From NCBI GenBank assembly GCA_026399835.1, contig JAPLQE010000065.1:62001-126000 (forward strand): a stretch of DNA of 64,000 nt, read 5' to 3'. This document shows, piece by piece, positions 1-64,000 of the stretch (its first letter is position 1; each line of letters starts with the position of its first letter). This DNA comes from Burkholderiales bacterium. Lineage in GTDB: Bacteria; Pseudomonadota; Gammaproteobacteria; Burkholderiales; Burkholderiaceae_E. Below the pieces are notes generated by a model. The model saw only the letters and a list, made by a program, of their open reading frames with translations, was not told the DNA's origin and searched no databases. The position numbers were made by a program, and so were the translations under genes.

Positions 1-1021
1 GCAGCAGTGCCTCCCAGAAGTCGGCCGGGTGCGGGGGCTCGTGCAGCAGCGCGTCGGCATCGCGGCCGAGGACTTCGGCCTCGCTCCAGCCGGTGAGCGC
101 GACGAATGCCGGATTCACCGACACGATCCGGCGCCGGGCGTCGGTCATCACGATCGCATCGGCGATCCGCTGCAGGACGATGCCGGCCTGCCGCAGGCGC
201 TCCTCGGCCTGGCGCCGCTCGGTCACGTCGCGCAGCAGGCCCACCACCCGGGTCGGTGAGGCGGCACCCGTGCCGTCCCGCGGCCCGCCGAGGCGCGTGG
301 CGGCGAGCGGCTTGGCGTGCAGCTCCACCCAGCGTCCGCCGGCGTCGGCCGTGCCCGCCGACGGCTCCGAGGCCGGCGGCCCGGCGACCGGCCAGATGCC
401 GTCGATCGGCTGGCCGCGGGCGAGGGTCGCCCGGATCGATTCGAGGTCGGCCCCGGTGAAGCCCGCGAGCAGGCTCGACAGGTCGCCGGGCACCGCGCCC
501 GGCTGGGCGAAGGTGCCTCGGTCGGTGCGCGGGTCCCAGTCCCAGACGACCAGCCCGGCCGCGTCCATCGCGAGCCGCAGCCGCTCCTCGCTGCGCTCGA
601 CGGCGGCGTCCGCATCGTGTCGCGCGAGCGCCACCTGGATCGTCGCATGCAGCTCGCGGCTCTCGTACGGCTTGATCAGGTAGCCGTAGGGGCGGCTCGA
701 CTGCGCGCGGGCGAGCGTCTCGTCCTCGGCGTAGGCCGTCATGAAGACGACCGGCGTGCGCGAGGTCTCCCGGATCCGGCAGGCGACCTCGATGCCGTCG
801 ATCGCGCCCTCGATGTTGATGTCCATCAGCACCAGGTCGGGCCGCAGCGTGTCGACCGCCCGCAGCGCGTCCTCGCCGCGCGCGACCGTGCGCAGCACCC
901 GATAGCCCATCTCGACCAGCCGATGCGACAGGTCGAGCGCCACGATCCGCTCGTCCTCCACCACCACGATCGATGCCGCCCGCAGGCGCGGGCGCAGCGC
1001 GGTGTCGACGACGGCGCTCAT
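1..1021 (-). CDS. Response regulator with PAS domain(s), partial
   Basis: The gene runs off the left edge of the window, so its 3' end is missing. The N-terminus is a receiver domain: acidic residues near 22-24 (VEDE), the phosphoacceptor Asp67 in DLVLMDINIEG and the conserved Lys in GYLIKPY. PAS-like sequence follows, including RIVSVNPAFVALTGWSEAEV near the window edge. The start ATG overlaps the stop of the upstream kinase gene (ATGA), so the two are co-translated and very likely form a cognate pair. Regulators of this type often end in a further PAS, kinase, GGDEF or EAL domain. The output domain lies outside the window, so the final role is unknown. Confidence 0.85.
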   Translation of the reverse strand, partial: MSAVVDTALRPRLRAASIVVVEDERIVALDLSHRLVEMGYRVLRTVARGEDALRAVDTLRPDLVLMDINIEGAIDGIEVACRIRETSRTPVVFMTAYAEDETLARAQSSRPYGYLIKPYESRELHATIQVALARHDADAAVERSEERLRLAMDAAGLVVWDWDPRTDRGTFAQPGAVPGDLSSLLAGFTGADLESIRATLARGQPIDGIWPVAGPPASEPSAGTADAGGRWVELHAKPLAATRLGGPRDGTGAASPTRVVGLLRDVTERRQAEERLRQAGIVLQRIADAIVMTDARRRIVSVNPAFVALTGWSEAEVLGRDADALLHEPPHPADFWEALL

Positions 1022-2643
1022 CGCCGGGCCTCCGCCGCGAGCGGGAACCGGACCTCGAAACGGGTACCCGGCGGGCCGCCGCGCGACAGCGTGCCGCCGA
1101 GCTGGTCGACCAGGAGCGGGACGAGCTGCAGGCCGAGCGAGGTCGGCGCCTCGGTGTCGAGTCCGGGCGGCAGCCCGACGCCGTCGTCCTCCACCCGGAT
1201 CGACGCGGTGTCGCCGTCGATCGCGATGCCGATGATGACGGTGCCGGCGCGCTCGTCCGGGAAGGCATGGTCGTAGGCGTTGGTGACCAGCTCGTTGACC
1301 AGCAGGCCACAGGGGATCGCGCGCGGCAGCTCGAGATGAAGCGGCACCTCCGCGCCCTCGACGCGCAGCTGCACCGCGGGCGCGCTCGAGCGCTGTCCGT
1401 CGGCGAGCAGCCGGCCGAGTCGCGTGAGGTACTCGCCGACGTGCAGCTGCGCGACGTCGGCATGCTCGTGCAGCAGCTGGTGGGTCAGTGCCATCGCATG
1501 GACGCGGTTGCGGCAGGCCGCGAGCGCGGCGCGCGCCTCGGGCGGCGCACCGCGAGCCTGCAGCGACAGCAGGCTGGTGATCACCTGGAGGTTGTTCTTC
1601 ACGCGATGGTGGACTTCGTCGAGCAGCACGGTCTTCTCGCGCAGCATCGCCTCGAGCTGGCGCTGCTCGGCCTGGCGCGCGCCGCGGTCGACGATCGTCG
1701 CCAGCACCGAGATCACGCCGTCGTGCCGGATCGGCGACAGGCCGATCTCCAGCGGGATCGCGGTGCCGTCCCGGTGCCGGCCGCGCAGGTCGCGTCCCGG
1801 GGCCATCGCGCGGCGCACCGGGGCGTCCAGGTAGCCGCTGCGCAGCGCCGCGTGGCCGGCGCGTGCCGCGTCGGGCAGCAGCGTGTCGATGTTCGTGCCG
1901 ATCAGCTCGCCAGGGCCCCAGCCGAACAGCCGCTCGGCCTGCGGGTTGGCGAGCACGATCCGGCCGTCCGGGTCGGACACCAGCAGTCCGACCGGGGAGG
2001 CCTCGACGACGTCGCGAAAGCGCCGCTCGCCATCGCGCACCGCCTGCTCGGCCCCGCGCCGGCCGTGCACTTCGGCGGCGAGGCGTGCGGCCTCGTCGAC
2101 GGCGCGCGCGCGCCGGTTCGACTCGCGTCGCAGGTACAGCCCGAGCGCCAGCACGGTCAGCGCGCCGACGGCGGCGGCCCCCAGCGGGCGCTGGCTGCGG
2201 GAAGCCGGCTCGAGGGCCTCGGAGCCCGCCACGCGAAGCGTCCTGATCTCGCTGGGCAGCTCGGTCGGCAGCAGCCCGCGCATCAGCGCCTCGACCCCTA
2301 TCGGGCCGCTGCCGCCGCCGAGCATCGGACGGACGGTGTGGCCCGGCGCGGCGCGGCGCATCGTCTCGGAGGTCCTGCCACGGCTCGCCGACCTCAGCAT
2401 GCGCCCGGCCTGCGTCGGCTCGAATCGCCCGACGATCGCGTCCGCCGCGCGCAGCGCGAACCCGAAGCGCTGGACGCGTGCGTCGACCGCAGCGGCGCTC
2501 CGGTCGCTCGCCGCGCCGCGGCCAAGCTGCGCCGCGTGCCCGTCGTCGTCCGCGGCGATCTGCCAGCCGAGCACGGCCAGCCCCAGGACCGCGGCCATCG
2601 CGAGCCATCCCGCCGTCTCGTTCCCCCTGCCCGCCAATGCCAT
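1018..2643 (-). CDS. Membrane PAS sensor histidine kinase (HisKA_2/HWE type)
   Basis: A 541-residue sensor kinase. Hydrophobic segments near residues 12-30 and 152-171 bracket a sensor region of about 120 residues, presumably periplasmic. A PAS domain follows (about 210-320, ASPVGLLVSDPDGRIVLAN). The dimerisation/phosphoacceptor motif DEVHHRVKNNLQVI is near residue 345. The C-terminal ATPase has the N box (LLVNELVTNAYDHAF) and G box (VEDDGVGLPPG). HHRVKNN marks the HisKA_2 class, which often signals in general stress or light responses. It is translationally coupled to the partner regulator downstream. It lies 99 bp after the dehalogenase gene on the same strand, so read-through from the catabolic operon is possible. 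The ligand is unknown and no strong ribosome binding site precedes the chosen ATG. Confidence 0.88.
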   Translation of the reverse strand: MALAGRGNETAGWLAMAAVLGLAVLGWQIAADDDGHAAQLGRGAASDRSAAAVDARVQRFGFALRAADAIVGRFEPTQAGRMLRSASRGRTSETMRRAAPGHTVRPMLGGGSGPIGVEALMRGLLPTELPSEIRTLRVAGSEALEPASRSQRPLGAAAVGALTVLALGLYLRRESNRRARAVDEAARLAAEVHGRRGAEQAVRDGERRFRDVVEASPVGLLVSDPDGRIVLANPQAERLFGWGPGELIGTNIDTLLPDAARAGHAALRSGYLDAPVRRAMAPGRDLRGRHRDGTAIPLEIGLSPIRHDGVISVLATIVDRGARQAEQRQLEAMLREKTVLLDEVHHRVKNNLQVITSLLSLQARGAPPEARAALAACRNRVHAMALTHQLLHEHADVAQLHVGEYLTRLGRLLADGQRSSAPAVQLRVEGAEVPLHLELPRAIPCGLLVNELVTNAYDHAFPDERAGTVIIGIAIDGDTASIRVEDDGVGLPPGLDTEAPTSLGLQLVPLLVDQLGGTLSRGGPPGTRFEVRFPLAAEARR

Positions 2644-2742
2644 CGGTGGTTTCGCCTCGCGGCGCAGGGTGAGGCAAGAGTCGCGCCCGGGTCGGCCGGC
2701 CCGGCGGCGCGTGGCAGCGCGCCGGGGACGCGCGAGGTGGCT

Positions 2743-3678
2743 CTACGTCGGGCGTGGCCCGCCCGCGCCCTCGCTCGCGCGCAGGAACTCGGCGAGCTCG
2801 CGGGCGATCTCCTCACCGGAGTCTTCCTGCAGGAAATGGCCGGCACCCCGGATCCGGCGGTGCGGTCGGTCGCGCGCGCCGGGCACCTGCGCCTGCCAGG
2901 TGCGCTCGCCGCCGCGGGTGATCGGGTCGCGGGTCGAGAACAGCGTGAGGAAGGGCTTGTCCCAGGCGCGAAAGACCGCCCAGGCCCGTTCGTTGGCAGC
3001 GCGCTCCGGATCGTCCGGGCCCCCCGGCACGAAGCCCGGCATCAGGCGCGCGGCGATCTGGTGGCGGGCGTCCGGGAAGGGCGCGTCGTAGGCGGCGCGC
3101 TCGCGCTCGCCGAGCCCGCGCACGCAGCCGGCAGCGACGATGCGGCCGATCGGGAACCACGGGCTCCAGCGCGCGAACGCGCGCCACAGCACGAAGGCGC
3201 GCGGCATCGGCTGCATGCCCGTCGGCAGTCCGCCGTTGGCGAGCACGATCCGATCGAAGCGCTCAGGCGCCTCGGCTGCCATCCGCAGTCCGATCAGCGA
3301 ACCCCAGTCCTGGCAGAACAGCGTGACGCCGCGCAGGTCCGCGGCGCGCAGCCAGGCGGACATCCAGCGCACCTGGCTCGCGTACGAGTACGCCCGTGGG
3401 TCCGCGGGCTTGTCGGAGCGGCCGAAGCCCACGAGGTCGGGGGCGACCGCGCGCAGGCCCGCATCGAGCAGCACCGGGATCATCTTGCGGTAGAGGTACG
3501 ACCAGGTCGGCTCGCCGTGCATCAGCAGCACGACGGGTGCGTCGCGCGGGCCCTCGTCGATGCAGGCGATACGCAGGCCCTCGACCTCGATGTAGCGCGG
3601 CACGTAGGGGAAGCCGGGCAGGTCCGCGAAGCGGGCGTCCGGAGTCCGGAGGATCTCGGCGGCGGCTCGGGTGGGCAT
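2743..3678 (-). CDS. Haloalkane dehalogenase-like alpha/beta hydrolase
   Basis: A 311-residue alpha/beta-hydrolase that closely matches the DhlA-type (subfamily I) haloalkane dehalogenase layout. The oxyanion and strand motif HGEPTWSYLYRKMIP is at 54-68, the nucleophile elbow CQDWG gives Asp124 followed by halide-binding Trp125, a second candidate halide Trp is at 174, the acid is Asp251 and the base His281. These positions nearly coincide with the DhlA pentad (D124, W125, W175, D260, H289). In the family, hydrolysis of a carbon-halogen bond gives alcohol and halide in the cytoplasm. It is the last gene of the sulfatase operon, 10 bp after the metallo-hydrolase stop. Actual halogenated substrates are not shown; related enzymes can be esterases or epoxide hydrolases. 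Confidence 0.85.
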   Translation of the reverse strand: MPTRAAAEILRTPDARFADLPGFPYVPRYIEVEGLRIACIDEGPRDAPVVLLMHGEPTWSYLYRKMIPVLLDAGLRAVAPDLVGFGRSDKPADPRAYSYASQVRWMSAWLRAADLRGVTLFCQDWGSLIGLRMAAEAPERFDRIVLANGGLPTGMQPMPRAFVLWRAFARWSPWFPIGRIVAAGCVRGLGERERAAYDAPFPDARHQIAARLMPGFVPGGPDDPERAANERAWAVFRAWDKPFLTLFSTRDPITRGGERTWQAQVPGARDRPHRRIRGAGHFLQEDSGEEIARELAEFLRASEGAGGPRPT

Positions 3679-3688
3679 GGCGCAGGCC

Positions 3689-4765
3689 TCACCGATGGGT
3701 GAGCGAGATCGCGCGCGAGCCGGCGGGCAGGCTCACGAAGTCGCCGTCGCGCCCGACCCGGATCGGACCGTTCCAGATGCGCGGCGCGTCGCCGAGGAAC
3801 GCGGTCTCGAGCGCCGTCATCGGCAGCGGTGGCACGATGTGGTTCAGCAGCAGATAGCCGACGCGGGCATCGCGCGCGGTCTCGGCCGCCTCCTCGGGCG
3901 TGGCGTGGTAGTCGACGATGTCGGCGAAGAGCTTCACCAGGTTCGGCCGCCGCGCCGCCTCGGCCGCGCGGGCGAGCACCGCCAGCAGCGGCCTGGACAG
4001 GGCCTCGTGCACCAGCAGGTCCGCGCCCTCGGCCTCGCGGCGCACGGCGTCCGAGCGGCGGGTGTCGCCGCTCAGCACGACGGTCCGGTCGCGGTAGCGG
4101 ATCCGGTAGCCGAGCGCCGGATGCACCGGTGCGTGATCGACCGCGAAGGCGACCACCTCGAGCTCCCCGTCGGCGATCACCACCGCGCGCCCGTCGGCGC
4201 CGAGCACGATCGGGCGGGCGGTGCCGCCCGCACCGCCCGGCGGCACGATCGACTCGCCGTGATGCGCGACCCGGTAGCCGCGGTCGGCGGCGTAGACACG
4301 CCCGAGGCCGTCGACCACCGCCTCCACCCCCGCCGGCCCGTGCACCGGGGCGGGCGAGGTGCGCGCGCCCGCCACCCAGCGCTGCAGCAGCAGTTCGCCC
4401 AGGCCGTCGAGATGGTCGGAGTGCAGGTGGGTGAGCAGCACCTCGTCGACGCGTCCGGCCTCGAAGCCCAGCCGCGCGAGTCCGCGCAGTGCGCCGCTGC
4501 CGGCATCGAAGACCAGCAGCCGCCGGCCGGCCAGGACCAGCGTGCACGGACCGCCGCGACGCTCGTCCGGAAACGGCGAGCCCGCGCCGCACAGGCCCAC
4601 GTGCAGCCCGTCGGGCAGCGCGCCGACCGGATCGGCCGACAGGCGGGCGAGCGCGCCGCGCTCGACGATCGCCAGGGCGATGGGGGTGCGCAGCATCCAG
4701 GCGAGGGCCGCGAGGGCTGCGAGCGCCAGGAGTGCGGCGGCGAGACGGCGCACGTGTCGGGTCAT
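3689..4765 (-). CDS. Metallo-beta-lactamase-fold hydrolase (RNase Z/AtsA-like), membrane-anchored
   Basis: A 358-residue protein with an N-terminal hydrophobic anchor (about 8-24) followed by an MBL domain. The di-zinc signature THLHSDHLDG is intact (HxHxDH). Later ligands are in VDHAPVHPALGY, SGDTRRSD and the late LLLNHIVPP. The overall plan resembles the tRNase Z-like branch of the fold, which also contains the AtsA-type arylsulfatases. A sulfatase or sulfoesterase role is therefore possible given the neighbours, but this is inference. The ATG overlaps the sulfatase stop by 4 bp (ATGA). The same reading frame stays open far upstream, but that is antisense-like noise; the coupled ATG is the sensible start. 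Predicted location: the periplasmic face of the inner membrane. Confidence 0.82.
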   Translation of the reverse strand: MTRHVRRLAAALLALAALAALAWMLRTPIALAIVERGALARLSADPVGALPDGLHVGLCGAGSPFPDERRGGPCTLVLAGRRLLVFDAGSGALRGLARLGFEAGRVDEVLLTHLHSDHLDGLGELLLQRWVAGARTSPAPVHGPAGVEAVVDGLGRVYAADRGYRVAHHGESIVPPGGAGGTARPIVLGADGRAVVIADGELEVVAFAVDHAPVHPALGYRIRYRDRTVVLSGDTRRSDAVRREAEGADLLVHEALSRPLLAVLARAAEAARRPNLVKLFADIVDYHATPEEAAETARDARVGYLLLNHIVPPLPMTALETAFLGDAPRIWNGPIRVGRDGDFVSLPAGSRAISLTHR

Positions 4766-6639
4766 GACGGGCTCGCCGGGGCGTTCAGCGCGGCCGCGGT
4801 GCGCCGGCGGCGCCGCACGCGCCAGACCCCCGCCGCCAGGACGCCGAGCAGCACGGCGAGCGCCGGGCCGCCGTAGGCAGGCAGCCAGTAGTTGTGGATC
4901 GTGTTGATCGTCACCTGTCGGGAGGCGTCGTAGCCGGCAGGCATCGGCAGCACGTGATGCTCGCGCGCCCAGGTCTCGTAGGCCGCCCGCATCGCGGCGA
5001 AGGCCTCGGGCAGGCGGTCCTTGAGATCGAGCGTCTCGCCGGGGTCGGCGCGCAGGTCGTGCAGCCGCCACTGGCCGTCGCCGAGCGGCGGCAGGCTGCG
5101 GGTGAGCTTCAGGTCGCCCCGATAGAGCGCCTCGTCGCCCGACAGCTCGTAGCCGAGCGTGTCGTCCGGACCGCGCACCGCACGGCCCGGGTCCTGCAGC
5201 GCCGCGACCAGGCTGCGCCCCGACATCGGCTCGATCGGGCGCCCCTCGCGCTGCGGGGCCGGTGGCGCGACGCCGGCCAGTTCGAGCAGTGTCGGTGCGA
5301 GATCGGTCACATGGGTCAGGCCGTGATGCAGCGCGCCGGCGGGCGCGCCGCGTACGCCCGACACGATCAGCGGCACCCGCGTGCCGCCTTCGCCGCCGAC
5401 GAACTTGTAGCCCGCCAGAGGCGAGGCCGCGGCGCTCGCCCAGCCCGGGCCCATGATCGCGTACGCGCCCTCTCCGCCGAGCCGGTCGGTCGACTGCGAG
5501 TACTGGGTCCAGAGCCAGGGCTGCGCGGCCGCGTAGTCCGAGCCCTCCGGGCCGTTGTCGGACAGGAAGACGAACACCGTGTCGTCGTAGAGCCCGCGGG
5601 CCTTCAGGTGGGCGACGAGCCGGCCGACGTGGTGGTCCATCGCCTCGGCCATCGCCGCATAGACTTCCATGCTGCGCGCCTGATGGCGGCGCTCCGACGC
5701 GGACAGCGCGCTCCAGTCGCGGGTGGTCGGCATCCGGGCCATGGGCGCGCCGGCGGGGACCGTGCCGAGCGCGACCGCCCGATCGCGGCGGGCGAGGCGC
5801 AGCGCGTTCCAGCCGGCGTCGTAGCGGCCGGCCTGCCGCTCGACGAACTCGCGCGGGGCCTGCAGCGGCGCGTGGTTGGCCTGGAAGGCGACGAGCGCGA
5901 AGAAGGGCCGGTCGCTCGCCGCGTCGGCCTCCAGGTAGGCGATCGTCCGGTCGACGAACCACTCCGACGAGTAGAAGCGGGCCGGCATCGACGCGGCTCG
6001 CCCGTCCTCGAACCACTCCACCGTGGCCGAGTGGGGCAGGTAGCGCTTGGTCGGCTCCCAGTTGTCCGAGCCGGTGTCGCCCTGGACGATCGAGCGGTCG
6101 AACCCGCGCCGGTCGGGCAGGTTGTGCGGCTCGGATCCGACGTTCCACTTGCCGGCCGCGTAGGTCCGGTAGCCGGCTTCCTGCAGCAGCGTCGGCAGCG
6201 TGATCACGTTCGTGTCGAGCGAGCCGAGGTAGCCGCGCCGCCCCATGTGCTCGCGCGGCATCGACTCGCGCAGGTTGCCGACGCCTGCACGGTGGTGCTC
6301 GACGCCGGTCAGCAGCATCGCGCGGGTCGGCGCGCAGGAGGCGGCCACGTGGAAGTTGGTGAAGCGCGTGCCCCGCGCGGCGAGCGCATCGAGGTGAGGT
6401 GTGGGGATCTCGCCGCCGAAGGCGCCGACGTCGGTGAAGCCCCAGTCGTCGGCGACGAGGACGACGATGTTGGGGCGCGTGCGCGGGGCGCCCGCGATCG
6501 AGGCGGCCGCAGCCGGCTCCGCGGCGTCGGCGGATCGGGCGGGCGTGGCGAGCGTCAGGCAGACGGCGAGTGGGGCGAGGGCGGCGAGGGCGGCGGCCAT
6601 GACCCGGCCCGCGGCCCGTGCGAGGTGTCCGACGGTCAT
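4762..6639 (-). CDS. Sulfatase with N-terminal signal/anchor and C-terminal membrane segment
   Basis: A 625-residue type I sulfatase of the alkaline phosphatase superfamily. After a signal or anchor segment (about 12-36) comes the metal-binding start PNIVVLVADDWGF (Asp64-Asp65). The formylglycine motif SCAPTRAMLLTG has Cys102, Pro104 and Arg106, the canonical CxPxR core. The distal metal site is FLSDNGPEGSDY. A hydrophobic helix near the C-terminus is followed by several arginines, so the catalytic domain is probably periplasmic and tethered. It hydrolyses a sulfate ester to alcohol plus sulfate once Cys102 is oxidised to formylglycine. No formylglycine-generating enzyme is in the window. It overlaps both neighbours by 4 bp inside a four-gene operon. 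The substrate is unknown. Confidence 0.92.
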   Translation of the reverse strand: MTVGHLARAAGRVMAAALAALAPLAVCLTLATPARSADAAEPAAAASIAGAPRTRPNIVVLVADDWGFTDVGAFGGEIPTPHLDALAARGTRFTNFHVAASCAPTRAMLLTGVEHHRAGVGNLRESMPREHMGRRGYLGSLDTNVITLPTLLQEAGYRTYAAGKWNVGSEPHNLPDRRGFDRSIVQGDTGSDNWEPTKRYLPHSATVEWFEDGRAASMPARFYSSEWFVDRTIAYLEADAASDRPFFALVAFQANHAPLQAPREFVERQAGRYDAGWNALRLARRDRAVALGTVPAGAPMARMPTTRDWSALSASERRHQARSMEVYAAMAEAMDHHVGRLVAHLKARGLYDDTVFVFLSDNGPEGSDYAAAQPWLWTQYSQSTDRLGGEGAYAIMGPGWASAAASPLAGYKFVGGEGGTRVPLIVSGVRGAPAGALHHGLTHVTDLAPTLLELAGVAPPAPQREGRPIEPMSGRSLVAALQDPGRAVRGPDDTLGYELSGDEALYRGDLKLTRSLPPLGDGQWRLHDLRADPGETLDLKDRLPEAFAAMRAAYETWAREHHVLPMPAGYDASRQVTINTIHNYWLPAYGGPALAVLLGVLAAGVWRVRRRRRTAAALNAPASPS

Positions 6640-7985
6640 CGTTCGTGCTCCGTGTGCAGGCCGGCCTCGAGCGCATCGACGACTGCCCACAGGCGGTCCT
6701 GGCCCCAGACCGCGGTGTCGCCGACCGCGAAGGCGGGCACGCCCCACAGCCCGCGTTCGAACAGCGCGGCCCGGTTGTGCTCGGCCTCGGCGCGCCAGCG
6801 GGTATCGGCCAGTGCCTCGCGGCACGCTGACCAGGTGAGCCCGGCGCGTTCGGCGATCGTACGCAGGCCGCGGTCGCTGCCGGCGTCCAGCCCCTCGGCC
6901 CAGGTGCCGCGCATGAACGACAGCAGGAAGGCTTCGCCCAGCGCCTCGGCCTGCGCGTGGTGCATCAGCGCGAGCCCGCGCTCGACCGGGCGGCCGACCG
7001 GATCGACCAGGCGACCGAAGGGGATGCCGCGCACGAAGGCCTCGCGCGCGGCGTCGGCGGCGATGTACGTGCGCTTGGCACGCGGCACCGGCAGCCCGCG
7101 CATGACCATCGGCAACAGGCCGCGCAGGCGCAGCGGCACGCCGGCCTGTCTCGCGAGCGCCAGCACCCGCGGCGCGGCGATCGCCGAGTACGGGCTGCGC
7201 AACGAGAACCAGAACTCGATCGGACCCGGATGCCGGGCGATCACCGGTCCGGCGGGGTCGGCGCCGGGCTCGAACATCAGCCCGCTCGTCCCGGCGCGCG
7301 CCGCTCCCAGGTCCTGCAGCCGGCGCTCGAGGTGATGCAGCCGGTCGATGCCCCAGTACCACTCGCCATCGAGATGGAAAGTCGCGCCCAGGTAATGGCC
7401 GAGCCGGCGACGCAGGGCCGCGGACGCGGCGAGGTGGGCGGTCACGGTCGGGTCGGCGGCGACAGCGCTCGCGGTGGCGGCAGCGCTCGCCATGGTGGCC
7501 ACGGTCGCGCCGTTCGCGGGTGCCGCCGTGCGCGCCGACTCCCAGGCCGCTCGTGTGAGCGTCGCCGCGGATGCGACGAAGCGGCCCGCCTCGGCCGCCG
7601 CGACCAGCCGCGCCGTGGCATCGGCCAGCGCGTGCGCGCCGGGCTGCGCGCCCGGATCCTCGAAGTCGAGCCCGTGCCTGCGCGCGAGCAGCGCCGCATC
7701 GCGCCGCGACCAGGCCACCAGCCGCTCGCGCTCGGGGGCGACCGCGTCCTGCGGCGCCCCGACCACGTGCGGCACGACGTCCAGGTCGTAGCGGCGCACC
7801 AGGTCGGGCAGGGCGCCGGCGGCCAGCAGCGAGTACGGATCGTCGGGCTGGTGGAAGTAGTCGACGCGCAGCCGCGCGCCGCGCGCCAGGCGCGCCCGCT
7901 CGGCCCGAGCCCGGCGCCGCTGCAGGCGCTCGCGCGACAGCAGCCAGGCCGAGATCGGCGGGGACAGCAGACCCTTCAGCGACAC
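6636..7985 (-). CDS. Duplicated DsbA/HCCA-isomerase-like thioredoxin-fold protein
   Basis: The protein holds two thioredoxin-fold domains of the 2-hydroxychromene-2-carboxylate isomerase/GST-kappa type. Domain 1 begins at RLRVDYFHQPDDPYS and domain 2 at PIEFWFSLRSPYSAIA. Domain 2 is the better preserved and ends with ALFERGLWGVPAFAVGDTAVWGQDRL, a typical cis-Pro and substrate-end segment. Members isomerise aromatic degradation intermediates with glutathione, but many act on unknown substrates. The GTG at 7985 (protein starting VSLKGLL, 449 aa) is chosen. The first ATG, at 8051, sits inside the regulatory dyad at 8037-8061, where transcription probably begins. No strong ribosome binding site supports the GTG, so the start remains uncertain. 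First gene of the operon, divergent from tetR. Confidence 0.8.
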   Translation of the reverse strand: MSLKGLLSPPISAWLLSRERLQRRRARAERARLARGARLRVDYFHQPDDPYSLLAAGALPDLVRRYDLDVVPHVVGAPQDAVAPERERLVAWSRRDAALLARRHGLDFEDPGAQPGAHALADATARLVAAAEAGRFVASAATLTRAAWESARTAAPANGATVATMASAAATASAVAADPTVTAHLAASAALRRRLGHYLGATFHLDGEWYWGIDRLHHLERRLQDLGAARAGTSGLMFEPGADPAGPVIARHPGPIEFWFSLRSPYSAIAAPRVLALARQAGVPLRLRGLLPMVMRGLPVPRAKRTYIAADAAREAFVRGIPFGRLVDPVGRPVERGLALMHHAQAEALGEAFLLSFMRGTWAEGLDAGSDRGLRTIAERAGLTWSACREALADTRWRAEAEHNRAALFERGLWGVPAFAVGDTAVWGQDRLWAVVDALEAGLHTEHER

Positions 7986-8036
7986 GTCGCCGCAACGGGA
8001 AGGGCGGCCGTTCGCCCGCGCATCGACCGGGTCCGG

Positions 8037-8061
8037 TACACTTCCATACATAAGTGTATGG
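8037..8061. promoter_or_regulatory. Nested dyad operator between tetR and the sulfatase operon
   Basis: Two overlapping perfect inverted repeats: TACACTT-N8-AAGTGTA at 8037-8058, and CCATACA-N4-TGTATGG at 8044-8061. The site contains -10-like hexamers on both strands and lies between divergent tetR and the isomerase/sulfatase operon. This is the usual layout for a TetR autoregulator that also represses its neighbour. The second dyad recurs with one mismatch at 11368-11385. Confidence 0.72.
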
Positions 8062-8101
8062 AGCGTGTGCCCTGCCCGGGCACGCCGACCGGAGGACGAG
8101 C

Positions 8102-8824
8102 ATGGCGCGGCAGACTAGAGGGGGTGCGGCCTCGAAGGGTCGCGCGGCGGCGCGCACCGTGAAGCCCGCGCGCCGCGGCGACGCCGGCGAGTCGCCGCGC
8201 CTCGGCCCGGACCAGTGGCTCGATGCGGCCCACGCGGCCGTGGTGGCCGGCGGCTTCGGGAACGTCCGGGTGCTCCCGCTCGCTCAGGCGCTCGGCATCA
8301 CCCGAGGCAGCTTCTACTGGCACTTCGCCGATCATGCCGAGCTGGTGGCCGCGCTGATCGGACGCTGGCATCGACGGGAGATCGAGGCCGACCGTGCGCT
8401 CGAGGCGGCGTCGACGGACGATCCGCTCGCCGACCTGGTGGCGGTGCTCGACGCGGCGCTCGCGCGCGGCGGCAGCGACCTCGCCGACCTGCGCTTCGAG
8501 CTCGCGCTGCGCAGCCACGGCCGGCAGGACCCGGCGGTGGCCGAGATGCTCGCCGAGGTCGACGCCCTGCGCCTCGGCCTGATCGCCGCGAAGTACCGCC
8601 GGATCCTGGGCGGGGATGCGGATGCTGCGGAGGACCTCGCCGCCCTGCTGTACGTTGCTGTCGCCGGAGCCCACCAGGCGCTGGCTCGCCCGGGCAGCGA
8701 TGCGGCCGTCGCCACCTACCTGCGCGACGTGATCGCCGAACACCTGATCCTGCGGCCCGCGCAGCCCGGCGCGCCGCAGCGTGCCGCGATCGGGCGCAGG
8801 CGCGGGCGCGGTGCGCTCAGTTGA
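8102..8824 (+). CDS. TetR-family transcriptional regulator
   Basis: A 240-residue TetR-type repressor. The ATG at 8102 follows a strong ribosome binding site, GGAGGA at 8091-8096. After a basic N-terminal tail the helix-turn-helix reads VLPLAQALGITRGSFYWHF, followed by a helical ligand domain. The basic tail of about 45 residues (KGRAAARTVKPARRGD) is longer than usual. It is divergent from the isomerase-sulfatase-MBL-dehalogenase operon and separated from it by a perfect dyad. Its 3' end overlaps the convergent second sulfatase gene by 8 bp. A matching dyad at the DJ-1/sulfatase promoter suggests that it controls both operons. The inducer is unknown, plausibly the substrate or a product of the pathway. 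Confidence 0.88.
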   Translation: MARQTRGGAASKGRAAARTVKPARRGDAGESPRLGPDQWLDAAHAAVVAGGFGNVRVLPLAQALGITRGSFYWHFADHAELVAALIGRWHRREIEADRALEAASTDDPLADLVAVLDAALARGGSDLADLRFELALRSHGRQDPAVAEMLAEVDALRLGLIAAKYRRILGGDADAAEDLAALLYVAVAGAHQALARPGSDAAVATYLRDVIAEHLILRPAQPGAPQRAAIGRRRGRGALS

Positions 8825-10484
8825 TCCAGTAGGTGAAGTCATCGTCCGGGCCCGAAGGCTGGTCGAGTGTCCGGTCGATCGCCACGGGGAGTTCGATGAA
8901 CGAGCGCCACGCCGGCGGCGGCATGTCCGCGTGGTGGGCCTGCAGCAGCGCGCGCAGCCGCGCCACCTGCTCGGGGCGCGTGGCCGACAGGTCGGTGCGC
9001 TCGGTCGGATCCGATGCGAGGTCGAAGAGCCAGGTGCGCCGGGGTCGCTGTGAGTCGATCAGCTTCCAGTCGCCGTCGCGCACCGATCGCAGGCTGCCGT
9101 CGCGCCAGAACAGCGTGCGCGCCGGCGCCTTCGGCGCGGCCTCGGCCAGCAGCGGCAGCAGGTTCTTGCCGTCGAGGGGGCGGTCGGCGGGGAGTGCCGC
9201 GCCCGCCGCCGCCGCTGCGGTCGGCAGCAGGTCGATGCCCGAGACCGGTGACTGCAGGCGGGTGCCGGCCGCGATGCGCCCTGGCCAGCGGGCCACGAAG
9301 GGCACGCGCACGCCGCCCTCGAAGAGCGTCAGCTTCCAGCCGCGGAACGGCGTGTTGAGCTCCGGCAGGCCGATGTAGCCCGGTGCGCCGTTGTCGCTGG
9401 TGAAGACCACCAGCGTGTTCTCGTCCAGCCCCTCGTCGCGCAGCGTCTGCATCACGCGGCCCACGCTGCGATCGAGCGAGCGGATCATCGCGCCGTACAC
9501 CCGCCGGCGGTGGTCGCCGCGATCGGGCAAGGCGTCATAGTCGGCCCGGCTCGCCTGCAGCGGCGTGTGGATGCCCCAGTGCGCCAGGTACAGGAAGAAC
9601 GGGCGATTGCGGTTGGCGCGGATCGCGGCCACCGCCTCGTCGGTGAACCAGTCGGTCAGGTAGCCGGCAGGCTCGAACCAGTCGCCCGCGTTGTAGCTCG
9701 CCGCCCAGCGCATGTTCGGCCACAGGAACCGGTCGATCGGATCGAAGTCCTGCTTCGAGTTGACCACGGCCGGGCTGTTCTCGGGCAGGTAGAGCCCGCT
9801 CTCCATGAAGAGCGATTCGGCGAAGCCCTGCGCATTCGGCCGCATCTGCGGCGTGCTGCCCAGGTGCCACTTGCCGATGTGCATCGTGTGATAGCCGCGC
9901 GCGGCGAGCACCTCGGCGATCGTGCGCTCCGACGCCGGCATCCCGAGCTCGCTGAACTTCGGCGCGGCCGCGGCGGCCTCGCGGTCGATGACCACCGGAT
10001 GCGGCCGCCCGGGGGCGGCATACAGGTCGGCCGCGACCCGGGCCATCGCGCCCGGCGTGGGCGTGAACTCGACGCCGAAGCGCCAGGGATAGCGGCCCGT
10101 CAGCAGCCCTGCGCGCGACACGGTGCAGACCGCGCTCACCGCGTAGCCGTGGTCGAAGCGCACGCCCTCGCGCGCCAGCGAGTCGATGTGGGGCGTCGCC
10201 GCGCCCCAGTCCGCGTGCCCGCCGCCGTAGGTGGTCACGTCGTTGCGGCCGAGGTCGTCCGCGAGGATGACGATGATGTTCGGCGGCCTGGCCGACGGCG
10301 GTGCCTGCGGCGTCGCCGGTCCGGCCTGCCAGGGAACCGGCCGGTTGGGCGCACGGGGGTGGACGAGATCGGTGTACCAGCCGAGCGAGTGGCGCAGGAT
10401 CAGCAGGCGGTTGGCCCAGCCGAGTGCGCCGAGGGCGACGACGAGCAGCAGCCCGCCGACGAGCCACCTGCGGCGCGCGCTCAT
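8817..10484 (-). CDS. Sulfatase with non-canonical CTVSR active-site motif
   Basis: A 555-residue sulfatase-superfamily protein. It has an N-terminal membrane anchor (about 7-25), the metal-binding PPNIIVILADDLGRND (Asp76-Asp77), the modification site AVCTVSRAGLLTGRYP and the distal metal motif VFTSDNGAPGY. The motif begins at Cys120. Where the canonical core is CxPxR (Ala is sometimes tolerated at +2), this protein has Val122, encoded by GTG. Its closest-looking relatives are arylsulfatase A or N-acetylgalactosamine-6-sulfatase-type enzymes. It is coupled to the upstream DJ-1 gene by a 4-bp overlap. It may act in the periplasm together with the other sulfatase 2 kb away. Whether Cys120 becomes formylglycine is an open question. 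Confidence 0.88.
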   Translation of the reverse strand: MSARRRWLVGGLLLVVALGALGWANRLLILRHSLGWYTDLVHPRAPNRPVPWQAGPATPQAPPSARPPNIIVILADDLGRNDVTTYGGGHADWGAATPHIDSLAREGVRFDHGYAVSAVCTVSRAGLLTGRYPWRFGVEFTPTPGAMARVAADLYAAPGRPHPVVIDREAAAAAPKFSELGMPASERTIAEVLAARGYHTMHIGKWHLGSTPQMRPNAQGFAESLFMESGLYLPENSPAVVNSKQDFDPIDRFLWPNMRWAASYNAGDWFEPAGYLTDWFTDEAVAAIRANRNRPFFLYLAHWGIHTPLQASRADYDALPDRGDHRRRVYGAMIRSLDRSVGRVMQTLRDEGLDENTLVVFTSDNGAPGYIGLPELNTPFRGWKLTLFEGGVRVPFVARWPGRIAAGTRLQSPVSGIDLLPTAAAAAGAALPADRPLDGKNLLPLLAEAAPKAPARTLFWRDGSLRSVRDGDWKLIDSQRPRRTWLFDLASDPTERTDLSATRPEQVARLRALLQAHHADMPPPAWRSFIELPVAIDRTLDQPSGPDDDFTYWIN

Positions 10485-11314
10485 CGCGGCACCCCGCCGG
10501 CGAGCTCGAGCATCCGCTGGGCCGTCTCCTCGCCGTCATTCTGGTTCTGTCCGGTGACGAGCCGGCCGTCGACGACGACATGCCGCGCGAACAGGTCGAG
10601 CCAGGCGTGCGCGCATTCGTAGCGCGCGCCGGCCGCCCGCAGCTCGCGCTCCGGATGCTGAGGCGTGCTGCGGATGCCCAGCTGGGCGACCTGCCGGTCG
10701 GTGACCGCGGTGAGCCGCCGGCCTCGCACCAGCGGCTCGCCGTCGGTGTCGCGGGCCTGGAGCAATCCGAGCGGGCCGTGGCAGACCCCGCCGACCACCC
10801 GGCCCGCGGCCCAGGCCGCGCCGATCCCGCGACCCAGTGCGGTCGACGCCCCGAGGTCGTAGGCCGCGCCCCAGCCGCCGGCGAGGAAGACCAGATCGTA
10901 GGCCGTGAAGTCGAGGTCATCGACGCGCAGTGATCGTTCGGCGAGCCCGCGCGCCTGCGGATCGGCCAGGAAGCGACGATCGGAGTCCGACACGACGAAC
11001 CATCGGAAGGACTCCGGATCCACCGGGATCGGGCCACCCGCGATGCTCGCGAGATCGACCCGCAGGCCGGCGTCCTTGAACGCGTAATAGGGTGCCGTGA
11101 GCTCGGATGCGAACACGCCGGTCGGTCGACCCTTCGGCCCCGGTACCGCATGACTGGTGGTGACGATGAGCGCGCGCGCGCCCGGCAGCGCCCGCTTCGG
11201 TCCGCGGTAGGGCGCGTGCAGCCCGAGCGCCCGGAGCAGCGCGGGCAGTCCGAACCGGAGCCCCACCCCGGCGACGGCGACGGCTGCGGCAACAGGGATC
11301 AGGACGGCGAGCAC
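10481..11314 (-). CDS. DJ-1/PfpI family (type 1 glutamine amidotransferase-like) protein with N-terminal anchor
   Basis: A 277-residue protein starting at GTG 11314, five bases after GGAG. An ATG at 11398 is in frame but lies upstream of the predicted transcription start, so it is rejected. Residues 2-20 form a hydrophobic signal or anchor. The fold is the Hsp31/YDR533C-like branch: FASELTAPYYAFKDAG with the acidic partner Glu71, and the nucleophile elbow GGVCHGPLG with Cys178. Members act as glyoxalase III/chaperones or as hydratases and isomerases on small molecules. The membrane anchor is unusual. First gene of a two-gene operon with the second sulfatase, driven by a promoter that carries the shared dyad. 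Confidence 0.82.
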   Translation of the reverse strand: MLAVLIPVAAAVAVAGVGLRFGLPALLRALGLHAPYRGPKRALPGARALIVTTSHAVPGPKGRPTGVFASELTAPYYAFKDAGLRVDLASIAGGPIPVDPESFRWFVVSDSDRRFLADPQARGLAERSLRVDDLDFTAYDLVFLAGGWGAAYDLGASTALGRGIGAAWAAGRVVGGVCHGPLGLLQARDTDGEPLVRGRRLTAVTDRQVAQLGIRSTPQHPERELRAAGARYECAHAWLDLFARHVVVDGRLVTGQNQNDGEETAQRMLELAGGVPR

Positions 11315-11367
11315 GGCGGCTCCGGTCTCCGGAGTGTGACGGGCGCGCGGACTGCATCGACCGCGAG

Positions 11368-11385
11368 CCGTACACCTCTGTATGG
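11368..11385. promoter_or_regulatory. Second copy of the TetR-type dyad (CCGTACA-N4-TGTATGG)
   Basis: The left arm CCGTACA (11368-11374) and right arm TGTATGG (11379-11385) form a 7-4-7 dyad with one mismatched pair. Arms and spacing match the perfect dyad at 8044-8061. It lies just downstream of the predicted transcription start of the DJ-1/sulfatase operon, a typical repressor position. Confidence 0.68.
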
Positions 11386-11394
11386 GGTGCGCGA

Positions 11395-11424
11395 ACACTA
11401 GAGCAGCGGTCCGCGCGGTGTCAA
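11395..11424 (-). promoter_or_regulatory. Sigma70-type promoter of the DJ-1/sulfatase operon
   Basis: On the minus strand a perfect -35 TTGACA (11424-11419) is followed after 18 bp by TAGTGT (11400-11395). The predicted start near 11388 is immediately before the dyad at 11368-11385 and 74 bases before the GTG start codon. Confidence 0.55.
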
Positions 11425-11473
11425 CCCGATGCGCCGTCGGCCACCCGCATCGCGGGCGGTCGGTGCCGGTGCG

Positions 11474-14404
11474 TCAGCCGCAGGTGCCGATCCAGCCGCA
11501 GGTGCCGCAGCGGTCGCAGCCGTCGACCTTCGCGAGCGTGGGATGGTGGCACTCGGGGCACATGCGTCCGGTGACTCGCGGCGCCTCGGGCCGGGCTGCG
11601 CTCGGTGTCGCGCCGCCGTCGGCGGCAGGACCCGAGGCGGCGAAGGCCCGCATCGGGTCGAGCGGTCTGCCGTCCGCATCGAGGATGCCGAGCATCTGGT
11701 AGCGATGCAGCAGGAGCCGGGCGAGGTAGGCGATCGTCGACGGCCAGACCCGGCTCTTGGTGTCGCCCGGCGCCGGCGCCCAGAAGTCGCCGCGTGGCTC
11801 GGCGAAGTCGACGAGCTTGGCGAGCTTGCGTCCGATCCAGGCGGCGTCGACGATCCGCATGTCGATCGACAGCAGCTTGGTGAGCCCGTCGAAAGCGCGC
11901 GGGTAGCTGCCCGCGAGCCAGACCGAGTACGGGCGGCGCGTGCCGTCGGGCAGCGTCAGCTCCTTGACGATCATATGGATGTCGTCGCCGGTGGCCGGGT
12001 TGGCGACGTCGACCGACCAGGACATCGTACCGTCGGTGCCGGTCTTGGGCTCCTTGCGCGAGATCAGCGCGTCGAGCATCGGCGTGGCGGCGGGCGGCTC
12101 CGCGAACAGGCCGAGCGTCTCGCAGCGGTGACGGACGATGCGCGCGAGCCCGGCCACCAGCGAGGGCATCGGCTCGATGCGCCCGGGCGCGAGCTCGAGC
12201 CCGAAGCCGTCCTGCCCGGCGGTGGCGGCGAGCGAGTCGAGTTTCTTCGCCACCCAGGCGGTGTCGTCGCACCGCAGGTCCATCGACAGCGTCTTGGCGA
12301 TCGCGGCGAGCCCGCGCGGCTGCTCGTTGCCGGTGACCCAGACCTCGAAGGGTCGCGCGCGGTGGGCCTGCTCGACATGGCCGACGACCACCGCGAAATC
12401 CCCCGCCGGATGCTCGACGAGCAGCGTCCACGACGGATTGCCGCCGGGCAGGGCCGGCCGGTCGGGCCAGCGCAGCGAGGCCAGCGCCGGTGCCGGGATC
12501 GCCTTGAGCGCAATGCGCCGGTCCGCATCGGACTGCTGGAGGTCGTCCGGCGCGAGGCGCGAGGCGGGCGGCGCCGTCCCCGGTGCCGGGTCGACCGACA
12601 GCACCGAGCCGGTGACCTCGTTCGGCCGGTAGATGGTGATGCCCTTGAGGCCGAGGCGCCAGGCGTCGGTGTACAGCGACGCGGTCTCCTCGAGGGGCGC
12701 CTGCGCCGGCACGTTGACGGTCTTGGAGATCGCTGCATCGATGTAGGGCGCAACCGCGGCCACCATCTTCAGGTGCGCCTGCGCGCTCATCTCGAGTGCC
12801 GACACGAAGGCATCGGGCAGCGCGGCGGTGCCGGCCTCGAAGGCCGCGTCGAAGGCCTGCGGATCGGGCTGGCGGGCGCGCCACAGCCGGAACGCATGGT
12901 CGTACACGCGGAACGCCTGGCGGCTGCCGTCGGCCATCCGCTTCATCCGCGTGTAGGCCCACGAGAAGGCCGGCTCGATGCCGTTGGAGGCATTGTCGGC
13001 GAAGGCCAGGGTGATCGTGCCGGTCGGCGCGATCGACAGCAGGTGCGAGTTGCGCACGCCGTGGCGCGCGATCTCGGCCTTCAGGTCCGCCGGCAGCGTG
13101 GACGCGAAGCGCGGGGCCTCGAGGTAGCGCGCGGCGTCGAACAGCGGGAAGGGCCCGAGCGTGCGGGCGAGCGCGACCGAGGCGCGGTAGGCCTCGTGGC
13201 ACATGAACTCGGCGATGCGCGAGGCGGTGGCGCGGCCGGCCTCGGAGTCGTAGCGCTGGCCCAGCAGGATCAGCGCGTCGCCCAGGCCGAGGAAGCCCAG
13301 GCCGATGCGGCGCTTGGCGCGCGACTCCGCGTCCTGCTGCGGCAGCGGCCACAGCGTCACGTCGAGCACGCGGTCGAGGCACTCGACGCCGGTGTGCACG
13401 AGGCGGCGCAGCCGTTCCCAGTCGATGTCGGCATCGGGCTCGAAGGGGCGGCGCACCACGCGCGTGAGGTCGATGGAGCCGAGGTCGCAGCAGCCGTAGG
13501 CGGGGAGCATCTGTTCCGCGCACGGATTGCTCGCGACGATCGTCTCGCAGTACGACAGGTTGTTGCGCGCGTTGACGGTGTCGATGAAGAGCACGCCCGG
13601 CTCGGCGTGGCCGTGCGCGGAGCGCATCACGAGGTCCCACAGCGCGCGGGCGCGCACGGTGCGGTAGACCCAGAGCCCGTCGTCGCGGCGACGCGCGCCC
13701 GGGACGCCCTCGGAGGGCTCGGCCCGGTGGACGAGCTCGAAGTCGGCGTCGGCCTCGACCGCGCGCATCAGCGCGTCGGTGACCGCGACGCTGACGTTGA
13801 ACTGCGTGAGCTCGCCCGGCGTGCGCTTGGCGGTGACGAAGGCCTCGATGTCGGGATGGTCGCAGCGCAGCACGCCCATCTGCGCGCCGCGCCGGGCGCC
13901 CGCGCTCTCGACGGTCTTGCACATCGCATCGAACACCCGCATGTAGCTGACCGGGCCCGAGGCGCGCGACGCCGTGCCGCGCACGATCGCGCCGGCCGGG
14001 CGGATCGACGAGAAGTCGTAGCCGACGCCGCCGCCGCGGCGCATGGTCTCGGCCGACTGCTCGAGCGCGCGCATGATGCTGGGCACGCCGTTGTCCTCGC
14101 CCGCCATGTGATCGCCGATGGGCTGCACGAAGCAGTTGATCAGCGTCGCCTGGATGCCGGTGCCGGCCGCCGACGCGATGCGCCCGCCCGGCACGAAGCC
14201 CTCGCGCATCGCATCGGCGAAGCGGGCGGCCTGCGCGTCGTCGCGGGCGAGCGCCCGGGCGGTGCGCCCGAGCACCTCGGCGGCGGTGCGCTCGTCGCGC
14301 TTGGCGTACTTCTCGAGCAGGACCTCGGTGGCGACTTCCTGGGGCGGAAGCTCGGCGTCGGGGCGAGGATCGGCGGCCGGGTCGGGGTGGGTGTCTCGCT
14401 TCAT
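11474..14404 (-). CDS. nrdJ: Adenosylcobalamin-dependent (class II) ribonucleoside-diphosphate reductase
   Basis: A 976-residue class II reductase that converts ribonucleotides to deoxyribonucleotides with a B12 radical and does not need oxygen. The catalytic barrel includes [38 protein letters not shown] and the phosphate-binding [12 protein letters not shown]. After the barrel come two TSCPD-type segments (about 660-750 and 800-880). A C-terminal zinc-ribbon-like cluster follows (CPECHHPT then CDRCGTCG), which usually delivers reducing equivalents. An internal antisense frame is open for more than 1000 codons but is only a high-GC shadow. The gene stands alone. I see no cobalamin riboswitch in the roughly 200 bases upstream. 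No class Ia reductase is in the window, so its physiological share is unknown. Confidence 0.95.
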
Positions 14405-14603
14405 GGGGCGGCTCGTCGGAATGTCACGACCATCCTACGCCGGCAGTGGCTCGCCACGTGCGCCACCCGGCGGGGACCGCGCGCCGATCGGTCCGTCCGG
14501 TCGCGGGCATCGGGCGATACCGTCTGCGGCGCGGCCGCCGGGCGCGGCCGCCGGGCGCGGCATCCCGGGGGCGTTGCCGGCACCGGCGGGCTATCATCCC
14601 GGC

Positions 14604-15134
14604 ATGCCGCGTCCCTACTCGTCCCTGCGCCGTTCGCGCGCCCCGCGAACCGCCGGGCTGCTGGCCGCGATCGGCGCGGGCAGCCTCGCCGCCCTGGCGG
14701 TGGCCCTGGTGGCCCAGCACGCCTTCGACATCCAACCGTGTCCCTGGTGCGTGATCCAGCGGATCGTGCTGATCGCGGTCGCCGCGGTCGCGCTGGTCGC
14801 CGCACTGGCCGCGCGCGCGGCCCCCCGGGGCGCTGGCGCCGTCGGCGGCGTGGCGCTGCTCGCGCTGGCCGCGGGCGGGGCGCTCGCCGCGTGGCACCAG
14901 CACACCGTGGCCGCCAAGACGCTCTCCTGCGCCTTCACCTGGGCCGACCGCACGCTGATGTCGCTGCAGCTCGATGCCTGGCTGCCTTCGCTCTTCAAGG
15001 TCGGCGCCACCTGCGCGGACGCCTCGAAGGCGACCCTGCTCGGGCTGCCCTTCGAGGTCTGGGGCGCCGCCTGGTTCACGCTGGTGGCGATCGGTGCGCT
15101 CGCGATCCTCGTGCGCGTCTCGCGGCGCCGCTGA
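14604..15134 (+). CDS. dsbB: Disulfide bond formation protein B
   Basis: A 176-residue inner-membrane protein with four hydrophobic helices. The first periplasmic loop carries QPCPWCV (Cys46, Cys49). The second loop carries the pair Cys109 (TLSCAF) and Cys137 (ATCADAS), which is the DsbB redox arrangement. It reoxidises DsbA and passes electrons to quinone. Length is normal for the family. A -10-like TATCAT (14592-14597) sits just before the ATG at 14604, so the transcript has a short or absent leader. It is transcribed away from nrdJ and converges on the OxyR gene. The partner DsbA is not in the window. Confidence 0.93.
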   Translation: MPRPYSSLRRSRAPRTAGLLAAIGAGSLAALAVALVAQHAFDIQPCPWCVIQRIVLIAVAAVALVAALAARAAPRGAGAVGGVALLALAAGGALAAWHQHTVAAKTLSCAFTWADRTLMSLQLDAWLPSLFKVGATCADASKATLLGLPFEVWGAAWFTLVAIGALAILVRVSRRR

Positions 15135-15147
15135 GCGCCCCAAGGCC

Positions 15148-16080
15148 TCAGGCCGCGACCTTCGCCCTGCGTCGTTTCGGCTCGCGCCCGAGCGTCGTCG
15201 CGATCGCGGCGAGCGCCTCGAACTCGGCGAGGCGCGCGGTGCTGGCGCGCGCGACCAGCGCGATCCCCCGCCGCGGCGCGGGCGAGCCGATCGGTCGCGC
15301 GACCACCGAGGTGCCGGCCAGCAGCCCCGCGCGCAGCGCCATCTCCGGCAGCAGCGCGATGCCCAGACCCTCCTCGACCATCTGCACCAGCGTCGTGACG
15401 CTGGTCGCCTCGATGCCGGTCGCGTTCGCGCGTTCGGCCAGTCCGCAGCCCTGCAGCGTGTGGCTGCGCAGGCAGTGTCCCTCCTCGAGCAGCAGCAGGC
15501 GCTGCGTGTCGAGCTGGTCCACCGAGGACCTCGCCGGCCGGACGGCCGGGTCGCCCTCGGCGGCGATCAGCCACAGCTCGTCGTCGAAGAGCGGCCGCAC
15601 CAGCAGCCCGGTGGTGTCGTAGGGCAGGGCGATCAGCGCGAAGTCGAGCGAGCCGTCGCGCAGCTGCTCGAGCGAGCGTGCGGTGGTCTCCTCGCGCAGC
15701 GCGAAGCGCAGCCGCGGATGGCGCTCGCGGGCGGTGCGCACCAGCACCGGCAGCATGAACGGCGCGATCGTCGGGATCGCCCCGAGCCGCAGCAGCCCGG
15801 TCATCGGCTCGGCCGCGCTGGAGGCGCGCTGCACGAGGTCGGTGGCCATCGACAGCAGCGCGCGGGCGCGCTCGACCACCTCGTCGCCGATCGGCGTCAT
15901 CCGCACGTGCTGCCGGTCCCGCTCGACCAGCTGGACGCCGAGCTGGCGCTCGAGCTCCTGGATGCCGCCCGACAGGGTGGACTGCGTGACGAACGAGGCC
16001 TCTGCGGCCTGCGTAAAATTGAGCTTCTCGGACAGCTTCACCAGGTACGACAGCTGACGCAGCGAGGGCAGGGCGCTCAT
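15148..16080 (-). CDS. oxyR: OxyR-type LysR regulator beside ahpCF
   Basis: A 310-residue LysR-family activator. The helix-turn-helix is near residues 20-45 (NFTQAAEASFVTQSTLSGGI). The redox cysteines are Cys203 and Cys212 in EEGHCLRSHTLQGC, with the same nine-residue separation as the C199/C208 pair of E. coli OxyR. Peroxide should form the disulfide and activate transcription. Divergence from ahpC across 189 bp supports control of ahpC-ahpF. A second OxyR is encoded at 48963-49988 and looks closer to the enterobacterial protein; this copy carries a basic C-terminal tail (GREPKRRRAKVAA). The two may split peroxide sensing, or this one may be dedicated to alkyl hydroperoxide defence. Confidence 0.88.
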   Translation of the reverse strand: MSALPSLRQLSYLVKLSEKLNFTQAAEASFVTQSTLSGGIQELERQLGVQLVERDRQHVRMTPIGDEVVERARALLSMATDLVQRASSAAEPMTGLLRLGAIPTIAPFMLPVLVRTARERHPRLRFALREETTARSLEQLRDGSLDFALIALPYDTTGLLVRPLFDDELWLIAAEGDPAVRPARSSVDQLDTQRLLLLEEGHCLRSHTLQGCGLAERANATGIEATSVTTLVQMVEEGLGIALLPEMALRAGLLAGTSVVARPIGSPAPRRGIALVARASTARLAEFEALAAIATTLGREPKRRRAKVAA

Positions 16081-16090
16081 CGAGTCCTCC

Positions 16091-16121
16091 GATCAATAAG
16101 ATCGGTATTATCCGTTGGATC
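16091..16121. promoter_or_regulatory. Candidate OxyR-binding and divergent promoter region of oxyR/ahpC
   Basis: An AT-rich island in GC-rich surroundings, 11 bases upstream of the OxyR start codon. It contains AATA-N7-TATT (16095-16109), which has the 4-7-4 geometry of OxyR half-sites. The trinucleotide ATC recurs at 16092, 16101, 16110 and 16119, a strict 9-bp period. TATTAT at 16106-16111 could be the ahpC -10. Confidence 0.42.
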
Positions 16122-16192
16122 GATGCAGGGCGACAGTCCACACTGCGTGCTGTCGCTGTTGCACCGCCCGTCGCCCCACGAGGTCGACCCAC

Positions 16193-16231
16193 CGAACCGC
16201 TTCATCGAACCGCTTCATCGAACCGCTTCAC
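16193..16231 (+). repeat. Three tandem 13-bp repeats in the ahpC leader
   Basis: The unit CGAACCGCTTCAT occurs three times end to end (16193-16205, 16206-16218, 16219-16231). The third copy ends in C instead of T. It lies in the untranslated leader 39 bases before the ahpC start, downstream of the OxyR region. A 13-bp period is not a codon multiple and no gene covers it. Confidence 0.8.
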
Positions 16232-16269
16232 CGTTTCCCGATCACCCACCCGAACCACGGAGTCCACCC

Positions 16270-16833
16270 ATGTCCATCATCAACACCACCGTCCAGCCGT
16301 TCTCGACGACCGCCTTCCACAACGGCAAGTTCGTGCCCGTGTCCGCCGAGACGCTCAAGGGCAAGTGGTCGGTCCTGATCTTCATGCCGGCCGCCTTCAC
16401 CTTCAACTGCCCGACCGAGGTCGAGGACGCCGCCGACAACTACGCCGAGTTCCAGAAGGCCGGCGCCGAGGTCTACATCGTCACGACCGACACGCACTTC
16501 TCGCACAAGGTGTGGCACGAGACCTCGCCGGCCGTGGGCAAGGCGAAGTTCCCGCTGGTCGGCGACCCGACCCACACGCTGACCAACGCGTTCGGCGTGC
16601 ACATCCCGGAAGAGGGCCTGGCACTGCGCGGCACCTTCATCATTAACCCGGACGGCGTCATCAAGACCGCCGAGATCCATGACAACGCGATCGCCCGCGA
16701 CGTCAAGGAGACCCTGCGCAAGCTGAAGGCCGCCCAGTTCGTGGCGAAGAACCCCGGCCAGGTCTGCCCGGCCAAGTGGAACGAAGGCGCCTCGACCCTG
16801 ACCCCGTCGCTGGAGCTGGTCGGCAAGATCTGA
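16270..16833 (+). CDS. ahpC: Alkyl hydroperoxide reductase subunit C (peroxiredoxin)
   Basis: A 187-residue typical 2-Cys peroxiredoxin, the standard AhpC length. The peroxidatic Cys47 is in [11 protein letters not shown] and the resolving Cys166 in GQVCPAKW. It reduces hydrogen peroxide, organic hydroperoxides and peroxynitrite in the cytoplasm and is recycled by AhpF, encoded next. The frame stays open far upstream, but the ATG at 16270 gives the exact family N-terminus ([11 protein letters not shown]). Divergent OxyR and the AT-rich control region indicate peroxide induction. A strong 13-bp hairpin after the stop codon separates it from ahpF. Confidence 0.97.
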
Positions 16834-16851
16834 TCGAGGCCGGTCGGACGA

Positions 16852-16882
16852 CCGGTGCGCCGATCCCTGATCGGCGCACCGG
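16852..16882 (+). terminator. ahpC-ahpF intercistronic hairpin
   Basis: A perfect 13-bp stem: CCGGTGCGCCGAT (16852-16864) pairs with ATCGGCGCACCGG (16870-16882) across the 5-base loop CCCTG. No T-run follows. It starts 19 bases after the ahpC stop. It may act as a partial terminator or as a 3' stabiliser that keeps ahpC mRNA above ahpF. Confidence 0.65.
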
Positions 16883-17018
16883 GACAGTTCCGCTGTCCGA
16901 TCGGGCGCCCGCCGAACGCGCCGCGCCCGATCCCGCAGCGGCATTGCCCACGAGGCCGCCGCCTCGACGCCTCCCCCGGTGCGCATCCCCGCACCGCATC
17001 GAATCCAAGGAGCACGAC

Positions 17019-18623
17019 ATGCTGGACGCCGCCCTCAAGACTCAGCTCGCCGCCTACCTCGAACGCGTGCAGCAGCCCATCGAGCTGGTGGCGTCGCTCG
17101 ACGACAGCGCGACCTCGGCACAGATGCTCGAGCTGCTGCAGGCCATCCAGGGCTGCCGCGCCGACAAGATCTCGCTGCGTCTCGACGGTGCCGACGCGCG
17201 TCGTCCGTCGTTCAGCCTGCAGCGCGCCGGCGACACGCCGCGGCTGCGCTTCGCCGGCCTGCCGCTCGGCCACGAGTTCACCTCGCTGGTGCTGGCGCTG
17301 CTGTGGACCGGCGGCCACCCGCCGAAGGTCGAGCCGGACGTGATCGACGCGATCAGGGCGCTCGAGCAGGACCTCGACTTCGACGTCTACATGTCGCTGA
17401 CCTGCCACAACTGCCCGGACGTGGTCCAGGCGCTCGCCCTGATGGCGATCCTCAATCCGCGGATCCGCACGACCGTGATCGAGGGCGGCGCGTTCCAGGC
17501 CGAGGTCGACGCGCGCCAGGTCATGGCGGTGCCGATGGTCTTCGAGGCCGGCGAGGCGTTCGGTTCGGGCCGGATGATGCTCGAGGAGATCGTCGCGAAG
17601 CTCGACACCGGCGCCGCGGCCCGCGAAGCGCAGAAGCTCGCCGCCAAGGCGCCGTTCGACGTGTTGATCGTCGGCGGTGGGCCGGCGGGCGCCGCGGCCG
17701 CCGTCTATGCGGCGCGCAAGGGCATCCGCACCGGCATCGCCACCGAGCGCATGGGCGGCCAGGTCAACGACACGATGGCGATCGAGAACTACATCTCGGT
17801 GCTGGAGACGGACGGTCCGAAGTTCGCGGCCGCGCTCGAGCAGCAGGTCCGCCACTACGGGGTCGAGATCACGAACCAGCTCCAGGCCACGAAGCTCGTC
17901 CCCGCTGCGGCGCCGGGCGGGCTGGTCGAGGTGCAGTTCGCCAACGGCGGCTCGCTGCGCTCGCGCACCGTGATCCTGTCGACCGGCGCGCGCTGGCGCA
18001 ACGTCGGCGTGCCCGGCGAGGAGACCTACCGGGGCGCCGGGGTCAACTACTGCCCGCACTGCGACGGCCCGCTCTACAAGGGCAAGCGCGTCGCCGTCAT
18101 CGGCGGTGGCAACTCGGGCGTCGAGGCGGCGATCGACCTCGCGGGCATCGTCGAGCACGTGACGCTGCTGGAGTTCGCGGAGGGCCTCAAGGCCGACGCG
18201 GTGCTGGTGCGCAAGCTGCAGAGCCTGCCCAACGTGACGATCCACACGAGCGCGCAGACGACCGAGATCACCGGCGACGGCAAGAAGGTCGACGGCATCC
18301 GCTTCAAGGACCGCGCGAGCGGCGCCGAGCACGAGATCGCGCTGGCCGGGGTGTTCGTGCAGATCGGCCTGCTGCCGAACACCGACTTCCTGCGCGGCAC
18401 GCTCGAGCTCTCGCGCTTCGGCGAGATCGAGATCGACGCGCATGGCCGCACCAACGTGCCGGGCGTCTTCGCGGCGGGCGACTGCACGACCGTGCCGTAC
18501 AAGCAGATCGTGATCAGCGCGGGCGCGGGCGCGACTGCGGCGCTCTCGGCCTTCGACCACCTGATCCGCACGTCGGCGCCAGTCGAGGCGCAGGCCGGCT
18601 CGGCGGTCCCGCTGGCGGCCTGA
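17019..18623 (+). CDS. ahpF: Alkyl hydroperoxide reductase subunit F
   Basis: A 534-residue flavoprotein that carries electrons from NAD(P)H to AhpC. The N-terminal double thioredoxin-fold domain has TCHNC (Cys129, Cys132). The FAD/NAD domains have [17 protein letters not shown], the disulfide YCPHCDGP (Cys345, Cys348) and the second nucleotide motif [14 protein letters not shown]. The C-terminal FAD motif is [16 protein letters not shown]. Cysteine numbering matches the E. coli protein. The ATG at 17019 follows AAGGAG. Partner of ahpC immediately upstream; a DUF411 gene begins three bases after its stop. Confidence 0.97.
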
Positions 18624-18626
18624 CCC

Positions 18627-19106
18627 GTGTGCAGCGCCGCACGCCGTCGCGCGCTGTCGGCCATCGCCGCCGGCCTGGTCGCGGGCCTCGCCGGGCCGAC
18701 GCGGGCCGCGGCGCCCGCATCGGCGCCGCGGGTCGAGGTCTGGAAGGATCCGAGCTGCGGCTGCTGTCGCGATTGGGTCGCCTACCTCGAGCGCGAGGGC
18801 TTCGCGGTCGTGGTCCACGATGTCGGCAACACTGCCGCGCGCCGCCGGCTGGGCATGCCGACGAAGGTCGGCTCGTGCCACACCGCGACCGTCGGCGGCT
18901 ACGTGATCGAAGGCCATGTGCCGGTCGAGGACATCCGGCGCCTGCTCGCGCAGCGCCCGGCCGACGTGCTCGGTCTGGCGGTGCCCGGCATGCCGGTCGG
19001 CTCGCCGGGCATGGATGGCGCGATCTACGGCGACCGCAGGGATCCGTACGACGTGCTGCGCGTCGCACGCGACGGTCGCATCGACGTCTACCGCTCGGTG
19101 CGCTGA
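18627..19106 (+). CDS. DUF411 periplasmic metal-binding protein
   Basis: A 159-residue protein starting at GTG, three bases after the ahpF stop. A basic start and hydrophobic stretch (about 6-28) form an export signal. The DUF411 core is VEVWKDPSCGCCRDWVAYLE, whose CGCC pair is a likely soft-metal site, then MPTKVGSCHTATVGGYVIEGHVP. DUF411 proteins are often linked to copper or silver handling, but a biochemical role is not settled. Position behind ahpCF suggests co-induction by peroxide, perhaps to limit metal-driven radical chemistry. That link is inferred from location only. Confidence 0.82.
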   Translation: MCSAARRRALSAIAAGLVAGLAGPTRAAAPASAPRVEVWKDPSCGCCRDWVAYLEREGFAVVVHDVGNTAARRRLGMPTKVGSCHTATVGGYVIEGHVPVEDIRRLLAQRPADVLGLAVPGMPVGSPGMDGAIYGDRRDPYDVLRVARDGRIDVYRSVR

Positions 19107-19336
19107 GTCCGCTCGGCGGCCAGTGCCGCCCACCGCGCCCTGCATCTGCGCCATGCCTCCCGCCTCGCACCCCCCGCCCGCTCGTGCGGCGGGCCTCGGA
19201 TCACGCTGCCGCGGGTCGCACGGATCGGCGCCGCGGCGTACCATCGCCGGTGCCGGTCGGGCGCTGCCGCATGCGGACCGCACCCGGCGATGCCGTCTCC
19301 GATCCGACCCAAGACCAGACTCCGGGAGAAACGACC

Positions 19337-19582
19337 TTGAAAAGCATCCTGCTGATGACCGCGCTGCTCGCCTTCACCGCCGCCGCACACGCCGAAGGTG
19401 CCAGCTGCTCCGCGACCGCGGGCGACAAGAAGCTCGCCGGCGCGGCGAAGAACAGCTTCATGAAGAAGTGTGAAACCGACGCCAAGACCACCTGCGACAC
19501 CCAGGCCGCCGACAAGAAGCTCGCCGGCGCCGCGAAGAACAGCTTCGTGAAGAAGTGCGTGTCGGACGCGGTCGGCAAGTGA
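19337..19582 (+). CDS. PsiF-like secreted small protein with two repeat units
   Basis: An 81-residue exported protein. The start is TTG at 19337, preceded by GGGAGAA, giving the signal peptide MKSILLMTALLAFTAAAHA; an ATG at 19355 is the alternative. The mature part is two PsiF-type units, each reading DKKLAGAAKNSF(M/V)KKC with flanking cysteines (CSATAG, CETDAKTTC, CVSDAVGK). PsiF proteins are small periplasmic proteins first seen under phosphate starvation; their function is unknown. The repeats are 46 of 48 bases identical in DNA (19423-19470 and 19510-19557), suggesting recent internal duplication or conversion. It is followed by a hairpin terminator. Confidence 0.75.
   Translation: MKSILLMTALLAFTAAAHAEGASCSATAGDKKLAGAAKNSFMKKCETDAKTTCDTQAADKKLAGAAKNSFVKKCVSDAVGK
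19423..19557 (+). repeat. Pair of 48-bp direct repeats inside the PsiF-like gene
   Basis: Bases 19423-19470 and 19510-19557 differ at only two positions and are 87 bp apart, so both encode the same peptide unit in frame. Confidence 0.85.
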
Positions 19583-19595
19583 CCGCCTGAGGGCT

Positions 19596-19618
19596 GCGGC
19601 CGGGGCACGCCCGGCCGC
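19596..19618 (+). terminator. Hairpin after the PsiF-like gene
   Basis: GCGGCCGGG (19596-19604) pairs with CCCGGCCGC (19610-19618) around a 5-base loop. Further weak pairing GGGCT/GACCC extends it. It begins 14 bases after the stop codon. No T-run follows. Confidence 0.5.
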
Positions 19619-19783
19619 GACCCTCGGCTCGACGCGTCGTCCATGTGCCCCTGCGGGTCGTTCCCGGGGGGCGTGGCGCTCCGGACCGGGAATGCGCCGG
19701 CGCGGATGACCGGCCGAGCGGGGCGGGCTACGATCGGCGGGCGGTGGCGTCCGCCCCGCCCCCCGATCCCCAGGAGCCCCGAG

Positions 19784-20920
19784 ATGCCCGAGCCGTTGCG
19801 CATGCGCGCCCCGTTCCACGTCCCCCGACTGCAGATGTCCGCGGTCGCGCTCGCCGCGCTCGCGGCCCTTGCCGTGCCGGCGGTTGCCGTCGAGCCGGCG
19901 AGCGTCCTCCAGGCCTCGCGCAAGCTGGTGCCCGCCGGCCCGTGGCCCGCGGGCGACGAACTCGGCATGGCGAACGCGATCGGCGCGGGCACGCAGATGC
20001 GTTGCGGCTGGCACCTGTCGCAGCCGAAGGCGCGCAGCTACGAGCTCTCGCACGTGCGCTCCAACACCATGCCGAAGTCGCCGTTCACCGGGCCCTACAC
20101 GACGCAGTACAAGCCGACGAGCGTGCTGCCCTTCACCGCGCACGCGTTCAACTCCGAGAAGTACGCGGCCGATGCCGAGCCGGCGCAGCAGGGCACGCAG
20201 ATCGACGCGCTCGGGCACTTCGCCTACCTCGAGAAGCCCTGGGACGGGCAGGGCACGCCGCCGCTCGACACCGCGCGCTACTACGGCGGCTACACGCAGC
20301 AGCAGGTCAAGCCGACGCCCGACTCGCCGCTGCTCAAGCTCGGCATGGAGAAGGTGCCGCCGCTGGTGAGCTCGGCGGTGCTGCTGGATGCGCAGGCCGT
20401 CGTCGGCCAGGGCCGCCCGATGAAGGGCGGCGAGCTGGTCACCGCCGCCCACATCCAGGCGATGCTCAAGGCGCAGGGGCTCGGCAAGCGCGGGATCCTG
20501 CCCGGCGACATCGTGCTGATCCACACCGGCTGGGGCGAGCAGTGGAAGGATCCGGGCGGCGAGTCGACGCCCTACTACACGCAGGGCCCCGGCCTGTCGT
20601 ACGACGCCGCCCAGCTCCTCGGCAGGGCCCGGATCGTCGCGGTCGGTCTCGACGTGCCCTTCATCGACCCGGTCGCCGAGGGCTTCCTGCAGGGCAAGGC
20701 GCCCCCCGCGGCCGGCACGCCGGCCGGCCTGCCGTTCGCCGTCCACCACCACATGCTCACCCAGATGGGCATCCACCACCTGGAGAGCGTGCGCACCACG
20801 GACCTGGCGGCCGACAAGGTGTGGACCTCGTGCACGATGATCCTGCCGCTGCGCACGGCAGGCGCGGCCGGGTCCGCGATCCGGCCGGTGGCCTACGGCG
20901 TGCCGGGACGCCGGCCGTGA
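19784..20920 (+). CDS. Cyclase family (kynurenine formamidase-like) exported protein
   Basis: A 378-residue protein of the putative cyclase family (metal-dependent amide/ester hydrolases related to kynurenine formamidase). The ATG at 19784 follows GGAG. A basic start and hydrophobic segment (about 15-36) look like a signal peptide. The metal motif reads GTQIDALGHFAY; the common HGTHxD form has Gln in place of one His, as in the GTQxDALGH subgroup. Further motifs are PGDIVLIHTGWGEQW and a late HHHMLTQMG. It is translationally coupled (GTGA) to a PaaI-type thioesterase. The substrate is unknown; the pairing suggests ring opening followed by thioester turnover, which is speculative. Confidence 0.82.
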   Translation: MPEPLRMRAPFHVPRLQMSAVALAALAALAVPAVAVEPASVLQASRKLVPAGPWPAGDELGMANAIGAGTQMRCGWHLSQPKARSYELSHVRSNTMPKSPFTGPYTTQYKPTSVLPFTAHAFNSEKYAADAEPAQQGTQIDALGHFAYLEKPWDGQGTPPLDTARYYGGYTQQQVKPTPDSPLLKLGMEKVPPLVSSAVLLDAQAVVGQGRPMKGGELVTAAHIQAMLKAQGLGKRGILPGDIVLIHTGWGEQWKDPGGESTPYYTQGPGLSYDAAQLLGRARIVAVGLDVPFIDPVAEGFLQGKAPPAAGTPAGLPFAVHHHMLTQMGIHHLESVRTTDLAADKVWTSCTMILPLRTAGAAGSAIRPVAYGVPGRRP

Positions 20921-21354
20921 GCGAGGCGGCGGGCGGCGGGCCGGCGTCGGCGTCGGGGCTGGTGCTGCCCGGCACCGACCTGCTCGATGCGATGGGCTTC
21001 GTGCGGGTCGTCGAGGTGGACCGCGAAGGCGGGCGCGTGCGTGCCGAGTTCGATGTGCGGCCGCGCTTCTGCCATACCGGCGGGACGATCGCGCAGGGCG
21101 GCTTCGTCACCGCCTGGCTCGACTTCACGATGGCGCAGGCCGCGATCGTGCGTGGCGGTCCGGGCATCGCCGGGGTCGCCACGCTCGAGCTCAAGGTCAG
21201 CTTCCTGCAGCGGGTCGGCCCGGGCCGGGTGATCGCCGAGGGGCGCGTGCAGCGGATGGGGCGGCGTGTCGCCTTCCTGGAGGCGTCGCTGCACGATCCG
21301 CGCGGCGCGCTGCTCGCGACCGCGTCCTCCACGGCCATCGTCGGCGCGGGCTGA
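20917..21354 (+). CDS. PaaI-family hotdog thioesterase
   Basis: A 145-residue hotdog-fold protein starting at GTG, overlapping the cyclase stop as GTGA. The signature region HTGGTIAQGGFVTAWLDFTM has the family pattern of small residues and an acidic position on the central helix (Asp in WLDFTM). ELKVSFLQRVGPGRVIAEGRV and a C-terminal strand pair complete the fold. Members hydrolyse acyl- or aryl-CoA thioesters in the cytoplasm. Coupling to the cyclase suggests a joint pathway. No ATG fits before residue 26, so GTG is the natural start. Confidence 0.82.
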   Translation: MSEAAGGGPASASGLVLPGTDLLDAMGFVRVVEVDREGGRVRAEFDVRPRFCHTGGTIAQGGFVTAWLDFTMAQAAIVRGGPGIAGVATLELKVSFLQRVGPGRVIAEGRVQRMGRRVAFLEASLHDPRGALLATASSTAIVGAG

Positions 21355-21426
21355 ACCAGCGCGGGCCTCGCCCGCCCGGCCGCGTCCGCCACCGGCAGCG
21401 GGGCTTGCCTTGCGATGCCTGCGCCG

Positions 21427-22722
21427 TCAGCGTCCGGCCGACGCGGCCTCGCCCTCGGCCGCGAGCGCCCAGTGCTGCAGCGGCGCGAACCGATGGCTGC
21501 CGCCGCGCTCGAGCAGGCGCACCCTCGGGGCGCCGGGAGCGGCATCGCGCACGGCGCGGGCGAGTGACGGTGGCGGCGGTACGCGCCGCGCGGCGCCCGA
21601 GAAGTCCTCGAGCCGCAGCGGGATCGCCGTGCGGGGCGCGATCCGCGCGACCGCGCGCAGGCTCTGAGCCGCATCCATCGACCCGCCCAGGCCGAGCACC
21701 GAAGTCCCGCCGACGTGCAGCAGCGCCAGGTCGAGGTCGCCCAGGCGCGGCACGAGCGCGGCGAGCAGCGCGTCGTCGATGCCGGTATCGCCGCTGATCC
21801 AGATCCGGTAGGCCGGAGGCTCGTCGGCGGTACCGAACGCCATCAGCGTGCCCATCGAGGCCGGCAGCAGCGAGGCCAGCCCGGGCGGACCGCTGCGGGT
21901 CGGCGTCGCGGTCAGCTGAACCCGGGTGTCGCCGCGATCGATGCGCAGGCTGCCCCAGGCGGGCAGGGCGTGGACCGAGGCGAAGCCCATCGCCACCAGC
22001 TCGGTGCGTGCCTCGAGCGGCGCGACGATCGGCACGTCGCGCGGCAGCAGCCGACGCGCGAGCCGGTCGAAGTGATCCTCGCGCAGCCGCGACACGATGA
22101 CGAGGTCGATCGGCGGCAGCTCGTCGATGTCGAGTGCCGGATCCACGCGGCGCGGGGTCGGCAGGCCGGGCACGATGTGCGCCGGTTCGCCGCGTCGCAG
22201 GAAGGTCGGGTCGGTCAGTACCGTCAGGCCGTGGCTGCGGATCAGCACCGTCGCCTCGCCCAGCCAGGTCACGCTGCCCTCGGCGGGCGGGCCGTAGCGG
22301 ATCGCCCGTCCCGCAGGCGGCAGGCGCAGCTGACGTCGGGGCATCGCGTCGGCGGCGCCTCGGGACTCCGCGGCAATGCGCGCATCGGCCGCCTCGAGTG
22401 AAGCGCCAGGGCCCGCATCCGCGTCCTGGCGGGGCTGAGCGAACTGCACGCGCATGCCCAGCAGGCCGGCCTCGGCGGCCCGTGCGACGGCGTGGTCGGC
22501 CGCATCCTCGGCGGCGGGCTCGTGGGCGTCGGCGAGCGGCGGCAGGGACAGGGCCGAGGCGGGCGGCGGGGCCGAGTTGGCGAGCATGCGGGCGGCACCG
22601 GCGGACAGTCCCGCCGCCAGCCCCAGCATCAGCAGCAGCGCGAGCACCGCGATCAGCGCACCGCCCGACGCGCGCCCCGGTGACCTCACCGATGGCGTGC
22701 CGCGCCCTCGTACCCTTGCCAT
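21427..22722 (-). CDS. MBL-fold protein with degenerate metal motif, membrane-anchored
   Basis: A 431-residue protein with an N-terminal hydrophobic anchor (about 22-46), a linker and a metallo-beta-lactamase-like domain of the UlaG/NAPE-PLD type: VTWLGEATVLIRSHGLTVLTDPTF, RIWISGDTGIDD and LLHVGG. Where active relatives carry SHLHxDHxD, this protein reads SRLREDHFD. Both leading histidines are arginine (codons CGG and CGC) and only the Asp-His pair remains. Zinc binding, and so hydrolase activity, is doubtful. The fold is otherwise intact, so a binding or regulatory role is possible. Same strand as the prkA-yeaH-spoVR operon and 94 bp behind it; a hairpin at 22729-22753 intervenes. Confidence 0.78.
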   Translation of the reverse strand: MARVRGRGTPSVRSPGRASGGALIAVLALLLMLGLAAGLSAGAARMLANSAPPPASALSLPPLADAHEPAAEDAADHAVARAAEAGLLGMRVQFAQPRQDADAGPGASLEAADARIAAESRGAADAMPRRQLRLPPAGRAIRYGPPAEGSVTWLGEATVLIRSHGLTVLTDPTFLRRGEPAHIVPGLPTPRRVDPALDIDELPPIDLVIVSRLREDHFDRLARRLLPRDVPIVAPLEARTELVAMGFASVHALPAWGSLRIDRGDTRVQLTATPTRSGPPGLASLLPASMGTLMAFGTADEPPAYRIWISGDTGIDDALLAALVPRLGDLDLALLHVGGTSVLGLGGSMDAAQSLRAVARIAPRTAIPLRLEDFSGAARRVPPPPSLARAVRDAAPGAPRVRLLERGGSHRFAPLQHWALAAEGEAASAGR

Positions 22723-22728
22723 GCTGTC

Positions 22729-22753
22729 GATCCCGGTCGAGTCGGCCGGGATC
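22729..22753 (-). terminator. Hairpin after spoVR
   Basis: GATCCCGG (22729-22736) pairs with CCGGGATC (22746-22753) across 9 bases, between the spoVR stop and the start of the MBL-fold gene. There is no T-run. Confidence 0.4.
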
Positions 22754-22816
22754 GCTGAACGCGGCCGGTCCGACCGGTCAGGCAGGCAAGCGCCGTGCCC
22801 CGGACGCGGCCGGTGC

Positions 22817-24493
22817 TCAGCGGCCGACGCCGCGCAGCGCGCTGGTGGTCGCCGAGCCCGCGACGCGCCGCTGGCGCGCCTCCATCTTGCATTCGTGCAC
22901 CGGGATGATCCGTCCGTCCTCGGCCTGCGTCTCGAGCTTCACGGTGAAGCCCCAGAGCTGCGCCATGTGCCGGACCACCGGTTCGCACTCGGGGGCGAGC
23001 GCGCGCCGGTCGCGGCGGAAGTGACGCAGCGTGAGCGACCGGTCGCCCTCGAGGTCGACCGAGACGACCTGGATGTCGGGTTCGCGCTCGCCGAGCGAGT
23101 ACTGCTTCGACAGCGACTCGCGGACCAGCCTGTAGCCGGAGTCGTCGTGGATGGCACCGATGCGGCGGGTCGGCTCGGAGTCGTCGTCGACCAGGCAGAA
23201 GAGCCTGAAGTCGCGGATCACCTTGGGCGAGAGGAACTGCGCGATGAAGCTCTCGTCCTTGAAGTTGCGCATCGCCCAGTCGAGCGTCTTGTGCCAGTCG
23301 CTCCCGGCGATGTCGGGGAACCAGCGCCTGTCCTCGTCGGTCGGTGCCTCGCAGATGCGGCGGATGTCGCGGAACATCGCGAATCCGAGCGCGTACGGGT
23401 TGATGCCGCCGTAGCGCTGACTGTCGAAGCCGGGCTGCGTGAGCACGTTGGTGTGCGAGGTCAGCACCTCCAGCATGAACGCGTCGGACACCAGGCCCTC
23501 GTCGTACATCGTCTGCAGGATGGTGTAGTGCCAGAACGTGGCCCAGCCCTCGTTCATCACCTGCGTCTGGCGCTGCGGATAGAAGTACTGCGAGATCTTG
23601 CGCACGATCCGGGCGAGCTCGCGCTGCCAGGGCTCGAGCAGCGGCGCATGCTTCTCGACGAAGTACAGCAGGTTCTCCTGAGGCTCGGCGGGGAAGCTGC
23701 GGTGACGCGCCTCGCCGGTCTCGTCGCTCGGGCGGCTCGGCAGCGTGCGCCACAGGTCGTTGACCTGCTGCTGCATGTGCACCTCGCGCTCCTTGAGCCG
23801 CGCCTGTTCCTGCGCGAGCGAGCGCTTGTTCGGGCGCTTGTAGCGGTCGACGCCGTGGTTGGCCAGCGCGTGGCAGGCGTCGAGCACGCGCTCGACTTCC
23901 AGCTCGCCGTGGCGCTGCTCGCATTCGGCGACGAAGCGCTTGGCGAACACCAGGTAGTCGATGATCGAGTCCGCGTGGGTCCAGGTGCGGAACAGGTAGT
24001 TGCCCTTGAAGAAGGAGTTGTGGCCGTAGCAGGCGTGCGCGATCACCAGCGCCTGCATCGGCATCGTGTTCTCCTCCATCAGGTAGGCGATGCACGGGTC
24101 CGAGTTGATGACGATCTCGTAGGCCAGCCCCATGTGGCCGCGGCGGTAGGTCTGCTCGGTCGACAGGTAGTGCTTGCCGTAGGACCAGTGCGTGTAGCCC
24201 ACCGGCATCCCGTGCGACGCGTACGCGTCCATCATCTGCTCTGCGGTGATCACCTCGATCTGGTTCGGATAGGTGTCCAGCCCGTAGTCGCGCGCGATCC
24301 GGGCGATCTCGCGGTCGTAGCGCTCGATCAGCTCGAAGGTCCACTCCGAGCCCCCGGGCAGCAGGCGGTCGCCACGCGAGGGGGCCGGCCCGGGGCGGGC
24401 CATCGCGGCCGCGTGGCCGTGCGCGGCGTCGGCATCGGCGGCGATGTCGTGCAGCGGCTCGGCCGGATTCGGCGAGGCGTCGGGATCGGTCAT
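22817..24493 (-). CDS. SpoVR/YcgB family stress protein
   Basis: A 558-residue member of the SpoVR family, slightly longer than E. coli YcgB through an N-terminal extension. The family core is visible: IERYDREIARIARDYGLDTYPNQIEVI, HWSYGKHYLSTEQTYRRG, YEIVINSDPCIAYLMEEN, ALVIAHACYGHNSFFKGN, NEGWATFWHYTILQTMYDEG and GGINPYALGFAMFRDI. The biochemical function is unknown. The conserved histidines and glutamates suggest a metal enzyme. Third gene after prkA and yeaH, a grouping conserved across proteobacteria and tied to stationary-phase and stress responses. The ATG at 24493 is preferred because GGAGGG precedes it by ten bases; an in-frame ATG at 24511 is the alternative. Confidence 0.93.
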   Translation of the reverse strand: MTDPDASPNPAEPLHDIAADADAAHGHAAAMARPGPAPSRGDRLLPGGSEWTFELIERYDREIARIARDYGLDTYPNQIEVITAEQMMDAYASHGMPVGYTHWSYGKHYLSTEQTYRRGHMGLAYEIVINSDPCIAYLMEENTMPMQALVIAHACYGHNSFFKGNYLFRTWTHADSIIDYLVFAKRFVAECEQRHGELEVERVLDACHALANHGVDRYKRPNKRSLAQEQARLKEREVHMQQQVNDLWRTLPSRPSDETGEARHRSFPAEPQENLLYFVEKHAPLLEPWQRELARIVRKISQYFYPQRQTQVMNEGWATFWHYTILQTMYDEGLVSDAFMLEVLTSHTNVLTQPGFDSQRYGGINPYALGFAMFRDIRRICEAPTDEDRRWFPDIAGSDWHKTLDWAMRNFKDESFIAQFLSPKVIRDFRLFCLVDDDSEPTRRIGAIHDDSGYRLVRESLSKQYSLGEREPDIQVVSVDLEGDRSLTLRHFRRDRRALAPECEPVVRHMAQLWGFTVKLETQAEDGRIIPVHECKMEARQRRVAGSATTSALRGVGR

Positions 24494-24516
24494 CGGGACG
24501 GGTCCCTCCATGTCCT

Positions 24517-25842
24517 TCAGGCGGCCATCTTCTGCTTGCGCGCGAACAGCTCGCGCAGCACCGGATACACGTCGGCCCGGCCCATGATGCGGCCCATCGC
24601 CAGGTTGCGCGCGCCGGCGCGCGCCAGCTCGAACTGTTCCCACAGCGATTGGGGCTGCGCGGCGTCGATCTCGATGTAGCAGTAGTACTGCACGCGCGGC
24701 AGCAGTTCGGCGACCAGCAGCTCGTGGCACTTCGGGCAGTCGCTCTCCCAGTTGTCGCCGTCCGAGGCCTGGGCGACGTAGACGTTCCACTGGTCGAGCG
24801 GGAAGCGTTCCTTGATCGTCTCGACCGCGAGCTCGAGCGCGCTCGAGACCAGGGTGCCGCCGGACTCCCGGGAGTGGAAGAAGCCTTCCTCGTCGACCAC
24901 CGCGGCTGTCGTGTGATGGCGGATGAAGACGATCTCGATGCGCTCGTAGTGCTGGGTGAGGAACAGGTGCAGCAGGATGAAGAAGCGCTTGGCGAGGTCC
25001 TTGCGGTTCTCGTCCATCGAGCCCGAGACGTCCATCACGCACAGCATCACCGCCTGCGACACCGGCTTGGGCTGCTGCACGCGGTTGTTGTAGCGCAGGT
25101 CGAACTCGTCGATGAAGGGTACGCGGGCGATCCGCCCGAGCAGCCGGTCGCGCTCGGCGAGCAGTGCCTGCAACGCCGAGTCGGCGGGCTCGGCCGCGGG
25201 CGCGTCGTCCTGCACGGGCGGCGCGATCGGCGTGGTCGCCGCGAGGTGGCGCCGCTCGGCGGCGATCAGCTCGTCGACGTCGCGCAGCTGGGCACGGTAG
25301 GGCGCGGCGAGCGCGATGCGGCGGGCGAGCGATTCGCGCATCGTGCGCATGATCGACAGGTTCGAGGGCGTGCCGTCGCTGCGATAGCCGCCGCGGCGCA
25401 GCTTCGTCTGCGGGATCTGTGCGAGCTGGGTCTTCACCAGGTCGGGCAGCTCCATGTCCTCGAAGAAGAACTCGAGGAACTCCTCGCGGCTCAGCGCGAA
25501 GGTGAACGCGTCCTCGCTCTCGCCCGAATCACCGGCCTTGCCCGAGCCCCCGCCACCGCTACCGCCCTGGGGCCGCGGGAGCTTGTCGCCGGTGGTGAAC
25601 TCCTTGTTGCCGGGCAGCACCCGCTCGCGGCGCCCGCCCGGGCCGAGCGAGAAGTTCGGCTCGTTCAGGTCGCGCGAGGGGATCGTGACGTTGCCGCCTC
25701 GGTCGGTGTCGGTGATCTTGCGCTGCGTGACCGCCCGCGCCACGGCCTCCCGAACCTGCGCCTTGTAGCGCTTGAGGAAGCGCTGCTGGTTGCCGGCGCT
25801 CTTGCGCCGGCCGTTCGCCCGTCTGTCGATGATCTCGGACAT
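24517..25842 (-). CDS. yeaH: YeaH/DUF444 von Willebrand-like protein
   Basis: A 441-residue DUF444 protein. A basic N-terminus (RRANGRRKSAGNQQRFLKRY) is followed by a Gly-rich linker (PQGGSGGGGSGKAG) and a C-terminal von Willebrand A-like domain. The metal-adhesion motif DVSGSMDENRK lies near residue 272, with later motifs RHHTTAAVVDEEGFF and SGGTLVSSALELA. It is encoded between prkA and spoVR, 30 bp after prkA. In E. coli the YeaG kinase/YeaH pair acts in sustained nitrogen starvation. YeaH is presumably a partner of the kinase, but its molecular job is unknown. Confidence 0.93.
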   Translation of the reverse strand: MSEIIDRRANGRRKSAGNQQRFLKRYKAQVREAVARAVTQRKITDTDRGGNVTIPSRDLNEPNFSLGPGGRRERVLPGNKEFTTGDKLPRPQGGSGGGGSGKAGDSGESEDAFTFALSREEFLEFFFEDMELPDLVKTQLAQIPQTKLRRGGYRSDGTPSNLSIMRTMRESLARRIALAAPYRAQLRDVDELIAAERRHLAATTPIAPPVQDDAPAAEPADSALQALLAERDRLLGRIARVPFIDEFDLRYNNRVQQPKPVSQAVMLCVMDVSGSMDENRKDLAKRFFILLHLFLTQHYERIEIVFIRHHTTAAVVDEEGFFHSRESGGTLVSSALELAVETIKERFPLDQWNVYVAQASDGDNWESDCPKCHELLVAELLPRVQYYCYIEIDAAQPQSLWEQFELARAGARNLAMGRIMGRADVYPVLRELFARKQKMAA

Positions 25843-25872
25843 GCCGCGCCTCCTCCCGGTCGGCGGCCGGCG

Positions 25873-27894
25873 TCAGGACGACTTGCGCACGCGCAGGTAC
25901 CACTCCACCAGCAGGCGGACCTGCTTGGGCGTGTAGCCCTTCTCGACCATGCGATCGACGAAGTTCTGGTGCTTGTGCTGCTCGTCGGCCGAGGCCTTGG
26001 CGTTGAACGAGATCACCGGCAGCAGGTCCTCGGTGGTCGAGAACATCTTCTTCTCGATCACGCCGCGCAGCTTCTCGTAGCTCGTCCAGGGCGGGTTCTT
26101 GCCGCCGGCGTTGGCGCGCGCCCGCAGCACGAAGTTGACGATCTCGTGCCGGAAGTCCTTCGGGTTGGCGATGCCGGCCGGCTTCTCGATCTTCTCGAGC
26201 TCGTCGTTGAGCTGGTTGCGGTCGAGCATCTCGCCGGTGTTCGGGTCGCGGAACTCCTGGTCCTGGATCCAGAAGTCGGCGAAGGTCACGTAGCGGTCGA
26301 AGACGTTCTGGCCGTACTCGGAATAGGACTCGAGGTACGCGGTCTGGATCTCCTTGCCGATGAACTCGGCATAGGGATGCGACAGGTGCTCCTTGATGAA
26401 CGCGAGATACTTCTTCTCGACCTCGGGCGCGAACTGCTCGCGCTCGATCTGCTGCTCGAGCACGTACAGCAGGTGAACGGGGTTCGCGGCGACCTCGCCA
26501 TGGTCGAAGTTGAAGACCTTGGACAGCACCTTGTAGGCGAAGCGCGTCGACAGCCCGCTCATGCCCTCGTCGACGCCGGCGAAGTCGCGGTACTCCTGCA
26601 GCGACTTGGCCTTGGGGTCGACGTCCTTGAGGTTCTCGCCGTCGTAGATCCGCATCTTGGAGAACAGGCTGGAGTTCTCCGGCTCGCGCAGCCGCGTGAG
26701 GATCGCGAACTGCGCCATCATCTTCAGCGTGCCGGGCGCGCAGGGGGCCTGCGACAGCGAGCTGGACTCCAGCAGCTTGTCGTAGATCTTCACCTCTTCG
26801 GTGACGCGCAGGCAGTACGGCACCTTGACGATGTAGATCCGGTCGAGGAACGCCTCGTTGTTCTTGTTGTTGCGGAAGGCCTGCCACTCGCTCTCGTTGG
26901 AGTGGGCGAGGATCACGCCGTCGAAGGGGATCGCGCCGAAGCCCTCGGTGCCCTTGTAGTTGCCTTCCTGGGTCGCGGTGAGCAGCGGGTGCAGCACCTT
27001 GATCGGGGCCTTGAACATCTCGACGAACTCGAGCAGGCCCTGGTTCGCGAGGCACAGGCCGCCCGAGTAGCTGTACGCGTCGGGATCGTCCTGAGAGAAG
27101 CGCTCGAGCTGGCGGATGTCGAGCTTGCCGACGAGCGAGGAGATGTCCTGGTTGTTCTCGTCGCCCGGCTCGGTCTTGGCGACGGCGATCTGCTGCAGGA
27201 TCGAGGGCCTGAGCTTCACGACCCTGAACCGCGTGATGTCGCCGTTGTACTCCATGAGCCGCTTGACAGCCCAGGGCGACATGATCGGATTCAGGTAGCG
27301 GCGTGGGATGCCGTACTCGGCTTCGATCGACGGGCCGTCCTCGAGCGGCGAGAACAGGCCGAGCGGCGACTCGTTCACCGGCGAGCCCTTGAGCGCGTAG
27401 AAGGGCATCAGCTCCATCAGCGACTTGAGCTTCTCGGCGAGCGAGGACTTGCCGCCGCCCGGCGGCCCGAGCAGGTAGAGGATCTGCTTGCGCTCCTCGA
27501 GCGCCTGCGCCGAGTGCTTGAAGAAGGACACCATCTGCTCGATGGTCTCCTCCATGCCGTAGAACTCGCGGAACGCGGGGTACACCCGCATCACCTTGTT
27601 GGAGAAGATCCGCGAGAGCCGCGGATCGGATCGCGTGTCGAGCAGCTGGGGTTCGCCGATCGCCATCAGCATCCGCTCGGAGGCGGTGGCGTAGGCGCTG
27701 GGGTCCCGCTTGCAGAGGTCGAGGTACTCCTGCAGCGAGTACTCCTCTTCGAGGCGGGCCTCGTAACGGGCCTTGTAGCGACCGAGGATGCCCGGCCCAC
27801 CGGGCGTCTGGGGTGGGAGCGCGACGCTGCGAGCAGCCAGTCGTGCGGTGCCTTCGTCGAAGGCGGAGAGGACCTGCTTCAGACCGGCTTCCAT
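25873..27894 (-). CDS. prkA: PrkA/YeaG family serine protein kinase (AAA-fold)
   Basis: A 673-residue PrkA protein, slightly longer than the usual 640. The N-terminal AAA-like domain has Walker A GPPGGGKSSLAEKLKS (about 143-158) and the family sequences YGIPRRYLNPIMSPWAVKRL and LLTATQEGNYKGTEGFGAIPFDGVILAHSN (two adjacent stretches). The C-terminal kinase-like PrkA domain follows. The ATG at 27894 has GGAGG eleven bases upstream. It is the first gene of prkA-yeaH-spoVR. The family includes stress or sporulation kinases; some studies suggest an AAA-protease role instead. The 292-bp upstream gap carries a 13-bp perfect inverted repeat. Confidence 0.95.
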   Translation of the reverse strand: MEAGLKQVLSAFDEGTARLAARSVALPPQTPGGPGILGRYKARYEARLEEEYSLQEYLDLCKRDPSAYATASERMLMAIGEPQLLDTRSDPRLSRIFSNKVMRVYPAFREFYGMEETIEQMVSFFKHSAQALEERKQILYLLGPPGGGKSSLAEKLKSLMELMPFYALKGSPVNESPLGLFSPLEDGPSIEAEYGIPRRYLNPIMSPWAVKRLMEYNGDITRFRVVKLRPSILQQIAVAKTEPGDENNQDISSLVGKLDIRQLERFSQDDPDAYSYSGGLCLANQGLLEFVEMFKAPIKVLHPLLTATQEGNYKGTEGFGAIPFDGVILAHSNESEWQAFRNNKNNEAFLDRIYIVKVPYCLRVTEEVKIYDKLLESSSLSQAPCAPGTLKMMAQFAILTRLREPENSSLFSKMRIYDGENLKDVDPKAKSLQEYRDFAGVDEGMSGLSTRFAYKVLSKVFNFDHGEVAANPVHLLYVLEQQIEREQFAPEVEKKYLAFIKEHLSHPYAEFIGKEIQTAYLESYSEYGQNVFDRYVTFADFWIQDQEFRDPNTGEMLDRNQLNDELEKIEKPAGIANPKDFRHEIVNFVLRARANAGGKNPPWTSYEKLRGVIEKKMFSTTEDLLPVISFNAKASADEQHKHQNFVDRMVEKGYTPKQVRLLVEWYLRVRKSS

Positions 27895-27988
27895 GAGCTA
27901 CCTCCAATCACGCAAGCGCTGGGACCATCCTGATCCTGCGGCACGTCCATCCCCCGACGAAGAGGATGCGCGTCGCGATGACGCCGAT

Positions 27989-28028
27989 GGGCGGTGGCGG
28001 CTGTTGTGCTTGCGCGCCGCCACCGCCC
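27989..28028. repeat. Perfect 13-bp inverted repeat upstream of prkA
   Basis: GGGCGGTGGCGGC (27989-28001) pairs exactly with GCCGCCACCGCCC (28016-28028) around 14 bases. It lies 160 bp after the cueR stop and 95 bp before prkA on the same strand. It could terminate the copA-cueR transcript or form a prkA leader or small RNA structure. No T-run follows. Confidence 0.6.
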
Positions 28029-28186
28029 GAGGTCCCGCAAGATCCGTACCTAGTGACTCTGCACGAGCCCGCGAACAGCGCGGTTGCAGCGACGCTACTC
28101 GGATTTCCGACGCTCGTGCGAGCCGTCCTTTGCCCCCATCGTTGCAGGTTCGTGCATCGCTGTGTCGCAATGACCCGGCGCGCCTG

Positions 28187-28630
28187 TCAGTCTCGTGCGA
28201 GGTCCTCGAGGATCGGGCATTGTGGTCGACCGTCGCCCTGGCACTGGGACGCCGCGTCCGCGAGCGCCGCGCGCATCCGCGTCAGCATCGCGATCCGCCG
28301 ATCGAGCTCCTCCACGTGCGCCAGCGCGAGCTGCTTGACGTCGCCGCTCGCGCGAGCGGGGTCGCGCCACAGCGACACCAGCATGCCGATGCGCTCGAGA
28401 CCGAACCCGAGCTCGCGCGCATGCTTCACGAAGCGAAGCGTGTGCAGGTCCTGCTCGCCGTAGCGGCGGTAGCCCGCGTCGGTACGGGACGCCGGGGCGA
28501 CGAGGCCGATCGACTCGTAGTGACGGATCATCTTCGCCGACAGGCCGGTGGCGGTCGCGGCCTCACCGATGTTCATCGGGCGGGAGGCGCCTGTCTTCGG
28601 CGGGTCGGAGCGTGCGGGGAAGGCGGACAT
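28187..28630 (-). CDS. cueR: CueR-type MerR copper regulator
   Basis: A 147-residue MerR-family activator. The helix-turn-helix is MNIGEAATATGLSAKMIRHYESIGLV, here preceded by an 18-residue extension, because the ATG at 28630 follows GAGAGG whereas the internal ATG at 28576 has no ribosome binding site. The C-terminal metal loop carries two cysteines spaced CQGDGRPQC, close to the CueR copper(I) pattern. It begins 11 bases after the copA stop, so copA and cueR form one operon. The matching operator is at 31176-31198. Confidence 0.87.
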   Translation of the reverse strand: MSAFPARSDPPKTGASRPMNIGEAATATGLSAKMIRHYESIGLVAPASRTDAGYRRYGEQDLHTLRFVKHARELGFGLERIGMLVSLWRDPARASGDVKQLALAHVEELDRRIAMLTRMRAALADAASQCQGDGRPQCPILEDLARD

Positions 28631-28641
28631 GGCGGCCTCTC

Positions 28642-31161
28642 TCAGGAACCGGTGATGGCGGCGGGGCGATCGGACGGCGGCGCTGCCGCGGTGCGCGACG
28701 GCCGCGGCGACCAACGCGACAGCAGCAGCGCGTTGGTCATCACGCTGACCGAGCTGGCGGCCATCGCCGCGCCGGCGAGCACCGGCGACAGCAGGCCGGC
28801 AGCGGCCAGCGGGATGCCGACGACGTTGTAGGCGAACGCCCAGAACAGGTTCTGCCGGATCTTGGCCACCGTGCGCGCGGAGATCTCGATCGCGGCCGGC
28901 ACCAGCATCGGATCGCCGCGCATCAGCGTGATGCCGGCGGTATGCATGGCCACGTCGGTGCCCGTGGCCATGGCGATGCCCACGTCGGCAGCGGCCAGCG
29001 CGGGCGCGTCGTTGATGCCGTCGCCGACCATGGCCACCGCGCCGCCGCCGGCCTCGGCGCGCAGCCGCGTGACGTGGCCGGCCTTGTCCTGGGGCAGCAC
29101 CTCGGCCACGACGCTCGCGATGCCGAGCTCCCGGGCCACGGCCTCGGCGGCCCCCCGGTTGTCGCCCGAGATCATCACGCTGCGGATGCCCATCGCCGCG
29201 AGCCGCGCGACGGCGTCGCGGGCACCGGGCTTGACGGTATCGCCGAACGCGATCGTGCCGAGCACGGCGGCACCGTCGATCAGCCACGACACGGTCCGGC
29301 CCGCCGCCTGCAGCGTGGCCGCTCGCTCGGCGAGCGCGGCGGGCGGCACGATGCCGCCGTCGGCCAGCAGCCGGGCGCTGCCCAGGCGCAGCACGCGCGT
29401 GCCGATCCGGCCCTCGACGCCGCGGCCGGGCAATGCGGTGATGGCTTCGGCGACGGGCGCGGACGTCGCGGGCCCGGTGACGGCCGGGGCCCGCGTGGCA
29501 TCGGCGGGCGCCGCAGCCGCCTCGATCACGGCACGCGCCAGCGGGTGTTCGCTGCCCGCCTGCAGCGCTGCGGACAAGGCCAGCAGCGCTTCGCGCGTCG
29601 TGCCCGGGGCGGGCAGGGCATCGACCACGACCGGTCGGCCTACCGTCAGCGTGCCGGTCTTGTCGAAGGCGACGACGGTGACCCGGTGCGCGATCTCGAG
29701 CGCCTGCGCGTCCTTGATCAGCACGCCGTGACGGGCCGCGATGCCGGTGCCCGCCATGATCGCGGCCGGCGTCGCGAGGCCCAGCGCGCACGGGCAGGCG
29801 ATCACCAGGACCGCGACCGCCGCGACGATCGCGGGCTCGAAGCCCCGGCCGGCGAGCAGCCAGCCGGCCAGGGTGGCGGCGGCGATCACCAGCACCACCG
29901 GCACGAACACCGTCGAGACGCGGTCGACGATCCGCTGGATCGGCGCCTTCGCCGCCTGGGCGTCCTCGACCATCCGCACGATCCGGGCCAGCACGGTCTC
30001 GGTGCCGACCGCACCGACCTCGAGCACGATGCGCCCCGATCCGTTGATCGAGCCGCCGACCAGCCGGTCGCCCGGATGGCGCGACACCGGCAGCGGCTCG
30101 CCGGTCAGCATCGACTCGTCGACCTGGGTGTCGCCCTCGCGCAGCGTGCCGTCGACCGGCAGCCGCTCGCCGGGCAGCACCACCACCCGGTCGCCGACGG
30201 CGATCCGCGCCAGGGGCACGATCCGCTCGTGGCCGTCCTCGAGCCGCCGGGCCGTGTCCGGGCGCAGGGCCTGCAGGGCCCGGATCGCCTCGGTCGTGCG
30301 GCGCCGCGCGCGGGCCTCCAGGTACTTGCCGAGCAGCACCAGCGCGATCACCACGGCCGAGCCCTCGTAGTACAGGTGGGGCTCATGGCCGGGATGGGCG
30401 GTGAGCCAGAGCCAGGTCGACAGCCCCCAGCCGGCGCTGGTGCCGATCGCCACCAGCAGGTCCATGTTGCCGGTGCCGGCCCTGAGCGCCGCCCAGCCGG
30501 CCCGGTAGAAGCGCGCGCCCAGGACGAACTGGACTGGCGTGGCGACCAGGCACTGCAGCCAGGCCGGCAGCATCGCGTGGATGCCGAAGGGGAGCGCCAG
30601 CATCGGCAGCGCGAGCGGGGCCGACAGGGCCATCGCCCAGGCGACGCGCCGCCATTCGGCGGCGAGGCGACGCTCGGCCGGATCGGGCGCCGCCGCGCCG
30701 TCGCCGGCCTGCCGGCTCGACGGATCGGGCCGCGGCGCGGCGGCGTAGCCGGCGGCGGCGATCGCCTCCTGCAGCGCCGCCTCGCGGTCGCCACCGACGA
30801 CGGTGATCCGCGCCGACTCCGAGGCCAGGTTGACCATGGCGTCGATCACGAACGGCAGGCGCTTCACCGCCCGCTCGACGCGCCCGACGCAGCTCGCGCA
30901 GGTCATGCCCTCGATGACCAGGTCGACGGTCGCGATCGGCACCGCATAGCCGGCGGCCTCGATCGCGGCGACGACCCCGGGCGCCGACAGGGCGGTGCCG
31001 CGCACGGTCGCGGTCTCCCCGGCGAGGTTGACCGAGGCGTCCGAGACGCCCGGCAGCTTGCCGAGCGCGCGCTCGACGCGGGCGACGCAGGACGCGCAGG
31101 TCATGCCTTCGACCGGCAGCGTCAGCGAGGCAGGGGCGGCGGTGGATGCGGAGGTGTCCAT
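28642..31161 (-). CDS. copA: Copper(I)-exporting P1B-type ATPase
   Basis: An 839-residue copper ATPase. Two N-terminal HMA domains each carry GMTCASC. The transmembrane metal site is CPC ([16 protein letters not shown]). The phosphorylation motif DKTGTLT, the actuator TGE ([10 protein letters not shown]), the nucleotide His-Pro (SEHPLARAV) and the hinge [10 protein letters not shown] are all intact. It pumps copper(I) out of the cytoplasm at the cost of ATP. Divergent copZ, downstream cueR and a CueR-type promoter define a classical copper-efflux module. The N-terminal domains probably receive copper from CopZ. Confidence 0.96.
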
Positions 31162-31175
31162 GCCGACAGCTTCGG

Positions 31176-31198
31176 CCTTACCCTGATGGGAAGGTCAA
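31176..31198 (-). promoter_or_regulatory. CueR-type operator/promoter of copA-cueR
   Basis: On the minus strand -35 TTGACC (31198-31193) is followed by the dyad CCTTCCCATCAGGGTAAGG, which is 31176-31194 read in reverse. This overlap of a -35 with a CCTT/AAGG dyad in a long spacer is the hallmark of MerR/CueR promoters. The copA start lies 15 bases beyond it. Confidence 0.75.
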
Positions 31199-31252
31199 GT
31201 GTAGAGCCGCGCACCGGTGCACACTTCGATCGGACCCGAGGGAGGTGTTTCG

Positions 31253-31447
31253 ATGGAGCAGCGATTCGACGTGCAGGGCATGACCTGTGCCCATTGCGTG
31301 AAGGCGGTGACCGCGGCCATCGAGGCGCTCGATCCGGCGGCGGCCGTGACCGTCGATCTGGCGGGCAGGCAGGTCCGGGTCGATTCGACGGTCGCGCCCG
31401 AGCGGATCGCCGCGGCGATCCGCGACGAGGGCTACACGGTCGCCTGA
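31253..31447 (+). CDS. copZ: CopZ-type copper chaperone
   Basis: A 64-residue heavy-metal-associated domain protein. The ATG at 31253 follows GGAGG (31241-31245) with seven bases between. The copper site is GMTCAHC near residues 8-14, in the ferredoxin-like fold that ends DEGYTVA. It carries copper(I) in the cytoplasm to CopA. Divergent from copA, with the CueR-type operator between them. An in-frame ATG further upstream would give a 76-residue form but has no ribosome binding site. It is followed by a possible bidirectional terminator shared with pgi. Confidence 0.93.
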   Translation: MEQRFDVQGMTCAHCVKAVTAAIEALDPAAAVTVDLAGRQVRVDSTVAPERIAAAIRDEGYTVA

Positions 31448-31489
31448 GGTGTCGACCGCCCGGCACCGCGGCTCGGACCGCGGGGCCGT

Positions 31490-31512
31490 TCAAGCCCTTC
31501 AGCGGGGCTTGA
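31490..31512. terminator. Possible bidirectional terminator between copZ and pgi
   Basis: TCAAGCCC (31490-31497) pairs with GGGCTTGA (31505-31512) around 7 bases. It overlaps the last codons of pgi and lies 43 bases after the copZ stop. No T-run is evident. Confidence 0.35.
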
Positions 31513-33070
31513 GCAGGGCGGCCGAGGCGAGCGTGGCCGCGTCGAGCCCGTCCGGCGCCTCGCCGGCCAGCAGGCGCTCGACCGTGCCGGCCATGACCTT
31601 GCCGTACTCGACGCCGAACTGATCGAACGGATTGATGCCGAGCACCACCGCGGCGGTGAAGGTCGCATGTTCCCAGCAGGCGAGCAGCGCACCGAGCGAG
31701 GTGGCGTCGAGCCGGGGCAGCGTGATCAGGGTGCTCGGGCGATCGCCGGGGAAGTGCCGGTGCAGGTCGCCGTCGGGCGCGTCGCGGCCGAGCGCCAGCG
31801 CCGCGGCCTGGGCGAGGCAGTTGGCGACCAGGATGCGATGGCGGTCGTCGCCGGCGCCGGTCGGCGCCGTGCGGGACGCGCGGGCCACGATGAAGTCGAC
31901 CGGCACGACGTCCGGGCCCTGGTGCAGCTGCTGGAAGAACGAATGCTGGGCGTTCGTGCCCGAGGTGCCCCAGACGACCGGCGAGGTGGGCCGTGCGATG
32001 CGCGTGCCTTCGAGCGTCGCCGACTTGCCGTTGCTCTCCATCACCAGCTGCTGCGCCCACGCGGGCAGCAGCCGCAGCCGCTCGGCGTAGGGGATGATCG
32101 CCTGAGTCGGCAGGCCGAGGAAGGCGCGGTTCCAGACCGAGACCAGCCCGAGCCGGGCCGGCAGGTTCGAGGGCAGGGGCGCGTCGCGGAAATGGCGGTC
32201 GATCACCGCGGCGCCGTCGAGCAGCGCGTCGAAGGCGGCGGCGCCGCAGCGCACGGCGATGCCGAATCCGACGCTCGACCACAGCGAGTAGCGTCCGCCG
32301 ACCCAGTCGCGGAACTCGAGCATCAGCTCGGGCAGGAAGCCGCGGCGGCGCGCGGCGTCCGGGGCGGCCGTGATGGCGATGAACTGTGCCGCCGCGCTGT
32401 CGGGCGGGCAGCCGCCGGCGACCAGCCAGGCGCGGGCCGCATCGGCATTGGCCAGGGTCTCGCGCGTGGTGAAGGTCTTGGAGACGACCGCGAATGCGGT
32501 GGTGGCCGGGTCGAGCCCGTCGAGCTCGCGGTCGAGGTCGTCGGGATCGACGTTGGCGACGTAGCGGACGTCGAAGTCGCCGCGCGCGCGCAGCGCGTCG
32601 CAGACGAGCCGGGGGCCGAGGTCCGATCCGCCGATGCCCAGGCAGACGAGCGCGCCGAGCGGAGCGCCGCGAAAGCCCGGCAGGTCGCCGCCCCGCAGGC
32701 GCTCGGCGAGCGCGGTGGTCCGACGCCGCTGCGCGGCCACGTCCGATGCGACCGCAGCGTCGCCGCCCACGCCGCGCAGCGCGGTATGCAGCGCCGGACG
32801 GCCTTCGGTCGGATTGGCGATCGCGCCCGCGAACAGCGCTTCGCGCCGTGCCTCGAAGCCGCAGGCGTGGGCCCAGGCGGCGAGTTCGGCGAGGATGGCG
32901 TCGTCGAGCTTCTGTCGCGAGACGTCCGCGTGCAGCGGTCCCGCTTCGAGCGACAGCCTGGCGGGACGCCCCGGATCGGCGAGCAGCGTGCGCAGGTGGA
33001 TCGGCGCGATGCGGCGTACGTGGGCGTCGAGGGCGGCGGCGTGATCCGCGGGGGAGGCTGCGGTCGTCAT
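31499..33070 (-). CDS. pgi: Glucose-6-phosphate isomerase
   Basis: A 523-residue phosphoglucose isomerase that interconverts glucose 6-phosphate and fructose 6-phosphate in glycolysis and gluconeogenesis. Family sites include CLGIGGSDLGPRLVCDAL, VSKTFTTRETLANA, the region ESNGKSATLEG, the catalytic Glu segment VWGTSGTNAQHSFFQQLHQG and the C-terminal Lys segment INPFDQFGVEYGKVMA. The ATG at 33070 gives the family N-terminus; the frame stays open upstream. Divergent from the Ada-AlkA gene, with only 49 bases between starts, so the two promoters must overlap. In Burkholderiales that lack a full Embden-Meyerhof route, this enzyme serves mainly gluconeogenesis. Confidence 0.95.
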   Translation of the reverse strand: MTTAASPADHAAALDAHVRRIAPIHLRTLLADPGRPARLSLEAGPLHADVSRQKLDDAILAELAAWAHACGFEARREALFAGAIANPTEGRPALHTALRGVGGDAAVASDVAAQRRRTTALAERLRGGDLPGFRGAPLGALVCLGIGGSDLGPRLVCDALRARGDFDVRYVANVDPDDLDRELDGLDPATTAFAVVSKTFTTRETLANADAARAWLVAGGCPPDSAAAQFIAITAAPDAARRRGFLPELMLEFRDWVGGRYSLWSSVGFGIAVRCGAAAFDALLDGAAVIDRHFRDAPLPSNLPARLGLVSVWNRAFLGLPTQAIIPYAERLRLLPAWAQQLVMESNGKSATLEGTRIARPTSPVVWGTSGTNAQHSFFQQLHQGPDVVPVDFIVARASRTAPTGAGDDRHRILVANCLAQAAALALGRDAPDGDLHRHFPGDRPSTLITLPRLDATSLGALLACWEHATFTAAVVLGINPFDQFGVEYGKVMAGTVERLLAGEAPDGLDAATLASAALLKPR

Positions 33071-33119
33071 GTCCGGAAATGGCGAGCGAAGGTCGAGGGG
33101 CGCGCGGATAATCCGACGC

Positions 33120-34661
33120 ATGTCCCAGATGCTGCCACAAACCGTCGACGCCGCCGCCTGCTGGCGGGGGCTGTGTGCGCGCGACGCGCGCTTCGACGGG
33201 CGGTTCTTCGTCGGCGTGACCAGCACCGGCATCTACTGCCGTCCGGTCTGCCCGGCGCGCACACCGCGTCGCGAGAACTGCCGGTTCTTCCCGACGGCCG
33301 CGGGCGCCGAGCACCAGGGCTTCCGGCCCTGCCTGCGCTGCCGGCCCGAACTCGCGCCCGGCCATGCGAGCGTGGATGCGCCCGCGCGGCTCGCGCAGGC
33401 CGCCGCCGCCGCGATCGAGGAAGGCGCGCTCGACGAGGGCGGGCTGCCCGCGCTCGCCGCCCGGCTCGGCGTCACCGACCGGCACCTGCGCCGCGTCTTC
33501 GACGCGCAGTTCGGCGTCTCGCCGATCGACTGGGCGCAGACCCACCGGCTGCTGCTTGCCAAGCGTCTGCTGACCGATACCGCGCTGCCTGTGACCGAGG
33601 TCGCGCTGGCGGCCGGTTTCGCGAGCCTGCGCCGGTTCAACGATGCGTTCGCCTCGCGCTACCGGCTGGCGCCGACCGATCTGCGGCGGCAGGCGCGCGG
33701 CGCGCTCGCCGTGTCGGCCGACCCCGCGGCCGGACTGGTGTTCCGCCTCGCCTACCGGCCGCCGCTCGATTGGGCGGGGCTCGCCGGCTTCCTGTCGATG
33801 CGTGCGATCGACGGCGTCGAGGCGGTGGAGACCGCGGCGCCGGGCCGGCGCGGCGCGGCGTCCGAGCCGGTCTACCGGCGCATCGTCCGGGTGCCTGCAC
33901 CGCGCGGCGCCGAGCGGATCGGCTGGATCGAGGTCGCCCGCCCGGGCGGGCGCGGCGCCGCCCACCATGTGCTGGAGATCCGCCTCGATGCCGCGCTCCT
34001 CGGCGCGATCCCTGCGGTGCTCGCGCGGGTGCGCCGGGTCTTCGACCTCGCCTGCCGGCCCGACGAGGTGGCGGCGGCGCTCGGTCCGCTCGCGGTCGGC
34101 CACGAGGGGCTGCGGCTGCCGGGCGCGTTCGACGGCTTCGAGATCGTGGTCCGCGCGATCCTCGGCCAGCAGATCACCGTGAAGCACGCGCGCACGCTCG
34201 CCGGGCGGTTCGCGGCCGCGTTCGGCGAACCGGTCGCGACGCCGTGGCCGACGCTGCGCCATGCGTTTCCGTCGGCCGCGTCGATGGCCGGGCGCGAGCC
34301 CGCCGAGATCGGTGCGCTCGGCGTGACCGGGCAGCGCGCGCGGACGATCGTCGCGCTCGCCCGGGCGCTGGCCGACGGCTCGCTGCGGCTCGAACCCGAC
34401 GGCGACGCCGCGGCGACCGTCGAGCGTCTGAAGGCGGTGCCCGGCGTCGGCGACTGGACCGCGCAGTACCTGGCCATGCGCGCGCTCGGCTGGCCCGACG
34501 CCTTCCCCGCGTCGGACGTCGGCGTGATGAAGGCGCTGGGCGTGACGACCCCGCGCGAGGCGCTGGCCGCGGCCGAGGCCTGGCGGCCGTGGCGCGGCTA
34601 TGCGGTGATCCACCTGTGGCGCACGCTCGCGCCCGCTCCGATCGAGGCAACCCCATCATGA
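33120..34661 (+). CDS. alkA: Ada methyl-acceptor/AraC HTH fused to AlkA 3-methyladenine glycosylase
   Basis: A 513-residue fusion. Domain 1 is the Ada zinc/methylphosphotriester domain with Cys40, Cys44, Cys71 and Cys74 (TGIYCRPVCPARTP, FRPCLRCRP); Cys40 is equivalent to the methyl-accepting Cys38 of Ada. Domain 2 (about 90-190) is an AraC helix-turn-helix. Domain 3 (about 200-510) is AlkA-like, with the helix-hairpin-helix LKAVPGVGDWTAQ and the catalytic Asp in FPASD. It should sense alkylated DNA, activate transcription and excise alkylated bases. It is translationally coupled (ATGA) to ogt, so the complete adaptive response is in two genes. A -10-like GATAAT lies a few bases before the start. 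Confidence 0.92.
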   Translation: MSQMLPQTVDAAACWRGLCARDARFDGRFFVGVTSTGIYCRPVCPARTPRRENCRFFPTAAGAEHQGFRPCLRCRPELAPGHASVDAPARLAQAAAAAIEEGALDEGGLPALAARLGVTDRHLRRVFDAQFGVSPIDWAQTHRLLLAKRLLTDTALPVTEVALAAGFASLRRFNDAFASRYRLAPTDLRRQARGALAVSADPAAGLVFRLAYRPPLDWAGLAGFLSMRAIDGVEAVETAAPGRRGAASEPVYRRIVRVPAPRGAERIGWIEVARPGGRGAAHHVLEIRLDAALLGAIPAVLARVRRVFDLACRPDEVAAALGPLAVGHEGLRLPGAFDGFEIVVRAILGQQITVKHARTLAGRFAAAFGEPVATPWPTLRHAFPSAASMAGREPAEIGALGVTGQRARTIVALARALADGSLRLEPDGDAAATVERLKAVPGVGDWTAQYLAMRALGWPDAFPASDVGVMKALGVTTPREALAAAEAWRPWRGYAVIHLWRTLAPAPIEATPS

Positions 34662-35188
34662 AACATGCGCTGCGACCCAGCCCGCTCGGCGAGATCCTGC
34701 TGACCTTCGACGACGACGCGCTGCTCGGCCTGTATTTCGTCGGCCAGAAGGATCAGCCGACGATCGCGCCGCACTGGCGCGTCGACGATTCGCATCCGAT
34801 CGCGGCGATGACCTCAGATCGTATCGAACGTTACTTCCTCGGGGTCGAGGAGCCGTTCGAGGTGCCGATCGCCTTCGCCGGCACCCGCTTCCAGGTCGCG
34901 GTCTGGCGCGCATTGCTCGACATCCCGCGCGGCGAGACCATCAGCTATACCGAGCTCGCACGCCGGGTCGGCGCGCCCGCCGCGGTCCGCGCGGTGGGGG
35001 CGGCGGTCGGGCGCAACCCGGTGTCGATCTTCGTGCCCTGCCACCGCGTGGTCGGCAGCAACGGCGCGCTGACCGGCTACGCCGGCGGGCTGCCGCGCAA
35101 GACGCACCTGCTGCGGCTCGAGCGGGCGCTCGGCGAAGACGGCCGCGCGTCGACTCAGGCCGCGCGCCGCCCCGCCCGCGCCGCGTAG
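34658..35188 (+). CDS. ogt: O6-methylguanine-DNA methyltransferase
   Basis: A 176-residue suicide methyltransferase. The active site is FVPCHRVVG with Cys128. The DNA-binding helix is ISYTELARRVG, with the Arg finger in AAVRAVGAAVG. It removes methyl groups from O6-methylguanine and O4-methylthymine. Its start overlaps the Ada-AlkA stop (ATGA), so the two are made together. The last 34 bases overlap the 3' end of uvrA on the other strand, so two repair transcripts converge. The C-terminal tail after LERALGEDG is Ala/Arg-rich and poorly conserved. Confidence 0.94.
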   Translation: MKHALRPSPLGEILLTFDDDALLGLYFVGQKDQPTIAPHWRVDDSHPIAAMTSDRIERYFLGVEEPFEVPIAFAGTRFQVAVWRALLDIPRGETISYTELARRVGAPAAVRAVGAAVGRNPVSIFVPCHRVVGSNGALTGYAGGLPRKTHLLRLERALGEDGRASTQAARRPARAA

Positions 35189-38100
35189 AACTCGCCCAGC
35201 ACCCGCCCGGTATGGCTGGCCGCGCGCCGGGCCAGCTCCACCGGCGGTCCCTGGTCGACGATCCGGCCGCCGCCGTCGCCGCCTTCGGGCCCGAGATCGA
35301 GGATCCAGTCGGCCTCGGCCCACAGGTCGACGTCGTGCTCGATGACCACCAGCGTGTTGCCCGCGTCGACCAGCCGGTGCAGCACGCGGATCAGCCGGTC
35401 GACGTCGGCCATGTGCAGGCCCACCGTCGGCTCGTCGAGGACGTACAGCGAATGGACCGGCGCGAAGCGCGACGGGGCACCGGCCCCGCCGTCGCGGACC
35501 TTGGCGAGCTCGGTGACCAGCTTGATGCGCTGCGCCTCGCCGCCGGACAGGGTCGGACTCGGCTGCCCGAGCGTCAGGTAGCCCAGGCCCACGTCCTGCA
35601 GCAGCTTGAGCGGATGGGCGATCGACGGGTGCGCGCTGAAGAAGGGCAGCGCCTCGTCGACGCTCATCGCCAGCACCTCGCCCACCGACTTGCCGCGCAG
35701 GGTGACCTGCAGCGTCTCGCGGTTGAAGCGCTGGCCGCGGCAGACGTCGCACAGCACCTTCACGTCGGGCAGGAAGCTCATCTCGATCGTCTGCACGCCC
35801 TGACCCTCGCAGGCGGGGCAGCGGCCGGCGCCGGTGTTGAACGAGAAGCGCGCCGCCTCGTAGCCGCGCACGCGCGCCTCGGTGGTGTCGGCGAACAGCC
35901 GGCGGATCGCGTCCCAGAAGCCGACGTAGGTGGCCGGGCAGGAGCGCGGCGTCTTGCCGATCGGGGTCTGGTCGACTTCGAGGACGCGGCCGATGGGCTC
36001 GGTGCCCTCGATCGACGCGCAGCCGACCGGTGCGGCGATCAGGCCGAGCGCACGCTCGGCGCCGGCGCGGCCCGAGTTGCGCGCGGTGACGATCGCCTGC
36101 ATGTTGGCCAGCAGCACGTCGCGGGCGAAGGTGGACTTGCCCGAGCCGGACACGCCGGTGACGACGGTGAGCCGCGCGAGCGGCACGCGCGCGTCGACGC
36201 CCTTGAGGTTGTGCAGGGTCGCCCCCTGCACCGAGATCGCCGGACCGTCGGGCGTCACCGGGCGCGGCGGCTGCAGCGGGTGCTGCAGCGGCTGAGACAG
36301 GAAGCGTCCGGTGAGGCTCTCCGGGTTGAGGACCAGCGCCTCGTGATGACCGGTCGCGACGATGCGCCCGCCCTGGGTGCCGGCGCCCGGGCCGATGTCG
36401 ATGACGTTGTCGGCACGGCGGATCGTCTCCTCGTCGTGCTCGACGACCAGCAGCGTGTTGCCCTTGTCGCGCAGCGCCTCGAGGGTATCGAGCAGCACGC
36501 GGTTGTCGCGCGGATGCAGGCCGATCGTCGGCTCGTCGAGCACGTAGCACACGCCCTGCAGGTTCGAGCCGAGCTGCGCGGCGAGCCGGATGCGCTGTGC
36601 CTCGCCGCCGGACAGCGTGGGCGCGGCGCGTGCGAGCGACAGGTAGCCCAGGCCCACGTCCGACAGGAAGCGCAGCCGCGAGCCGATCTCGGCGACCACG
36701 TCGCGCCCGATCTCGGCCTCGCGGCCGACGAACGCCAGGCCGTCGACCCAGCCGCGGGTGTCGTCGACGGCGAGCGCGGTCAGCTCGGCGATCGACAGGT
36801 CCCGCAGCCGCACGGCGAGCGCGACCGGATTCAGCCGGCGGCCGGCGCAGGCCGGGCAGGGGGCGTCGGTGTACTCGACGCCGGCATCGGTCTCGCCTTC
36901 CATGCCGGGCGTCAGCTCGTCGTCCTTGATGCGGCCGACGGTCTCGAGCCCTGCGCCCAGGCAGGCCGTGCACCAGCCGTGCTTGGAGTTGAACGAGAAG
37001 AGCCGCGGGTCGAGCTCGGGATAGCTGGTGCCGCAGGTGGAGCAGGCGCGCTTGGTCGAATGGATGGTGGTCTTCAGCGGCGCGGTCTCGCCGCTCGCAT
37101 CGCCGCGTGCGATGGCGGCCTCGAGCGCGTCCAGTCCGGCGGCGATCACGACGATGCCCTTGCCGTGGTGCAGCGCGTCGCGCAGCGCGTCGCGCAGCGC
37201 CGGCTCGCGGTCGGCCGAGACCACCAGGTCGGCCACCGGCAGCTCGATGTCGTGCTCGACGTAGCGGTCCAGGCGCGGGAACTTCGCGGTCGGCAGGAAG
37301 CGGCCGTCGACCCTCAGGTGGCTGTGGCCGCGCGCCGCCGCCCATTTCGCCAGGTCGGAGTACAGGCCCTTGCGCCCGACCACCAGCGGCGCGAGCACTC
37401 CGATGCGCTCGCCGCGGTGCTCGCGCAGCACGCGCGCGACGATCGCATCGAAGGTCTGCGGCTCGATGGCGGTGTTGTCCTTCGGGCAGTACTGCCGGCC
37501 GAGCTTGACGTAGAGCAGGCGCAGGAAGTGGTAGATCTCGGTCAGCGTCGCAACCGTGCTCTTGCGGCCGCCACGCGAGGTGCGCTGCTCGATCGCGACG
37601 GTCGGTGGGATGCCGTAGACGCCGTCGACGTCGGGCCGCGAGGCGGGCTGCACGAACTGCCGCGCGTACGCGTTCAGCGACTCGAGGTAGCGGCGCTGGC
37701 CCTCGCCGAAGATCACGTCGAAGGCGAGCGTGGACTTGCCGCTGCCCGAGACGCCGGTGATCACCGTCATGCGGTTGCGCGGCACCTCGACGTCGACGTT
37801 CTTCAGGTTGTGCTCGCGTGCGTTGTGCACGAAGATCGAATCGCGGGCGCGCCGCCGGAGCATCGTCTGTAGCGGGGCGCCCGGATCGTCGAGCGCCGCG
37901 TCGGTGGCCACGAGGACCGGCGGCGCCGGCGGGCGTGCCGCGATCGCGGCCGACTCGGCCAGCTGCACCGCGTACTCGCGCAGCGACTGGCCGGTGACGC
38001 TGGTCGGGTGCGCCGTGATGGTGTCCGGCGTGCCGACCGCGACGATGTCGCCGCCGGCGTCACCGCCGTCCGGGCCGAGGTCGATGATCCAGTCGGACGC

Positions 38101-40923
38101 GCGGATCACGTCGAGGTTGTGCTCGATCACCAGCAGCGAGTGGCCGGCCGCGAGCAGCTTGCGCAGCGCACGCAGCAGGCGGGCGACGTCGTCGAAGTGC
38201 AGGCCGGTGGTCGGCTCGTCGAACAGGAACAGCGAGCCGCGGCGGCCGCGGGCCTTGTCGTGCCCCTTGCTCGCGGCCTCGGCGAGGAAGCCGGCGAGCT
38301 TCAGGCGCTGCGCCTCGCCGCCCGACAGGGTCGGCACCGGCTGGCCCAGGCGCAGGTAGTCGAGGCCGACGTCCTCGAGCGGCTGCAGCCGCGTCGAGAT
38401 CTCCCAGTCGGCGCCGAAGAAGGCGAGCGCCTCGTGCACCGTCAGCTCGAGCACGTCGGCGACCGAGCGCTCGGCGCCGCGGCCGCGGACCATGACCTCG
38501 AGGATCTCCGGCCGGTACCGCCTGCCGTCGCAGTCGGGGCAGCGCAGGTAGACGTCCGAGAGGAACTGCATCTCGACGTGCTCGAAGCCGTTGCCGCCGC
38601 AGGTCGGGCAGCGCCCGTCGCCCGAGTTGAAGCTGAAGGTGCCGGCGGTGTAGCCGCGTTCCTTCGAGATGTCTGCGGCCGCGAAGCGCTTGCGGATCGC
38701 GTCGAAGGCGCCCACATAGCTGACCGGATTCGAACGCGTGGTCTTGCCGATCGGTGACTGGTCGACGAAGACCACGTCCTCGAGCCAGTCGTCGCCGAGC
38801 AGGCGGTCGTAGGCGCCGGGCGTCTCGCTCGGCTTGCCCTTGGCCTTCAGCAGCGCCGGCAGGAGCACGTCCTGCATCAGTGTCGACTTGCCGCTGCCGG
38901 ACACGCCGGTCAGGCAGACCAGCCGTCCGAGCGGGATCTGCACGGAGACGTTGCGCAGGTTGTGCTCGCGCGCGCCCTCGAGCACCAGCTTGGGGGTCGA
39001 TGCAGTGACCGGCGCGAGCTGCGACGCCGGGATGGTCTTGCGCCCCGACAGGTAGTCGCCGGTCAGGGTCTGGGCGCGCCGCAGGCCTTCCGGCTCGCCC
39101 CAGTAGACGATCTGGCCGCCGCGCTCGCCCGGGCCGGGGCCGATGTCGAGCATGCGGTCGGCGGCGAACATCACCTGCGGGTCGTGCTCGACGACGACGA
39201 GCGAGTTGCCGGCGTCGCGCAGCCGCTTCATCACGCCGATCACGCGGTTCATGTCGCGCGGATGCAGGCCGATGGAGGGCTCGTCGAGCACGAACAGCGT
39301 GTTGACCAGCGAGGTGCCGAGCGCGGTGGTGAGGTTGATCCGCTGGACCTCGCCGCCGGACAGCGTGCGCGACTGCCGGTCGAGGGTCAGGTAGGACAGG
39401 CCGACGTCGCCGAGGTAGCGCAGGCGGGCGCGGACCTCGGTGAGCAGCAGCTCGGTCGCCTCGTCGAGCGGGGCGGGCAGCGCGAGCGTGCCGAACAGCC
39501 GTGCCACGCGCTCGAGCGGCAGCAGCATCACGTCGTGCACGCACAGCCCGGGCAGCGCCTGCAGCTGGGCGTCGGTCCATTCGACGCCGGACGGCATGAA
39601 GCGCCGGTACCGTCCGACGGCGCCCGCGCCGGCGTCCTCGAAGGCCGCGTCCGCATCGGAGCCGGAGCCGACCCGCCAGAGCAGCGCGTCGGGCCGCAGC
39701 CGCGCGCCGTTGCAGACGGTGCACGGCGTGTAGGCGCGATAGCGCGACAGCAGCACCCGGATGTGCATCTTGTACGCCTTCGACTCGAGCCAGCCGAAGA
39801 AGCGCCGCACGCCGTACCACTGGCGGTTCCAGTCCCCCTTCCAGTCCTCGCCGCCCTCGATCACCCAGTCGCGGTGCTCGGGCGGCAGGTCCTTCCAGGG
39901 GATGTCGGTCGCGACGCCGCGGGTCTTCGCGTACTTCAGCAGCTCGACCTGGCAGTTCTTGTAGCTCTCGGTCTGCCACGGCTTGACCGCGCCGCCGGCC
40001 AGCGTCTTCGTGCCGTCCGGGATCACCAGGCCGAGGTCGATGCCGATCACGCGGCCGAAGCCGCGGCAGGTCTCGCAGGCGCCGATCGGCGAGTTGAACG
40101 AGAACAGGCTCGGGCTCGGATCGGCGTAGGTGATGCCGCAGTCCGCGCAGGCCAGTGCGCTGGAGTAGCGCCAGACCTCGGCGTCGCTGCCGTCGTCGGC
40201 GAGGACGTGGACCTGCATGCGGCCGGCGCCGCGGTGCAGCGCCGCCTCCAGCGCCTCGGCGACGCGCGCCTCGTCGGCGTCGGCCAGCCGCAGCCGGTCC
40301 TGGACCACCACCAGCGTCGGACCGACGGTGGCGCTGCCCGGCAGGCGGGCATGCACCCGCGTGTAGCCCTGCGCGAGCAGGTGCGATTCGATCTCGGCCT
40401 CGGTGAAGTTCACCGGGACCTGCACGGGGAAGCCGATCACCAGGCGCGGGTCGCCGGCCGCCGCGGCGCGCGTTGCCAGCGCGGTGCGGATGCTGGCGAC
40501 GGTGTCGCGCGAGACCGGCCGGCTGCAGCGCCGGCAGTGCAGCCGGGCGGCCCGAGCGAACAGCAGCTTCAGGTGATCGTTGAGCTCGGTCATCGTGCCG
40601 ACCGTCGAGCGCGAGGTCCGGACCGGGTTGGTCTGGTCGATGGCGATCGCCGGGGGCACGCCCTCGATCCGGTCGACTTGCGGCTTGTCCATCCGGTCGA
40701 GGAACTGGCGGGCGTAGGCCGAGAAGGTCTCGACGTAGCGGCGCTGGCCTTCGGCGTAGAGCGTGTCGAACACCAGCGAGGACTTGCCCGATCCGGACAC
40801 GCCGGTGACGACGACCAGCTCGCCCGTGGGGATGTCGAGGTCGAGGTTTCGAAGGTTGTTCTGGCGTGCGCCGCGGATGCGGATGGGCGGGCGCTCCGCG
40901 GGGCGGACGACGGGGTCTGACAT
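35155..40923 (-). CDS. uvrA: Tandem (double-length) UvrA excinuclease ABC subunit A
   Basis: A 1922-residue protein made of two complete UvrA units (about 1-1000 and 1030-1922); ordinary UvrA is about 940. Each half has two ABC ATPase sites. Walker A GVSGSGKS occurs near residues 40, 671, 1056 and 1588. Each site has an LSGGE signature, Walker B ([44 protein letters not shown]) and an EH(N/D) switch. The zinc fingers are also intact in both halves (CADC...CETC and CPTC...CPDC; CSTC...CTAC and CPAC...CDVC). UvrA dimers find helix distortions and load UvrB. This chain could form an intramolecular dimer. The ATG at 40923 gives the family start. Confidence 0.93.
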
Positions 40924-41184
40924 CGAGGGGGATCCGGTGGTGCAGGCGGGGGGACATCCGATGGTACGGGAAAAGCCCTGTCCGACCCGGCGTGCGCGAA
41001 GCCCGCCGCGGGTCTCTCCGGGGCCCCTGGGCCGGCGCCTTCCCGGGCCTGCGGGCACTGCGGTTTGGGTCTGCCGGATGGCCCGGCTGCCGGTCTTCGG
41101 GTCGGATCGCGCGTCCGGCCGCCGCGGCTACAGGCCCGTCCGGGCAGTGCCGAAACAGCTGGACCGGCCACTCATCGCCCGCCC

Positions 41185-43707
41185 ATGCTTCCCGAGACCC
41201 CCGTATCGAACCGCCTGCGCACCGCCTGCCTCGCTCTTGTCATGGCGACGCTCGCGGGTGCGCTGGCGGCGTGCGGGGGCGGCGGGGGCGGCGGTGCGGC
41301 GGCGGGTCCCGCAGCCGCGACGCCGGCCGCGGCCGCCGCATCCCTGCCGGTGGCAGCCGTGGCCGTCTCGCCGTCGCTCAAGTCGGTCAGCCCCAGCATC
41401 GTGACGCCACCGGCCCGGATCGTCCTGTCGGGCGAAGGCTTCGACGAGGTCGAGTCGGTCCGGCTCGGCGACAGCGTGCTGCCGATCGTCGCCCGCGCGC
41501 CGGGCTGGCTAGAGGTCGACGTGCCGGCCGGCGCGTCGACGCAGTTCCTCACCCTGGTCGAGCGCAACGCGACGGTCCGCTACACGCCGCAGGTGGTGAC
41601 CGTCGATCCGCCAGCGGTGGTGACGGGCGCTTCGCCGGTGGCCGTGCTGGCCGGCTCGGCGCTCACCCTGTCCGGCAGCGGGCTGGACCGGATCCGCGAG
41701 GTCGCCTTCGCAGGCGGGGTGAGCGCCGCCGTCCAGTCGCCCTCGGGCAGCACGACGCTGCAGGTGGGGGTGCCGCTCGATGCCGTCAGCGGCCCGCTGG
41801 GCCTCATCTCCACTTCGGGCCGTCGCTTCGACTGGCCCGGACCGCTGACCGTCATTCCCCGCATCCGGGTGCCCGTGCCGCTGGCCGCCAGCGTCGCGGC
41901 CGGTGCCACCGTCACGATCTCGGGCAGCGGCCTGGGCGAGGTGAGCGCCGTCACGGTTGCCGGCCAGGCGGCGACGATCGGTACACGCAGCGCCACGCAG
42001 CTCGCGTTCAGCGTCCCGACGGGCGGGGTCTGCGGCGCAGTCACGCTCGAGTCGGCCAGCCAGCCGTCGGTGTTCGCAGGGACCGTGTCGGTCGGCGCCT
42101 GCACGGCCCGCATCGAATCGATCGAATATGCGCAGGCGCTGTCGCAGCCGGACACCGATGCCCGCCAGCGCCTGGTGCCCGGCCGGGAGACCTGGGTCCG
42201 GGCCTACGTGGTCTCGGACCAGGCCGGGGTCACGGCGCCGGTGCTGACGCTGAACGCGTTCGTCGGCAGCACCCCGGTCGGCACGCGGACCCTGACCGGG
42301 CCGGCCTCGCTGCCGATGCTGGCGGCGGGTTCGGCACTGCCTTCCTCGCTGCGCGCCGACGGGACGCGGACCTTCATGGCCCGGCTCGACGATGCCTGGG
42401 TCGTGCCCGGGCTGAGGGTCGAGATCGCGATGGACGCGAGCGCGCAGGGAGGGACGGTCTCGGTCGTGCAGGATGCGCCGAAGATCGGTTCCGACACGCG
42501 CCTGTCCATCGTGCTGGTGCCGCTGATCTCGGGGTCCCACGCCCCGACGCTCGGTTCCGACCTGGTCGCCGCCACGCTCGAAGAGATCGCCCGCCGGTTC
42601 CCGATCGCCAGCGACCGCATCGCGGTCAGCGTGCGCGCGCCCTATACGCTGGGCAGCGTCACCAACGGCGTCGACACGAACGCGGACTGGGGCAACGCCC
42701 TGAGCGAGCTCGAGCAGCTGCGCTCGATCGAGAGTGCCAGCGTCCACACGCACTACTACGGCCTGGTGCCGTCGCTCACCGGCTTCGGGATCGCCGGCGT
42801 CGGCTACGTGGGCGGCGCGTCGGCGATGGGGATCTACAGCGCGTCCGACCCGCTGTGGAAGCGGATCATGACCCACGAGCTCGGCCACAACTTCAACCGC
42901 GACCACGCGCCCTGCGGCGTCTCCGGCGATGCGGGCTACCCGTACCCGAACGGCGCGCTCGGACCGACGCCCCTGTTCGACGCGGCGACCGACCAGGTGG
43001 TGTCGTCCGCGGGCAAGGCCGACGTGATGGGCTACTGCGACGGCGACTGGTTCTCCGACTACACCTACTCGGCGATCCAGACCTACCTCGAGGCCCGTCC
43101 GCAGACCGCGCCGTTCGCGGTCGCGGCCTTCGCGGGCAGCGGCGGGGACGGCACGAGCGAACTGGTGCTGGTGTCGGGCGCGATCGGACTCGCCGGCTCG
43201 CGCATCGACTCGGTCCAGGCTGCCCGCGGCGTGCCGCGGGTGCCGCCGGGCGGCGAGTTCGTGCTGCGCCTGCACACGCTCGCGGGCGAGCGCTTCGACG
43301 TGCCCTTCGACGCGACGGCAGTCGACCATGCGAGCCCGCCGGAGCGTCATTTCCAGGTGCGGGTCCCCGACCCGGGTCCGCTGCGCTCGATCGAGGTGCT
43401 GCGCGGCGAGGTGCCGATCATCGTGCGCGCCGGCGGCCCGGCGCCCGGCACGGCGACCAAGTCGGGGGCCGGCGTCCTCGTCTCCGCCGACGAGTCGGGC
43501 GGCGTGCTGACGCTGTCCTGGGACGCGGTGCGCCATCCGACCGCGACCGTCGTCCACGTCGCCTCGGGCGGCGCCCGGACCGGCCTGGCGGTCCGCGCGC
43601 AGGGCGGTCGGGTGGCGCTGCGCACGTCCGCCCTGCCGGCCGGCGGCGCCTTCGAGATCGCGCTGTCGGACGGCCTCAACACCGAGCGCACGACGCTCGC
43701 GCGCTGA
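41185..43707 (+). CDS. Metzincin-like lipoprotein peptidase with IPT/TIG domains
   Basis: An 840-residue predicted lipoprotein. The lipobox LAAC places Cys30 at the mature N-terminus, followed by a Gly-rich linker. Repeated Ig-like IPT/TIG segments follow (about 60-330, with [28 protein letters not shown] and [14 protein letters not shown]). The C-terminal catalytic part carries [11 protein letters not shown] (His564, Glu565, His568, His574) and a Met-turn DVMGYCD (Met615), the metzincin arrangement with Asn instead of the usual Gly. It is probably a surface or periplasmic zinc peptidase; M66-like or related M12 families are the nearest resemblance I can name. It stands alone, divergent from uvrA. 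The substrate is unknown. Confidence 0.8.
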
Positions 43708-43772
43708 GGGCGGGGCAGGGCGCACCGCGGCTTCGGCTACCATCGCCGGATCCCCTTCCGGAGCCTGCCCAC

Positions 43773-44153
<381 letters not shown>

Positions 44154-44166
44154 GGCCGCCGCAGCG

Positions 44167-46191
44167 GTGACGGCCCGCCAGCCGGCGAGCGACCTCGGCC
44201 GCTTCGCGAAGCTCGGCATCCGCAGTGACGCGGATCTGCTGCTGCACCTGCCGCTGCGCTACGAGGACGAGACGCGCGTCGTCCCGATCGACGCCGTCCG
44301 CGCCGGCGAGACCGTGCAGGTCGGCGGCGAGGTGGTCAGGGCCGAGGTCGTCGGCCGGCCCCGCAAGATGCTCCAGGTCGAGCTCGACGACGGCACCGGG
44401 CGCATCGCGCTGCGCTTCCTGCACTACTACCCGTCGCAGGTCGCGCAGCTGCAGCCGGGCCGACGGGTGCGGGCGCACGGTGACGTGCGCGGCGGTCTCT
44501 TCGGCCTCGAGATGGTGCATCCCCGCTATCGCCTGAGCGGGCCCGCCGAGCGTCTGCCGCAGCGTCTGACGCCGGTCTACCCGACGGTCGCGGGCATCGG
44601 CCAGGCCGAGCTGCGCCGCACGATCCTCGAGGCGCTGGCCAGTGCCGACTGGCCCGACACGCTGCGCCCCGGGGCGGCGGAGCGCCTGGGCCTGCCGCCG
44701 CTGATGGACTCGCTCAGGCTGCTGCACCAGCCGCCGCCGGACGCGCCGCTCTCGGCCTTCGAGGACCGCAGCCATCCGGCCTGGCGTCGGCTGGTGTTCG
44801 AGGAACTGCTGGCGCAGCAGCTCTCGCTCAAGCGCGCCCGTGCGGCCCGGGCCCGCCAGCGCGCGGTGCCGCTGCCCGACGAGGCCGCCCCGGCACGCCT
44901 GCTGGCCACGCTGCCGTTCGCGCTCACCGGCGCGCAGCGCCGCGCCTGGGCGGAGGTCTCGCGCGACCTGCTCGGCGGCGAGCCGATGAACCGGCTGCTG
45001 CAGGGCGACGTCGGCAGCGGCAAGACCGTGATCGCCGCGCTGGCCGCGATGCAGGCGATCGGCAGCGGGCGGCAGGCGGCGCTGATGGCGCCCACCGAGA
45101 TCCTGGCCGAGCAGCACTACCGCAAGCTCGGACCATGGCTCGCGCCGCTCGGCGTGCGCCTCGCCTGGCTGGCCGGCTCGCTCACGCCCTCCGCCAAGAA
45201 GAAGGTCCGCGCCGCGGCCGCGGCCGGCGAGGTCGACCTGCTGGTCGGCACGCACGCGCTCGTCGAGGAGTCGGTCGAGCTGCCGACGCTGGGCCTGGCG
45301 ATCGTCGACGAGCAGCATCGCTTCGGCGTGGCGCAGCGCCTCGCGCTGCGCGCCGGTCGCGGCGATGCGCTGCCGCACCAGCTGATGATGAGCGCGACGC
45401 CGATCCCGCGCACCCTCGCGATGACCTACTACGCCGACCTAGACGTGTCGGTGATCGACGAGCTGCCGCCCGGGCGCACGCCGATCGTCACCAAGCTGGT
45501 GTCCGAAGGGCGGCGCGACGAGGTCGTCTCGCGGGTGCGCGCCGCGGTCGCCCAGGGCCGCCAGGCCTACTGGGTCTGTCCGCTGATCGAGGAGTCCGAG
45601 GCGCTCGAGCTGCAGACGGCGATCGACACGCACGCGGCCCTGTCGGTCGAACTCGAGGGCCTGCGGGTGGGGCTCGTGCATGGCCGCCAGCCGAGCGGCG
45701 AGAAGGCCGCGACCATGGACGCCTTCTCGCGCGGCGAGGTCGACCTGCTGGTGTCGACGACGGTGATCGAGGTCGGCGTCGACGTGCCGAACGCATCGCT
45801 GATGGTCATCGAGCATGCCGAGCGCTTCGGCCTCGCGCAGCTCCACCAGCTGCGCGGGCGGGTCGGGCGCGGCACCGCCGAGAGCGTCTGCGTGCTGCTC
45901 TACCGCCCGCCGCTGTCGGCCAACGCGCGCGAGCGGCTGCGCACGATGTACGAGACCACGGACGGATTCGAGATCGCCCGGCGCGACCTGCAGCTGCGCG
46001 GGCCGGGGGAGTTCCTCGGCGCGCGCCAGTCCGGGCTGTCGCTGTTGCGCTTCGCCGACCTCGAGCGCGACGCCGAGCTGGTGGAGGCCGCGCGCGACGA
46101 AGCGGCGGCGATGCTCGCCGGACCCGTCGGCGCGGTCGATGCGCACCTGGCACGCTGGCTGGCCGGACGCGAGGAGTTTCTCAAGGCCTGA
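44167..46191 (+). CDS. recG: ATP-dependent DNA helicase RecG
   Basis: A 674-residue RecG, near the usual 690. The N-terminal wedge/OB domain includes LPLRYEDETR and DDGTGRIALRFLHYYPSQ. The helicase core has Walker A QGDVGSGKTVIAALA, motif II DEQHRFGVAQR, SATPIPRTLAMTYY and motif VI QLHQLRGRVGRG. It remodels stalled replication forks and R-loops. The start is GTG at 44167, 13 bases after ridA. No ATG exists nearby and the first residues match the family. RecG upstream of oxyR, here with two genes between, echoes a recG/oxyR neighbourhood I recall from betaproteobacteria. Confidence 0.95.
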   Translation: MTARQPASDLGRFAKLGIRSDADLLLHLPLRYEDETRVVPIDAVRAGETVQVGGEVVRAEVVGRPRKMLQVELDDGTGRIALRFLHYYPSQVAQLQPGRRVRAHGDVRGGLFGLEMVHPRYRLSGPAERLPQRLTPVYPTVAGIGQAELRRTILEALASADWPDTLRPGAAERLGLPPLMDSLRLLHQPPPDAPLSAFEDRSHPAWRRLVFEELLAQQLSLKRARAARARQRAVPLPDEAAPARLLATLPFALTGAQRRAWAEVSRDLLGGEPMNRLLQGDVGSGKTVIAALAAMQAIGSGRQAALMAPTEILAEQHYRKLGPWLAPLGVRLAWLAGSLTPSAKKKVRAAAAAGEVDLLVGTHALVEESVELPTLGLAIVDEQHRFGVAQRLALRAGRGDALPHQLMMSATPIPRTLAMTYYADLDVSVIDELPPGRTPIVTKLVSEGRRDEVVSRVRAAVAQGRQAYWVCPLIEESEALELQTAIDTHAALSVELEGLRVGLVHGRQPSGEKAATMDAFSRGEVDLLVSTTVIEVGVDVPNASLMVIEHAERFGLAQLHQLRGRVGRGTAESVCVLLYRPPLSANARERLRTMYETTDGFEIARRDLQLRGPGEFLGARQSGLSLLRFADLERDAELVEAARDEAAAMLAGPVGAVDAHLARWLAGREEFLKA

Positions 46192-46324
46192 AGCGGCCGC
46201 GAGCCGCCGTGCTGCATGCCGTGGGCAGGCTGGCGGCCCGGGCGGGCCGTCCGGCGGTGGGGACGCAGCGCTGCGCCGGTGCCGCCGATATCGGAGGGAC
46301 CGAGCTCCCGGCCCCGACGACCCG

Positions 46325-48292
46325 ATGCACCTTCCTGCCCGCCTTGCCGCCCCCGACCCCTCGAATGCCGAGGTCGGCGTCGCACCTGCCGCAGCGGCGG
46401 GAATGCCCGTCGGCGAAGCCGTGGCGCAGACCCGGGCGTCCGGCCCGTTCGTTCCGGGCAGCGTCCGGGGCGCCCTGGTCTTCGCGCTGGCCGCGCTGCT
46501 CGCCCTCGCGATCGGCATCGCCCTGTTCACGCGGCACAACCTCATCTACCGGGTGCACGACTACGCGATCCTGAACCTCGCGGGCCAGATGCGCGAGCTG
46601 TCGCACGGCATGGGCCTGGACGCGCGCCAGATCGTACGCAACGATGCAGTCCAGGTGGCACCGGCCGAACTGGCGAGGTATCGGGAGAAGCTCGCGCTGC
46701 AGGTCGAGCAGTACGACCGGATCGTGCAGAGCTTCGTCACGCGCGAACTCTCGCCCGACCTGACCGGCCTGGACGATCCGGTCAGCTGCAGCTGGGACCG
46801 TCCGTCGCTGAGTCAGCTCGAGGCGACCGCCGCCGCCTGGCGGGCCGTGCGGGTCGGCGTGGTCCCCGGCACCCTGCCCGACGCGGCGCCCGAGGCGATC
46901 GTCGCTGCGGCGCAGACCCTCGCCCGCGACGACGGGCGCCTGCTGGAGTCGAGCCGTGCGTTGAGCATCGCGTTCAAGCACATGATGCAGCGCAAGCTCG
47001 ACTTCGTGATTCGCGCCCAGGCCGTCGGTGTCGCACTGAGTGCACTGTTCGGATGGGGGGTCTACGTGCTGGTGCGCCGCCACGTACTGCGGCCGCTGGC
47101 GAGCGCCGAGGGGCTCGCCCGCCGCGTGATCGCAGGCGACCTCGGCAGCCAGGTACCGGTCGCCGGCGGCCACGAGATCGCCGCCATCGGCATCGCGCTC
47201 AACCGGCTGTCGCGCCGTATGGAGCTGCTGTTCGCGCTGGCCGAGCGCAGCGCCGGCGGCCTGACCACGGGAGAGCTGCTCGACACGCTGCACGCCGGGC
47301 TCGCCGATCAGGTGCCGCTCGACTTCGTGGCGGTGGCGTTCGCCGAGGACGATGATCCGCGCGGCTGGCTGATGCTGCGCACGACCGGCAGCGGGCCGGC
47401 GGACCTCGCCGACGGGACGCTGCTCGGCGTGCAGGGAGCCGTGCAGCACGCGAGGGCCGAGCTCGAGGCGCGAGGACGGCGTGCAGGCTTCGGGTCGATG
47501 CTGACCCTCGAGCTGCGGATCGGCGGCGGCGACGCTGCGCTGCTGATGTTCGCCGCCCGTGAACCCGGCGCCTACCCCGAGGCGTCGGCCGCGCTGCTGC
47601 GCAACGTGGCCAGCCACGTCCAGGGGCAGCTCGAGCGCACGCTCTCGACCGAGGCCCTGGTGGTCGCGGCCGTCGAGGGGCTCGCCAAGCTGGCCGAGAG
47701 CCGCGATCCGGAGACCGGCGACCACCTGCTGCGGATGAGCCAGTACTCGGCGCTGATCGCCGCCGAGCTCGGCCGCACCGGCCCGCATGCCGGGCGGATC
47801 GACGTGCGCTTCGTCGAGGACCTGCGGCGCTTCGCGCCGATGCACGATATCGGGAAGGTGGGCGTTCCGGATGCGATCCTGCTCAAGCCGGGCCGGCTCA
47901 CCGACGCGGAGCGCGCCGACATGTGCCGTCATCCGACGATCGGCGCCGAGGTGCTGCGCCGCTGCGAAGCACAGATGCAGCAGCGAGGCCGCAGCCTGTT
48001 CCGCATCGGCATCGAGATCGCCGAGGCGCACCACGAGCGCTGGGACGGGACCGGCTATCCGAACGGGACCGCCGCCGAGGCGATCCCGCTGTCGGCCCGC
48101 ATCGTCGCAGTCGCCGACGTGTTCGATGCCCTGACTTCGCGGCGCCCGTACAAGGAAGCGTGGAGCGTCGAGCGGGCGCTGGCCACGATCGATGCCGACT
48201 CGGGCAGCCACTTCGATCCGGACGTGGTCGCCGCGCTGCATCGCACGCTGCCGGAAGTGCTCGAGATCCACGCGCGACACAAGCACGTGTAG
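46325..48292 (+). CDS. Membrane HD-GYP cyclic-di-GMP phosphodiesterase
   Basis: A 655-residue signalling protein. A first membrane helix (about 50-70) is followed by a PilJ/NarX-like sensor region (NLAGQMRELSHGMGLDARQI), a second helix (about 230-250), a HAMP linker, a GAF-like domain (about 310-440) and a C-terminal HD-GYP domain. Catalytic motifs are HDIGKVGVPDAIL (His507, Asp508) and HHERWDGTGYP near residue 570, so the enzyme should degrade cyclic di-GMP. The signal sensed by the periplasmic domain is unknown; nitrate/nitrite-like or pilus-linked sensing are possibilities from domain type only. It follows recG by 133 bases and ends at a strong hairpin. Confidence 0.92.
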   Translation: MHLPARLAAPDPSNAEVGVAPAAAAGMPVGEAVAQTRASGPFVPGSVRGALVFALAALLALAIGIALFTRHNLIYRVHDYAILNLAGQMRELSHGMGLDARQIVRNDAVQVAPAELARYREKLALQVEQYDRIVQSFVTRELSPDLTGLDDPVSCSWDRPSLSQLEATAAAWRAVRVGVVPGTLPDAAPEAIVAAAQTLARDDGRLLESSRALSIAFKHMMQRKLDFVIRAQAVGVALSALFGWGVYVLVRRHVLRPLASAEGLARRVIAGDLGSQVPVAGGHEIAAIGIALNRLSRRMELLFALAERSAGGLTTGELLDTLHAGLADQVPLDFVAVAFAEDDDPRGWLMLRTTGSGPADLADGTLLGVQGAVQHARAELEARGRRAGFGSMLTLELRIGGGDAALLMFAAREPGAYPEASAALLRNVASHVQGQLERTLSTEALVVAAVEGLAKLAESRDPETGDHLLRMSQYSALIAAELGRTGPHAGRIDVRFVEDLRRFAPMHDIGKVGVPDAILLKPGRLTDAERADMCRHPTIGAEVLRRCEAQMQQRGRSLFRIGIEIAEAHHERWDGTGYPNGTAAEAIPLSARIVAVADVFDALTSRRPYKEAWSVERALATIDADSGSHFDPDVVAALHRTLPEVLEIHARHKHV

Positions 48293-48300
48293 CCGTCGCA

Positions 48301-48324
48301 CACCGCCCCGTCCGCGGGGCGGTG
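48301..48324. terminator. Bidirectional hairpin between converging genes
   Basis: CACCGCCCC (48301-48309) pairs with GGGGCGGTG (48316-48324) around six bases. It lies exactly between the stops of the HD-GYP gene (48292, plus) and the CMD-family gene (48329, minus), so it can serve both. Confidence 0.65.
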
Positions 48325-48328
48325 CCGT

Positions 48329-48868
48329 TCAGTGCGCCTCAGGCTCGACGCCGAGCGCCACCAGCACGCGCGAGACCATGTTGTAGGCCGCGACGACCGT
48401 GACCAGCTCGAAGGCCTGGCGGTCGTCGGGCAGCGCCGCGCGCACCGCCGCGAAGGTCGCGTCGGCGACCTGCACGTTGCGGGTCATCTCGAAGGTCAGC
48501 GCCAGCGCGGCCCGCTCGGCCGCATCGAAGAGCGTCGCGTCGCGCGAGGCGGCGAGCGGCTCGCGCATCGCGGCGAGCTGCGCCTCGCTGCCGCCGGCCT
48601 GCACGAAGAGGGGCGCATGATGGCCCCATTCGTACTCGGCACCGTTGAGCACCGCGACCACGCACATCGCGAGTTCCTTGAGCTTCGGCGACAGCGCCAG
48701 GTCGCCGCGCACGGCGCCCATCATCCGGTTCCAGCCCATCGCCACCGGCGGGCTGTGCAGCAGCATGCGATCGAGGTTGAGCAGGGTCCCGCCGCGGCGC
48801 GCGCGCACCGCGTCGACGATCTCGCGCGGCTCGACGATGTCGCTGGGAATGTACGGGAGACGGGCCAT
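48329..48868 (-). CDS. Carboxymuconolactone decarboxylase family protein
   Basis: A 179-residue CMD-domain protein. The core includes LKELAMCVVAVLNGAEYEWGHH and AERAALALTFEMTRN, which give the helical fold. The EYEWGHH segment replaces the CxxC seen in AhpD, so peroxidase activity through a redox cysteine pair is not expected; a lactonase- or dehydrogenase-like role is open. The ATG at 48868 is used; an upstream in-frame start would extend into the neighbouring promoter. It is divergent from the canonical oxyR with 94 bases between, so peroxide control is possible. The substrate is unknown. Confidence 0.85.
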   Translation of the reverse strand: MARLPYIPSDIVEPREIVDAVRARRGGTLLNLDRMLLHSPPVAMGWNRMMGAVRGDLALSPKLKELAMCVVAVLNGAEYEWGHHAPLFVQAGGSEAQLAAMREPLAASRDATLFDAAERAALALTFEMTRNVQVADATFAAVRAALPDDRQAFELVTVVAAYNMVSRVLVALGVEPEAH

Positions 48869-48962
48869 CGGCACTCCGGAAGTGAGGCGTTCAACGGGCG
48901 GCATGATTGCACATCGCGAGCCCGCGGCGGGCGCCGCGGAGGCGGCTGCTAGAATCGGCCGC

Positions 48963-49988
48963 ATGACGCTCACCGAGCTCAAGTACATCGTCGCGGTCGC
49001 GCGCGAGCGCCACTTCGGACGGGCTGCGGAAGCCTGTCACGTGAGCCAGCCGACGCTGTCGGTCGCGATCCGCAAGCTCGAGGACGAGCTCGGCGTCTCG
49101 CTGTTCGAGCGCGGCGGGGCCGAGGTGAGCGTGACCCCGGTCGGCCTGCAGATCGTCGAGCAGGCCCAGCGCGTGCTCGACGAGACCGCGACGCTGCGCG
49201 AGATCGCCGCGAAGGGCCGCGATCCGCTCGCCGGCGCGCTGCGCGTCGGCGTGATCTGCACGATCGGCCCGTACCTGCTGCCGCTGATGATGCGACGCAT
49301 GATCGAGGATGCGCCGCAGATGCCGCTGCTGCTGCAGGAGGACTACACCGTCCGGCTGCTCGAGCTGCTGCGCCAGGGCGACGTCGACGTGGCGATCCTC
49401 TCCGAGCCGTTCCCGGACCAGGGCTTCGCGACCTGCCCGCTCTACCAGGAACCCCTGGTCGTCGCCGTGCCGCGCGCCCATCCCTGGGCGCAGCGGCCCT
49501 CCGTGCCCGCGAGCGAGCTCAAGCGCCAGACGATGCTGCTGCTCGGCACCGGCCACTGCTTTCGCGATCGGGTGCTCGACGTCTGTCCCGACCCGTCGCG
49601 GTATTCGCAGGCCAGCGCCGGCATCCAGAAGACCTTCGAGGGCTCGTCGCTCGAGACCATCCGCCACATGGTGGCCTCGGGCATCGGCATCACCGTGCTG
49701 CCCTGGCTGGCCCAGCCGCCCGAGGTGCTCGCAGGCCGCCGGCGCGACGATGGCCTGCTCGCCTACCTGCCGTTCGAGCAGCCGTCGCCCGTGCGCCGCG
49801 TGGTGCTCGCCTGGCGGCGCAGCTTCACCCGGATCGCCGCCGTCGAGGCGGTCCGCGACGCGATCCTGCACTCCGATCTGCCCGGCGTGACCCGGCTCGC
49901 CGAACCGGGCGCGGCCGGGCTGCCGCCGGCGGCGCCCTTCGAGACCCCGGCCCGCGTCGCGCGGACCGTCGCGCTCGCCGTCCGCTGA
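48963..49988 (+). CDS. oxyR: OxyR hydrogen peroxide-sensing LysR regulator
   Basis: A 341-residue OxyR. The helix-turn-helix is HFGRAAEACHVSQPTLSVAI. The redox pair is Cys199 and Cys208 in GTGHCFRDRVLDVCPD, exactly the E. coli positions. FEGSSLETIRHMVASGIGITVLP matches the family effector domain. A -10-like TAGAAT (48950-48955) sits only seven bases before the ATG. A C-terminal extension of about 35 residues (after AILHSDLPG) is unusual. Its placement downstream of recG fits a canonical betaproteobacterial oxyR, making this the likely global regulator, with the 15148-16080 copy a paralogue. Confidence 0.93.
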   Translation: MTLTELKYIVAVARERHFGRAAEACHVSQPTLSVAIRKLEDELGVSLFERGGAEVSVTPVGLQIVEQAQRVLDETATLREIAAKGRDPLAGALRVGVICTIGPYLLPLMMRRMIEDAPQMPLLLQEDYTVRLLELLRQGDVDVAILSEPFPDQGFATCPLYQEPLVVAVPRAHPWAQRPSVPASELKRQTMLLLGTGHCFRDRVLDVCPDPSRYSQASAGIQKTFEGSSLETIRHMVASGIGITVLPWLAQPPEVLAGRRRDDGLLAYLPFEQPSPVRRVVLAWRRSFTRIAAVEAVRDAILHSDLPGVTRLAEPGAAGLPPAAPFETPARVARTVALAVR

Positions 49989-50028
49989 GCCGCATCCGCT
50001 GCGCCCATTGCCTGTCGAGTCCATCGCC

Positions 50029-50946
50029 ATGACCACTGCCCGACCCGACTACCTCACCGTCGACGCCACCATCGGCCGCACGCCGCTGGTCAGACTGCAG
50101 CGCATTCCCGGCGCGGCCCAGGCTGCCCGCGGCAATGTGATCCTCGGCAAGATGGAAGGCAACAACCCGGCCGGCTCGGTCAAGGACCGACCGGCGCTCG
50201 CGATGATCGTGCGGGCCGAGGCCCGCGGCGAGATCCGGCCCGGCGACACGCTGATCGAGGCCACCTCGGGCAACACCGGCATCGCGCTGGCGATGGCCGC
50301 CGCGATCCGCGGCTACCGGATGGTGCTGATCATGCCGGACAACCTGTCGGTCGAGCGGCGGGTGTCGATGAAGGCCTACGGCGCCGAGCTCATCCTGGTG
50401 ACCAAGGCCGAAGGGATGGAGGGCGCGCGCGATCTGGCGATGCGGATGCAGGCCGAGGGCCGCGGCCGGGTGCTCGACCAGTTCGCCAACGACGACAACT
50501 GGGCAGCGCACTACGACACCACCGGCCCCGAGATCTGGCAGGACACCGCTGGCCAGGTCACCCACTTCGTGTCGGCGATGGGCACCACCGGCACGATCAC
50601 CGGCGTCTCGCGCTACCTCAAGGAGCGCTCGAAGGACGTGGTGATCGTCGGCGCGCAGCCCACCGACGGCTCGTCGATCCCCGGCATCCGCAAGTGGCCC
50701 GAGGCCTACGTGCCCGGCATCCGCCGGCACGCGATCATCGACCGCACCGAGGAGGTCGCGCAGGCCGACGCCGAGGCGATGGCCCGCCGGCTCGCGGTCG
50801 AGGAGGGCCTCTTCTGCGGCCCGTCGGCGGCCGGCGCCTGCTGCATCGCGCTGCGCATCGCCGAGGAGGTCGAGGGCGCGACCATCGTCTTCATCGTCTG
50901 CGATCGCGGCGACCGCTACCTGTCGACCGGCGTGTTTCCCGCGTGA
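50029..50946 (+). CDS. cysM: Cysteine synthase B
   Basis: A 305-residue PLP enzyme that makes cysteine from O-acetylserine and sulfide or thiosulfate. The PLP lysine is Lys52 in NNPAGSVKDRPA; the phosphate-cup loop is EATSGNTGIALAM; MGTTGTITGVSRYLKE and the C-terminal GLFCGPSAAGA match the family. CysM rather than CysK is indicated by the length and the internal MEGNNPAGSVKDR context. An in-frame TTG at 50008 would add seven residues; the ATG is preferred. It overlaps the downstream EamA transporter gene (GTGA). Confidence 0.93.
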   Translation: MTTARPDYLTVDATIGRTPLVRLQRIPGAAQAARGNVILGKMEGNNPAGSVKDRPALAMIVRAEARGEIRPGDTLIEATSGNTGIALAMAAAIRGYRMVLIMPDNLSVERRVSMKAYGAELILVTKAEGMEGARDLAMRMQAEGRGRVLDQFANDDNWAAHYDTTGPEIWQDTAGQVTHFVSAMGTTGTITGVSRYLKERSKDVVIVGAQPTDGSSIPGIRKWPEAYVPGIRRHAIIDRTEEVAQADAEAMARRLAVEEGLFCGPSAAGACCIALRIAEEVEGATIVFIVCDRGDRYLSTGVFPA

Positions 50947-51827
50947 GCAGCAGCGGCGACGCGACGGCCGACGCCCGTCGCCGCGTGCTCGCCGGCATCG
51001 GCCTGGCGGTCGCTGCCAGCGCCTCCTTCGCGGTGCTCGACTCGACGGTCAAGTACCTGACGCAGACCTATCCGTCGCCGCTGGTGGCCTGGGGGCGCTA
51101 CGCGTTCCACGTCGCGCTGATGGCGCTGCTGCTCGCGCCCCGACGCGGCCTGTCGCTGCTGTCGACCCGCCGGCCCGCGCTCCAGGTGGCGCGCGGCGTG
51201 TTCCTCGGCATGTCGTCGATCACCTTCTTCGGCGCGCTGGCGACGATGCCGCAGGCCGAGGCGACCGCGCTGATCGCGACCTCGCCGATCCTGGTGACCG
51301 TCGTCGCGGTGCGCTGGCTCGGGGAACGCGCCCCGCGCGGCACCTGGGTCGCGCTCGCCGCGAGCTTCGCGGGCGTGATGCTGATCATCCGGCCGGGGTC
51401 CTCGCTGTTCGGCATCTCGGCGCTGCTGCCGCTGCTGGCGGCGGTGTTCGCGGCCGGCTATTCGCTGCTCACCCGACGGCTCGCCGGCGTCGACGACGGT
51501 GTCTCGACGCTGTTCATCGGCGGTCTGGTCGCGACGGTGCTGCTCTCCGGGCTGGTGCCGATCTACTGGATGCCGCCGGTGTCGTGGTGGCACGTGCTGC
51601 TGCTGGTGTTCGCGGGGCTGGTCGGCGCGGGCGGCCACCTGCTGCTGGTCCGGGCCTACGAGCGTGCCAACGCATCGACGCTCGCGCCGTACACCTACAT
51701 GCACACAGTCGCGGCACTGGGCACCGGCTGGCTGGTGTTCGGCACCTTCCCCGATGTCCCGGCGCTCGCGGGCATGGCGCTGATCGTCGCCACCGGCGTG
51801 GTGATGGCGCTGTCCCGCCGGAACTAG
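50943..51827 (+). CDS. EamA/DMT-family membrane transporter
   Basis: A 294-residue protein with about ten hydrophobic helices in two EamA repeats, of the drug/metabolite transporter superfamily. It starts at GTG overlapping the cysM stop (GTGA), which suggests a shared role, for example export of cysteine or a related thiol, as some EamA proteins do (YdeD-like). That substrate is inference from position. Its TAG stop and the TAG stop of mltB on the opposite strand share the palindrome CTAG (51824-51827). Confidence 0.88.
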   Translation: MSSSGDATADARRRVLAGIGLAVAASASFAVLDSTVKYLTQTYPSPLVAWGRYAFHVALMALLLAPRRGLSLLSTRRPALQVARGVFLGMSSITFFGALATMPQAEATALIATSPILVTVVAVRWLGERAPRGTWVALAASFAGVMLIIRPGSSLFGISALLPLLAAVFAAGYSLLTRRLAGVDDGVSTLFIGGLVATVLLSGLVPIYWMPPVSWWHVLLLVFAGLVGAGGHLLLVRAYERANASTLAPYTYMHTVAALGTGWLVFGTFPDVPALAGMALIVATGVVMALSRRN

Positions 51828-53014
51828 TCGCGGGCCCGGGCCTGCGCGGGCGGCATCGCCTCGCGCAGGGCGCGAGCCAGGTCGATCACCGCCATCGCAT
51901 AGAAGTACGAGCGGTTGTAGCGGGTCACGACCCAGAAGTTGGTGGCGCCCAGCACGTAGTGCGTGGTGTCGTCGCCGTTGGGCAGGTCGATCAGCGACAG
52001 CTTCTCGCCGACCGGGATCTCCTGCGGGCTGGTCACGCCGAGCTCGGCCAGCTCCAGGGTGCCGAGCTTCGGCGGGATGCCGGCCTCGATCGCCGGCTTC
52101 GCACGGATCTCGTCCTCCACGGTCGCGGAGAAATGCGTCGGTCCGCCGGTCTGCCAGCCGTGGTTGGCGAGGAAGCTCGCCACGCTTCCGATCGCATCGG
52201 CGGGGCTGCCGCGCAGGTCGATCCGGCCGTCGCCGTCGAAGTCGACCGCGTGTCGCCGGATGCTCGCGGGCATGAACTGAGGCAGGCCGATCGCCCCGGC
52301 GAAGGAGCCGCGCCAGTCGAGCGGATCGAAGCCCGCGTCGCGCGCGAGCAGCAGGTACTGCTCGAGTTCCTCGCGGAAGTACGCGGCGCGTCGCGGGTAG
52401 TCGAAGCTCAGCGTCGTCAGCGCGTCCATCACGCGGAAGTCGCCGGTGTTGCGGCCGTAGATCGTCTCCACGCCGATGATCGAGACCAGGATCTCTTCCG
52501 GGATGCCGAAGCGCTGCGCGGCGCGCCGCACGGCGTCGGCGTTCGAGGTCCAGAACCGCAGTCCCTCGCGGATGCGCACCGGCTCGACGAAGCGCGCGCG
52601 GTAGGCGATCCACGAGCGCCTGAAGCCGGGCGGCGCCGGCTGCATCAGCCGGATCGCGATGTCGGAGCTTCGGGTGCGCCCGAAGGTGGCGAGCAGCGCC
52701 GCCTCGTCGAAGCCGTGCCGCTCGACCATCTCGCGGACGAACTCGCGAACCTCGGCGCGGCCGGGGTAATCGGCGGCCACCGTGGCCGGACCGGTCGGCT
52801 TCGGGCGCGCCGCTGCGGGCTTGGCATCCGGCTTCGCTGCCGACTTCGCGGCCGGCGTCGAAGCGGGTCGCGTGCCGGACGTCTTGGCCGTGCCCGGCTC
52901 GGCCGCCACCGCCGTGGCCGGCACGAGGCACGGCAGGCCGACGAGGGCGGCTGCCAGCAGCAGCGTCGCGACGGCCGGTCGGCGGAGTTGGAAGGGGCGG
53001 GAGGCTCGCGTCAT
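51824..53014 (-). CDS. mltB: Membrane-bound lytic murein transglycosylase B
   Basis: A 396-residue MltB-type enzyme that cleaves peptidoglycan glycan strands to 1,6-anhydro products. A signal sequence (about 12-38) is followed by an Ala/Lys/Pro-rich linker (38-80). The catalytic Glu183 is in GVETIYGRNTG. Other motifs are SFAGAIGLPQFMPAS and DFDGDGRIDLRGSPADAIGS (an EF-hand-like turn). LPCLV resembles an imperfect lipobox, so lipid anchoring is uncertain. Its ATG overlaps the stop of the transglutaminase gene (ATGA), extending the moxR operon into cell-wall turnover. Confidence 0.93.
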   Translation of the reverse strand: MTRASRPFQLRRPAVATLLLAAALVGLPCLVPATAVAAEPGTAKTSGTRPASTPAAKSAAKPDAKPAAARPKPTGPATVAADYPGRAEVREFVREMVERHGFDEAALLATFGRTRSSDIAIRLMQPAPPGFRRSWIAYRARFVEPVRIREGLRFWTSNADAVRRAAQRFGIPEEILVSIIGVETIYGRNTGDFRVMDALTTLSFDYPRRAAYFREELEQYLLLARDAGFDPLDWRGSFAGAIGLPQFMPASIRRHAVDFDGDGRIDLRGSPADAIGSVASFLANHGWQTGGPTHFSATVEDEIRAKPAIEAGIPPKLGTLELAELGVTSPQEIPVGEKLSLIDLPNGDDTTHYVLGATNFWVVTRYNRSYFYAMAVIDLARALREAMPPAQARARD

Positions 53015-55047
53015 CGTGGCTTGAAGGCATCGACCAGATGCCGCAGGTGGCGGACACGCTCGGGCGTGGCGGTGTCGGGATCGTAGCGCAGCCGGTTGTA
53101 GCTCGCGACGATGTCCCGCGCGAGTGCCGCCTCGGACGGCTCGAGCAGTCGGTCGACGCGGTGAAGGTATCGGCTCGCGGTCTCGTCACGGGCGCGCGGC
53201 GCGCCCAGCGCGGCGAGCCTGTCGCAGAAGCGCGTGTACGCGCGCTCCACCGGGTCGCGCGGGCGGCGTGGCCGCAGGGTGACCAGCGCGACCGCGCCGA
53301 GCGCGAGCGCGAGCATGCTGGCGAGCGCACCGGCCAGCTCGCGCGGATCGGTCGCATCCAGGCCCAGCTTCGAGAGCAGTGCCTGCTGGCGGCTGCGGTC
53401 GTAGTTCAACACCCACTGGTTCCAGCCGTTCGTCAGCGAGTCGAGGGACATCCGCCAGCGCTGCACGAACTCGAGCCCCCCGAGCAGGCCGGGCGCGCCG
53501 ATCGCCGAGCGTCGACCCTGCACGCCTGCCGAGCCGCGCTCGATGCGCTCCGGCGCGACCGCCGCGGTCGGGTCGACGCGGACCCAGCCGCGTCCGGGCA
53601 GCCAGACCTCCGCCCAGGCGTGCGCGTCGGCCTGCCGGACGATCCAGTAGTCGTCGCCCGGGTTGGGCTCGGCGCCCTGGTAGCCGGTGACCACGCGGGC
53701 CGGAATGTCGAGCGCGCGCATGAGTACCACGAAGGCGCTCGAGTAGTGCTCGCAGAAACCCGCACGGGTCTCGAAGAGGAACCGGTCGACCGGGTCGTCC
53801 GCCAGAAGCGGCGGGTCGAGCGTGTAGCGGAAGGCGTTGTCGCGGAACATCGCCAGCGCCCGCTCGACGAGCTTGCCCTCGTCCTGCTCCTCGGTGCGCC
53901 AGCGCGCTGCCATCTCGAGGGTGCGCCGTGCGTGACCCGGAGGCAGCTGGATCCAGTCCTGCAGCGACAGCCGGTTCTCGTTCATGCCGATCGCTGCATC
54001 GAGCCTGGCCGCGCCGTCGTAGCGCAGCCGCGCCACGACCGGGTCGACCGACAGCATGGTGAAGTCCGGCGCGATGCTGACCGCAAGGCCAGGTGCCTGA
54101 GCCATCTCCGACGGCACGTCCAGCGCGAAGAGCCACCGGCGCGAATGCGGCTCGAGCGTGGTGCGGTAGCGCAGCACCCGCGAGTCGGGCGGCACGGCCA
54201 GTGTCGGCGTCGGCGGGTCGGCGAGCTCGCGGCGCACCGGCCGCCAGGTGCGGCCGTCGAAGTGGCCGAGCGTGGGGCCCCGCCAGTACAGGCGGCCCGG
54301 CTCGGGCACCCGGTCGGCGAACTGAACCCTGAACGCCACCTCGTCGTCCTGGGCGAGCTTGGAGATCTGGCCGGGCGACATCGTGTCCGACATCCCGGTG
54401 CGGGCGGTGTGTACGTCTTCGGGCAGGCCCCACAGCGGGCCGCTGATCCGCGGGAACATCACGAACAGCACGGCGGCGATCGGCGCGGCCTGCAGCACCA
54501 GCAGCCCGACGATCCGGAAGCGCCGCCCGATGTCGGCCTCGCGCTGACCGAACTGCATCGTCAGCATCGCCGCGAGCAGCGCGACGACCGCGGCCGCGGT
54601 GACGAGTGCCACCAGGAACGACTGCGAGTGGAAGAAGCCGGTCAGCAGCAGGAAGAAGCACAGGAAGATCACGACGAACAGGTCGCGCCTGGCCCGCATC
54701 TCCATCAGCTTCAGGCCCAGGAACAGTACCAGCAGCGCCACCCCTGCCTCGCGGCCGAGCAAGGTGTCGTACTGCACCAGCACCGCGACCGTACAGGCCA
54801 CCGCGGCGGCCAGGCGCACCGGCGCCCCGGGCAGCCGTGCCCCGGCGAAGATCAGCCCGATCCGCCATGCGAACAGCAGGCCGAAGCCCGCGCTGCACCA
54901 GACCGGCAGCTCCGCGACATGCGGCAGGACGGCGAGCGCGATCGCGCCCATCAGGAACAGCGTGTCGCGGCGCTCGCGCTCCCATTCGCCGCCGAGCGTC
55001 CCGCTCAGGGCGCGCATCGAGAACGACCAGCCGCGGAGGCGTGCCAT
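53011..55047 (-). CDS. TgpA-type membrane transglutaminase-like protein
   Basis: A 678-residue protein. Six or so N-terminal membrane helices (to about 200) precede a periplasmic transglutaminase-core domain with an apparent triad: Cys in AGFCEHYSSAFV (about 431), His in DAHAWAEVWLPG (about 475) and Asp in GWVRVDPTAAV (about 490). One more helix (about 575-595) and a DUF4129-like C-terminal tail follow. P. aeruginosa TgpA of this architecture is essential, but its reaction is unknown. It is third in the moxR-DUF58-tgpA row, a linkage conserved widely. The ATG at 55047 lies eight bases after the DUF58 stop; a later in-frame Met is possible. Confidence 0.9.
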   Translation of the reverse strand: MARLRGWSFSMRALSGTLGGEWERERRDTLFLMGAIALAVLPHVAELPVWCSAGFGLLFAWRIGLIFAGARLPGAPVRLAAAVACTVAVLVQYDTLLGREAGVALLVLFLGLKLMEMRARRDLFVVIFLCFFLLLTGFFHSQSFLVALVTAAAVVALLAAMLTMQFGQREADIGRRFRIVGLLVLQAAPIAAVLFVMFPRISGPLWGLPEDVHTARTGMSDTMSPGQISKLAQDDEVAFRVQFADRVPEPGRLYWRGPTLGHFDGRTWRPVRRELADPPTPTLAVPPDSRVLRYRTTLEPHSRRWLFALDVPSEMAQAPGLAVSIAPDFTMLSVDPVVARLRYDGAARLDAAIGMNENRLSLQDWIQLPPGHARRTLEMAARWRTEEQDEGKLVERALAMFRDNAFRYTLDPPLLADDPVDRFLFETRAGFCEHYSSAFVVLMRALDIPARVVTGYQGAEPNPGDDYWIVRQADAHAWAEVWLPGRGWVRVDPTAAVAPERIERGSAGVQGRRSAIGAPGLLGGLEFVQRWRMSLDSLTNGWNQWVLNYDRSRQQALLSKLGLDATDPRELAGALASMLALALGAVALVTLRPRRPRDPVERAYTRFCDRLAALGAPRARDETASRYLHRVDRLLEPSEAALARDIVASYNRLRYDPDTATPERVRHLRHLVDAFKPR

Positions 55048-55055
55048 GGCGGGTC

Positions 55056-56030
55056 TCAGAGCTGCGCCACCGCGAGCGCCTCGAGGCAGGCGCTGCAGTG
55101 CACCGGGCCGGCGTCCAGCGCGAGGTCCACGCCGGGCAGCCGCAGCCCGTATCTCAGGCCGGCGGCTTCGGCGTCCACGATCCATCGGGCCAGCCGGGAC
55201 AGGCGCAGCTCGGCGTCGAGCCCCGGCGGCAGCATCTGCCAGTCGAGCAGGAGCTGGCCGCCGCTGCCGCCCTCGAACTCACGGACCAGCAGCGTGTCGC
55301 CGCCGCTGCGCGCCATCGCCTTCCAGGCGAGGCGTCGCGGCGAATCGCCCTCGCGGAACGGGCGGATCGCCGCGAAGTCCTCCTCGCCGATGCCGGCGCG
55401 CTCGGTGCCTGCCGAGCCGGACTCGGGCATCGGGGCTGCCGGGGTCTCCAGGCGCGGCAGCACGAGGATGCGTGCTTGCGGATGCCACCAGGCCCAGGCG
55501 CGCCACAGCCCGAGCGGGAACGTGCTCGACAGCCGCATCCTCGGCAGGGTCTGCCAGCCGCGTCGCTCGGTGGGCAGCGCCACCGCGACCAGCTGCTCGG
55601 TGGCCGGCGACACGTCGATGCGGGTCGGCTGCGCCGTGCCGGGCACGGTCAGCTCGATCGCGAAGCGCTCGGGGCCACGCGGGTTCTGGACGATCAGGCT
55701 CAGTTCGGCGAGCTCTCCGGCGTGCACCGGTTCGGCTCGTCCTGCGCGCAGCGTCAGCCCGACCAGGTTGCGCCAGGTGTGCAGCATGCTCACCAGGCCG
55801 ACGCCGGCCAGCATGAAGGTGAGTCCGTAGCCGAGCGCGAGCGCGTAGTTGACCGCGGTCAGCAGCATCGTCAGCAGCGCCACCCCGAACAGCAGCCCTG
55901 CGCGCGACGGCAGGATGTAGACGCGGCGGCGGTCGAGGTGCAGGTCGCCGCCATGGGGTCCGAGTGCGAGCCGGACCGTCGGCGCGATCCGCCCGATCCG
56001 CTCCACCCATCCCATGACCTGCGCCTGCAT
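55056..56030 (-). CDS. DUF58 domain protein
   Basis: A 324-residue protein with two close hydrophobic segments near residues 42-82 and the DUF58 signature FAAIRPFREGDSPRRLAWKAMARSG near residue 230. DUF58 proteins usually pair with MoxR AAA ATPases and may adapt them to clients in the envelope. It is 17 bp after moxR and 8 bp before the transglutaminase, so it belongs to one transcript. The function is not known in detail. Confidence 0.9.
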   Translation of the reverse strand: MQAQVMGWVERIGRIAPTVRLALGPHGGDLHLDRRRVYILPSRAGLLFGVALLTMLLTAVNYALALGYGLTFMLAGVGLVSMLHTWRNLVGLTLRAGRAEPVHAGELAELSLIVQNPRGPERFAIELTVPGTAQPTRIDVSPATEQLVAVALPTERRGWQTLPRMRLSSTFPLGLWRAWAWWHPQARILVLPRLETPAAPMPESGSAGTERAGIGEEDFAAIRPFREGDSPRRLAWKAMARSGGDTLLVREFEGGSGGQLLLDWQMLPPGLDAELRLSRLARWIVDAEAAGLRYGLRLPGVDLALDAGPVHCSACLEALAVAQL

Positions 56031-56047
56031 CCGGGTACGCGCCCCGG

Positions 56048-56971
56048 TCAGGGAATCGCGACGGCCTTCGACAGCTCCGCGACGAGCTCGGCGCGCGCCC
56101 GGTGGCTCGTGGCGCTGCCCTTGGCCGGGCGCAGCCGGTGACCGGCGACGGCGACCAGCACGGCCTGCACGTCATCCGGCAGCACGTGGTTGCGGCCGTC
56201 GAGCATCGCCCAGGCGCGTGCGGCCTGCAGCAGCGCGAGGCCTGCGCGCGGCGAGAGCCCCTCGGAGAAGATCGCGGCGCGGCGGCTGTGCGTCAGCAGG
56301 TTCTGGACGTAGTCGAGCAGCGCGGGCGAGGAGCGGATCGACTTGAGCGAGCGCTGCGCCTCGACCAGGTCGGCCGGCGTCATCCTCGGCTCGAGCCGCG
56401 CGACCATGTCGCGGCGGTCGGCACCCTCGAGCAGCGCGCGCTCGGACTTGGGGTCCGGATAGCCCAGCTCGATGCACATCAGGAAACGGTCGAGCTGCGA
56501 CTCGGGCAGCGGAAAGGTGCCGATCTGGTCCTGAGGGTTCTGCGTCGCGATGACGAAGAACGGCTCGGGCAGTCGGCGCGCCTCGCCGTCGACCGAGACC
56601 TGCCGCTCCTCCATCGCCTCGAGCAGCGCGCTCTGGGTCTTGGGCGACGCGCGGTTGATCTCGTCGGCGAGCAGCACCTGCGAGAACACCGGCCCAGGAT
56701 GGAAGACGAAGCGGTTGTTGTCGCGCTCGAAGATCGAGATGCCGACGATGTCCGCGGGAAGCAGGTCGTTGGTGAACTGGACCCGCTTGAACTGCAGGCC
56801 GAGCGAGATGGACAGCGCGTGGGCGAGCGTGGTCTTGCCCACGCCGGGCACGTCTTCGATCAGCAGATGGCCGCGTGCCAGCAGGCAGGCGAGGGCCATC
56901 CGGATCTGCGGCTGCTTGCCGACCACCACGCTTCCTACCTGCGCGGCGACGGCCTGGATTCGTTCGAGCAT
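56048..56971 (-). CDS. MoxR-family AAA ATPase
   Basis: A 307-residue MoxR ATPase. Walker A is EDVPGVGKTTLAHALS (about 39-54), Walker B LLADEINRASPKTQSALLEAMEE, sensor 1 FFVIATQNPQDQIGTFPLPESQLDRF and sensor 2 near EGLSPRAGLALLQAARAW. These act as chaperones for metallo- or periplasm-directed complexes. It is first of four genes, moxR-DUF58-tgpA-mltB, which ties this branch to the cell envelope. It is divergent from the enoyl-CoA hydratase relative across 143 bases. Confidence 0.95.
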   Translation of the reverse strand: MLERIQAVAAQVGSVVVGKQPQIRMALACLLARGHLLIEDVPGVGKTTLAHALSISLGLQFKRVQFTNDLLPADIVGISIFERDNNRFVFHPGPVFSQVLLADEINRASPKTQSALLEAMEERQVSVDGEARRLPEPFFVIATQNPQDQIGTFPLPESQLDRFLMCIELGYPDPKSERALLEGADRRDMVARLEPRMTPADLVEAQRSLKSIRSSPALLDYVQNLLTHSRRAAIFSEGLSPRAGLALLQAARAWAMLDGRNHVLPDDVQAVLVAVAGHRLRPAKGSATSHRARAELVAELSKAVAIP

Positions 56972-57114
56972 GAGGCCCTTCGCGTTGTGCCGGGCGAGTG
57001 TAATCTATGGTCCCTGGCCGCCCGGCCGTCGGCCGACGGCCGGCGCGCATCGCACCAAAAGGCGTCTGCACCGCGCAACCGGGGTGCCTGCGCCGCCCTC
57101 CCCAGGAGACACCG

Positions 57115-57930
57115 ATGGCCACCCGAGCCCCCCACACCGCCGCCGATCTGTCCGCCGCGCCTGCCGCGCCTGCGCTCGAGCGCATCGACCGCGGGCCGGT
57201 CGCCTGGCTGTGGCTGAACCGGCCCCGCGCCTACAACGCACTGTCCGAGTCGCTGCTCGATGCACTCGGGCATGCCCTCGACGAGATCGCCGCCGACCCC
57301 TCGGTGCGCGCGGTGGTCATCGGCGGCCGCGGCCCGGCGTTCTGCGCGGGCCACGACCTGCGCGAGATGCGCGCCGAGCCGGCGCTCGACTACTACCGCG
57401 ACCTGTTCGCCCGCTGCAGCCGGACGATGGCTGCGATCCAGAAGATGCCGCAGCCGGTGATCGCCCGCGTGCATGGCATCGCCACCGCGGCCGGCTGCCA
57501 GCTCGTGGCCGCCTGCGACCTCGCCGTCTCGGCCGACGACGCACGCTTCGCGGTGTCCGGCGTGAACCTCGGCCTGTTCTGCTCGACGCCCTCGGTCGCG
57601 CTGTCGCGCAACCTGTCGCGCAAGGCGGCCATGCGCATGCTGCTGACCGGCGACTTCATCGACGCGCACGAGGCGCTCGAGCAGGGGCTGGTCAACGAGG
57701 CGGTGCCGCTCGGCGCCCTCGACGACACGGTCGAGGCGCTGCTCGCGAAGATCGTCGCCAAGCCGCGCGAGGCGATCGCGGCCGGCAAGGGCCTGTTCTA
57801 CCGTCAGCTCGAGATGGGCACTGAAGCGGCCTACCAGCTCGCCGGCCAGACCATGGCCTGCAACATGATGGACGCCAGCGCGCTCGAGGGCGTGCAGGCG
57901 TTTCTCGACAAGCGATCCCCGAACTGGTGA
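57115..57930 (+). CDS. Enoyl-CoA hydratase/isomerase family protein lacking catalytic glutamates
   Basis: A 271-residue crotonase-fold protein. The start at 57115 follows AGGAG. The CoA/oxyanion region PAFCAGHDLREM is present. In the second region GIATAAGCQLVAACDLAVSA, Gln stands where hydratases have the first catalytic Glu (GGGCEL-like), and GVNLGLFCSTPSVALSRNL lacks the second Glu. This is the ECHDC3-like type. Ordinary hydratase activity is therefore unlikely, though CoA-thioester binding should persist. It precedes an NADPH oxidoreductase on the same strand. Possible roles are isomerase, hydrolase or a non-catalytic function. Confidence 0.88.
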   Translation: MATRAPHTAADLSAAPAAPALERIDRGPVAWLWLNRPRAYNALSESLLDALGHALDEIAADPSVRAVVIGGRGPAFCAGHDLREMRAEPALDYYRDLFARCSRTMAAIQKMPQPVIARVHGIATAAGCQLVAACDLAVSADDARFAVSGVNLGLFCSTPSVALSRNLSRKAAMRMLLTGDFIDAHEALEQGLVNEAVPLGALDDTVEALLAKIVAKPREAIAAGKGLFYRQLEMGTEAAYQLAGQTMACNMMDASALEGVQAFLDKRSPNW

Positions 57931-58039
57931 ACGCGGGTGCCCGCACGGCGGGCCTCGTCTTCGCCCTGTCGCTCGACCGTTCCCGAGTCCTCATGCCCCC
58001 ACACCCCGTGTTGTGCCCGAGTCCAAGGAGCCCCGCTCG

Positions 58040-59074
58040 ATGACCGTATCCGCATCCGCCGTCAACCGGCAGGTCCTCCTCGCCGCGCGCCCCGTGGGCA
58101 TGCCGACCCGCGCCGACTGGTCGATCGTCGACACGCCCCTGCCCGAGCCCGCGCCCGGCGGCGTGCTGGTCCAGACCCTGATGCTGTCGCTCGACCCGGC
58201 GATGCGCGGCTGGATGAACGAGGGCAAGAGCTACATCGAGCCGGTGGGCATCGGCGAGGTGATGCGGGCGGGCGGCGTCGGCCGCGTGATCGCCTCGAAC
58301 ACCGCGGCGTTCGCGGTCGGCGACCACGTGAGCGGCTCGCTCGGCGTGCAGCAGTACTGCGCGTTCGACGAGGCCGGCCTGCGCCGCGCCGGCCTGGTGA
58401 AGATCGATCCCTCGCTCGCGCCGCTGCCGAAGTGGCTGAACGCCCTGGGCATGCCGGGCATGACCGCCTACTTCGGGCTGCTCGACGTCGGCCAGCCGAA
58501 GGCGGGCGAGACGGTGGTCGTCTCTGGGGCCGCGGGCGCGGTCGGCCAGACGGTGGGGCAGGTGGCGAAGATCCGCGGCTGCCGCGTGGTGGGCATCGCG
58601 GGTGGCGCCGACAAGTGCGACTTCGTCGTGCGCGAGCTGGGCTTCGATGCCTGCATCGACTACAAGGCGGGCAGCGTGCGCGACGGCCTGAAGCAGCACT
58701 GCCCAAAGGGGGTGGACGTCTACTTCGACAACGTCGGCGGCGACATCCTCGACACCGTGCTCACGCGGATCAACCGAAAGGCCCGCATCGTGATCTGCGG
58801 CGCGATCTCGCAGTACAACAACACCGGTCCCGTGAAGGGTCCGTCGAACTACCTGTCGCTGCTGGTGAACCGCGCGCGGATGGAGGGCATCGTGGTGTTC
58901 GACTACGCGCCGCGCTATGCGGAGGCGGTGCGCGACATCGCGCAGTGGATGGCCGAGGGCCGCTTCAAGTCGCGCGAGGACGTGGTCGAGGGCATCGACA
59001 GTTTCCCGGAGGCGCTGCTCAGGCTCTTCGACGGCGCGAACTTCGGCAAGCTGGTGCTGAAGGTCTCGGAGTAG
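58040..59074 (+). CDS. Zinc-independent NADP-dependent MDR oxidoreductase (CurA-like)
   Basis: A 344-residue medium-chain reductase of the leukotriene B4 dehydrogenase/2-alkenal reductase type. The ATG at 58040 follows AAGGAG. The N-terminal region MLSLDPAMRGWMNE, the nucleotide motif VVSGAAGAVGQTVGQVAKIRG (near 165) and VDVYFDNVGGDILD are typical. It reduces alpha,beta-unsaturated carbonyls with NADPH. No zinc-binding cysteines are seen. It may be co-transcribed with the upstream crotonase-fold gene (109 bp between). It ends 106 bp before a large inverted repeat. Confidence 0.92.
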   Translation: MTVSASAVNRQVLLAARPVGMPTRADWSIVDTPLPEPAPGGVLVQTLMLSLDPAMRGWMNEGKSYIEPVGIGEVMRAGGVGRVIASNTAAFAVGDHVSGSLGVQQYCAFDEAGLRRAGLVKIDPSLAPLPKWLNALGMPGMTAYFGLLDVGQPKAGETVVVSGAAGAVGQTVGQVAKIRGCRVVGIAGGADKCDFVVRELGFDACIDYKAGSVRDGLKQHCPKGVDVYFDNVGGDILDTVLTRINRKARIVICGAISQYNNTGPVKGPSNYLSLLVNRARMEGIVVFDYAPRYAEAVRDIAQWMAEGRFKSREDVVEGIDSFPEALLRLFDGANFGKLVLKVSE

Positions 59075-59180
59075 GGCGTGCCGGGCGCGCGCCCGGCCGT
59101 TGCATTCGCAGGCGGGTGGCGGTGAGGGTTGGCGGCGGGCGACGACGGGCGAGAGCCGGCGCACGCACACCCCGTCTCTC

Positions 59181-59259
59181 GGCGCCGCCGCCCTTCAGGC
59201 CGTCGCGCACCGACTGGGCCGCCCTCGGAGGAAGCGACGGCCTGAAGGGCAGCGGCGCC
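59181..59259. repeat. 26-bp inverted repeat between converging genes
   Basis: Left arm 59181-59206 and right arm 59234-59259 are complementary over 26 positions with one mismatch, around 27 bases. Shared core: CCCTTCAGGCCGTCGC. Short outer arms GGTTGGCG (59128-59135) and CGCCAACC (59263-59270) also pair. It sits between the convergent oxidoreductase and acyl-CoA dehydrogenase genes, so it can be a bidirectional terminator or a REP/MITE-like remnant. Confidence 0.75.
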
Positions 59260-59305
59260 GCGCGCCAACCTTCGACCGAACGACCGACCGACCGCCCGAA
59301 CGCCC

Positions 59306-60445
59306 TCAAAGCCCCCGAGCGATGATGTTCTTCAGCACCTCCGAAGTCCCCCCCGCGATCCGCGTCACCCGGGCATCCACCCAGGCCCGCCCGATCCCGT
59401 ACTCGTTCGAGTAGCCGTAGCCGCCGTGCAGCTGCAGGAACTCGTCGAGGTAGCGCCCCATCGTCTCCGTCGCCACCAGCTTCGCCATCGACGCTCGCTC
59501 CGTGCTGATGCCGCCCGCCATGTGCTCCGCGATGCACGCGTCCACGAAGGCCCGCAGCCCGGCGATGTAGGCCTTGGCCTCGGCCAGCTTGAACTGCGTG
59601 TTCTGGAAGTCCACCAGCGGCGTGCCGAAGGCCTTGCGCTCGCGCACGTAGCGCACCGTGTGCTCGAGCTGCGTCTCGAGCACCGCGCAGCTGCGCACCG
59701 CGATCACCAGCCGCTCCTGCGGCAGCTGCTCCATCAGGTAGCGAAAGCCGCGCCCCTCCTCGCCGACCAGGTTGGTCACCGGCACCCGCACGTCGTCGAA
59801 GAAGAGCTCCGCCGTGTCCTGCGCCTTCAGGCCGATCTTGTCCATCGGCCGCGTGCCCTTCGTGAACCCGGGCGTGCCTTCCTCGACGGCGATCAGGGAG
59901 ACGCCCTTGGCGCCGGCCGCCGGGTCGGTCTTGCAGGCGACCACGACCACGCCGCAGTTGAAGCCGTTGGTGATCCAGACCTTCTGGCCCTTGATCACCC
60001 AGTGGTCGCCGTCGCGGACCGCCGTGGTCCGGATGTTCTTGAGGTCGCTGCCGGTGCCGGGCTCGGTCATGCCGATCGAGGCGACGATCTCGCCGGCGCA
60101 CAGCCTCGGCAGCAGCCGCTGCTTGAGATCCTCGCTGCCGTAGTGCATCAGGTACGGCGACACCATGTCGGAATGCACTGGCAGGCCGAGGCTCGCGCCC
60201 ACGCGCGCCATCTCCTCGGTCACCACGCAGGCATGCAGGAAGGTGCCGCCAGGCCCGCCGTACTCGGTCGGGATCGTGGTGCAGAGGACGCCGGCCTCGC
60301 CGGCGCGGCGCCAGAACTCGCGCGGGGTCAGGCCCTCGCGCTCCCAGTCGCGGTAATGGGGCGCGATCTCGCGCTCGCAAAAGCGTCGCACCTGCTCGCG
60401 GAACTGCTCGTGCTCGTCGTCGAAGATCGCTCTGCGGTGGGTCAT
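59306..60445 (-). CDS. Acyl-CoA dehydrogenase
   Basis: A 379-residue FAD acyl-CoA dehydrogenase. Signatures are IGMTEPGTGSDLKNIRTTA (substrate/FAD region), VWITNGFNCGVVVVACKTDP, KAFGTPLVDFQNTQFKLAEAKA and the C-terminal LQLHGGYGYSNEYGIGRAWVDAR then GGTSEVLKNIIARGL with the likely catalytic Glu. It oxidises an acyl-CoA to the trans-2-enoyl-CoA and passes electrons to ETF, encoded 2.4 kb away. The ATG at 60445 is used; the frame stays open upstream. It is divergent from the SDR gene across 134 bases. Chain-length preference cannot be read. Confidence 0.95.
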   Translation of the reverse strand: MTHRRAIFDDEHEQFREQVRRFCEREIAPHYRDWEREGLTPREFWRRAGEAGVLCTTIPTEYGGPGGTFLHACVVTEEMARVGASLGLPVHSDMVSPYLMHYGSEDLKQRLLPRLCAGEIVASIGMTEPGTGSDLKNIRTTAVRDGDHWVIKGQKVWITNGFNCGVVVVACKTDPAAGAKGVSLIAVEEGTPGFTKGTRPMDKIGLKAQDTAELFFDDVRVPVTNLVGEEGRGFRYLMEQLPQERLVIAVRSCAVLETQLEHTVRYVRERKAFGTPLVDFQNTQFKLAEAKAYIAGLRAFVDACIAEHMAGGISTERASMAKLVATETMGRYLDEFLQLHGGYGYSNEYGIGRAWVDARVTRIAGGTSEVLKNIIARGL

Positions 60446-60579
60446 GGTGGTCTCGTGTGCGGCCTCGCGGGGCGGGCCGGTGTCTCCTCGGGCGGTAGAA
60501 TCGTGGCACCCGGCCGCGAGCCCCGTCAAACCGGCGGCCTGCCGGTCGGCATCGACACGAACGACTGGAGGAGACATCC

Positions 60580-61404
60580 ATGGGACAACTCGACGGCAAG
60601 GTGGCGATCGTCACCGGCTCGGGCCGCGGCATCGGCCGCGAGATCGCACTGCGCCTGGCGCGAGACGGCGCTCGCGTGGTGGTCAACGACATCGACGAGG
60701 CCCCCGCGCTCGAGACGATCGCCCTGATCCGCGGGCTCGGCAGCGACGCGGTCGCCTGCAACGGCGACGTCGCCGCGCCCGACTTCGGCGAGCGCATCGT
60801 GAAGACCGCGCTCGACGCGTTCGGCGACGCGCACATCGTCGTCAACAACGCCGGCTACACCTGGGACAGCGTCATCCAGAAGATGAGCGACGAGCAGTGG
60901 GACGCGATCCTCGACGTCCACCTCAAGGCGCCGTTCCGGATCCTGCGGGCGTTCTTCGCGCACCTGAAGACGGCGGTCGAGGCGGAGACGAAGGACGGGC
61001 GGCGCGTGGTGCGCAAGGTCGTCAACATCTCGTCGACCTCGGGGGTCAACGGCAACGCCGGGCAGTCGAACTACGCGGCGGCGAAGTCCGGCATCAACGG
61101 TCTGACCAAGACGCTCGCCAAGGAATGGGGCCGCTACAACGTGACGGTGAACTCGGTGGCGTTCGGCTACATCCAGACGCGGCTGACGCAGCCGCTGCAG
61201 GAAGGCGAGAGCGGCAAGATCGAGATGCAGGGCCGCGAGGTCAAGATCGGCGTGCAGGCGGGCCGCATCGCGGCGCTGTCGCAGATGATCCCGCTCGGTC
61301 GCGGCGGCACCGCCGAGGAGGCTGCGGGCTCGGTGTACCTGTTCTGCAGCCCGGACAGCGACTACGTGAGCGGCCAGACGCTGGTGGTCAGCGGCGGGCT
61401 GTGA
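60580..61404 (+). CDS. Short-chain dehydrogenase/reductase (FabG-like)
   Basis: A 274-residue SDR. The cofactor motif is VTGSGRGIG (11-19), NNAG at 89-92, and the catalytic set Ser152 (ISSTSG), Tyr165 and Lys169 (SNYAAAKSG). Asp37 after the second strand suggests NAD(H) preference. It has a short insertion after EAETKDGRR compared with FabG. A GGAGGAG ribosome binding site precedes the ATG. It likely oxidises or reduces a 3-hydroxyacyl or alicyclic alcohol in the same pathway as the divergent acyl-CoA dehydrogenase. It is coupled to the alpha/beta hydrolase gene by GTGA. Confidence 0.94.
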   Translation: MGQLDGKVAIVTGSGRGIGREIALRLARDGARVVVNDIDEAPALETIALIRGLGSDAVACNGDVAAPDFGERIVKTALDAFGDAHIVVNNAGYTWDSVIQKMSDEQWDAILDVHLKAPFRILRAFFAHLKTAVEAETKDGRRVVRKVVNISSTSGVNGNAGQSNYAAAKSGINGLTKTLAKEWGRYNVTVNSVAFGYIQTRLTQPLQEGESGKIEMQGREVKIGVQAGRIAALSQMIPLGRGGTAEEAAGSVYLFCSPDSDYVSGQTLVVSGGL

Positions 61405-62284
61405 GGCCGGCGTCGGGCGCGGCCGTCGTTCCCGGCGGCGACGCCGCCCGCGCAGTGCCGGTTCCGGCACTGATCGCCGCGCTCGAGGCCTGCTCGCGCA
61501 TCGAGCGCACGCGCTGCGGCGGCGGCGCCATCGTCTGGCGCCGCTGGGGCTCGGGGCGCCCGCTCGTGCTGCTGCACGGCGGCGCCGGAAGCTGGAACCA
61601 TTGGGTGCGCAACGTCGGCACGCTGATGCGCACCCGCGAGGTCTGGGCCTGCGACCTGCCGGCATTGGGCGAGTCCTCCGATCCGCCCGCACCGGGCGGA
61701 CTCGAGGGCATCGTCGAGGCGACCGCCGATGGTCTGGACACGCTGCTGCCCGGGCCGCGTGCCTTCGACCTGGCCGGCTTCTCGTTCGGCTCGCTGGTCG
61801 GCACGCTCGTCGCCGCCCGCGGGCCGGGCCGCGTGAGGCGCATGGTCGTCACCGGCGCCGCCTCGCTCGGGCTGCCCGATCCGAGGATGGACCTGCGCGG
61901 CTGGCGTCGCGCGAGCGACCCCGCCGAGCGGGCCTCGATCCACGCCCACAATTTCCGGACGCTGATGGTGGCCGCGGACGACGACGATCCGGACGGAGTC
62001 GCGCTGCACGCGGCGAACGTCGAGCGGGCGCGCTTCTTCGTGGCGAGGTGGCGGCGCGCCCGATCGTGCGCGATGCGATCGGTTCGCTCGACGTCGAGCG
62101 TGTCGACGCGGTCTACGGCGCACTCGACCCGGTCGTGCGGCGCGATCCGGAGACGGCGCGAACGGTGCTGCAGTCGATGCGCCCCGGACTCGGCTTCACG
62201 ACGATCGCCGGGGCGGGGCACTGGGTGCCCTACGAGGCACCGTCGGCGTTCGAGACGGCGCTGCTCGGCTCGCTCGAGGCCTGA
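61401..62284 (+). pseudogene. Alpha/beta hydrolase with frameshift near 62045
   Basis: The gene begins at GTG 61401 (overlap with the SDR stop). Its first part is a clear alpha/beta hydrolase: VLLHGGAGSWNHWVRNVGTL, CDLPALGESS and the nucleophile elbow AGFSFGSLVG. After NVERARF the frame turns into Arg/Ser-rich nonsense. The natural continuation lies in another frame: VAARPIVRDAIGS to TIAGAGHWVPYEAP with the catalytic His, ending at 62284. A net loss of one base (or gain of two) around 62030-62060 explains it. The uninterrupted product would lack the catalytic His. A sequencing error in this GC-rich stretch is as likely as true decay. Confidence 0.75.
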
Positions 62285-62301
62285 GGCGCCGGCCGGTCCG
62301 T

Positions 62302-62712
62302 TCAGCCCCAGTCCGAGTCCAGCAGCGTCTTCAGCTCGGCGAGCCGCTCGCGGCCGATGCGCGCGGCGATCCGCTCCTCGACCCGGTCGATGATCTGCGC
62401 GCCCGCCCGGTTCACCTGCCGGCCGCGCTCGGTGTAGACCACCAGCTTGGCGTTGCGCCGCTCCGGATCGTCGCGGATCTCCAGGATCCCCCGCCGCACC
62501 AGCTCGGCGACGGTCTTGTGCACGGCCTGCCTCGAGATCGCCAGCCGACGCGCGAGCTCCGCCATGCTGGTCGGCTTGCCGCCCATGTGCGCGAGCAGGC
62601 GGCTCTGGGCCGGCGTGATGTAGGCGTACTCGCTGCGCCGCACGCCGTTCATGATCTCGCGGGCGAACCAGTCCGAGCGCGCGAGCAGCAATTGCTTGAG
62701 ATTGACGGCCAT
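62302..62712 (-). CDS. MarR-family transcriptional regulator
   Basis: A 136-residue winged-helix regulator. The HTH and wing are [20 protein letters not shown] and [21 protein letters not shown]. It is divergent from etfB; the 157-bp gap holds two GTCAAC/GTTGAC dyads that suit a MarR dimer and overlap promoter elements. It probably represses itself and the etfBA genes, possibly also the nearby acyl-CoA genes. The effector is unknown; acyl-CoAs or aromatic acids are common for such placements. Confidence 0.9.
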
Positions 62713-62726
62713 GGGTGCGGGTTCTC

Positions 62727-62742
62727 GTCAACCCGTGTTGAC
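62727..62742. promoter_or_regulatory. MarR-type operator 1
   Basis: GTCAAC-CCGT-GTTGAC, a perfect 6-4-6 dyad 15 bases upstream of the marR start codon. It includes most of a plus-strand TTGACA (62738-62743), which with CTATCC (62761-62766, 17-bp spacing) could be a promoter toward etfB. Confidence 0.68.
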
Positions 62743-62773
62743 AAGCCGATTCTCTCCGGCCTATCCTCGCCTT

Positions 62774-62788
62774 GTCAACCTGGTTGAC
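62774..62788. promoter_or_regulatory. MarR-type operator 2
   Basis: GTCAACC-T-GGTTGAC, a perfect 7-1-7 dyad. Its TTGACA on the minus strand (62778-62773) can be the -35 of marR. It is centred about 46 bp from operator 1. A plus-strand TATAAT at 62819-62824 follows. Confidence 0.68.
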
Positions 62789-62869
62789 ACGGGTGCATGC
62801 GCCCGGCACCCCGGTGCCTATAATCGCCCGCATCCGAAGCAGCCCCGAATCAACCCCCCCGAGACCCCC

Positions 62870-63625
62870 ATGAAGATTCTCGTACCGGTCAAGCGCGTGG
62901 TCGACTACAACGTCAAGGTGCGCGTCAAGAGCGACGGCAGCGGCGTGGACATCGCCAACGTCAAGATGTCGATGAACCCGTTCGACGAGATCGCCGTCGA
63001 GGAAGCCGTGCGCCTGCGCGAGAAGGGCGTGGCCACCGAGGTGATCGCGGTGAGCTGCGGCATCGCCGCCTGCCAGGAGACGCTGCGCACCGCGATGGCG
63101 ATCGGCGCGGACCGCGCGATCCTCGTCGAGGTCGGCGCCGAGGTCGAGCTGCAGCCGCTGGCCGTGGCCAAGCTGCTCGCCGCGCTGGTCGCCAAGGAGC
63201 AGCCCGGCCTGGTGATCCTGGGCAAGCAGGCGATCGACGACGACGCGAACCAGACCGGCCAGATGCTGGCCGCGCTCACCGGGCGCCCGCAGGCGACCTT
63301 CGCCTCGAAGGTCGAGATCGCGGGCGACCGCGCGCAGGTCACCCGCGAGGTCGACGGCGGCCTGGAGACGGTGTCGATCGCGCTGCCGGCGATCGTGACC
63401 ACCGACCTGCGCCTGAACGAGCCGCGTTACGTCACGCTGCCGAACATCATGAAGGCCAAGAAGAAGCCGCTCGAGAACGTCAAGCCCGCCGATCTGGGCG
63501 TCGACGTGGCGCCGCGGCTCAAGACGCTCAAGGTCGTCGAGCCCGCCTCGCGCAAGGCCGGCATCAAGGTGCCCGACGTCGCGGCGCTGGTGGACAAACT
63601 CAAGAACGAAGCGAAGGTGATCTGA
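62870..63625 (+). CDS. etfB: Electron transfer flavoprotein subunit beta
   Basis: A 251-residue EtfB. It starts [19 protein letters not shown] and carries the family segment [20 protein letters not shown], the loop [19 protein letters not shown] and [24 protein letters not shown]. With EtfA it accepts electrons from acyl-CoA dehydrogenases and passes them to the quinone pool by ETF-QO. A perfect -10 TATAAT (62819-62824) lies 45 bases before the ATG. etfA starts two bases after its stop codon. MarR dyads upstream suggest repression under some condition. Confidence 0.97.
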
Positions 63626-63626
63626 C

Positions 63627-64000
63627 ATGGCCGCACTCGTCATTGCCGAACACGACAACCACGTCATCAAGGGCGGCACGCTGAACGCCGTCACCGCGGC
63701 CGCGAAATGCGGCGGCGAGGTCACCGTGCTGGTGGCGGGCTCGGGCTGCGGCGACGCGGCCAAGGCCGCCGCCGCCATCGCGGGGGTCTCGAAGGTGCTG
63801 GTCGCCGATGCGCCGCACCTGGCCGAGCAGCTCGCCGAGGCGCTCGCCGAGCAGGTGCTCGCGGTCGCGGGCGGCTACACCCACGTGCTGGCGCCGGCTA
63901 CCGCCTTCGGCAAGAACGTGCTGCCGCGCGTGGCCGCGCGGCTCGACGTCGCGCAGGTCTCCGACATCGTGTCGGTCGAGTCGCCCGACACCTTCCAGCG
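63627..64000 (+). CDS. etfA: Electron transfer flavoprotein subunit alpha, partial
   Basis: The first 124 residues of EtfA; the gene continues past the right edge. The start MAALVIAEHDNHVIKGGTLN and the later YTHVLAPATAFGKNVLPRVAARLD are typical of the N-terminal domain. The FAD-binding C-terminal domain is outside the window. One base separates it from the etfB stop, so the two are co-translated. Confidence 0.95.
   Translation, partial: MAALVIAEHDNHVIKGGTLNAVTAAAKCGGEVTVLVAGSGCGDAAKAAAAIAGVSKVLVADAPHLAEQLAEALAEQVLAVAGGYTHVLAPATAFGKNVLPRVAARLDVAQVSDIVSVESPDTFQ

Follow-up and report, generated by a model that had tools for sequence, protein, structure and literature searches.

The locus considered here raises the question of whether a single TetR-family TF controls two operons, each containing a sulfatase, and what the encoded enzymes are for. 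Our analysis has shown that the window (the whole analyzed stretch of DNA, 64 kb long) carries a predicted TetR regulon, real and well conserved, that is ordinary in its kind of regulation and has an uncharacterized enzyme set found in several classes. The reading we favor, with a probability of about 80%, combines a self-regulating TetR acting at two operators, O1 and O2, its release by a ligand, and a catabolic enzyme set for a lipophilic sulfate ester. All features are listed in Table 1.

Table 1. Positions of the genes, putative operators and putative promoter in the window.
Feature	Positions	Strand	Basis
Dhl, HLD-I (DhlA-type) haloalkane dehalogenase	2743..3678	-	NF002043, 422 bits (cut-off 265); pentad
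MBL-fold hydrolase, arylsulfatase-like, N-terminal hydrophobic segment	3689..4765	-	8gyg, 1.4e-23
SulA, type I arylsulfatase, CAPTR, hydrophobic segments at both ends	4762..6639	-	PF00884; 1hdh
Iso, duplicated DsbA/kappa-class, HCCA-isomerase-like protein, 449 aa, GTG start	6636..7985	-	PF01323 on the C-terminal half; halves align; Foldseek
O1, putative operator	8044..8061	none	dyad with perfect arms separating tetR from the Iso operon
TetR-family regulator, 240 aa	8102..8824	+	PF00440 (TetR_N, helix-turn-helix), 34.5 bits (cut-off 24)
SulB, sulfatase with CTVSR, not CxPxR, N-terminal hydrophobic segment	8817..10484	-	PF00884; carrageenan exo-sulfatase
DJ-1/PfpI protein, Hsp31/glyoxalase III-like, N-terminal hydrophobic segment, GTG start	10481..11314	-	PF01965; 4p5p
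O2, putative operator	11368..11385	none	directly downstream of the DJ-1/SulB promoter
Putative DJ-1/SulB promoter, TTGACA-N18-TAGTGT	11395..11424	-	sequence; TTGACA invariant in 4/4 aligned genomes

Dyads, promoter and gene layout in the window

The initial annotation had described a perfect dyad and a second one with a single mismatch, and the sequence confirms both, including their positions. O1 reads CCATACATAAGTGTATGG, with perfect arms, and is extended by T8043 and A8062 to a 20-bp dyad; O2 reads CCGTACACCTCTGTATGG, with one mismatch between the arms. With up to two mismatches allowed, these are the sole sites of the CCRTACA-N4-TGTAYGG type in the window, while shuffled windows contain 0.12 sites on average, two sites being reached in one of 100 shuffles. 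The genome-wide scan that the initial annotation had proposed retrieved the same two dyads and no other exact match in 4,954,742 bases (4.95 Mb), where the reversed control pattern had no exact matches. Three one-mismatch sites of this genome (C23, C26 and C80), considered as additional regulon members, were rejected, all of them being inside predicted ORFs.

As had been suggested, O1 is located between tetR and the isomerase-sulfatase-MBL-dehalogenase operon, tetR being divergent from Iso at a distance of 116 bp; tetR and SulB are convergent, with an 8-bp overlap. A second inverted repeat, TACACTT-N8-AAGTGTA (8037-8058), shifted by 5 bp, overlaps and shares O1, and two dimers may bind there at once. 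The gene calls stand with corrected starts (GTG at 7985 for Iso, ATG at 8102 for TetR, GTG at 11314 for DJ-1), and the packing is operon-like, with junctions of -4 bp for Iso-SulA, SulA-MBL and DJ1-SulB, and +10 bp for MBL-Dhl. A PAS/histidine-kinase-like gene on the minus strand (1018-2643), 99 bp downstream of Dhl, could be read together with the Dhl operon; Dhl is followed by such a gene in G008 (86%) and in G011 (71%, partly on the contig) as well.

The proposed promoter sequence is present just before O2: on the minus strand, TTGACA (11424-11419) is followed by an 18-bp spacer, TAGTGT (11400-11395) and then 9 bp to O2. However, TAGTGT is a weak -10 box (three of six positions match), and because of this the scan for consensus sigma-70 promoters lists none in 2000-15000. 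The terminator scan of the same interval yielded none either, and the Rfam search at gathering scores gave no matches.

The enzymes and their clustering in other genomes

SulA (PF00884, 211.7 bits) with its CAPTR motif belongs to type I (formylglycine) sulfatases, the best solved match being arylsulfatase 1hdh, which we take to be from Pseudomonas. SulB (PF00884, 176 bits) is closest to the solved carrageenan exo-sulfatases and deviates from CxPxR in the CTVSR region (residues 119-130), while the remaining active-site blocks are kept. Among 13 rows of SulB homologues, two have CTVSR (G011, G007), two CTPSR (G010, G005) and nine CAPSR, so that the proline is present in 11 of 13. PF03781, a family wider than FGE, scores above the cut-off on four contigs of the genome.

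The initial description of the MBL protein as tRNase Z-like had to be dropped, as its best RNase Z score is 171.7 bits against the NCBIfam equivalog cut-off of 363. Its nearest solved relative is the MBL arylsulfatase 8gyg (aligned at residues 59-342), and the HxHxDH metal motif is kept as HLHSDH; by these two features the protein is predicted to be arylsulfatase-like. The structure model of this protein (pLDDT 41) was not used.

For the dehalogenase, predicted to be DhlA-like, the NF002043 score (Table 1) is accompanied by the complete HLD-I pentad, D124, W125, W165, D251 and H281 (alignment to 4mj3 and 6f9o, W165 being presumably the pentad Trp), which is kept in all nine full-length rows from the genus. 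Sequence and pentad are common to Dhl and HLD-I dehalogenases 4mj3, 6f9o and 1b6g, while Dhl differs from them in being linked to sulfatases by operon and operator. Iso has the kappa-class DsbA-like fold, its C-terminal half matching HCCA isomerases, and the duplication of this protein is seen both in the alignment of its halves (80 columns, probability 84%, E 7.5e-6) and in the model with two similar domains (pLDDT 77.3), for which Foldseek retrieves 3fz5, 2imd and GST kappa. The chains of 2imd and 3fz5, found by sequence as well as by fold, are not duplicated, unlike Iso. No match to Iso was found in NCBIfam, and the plasmid search with Iso yielded 79 records, all with identity below 60% and none reaching 80% query coverage. 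The DJ-1 protein (PF01965, 49.5 bits, cut-off 26.6) matches 4p5p and glyoxalase III/Hsp31 chains and retains the CHG motif with the nucleophile Cys (five of five sequences). The suggestion that two of the six enzymes are anchored sulfatases holds insofar as SulA and SulB have N-terminal hydrophobic segments, but MBL and DJ-1 have them too, making four of six; Dhl, Iso and TetR have none.

The enzyme set extends beyond the regulon, as clusters of SulA, SulB, MBL, Iso and DhlA-type genes are found in other proteobacterial classes. Besides the genome of the window, Iso was found in 11 of 369 genomes sampled from the class, and MBL in 22 of 398 sampled from the phylum; the surroundings were fetched for seven and 13 of these, respectively. 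At least one further module gene is nearby in eight of the 13 MBL loci and two of the seven Iso loci, with none in the other 10, the gene orders being, for example, SulA-SulB-MBL-Iso (L115, L119), MBL-Dhl-SulB-SulA (L112) and SulB-Iso-Dhl-SulA (L129). Of the 13 MBL genomes, 11 have SulB (E up to 1e-100; 13 copies in all), and in five of these 11 it is located within 10 kb of MBL, against a roughly estimated chance expectation below 0.1. In a second genus of the family (L038), SulB-Iso-DJ1-MBL adjoin FadD, and a 40% Dhl homologue has HGN in place of HGE; this TetR is absent there, and hence the module occurs without the regulator, as in G007.

Two further clusters were observed. In another class, an FGE-like ORF (by eye; L113:14780-15736) near an MBL-Iso-Dhl cluster has a TetR-like ORF on one side and a nitronate-monooxygenase-like gene on the other. 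MBL and Iso are adjacent in L035 (G076), from another family of the order, and the cluster contains a 33% SulA homologue together with DUF3604-, HupE-, PpiC-, YCF48- and MMPL-like genes (by eye).

Neighbors in related clusters include FadD-, sterol-desaturase-, GST- and SDR-like genes (by eye), and together with the sulfatases they point to a lipophilic sulfate ester, which is our best guess for the substrate. A role in the degradation of sulfated or halogenated compounds, as initially proposed, may be given somewhat more weight due to the MBL arylsulfatase match, the full HLD-I pentad and the fact that the cluster recurs in other classes.

It is possible, though less likely, that TetR governs a stress or detoxification response, e.g. 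to a hydrophobic toxic compound, instead of dedicated catabolism. This would agree with the similarity of DJ-1 to Hsp31/glyoxalase III chains, with the GST- and SDR-like genes in related clusters, and with the HTH domain of TetR, which is closest to those of the efflux repressors TtgR, AcrR and MtrR. The latter similarity is, however, local and below the NCBIfam equivalog cut-offs, and the genes predicted to be controlled by TetR encode enzymes, no efflux pump being recognized in the cluster. Moreover, the presence of an MBL arylsulfatase-like enzyme along with two sulfatases indicates sulfate esters, and in other classes the clustered set is found among different neighbors.

Conservation of the regulator and the dyad

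The genus is represented by 12 genomes, including that of the window. All ten exact sites found in them are inside the cluster, while with one mismatch allowed the pattern is present in 11 of 12 genomes (10 exact and 21 one-mismatch sites), compared to five sites for the reversed control. The 21 one-mismatch sites are divided into ten at promoters of cluster genes or adjoining ones and 11 elsewhere, seven of the latter being inside aroE-like or thiolase-like ORFs (named by eye). These recurrent sites (four genomes for aroE-like, three for thiolase-like) were read as coding conservation and rejected; the one-mismatch site in G007 (C78) is close to a contig end.

TetR with at least 58% identity adjoins Iso in nine of the 12 genomes (the window included), and in eight of these nine the Iso/tetR intergenic region contains the dyad with at most two mismatches (two in G010), no recognizable dyad being found between Iso and tetR in G011. 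The G004 contig begins inside Iso, tetR not being visible there. The DJ-1/SulB promoter is accompanied by the exact dyad in all four genomes (G000, G005, G010, G011) that combine a close TetR with the presence of this promoter on the contig, G005 having SulB without DJ-1; the G008 contig starts inside SulB. Enzymes of G007 are found with neither the dyad nor a close TetR; this TetR is absent from the g12 cluster.

In G001, G002, G003, G004 and G006, an operon of MBL, dehalogenase and SulB-type genes is located off the Iso-locus contig and is preceded by the dyad in all five cases (one mismatch in four, two in G006); therefore, when the genes move, the operator travels along. According to the alignment, the -10 box of the relocated promoter (TTGACG/TTGACT-N17-TAATGT) is inside the dyad. 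In four of these genomes (G001, G002, G003, G006), the operon located past tetR contains genes for a predicted hydrolase, which looks PF10118-like by eye, and for a small membrane protein; the dyad is over the -10 box of its promoter (TTGACA/TTGACG-N17-TACTGT/TAGTGT), with a second dyad just upstream in G001. In the genus alignment generally, the dyad is over the -10 box or directly after the promoter. Comparison of relatives, also proposed in the initial annotation, shows the genes to be partly scattered, yet the dyad goes with them, G011 and G007 being the exceptions; this conservation supports one predicted TetR regulon joining the six enzymes.

A matrix trained solely on the sites of G001-G004 and G006 gives 31.3 for 8044 and 20.4 for 11368, ranks 1 and 2 in the 64-kb window, the next place scoring 1.4, while the best scores of 20 column-shuffled matrices are 1.5 to 16.6. 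When each clade was held out, the known sites ranked first, at least 8 points ahead, in the fetched loci of the nine other genomes with sites; no score above 7.6 was obtained in the fetched loci of G007 (L029, L074) and G009 (L075).

Altogether, 150 relatives were searched for the dyad. The 138 genomes outside the genus contain two exact sites, in G029 and G037, compared to three exact sites in three genomes for the reversed control. Each of these dyads marks the start of a tetR gene whose product is 34% identical (27% over the full alignment) and has the same TRGSFYWHF helix. In these loci (L134:3155-3172, L135:496-513), from another genus of the family, there is an additional partial dyad upstream, and the genes divergent from tetR are CoA-ligase- and enoyl-CoA-hydratase-like; this is a separate predicted regulon with the same operator.

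These data bear on an alternative that we consider quite unlikely, namely, that the dyad, though a real operator, is recognized by some other regulator, the neighboring TetR having other targets. The recognition helix is the same in the TetRs of G007 and G009 (compared without G003 and G006), while their fetched surroundings contain no dyad, and hence the helix alone is not proof of dyad reading. On the other hand, the dyad is beside tetR in eight of the nine genus genomes with tetR next to Iso, and both exact sites in the 138 genomes outside the genus are at a tetR homologue. Very improbable is a chance origin of O2 with O1 alone being functional, for, despite the arm mismatch, the one shuffle with two sites and the one shuffled matrix of 20 that reached 16.6, the exact dyad is at the same promoter in four of four genomes, adjoining the invariant TTGACA, and a matrix derived from other genomes places O2 second in 64 kb.

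Predicted regulation and its biological meaning

From the observed sites, gene structure, promoter geometry, conservation and family assignments, we infer TetR binding, repression, ligand, substrate and order of steps as follows. TetR would be a local repressor, also of its own gene: a dimer bound to CCRTACA-N4-TGTAYGG at O1 would shut off tetR and the Iso-SulA-MBL-Dhl operon, while at O2 it would block RNA polymerase immediately beyond the transcription start of DJ1-SulB by steric repression. A small lipophilic ligand, probably the substrate or a pathway intermediate, would release TetR, so that all six enzymes would be made together. Anchored SulA, SulB and MBL would then remove sulfate at the membrane, and the HLD-I dehalogenase and the kappa-class isomerase would act on the desulfated product. 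Against this joint explanation are the lack of O1 in G011, the mismatches of O1 in G010, the exceptions of G007 and g12, the 11 of 21 one-mismatch sites located elsewhere, the shuffled matrix with a score of 16.6 compared to 20.4 for O2, the recognition helix shared by the TetRs of G007 and G009 in the absence of a nearby dyad, and the weak -10 boxes.

The proposed mechanism appears to be most like that of MbdR, a TetR-type repressor of the 3-methylbenzoyl-CoA regulon in Azoarcus sp. CIB, which, in the consulted part of that report, has several operators in one catabolic cluster, its own promoter included, spanning start points and -10 boxes (PMC4424350). The half-site ATAC...GTAT is also similar, the MbdR operator being ATAC-N10-GTAT, while the same tetranucleotides are 6 bp apart in the window, and the regulon enzymes differ (PMC4424350, same part). 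The SLF module for alkyl sulfates from Psychrobacter pP62BP1 resembles our system in having a repressor-controlled sulfatase operon and lipid-type enzymes, but its regulator is of the AraC/XylS type, it has one alkyl sulfatase, and its content, as described in the excerpt consulted, includes no dehalogenase, MBL arylsulfatase-like or isomerase genes (PMC10779009). Acesulfame sulfatase from Bosea/Chelatococcus is, by its description in the part consulted, an MBL-family enzyme acting as a sulfatase, but it is paired with an amidase on a transposon (PMC10413263).

A bolder reading, which we regard as a long shot, is that the regulon is a route for dismantling chlorosulfolipid-type molecules. Chlorosulfolipids are chlorinated alkyl sulfates of freshwater algae. 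The sulfatases would strip the sulfates, the HLD-I dehalogenase would take chlorine off the chain, and the chain would be handed to beta-oxidation by the isomerase together with FadD-type enzymes. The idea comes only from the sulfatase/dehalogenase pairing and from the habitat of relatives (L021-L023), Burkholderiales metagenome bins with hints of a pond and of Loclat, taken as a lake. Neither the gene set nor a bacterial chlorosulfolipid pathway is described in the titles and abstract openings of the openly licensed literature, among the matches listed. If true, this reading would provide a natural job for the HLD-I enzyme and explain one switch for sulfatases and dehalogenase.

The biological function of many characterized haloalkane dehalogenases is stated as unknown (PMC3938430, in the part consulted). 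Here, operon structure and a conserved operator link an HLD-I enzyme with sulfatases, with an MBL arylsulfatase-like enzyme and with a duplicated isomerase of the kappa class. With one repressor and two short DNA sites as the starting point, the inducer and the substrate can be tested directly.
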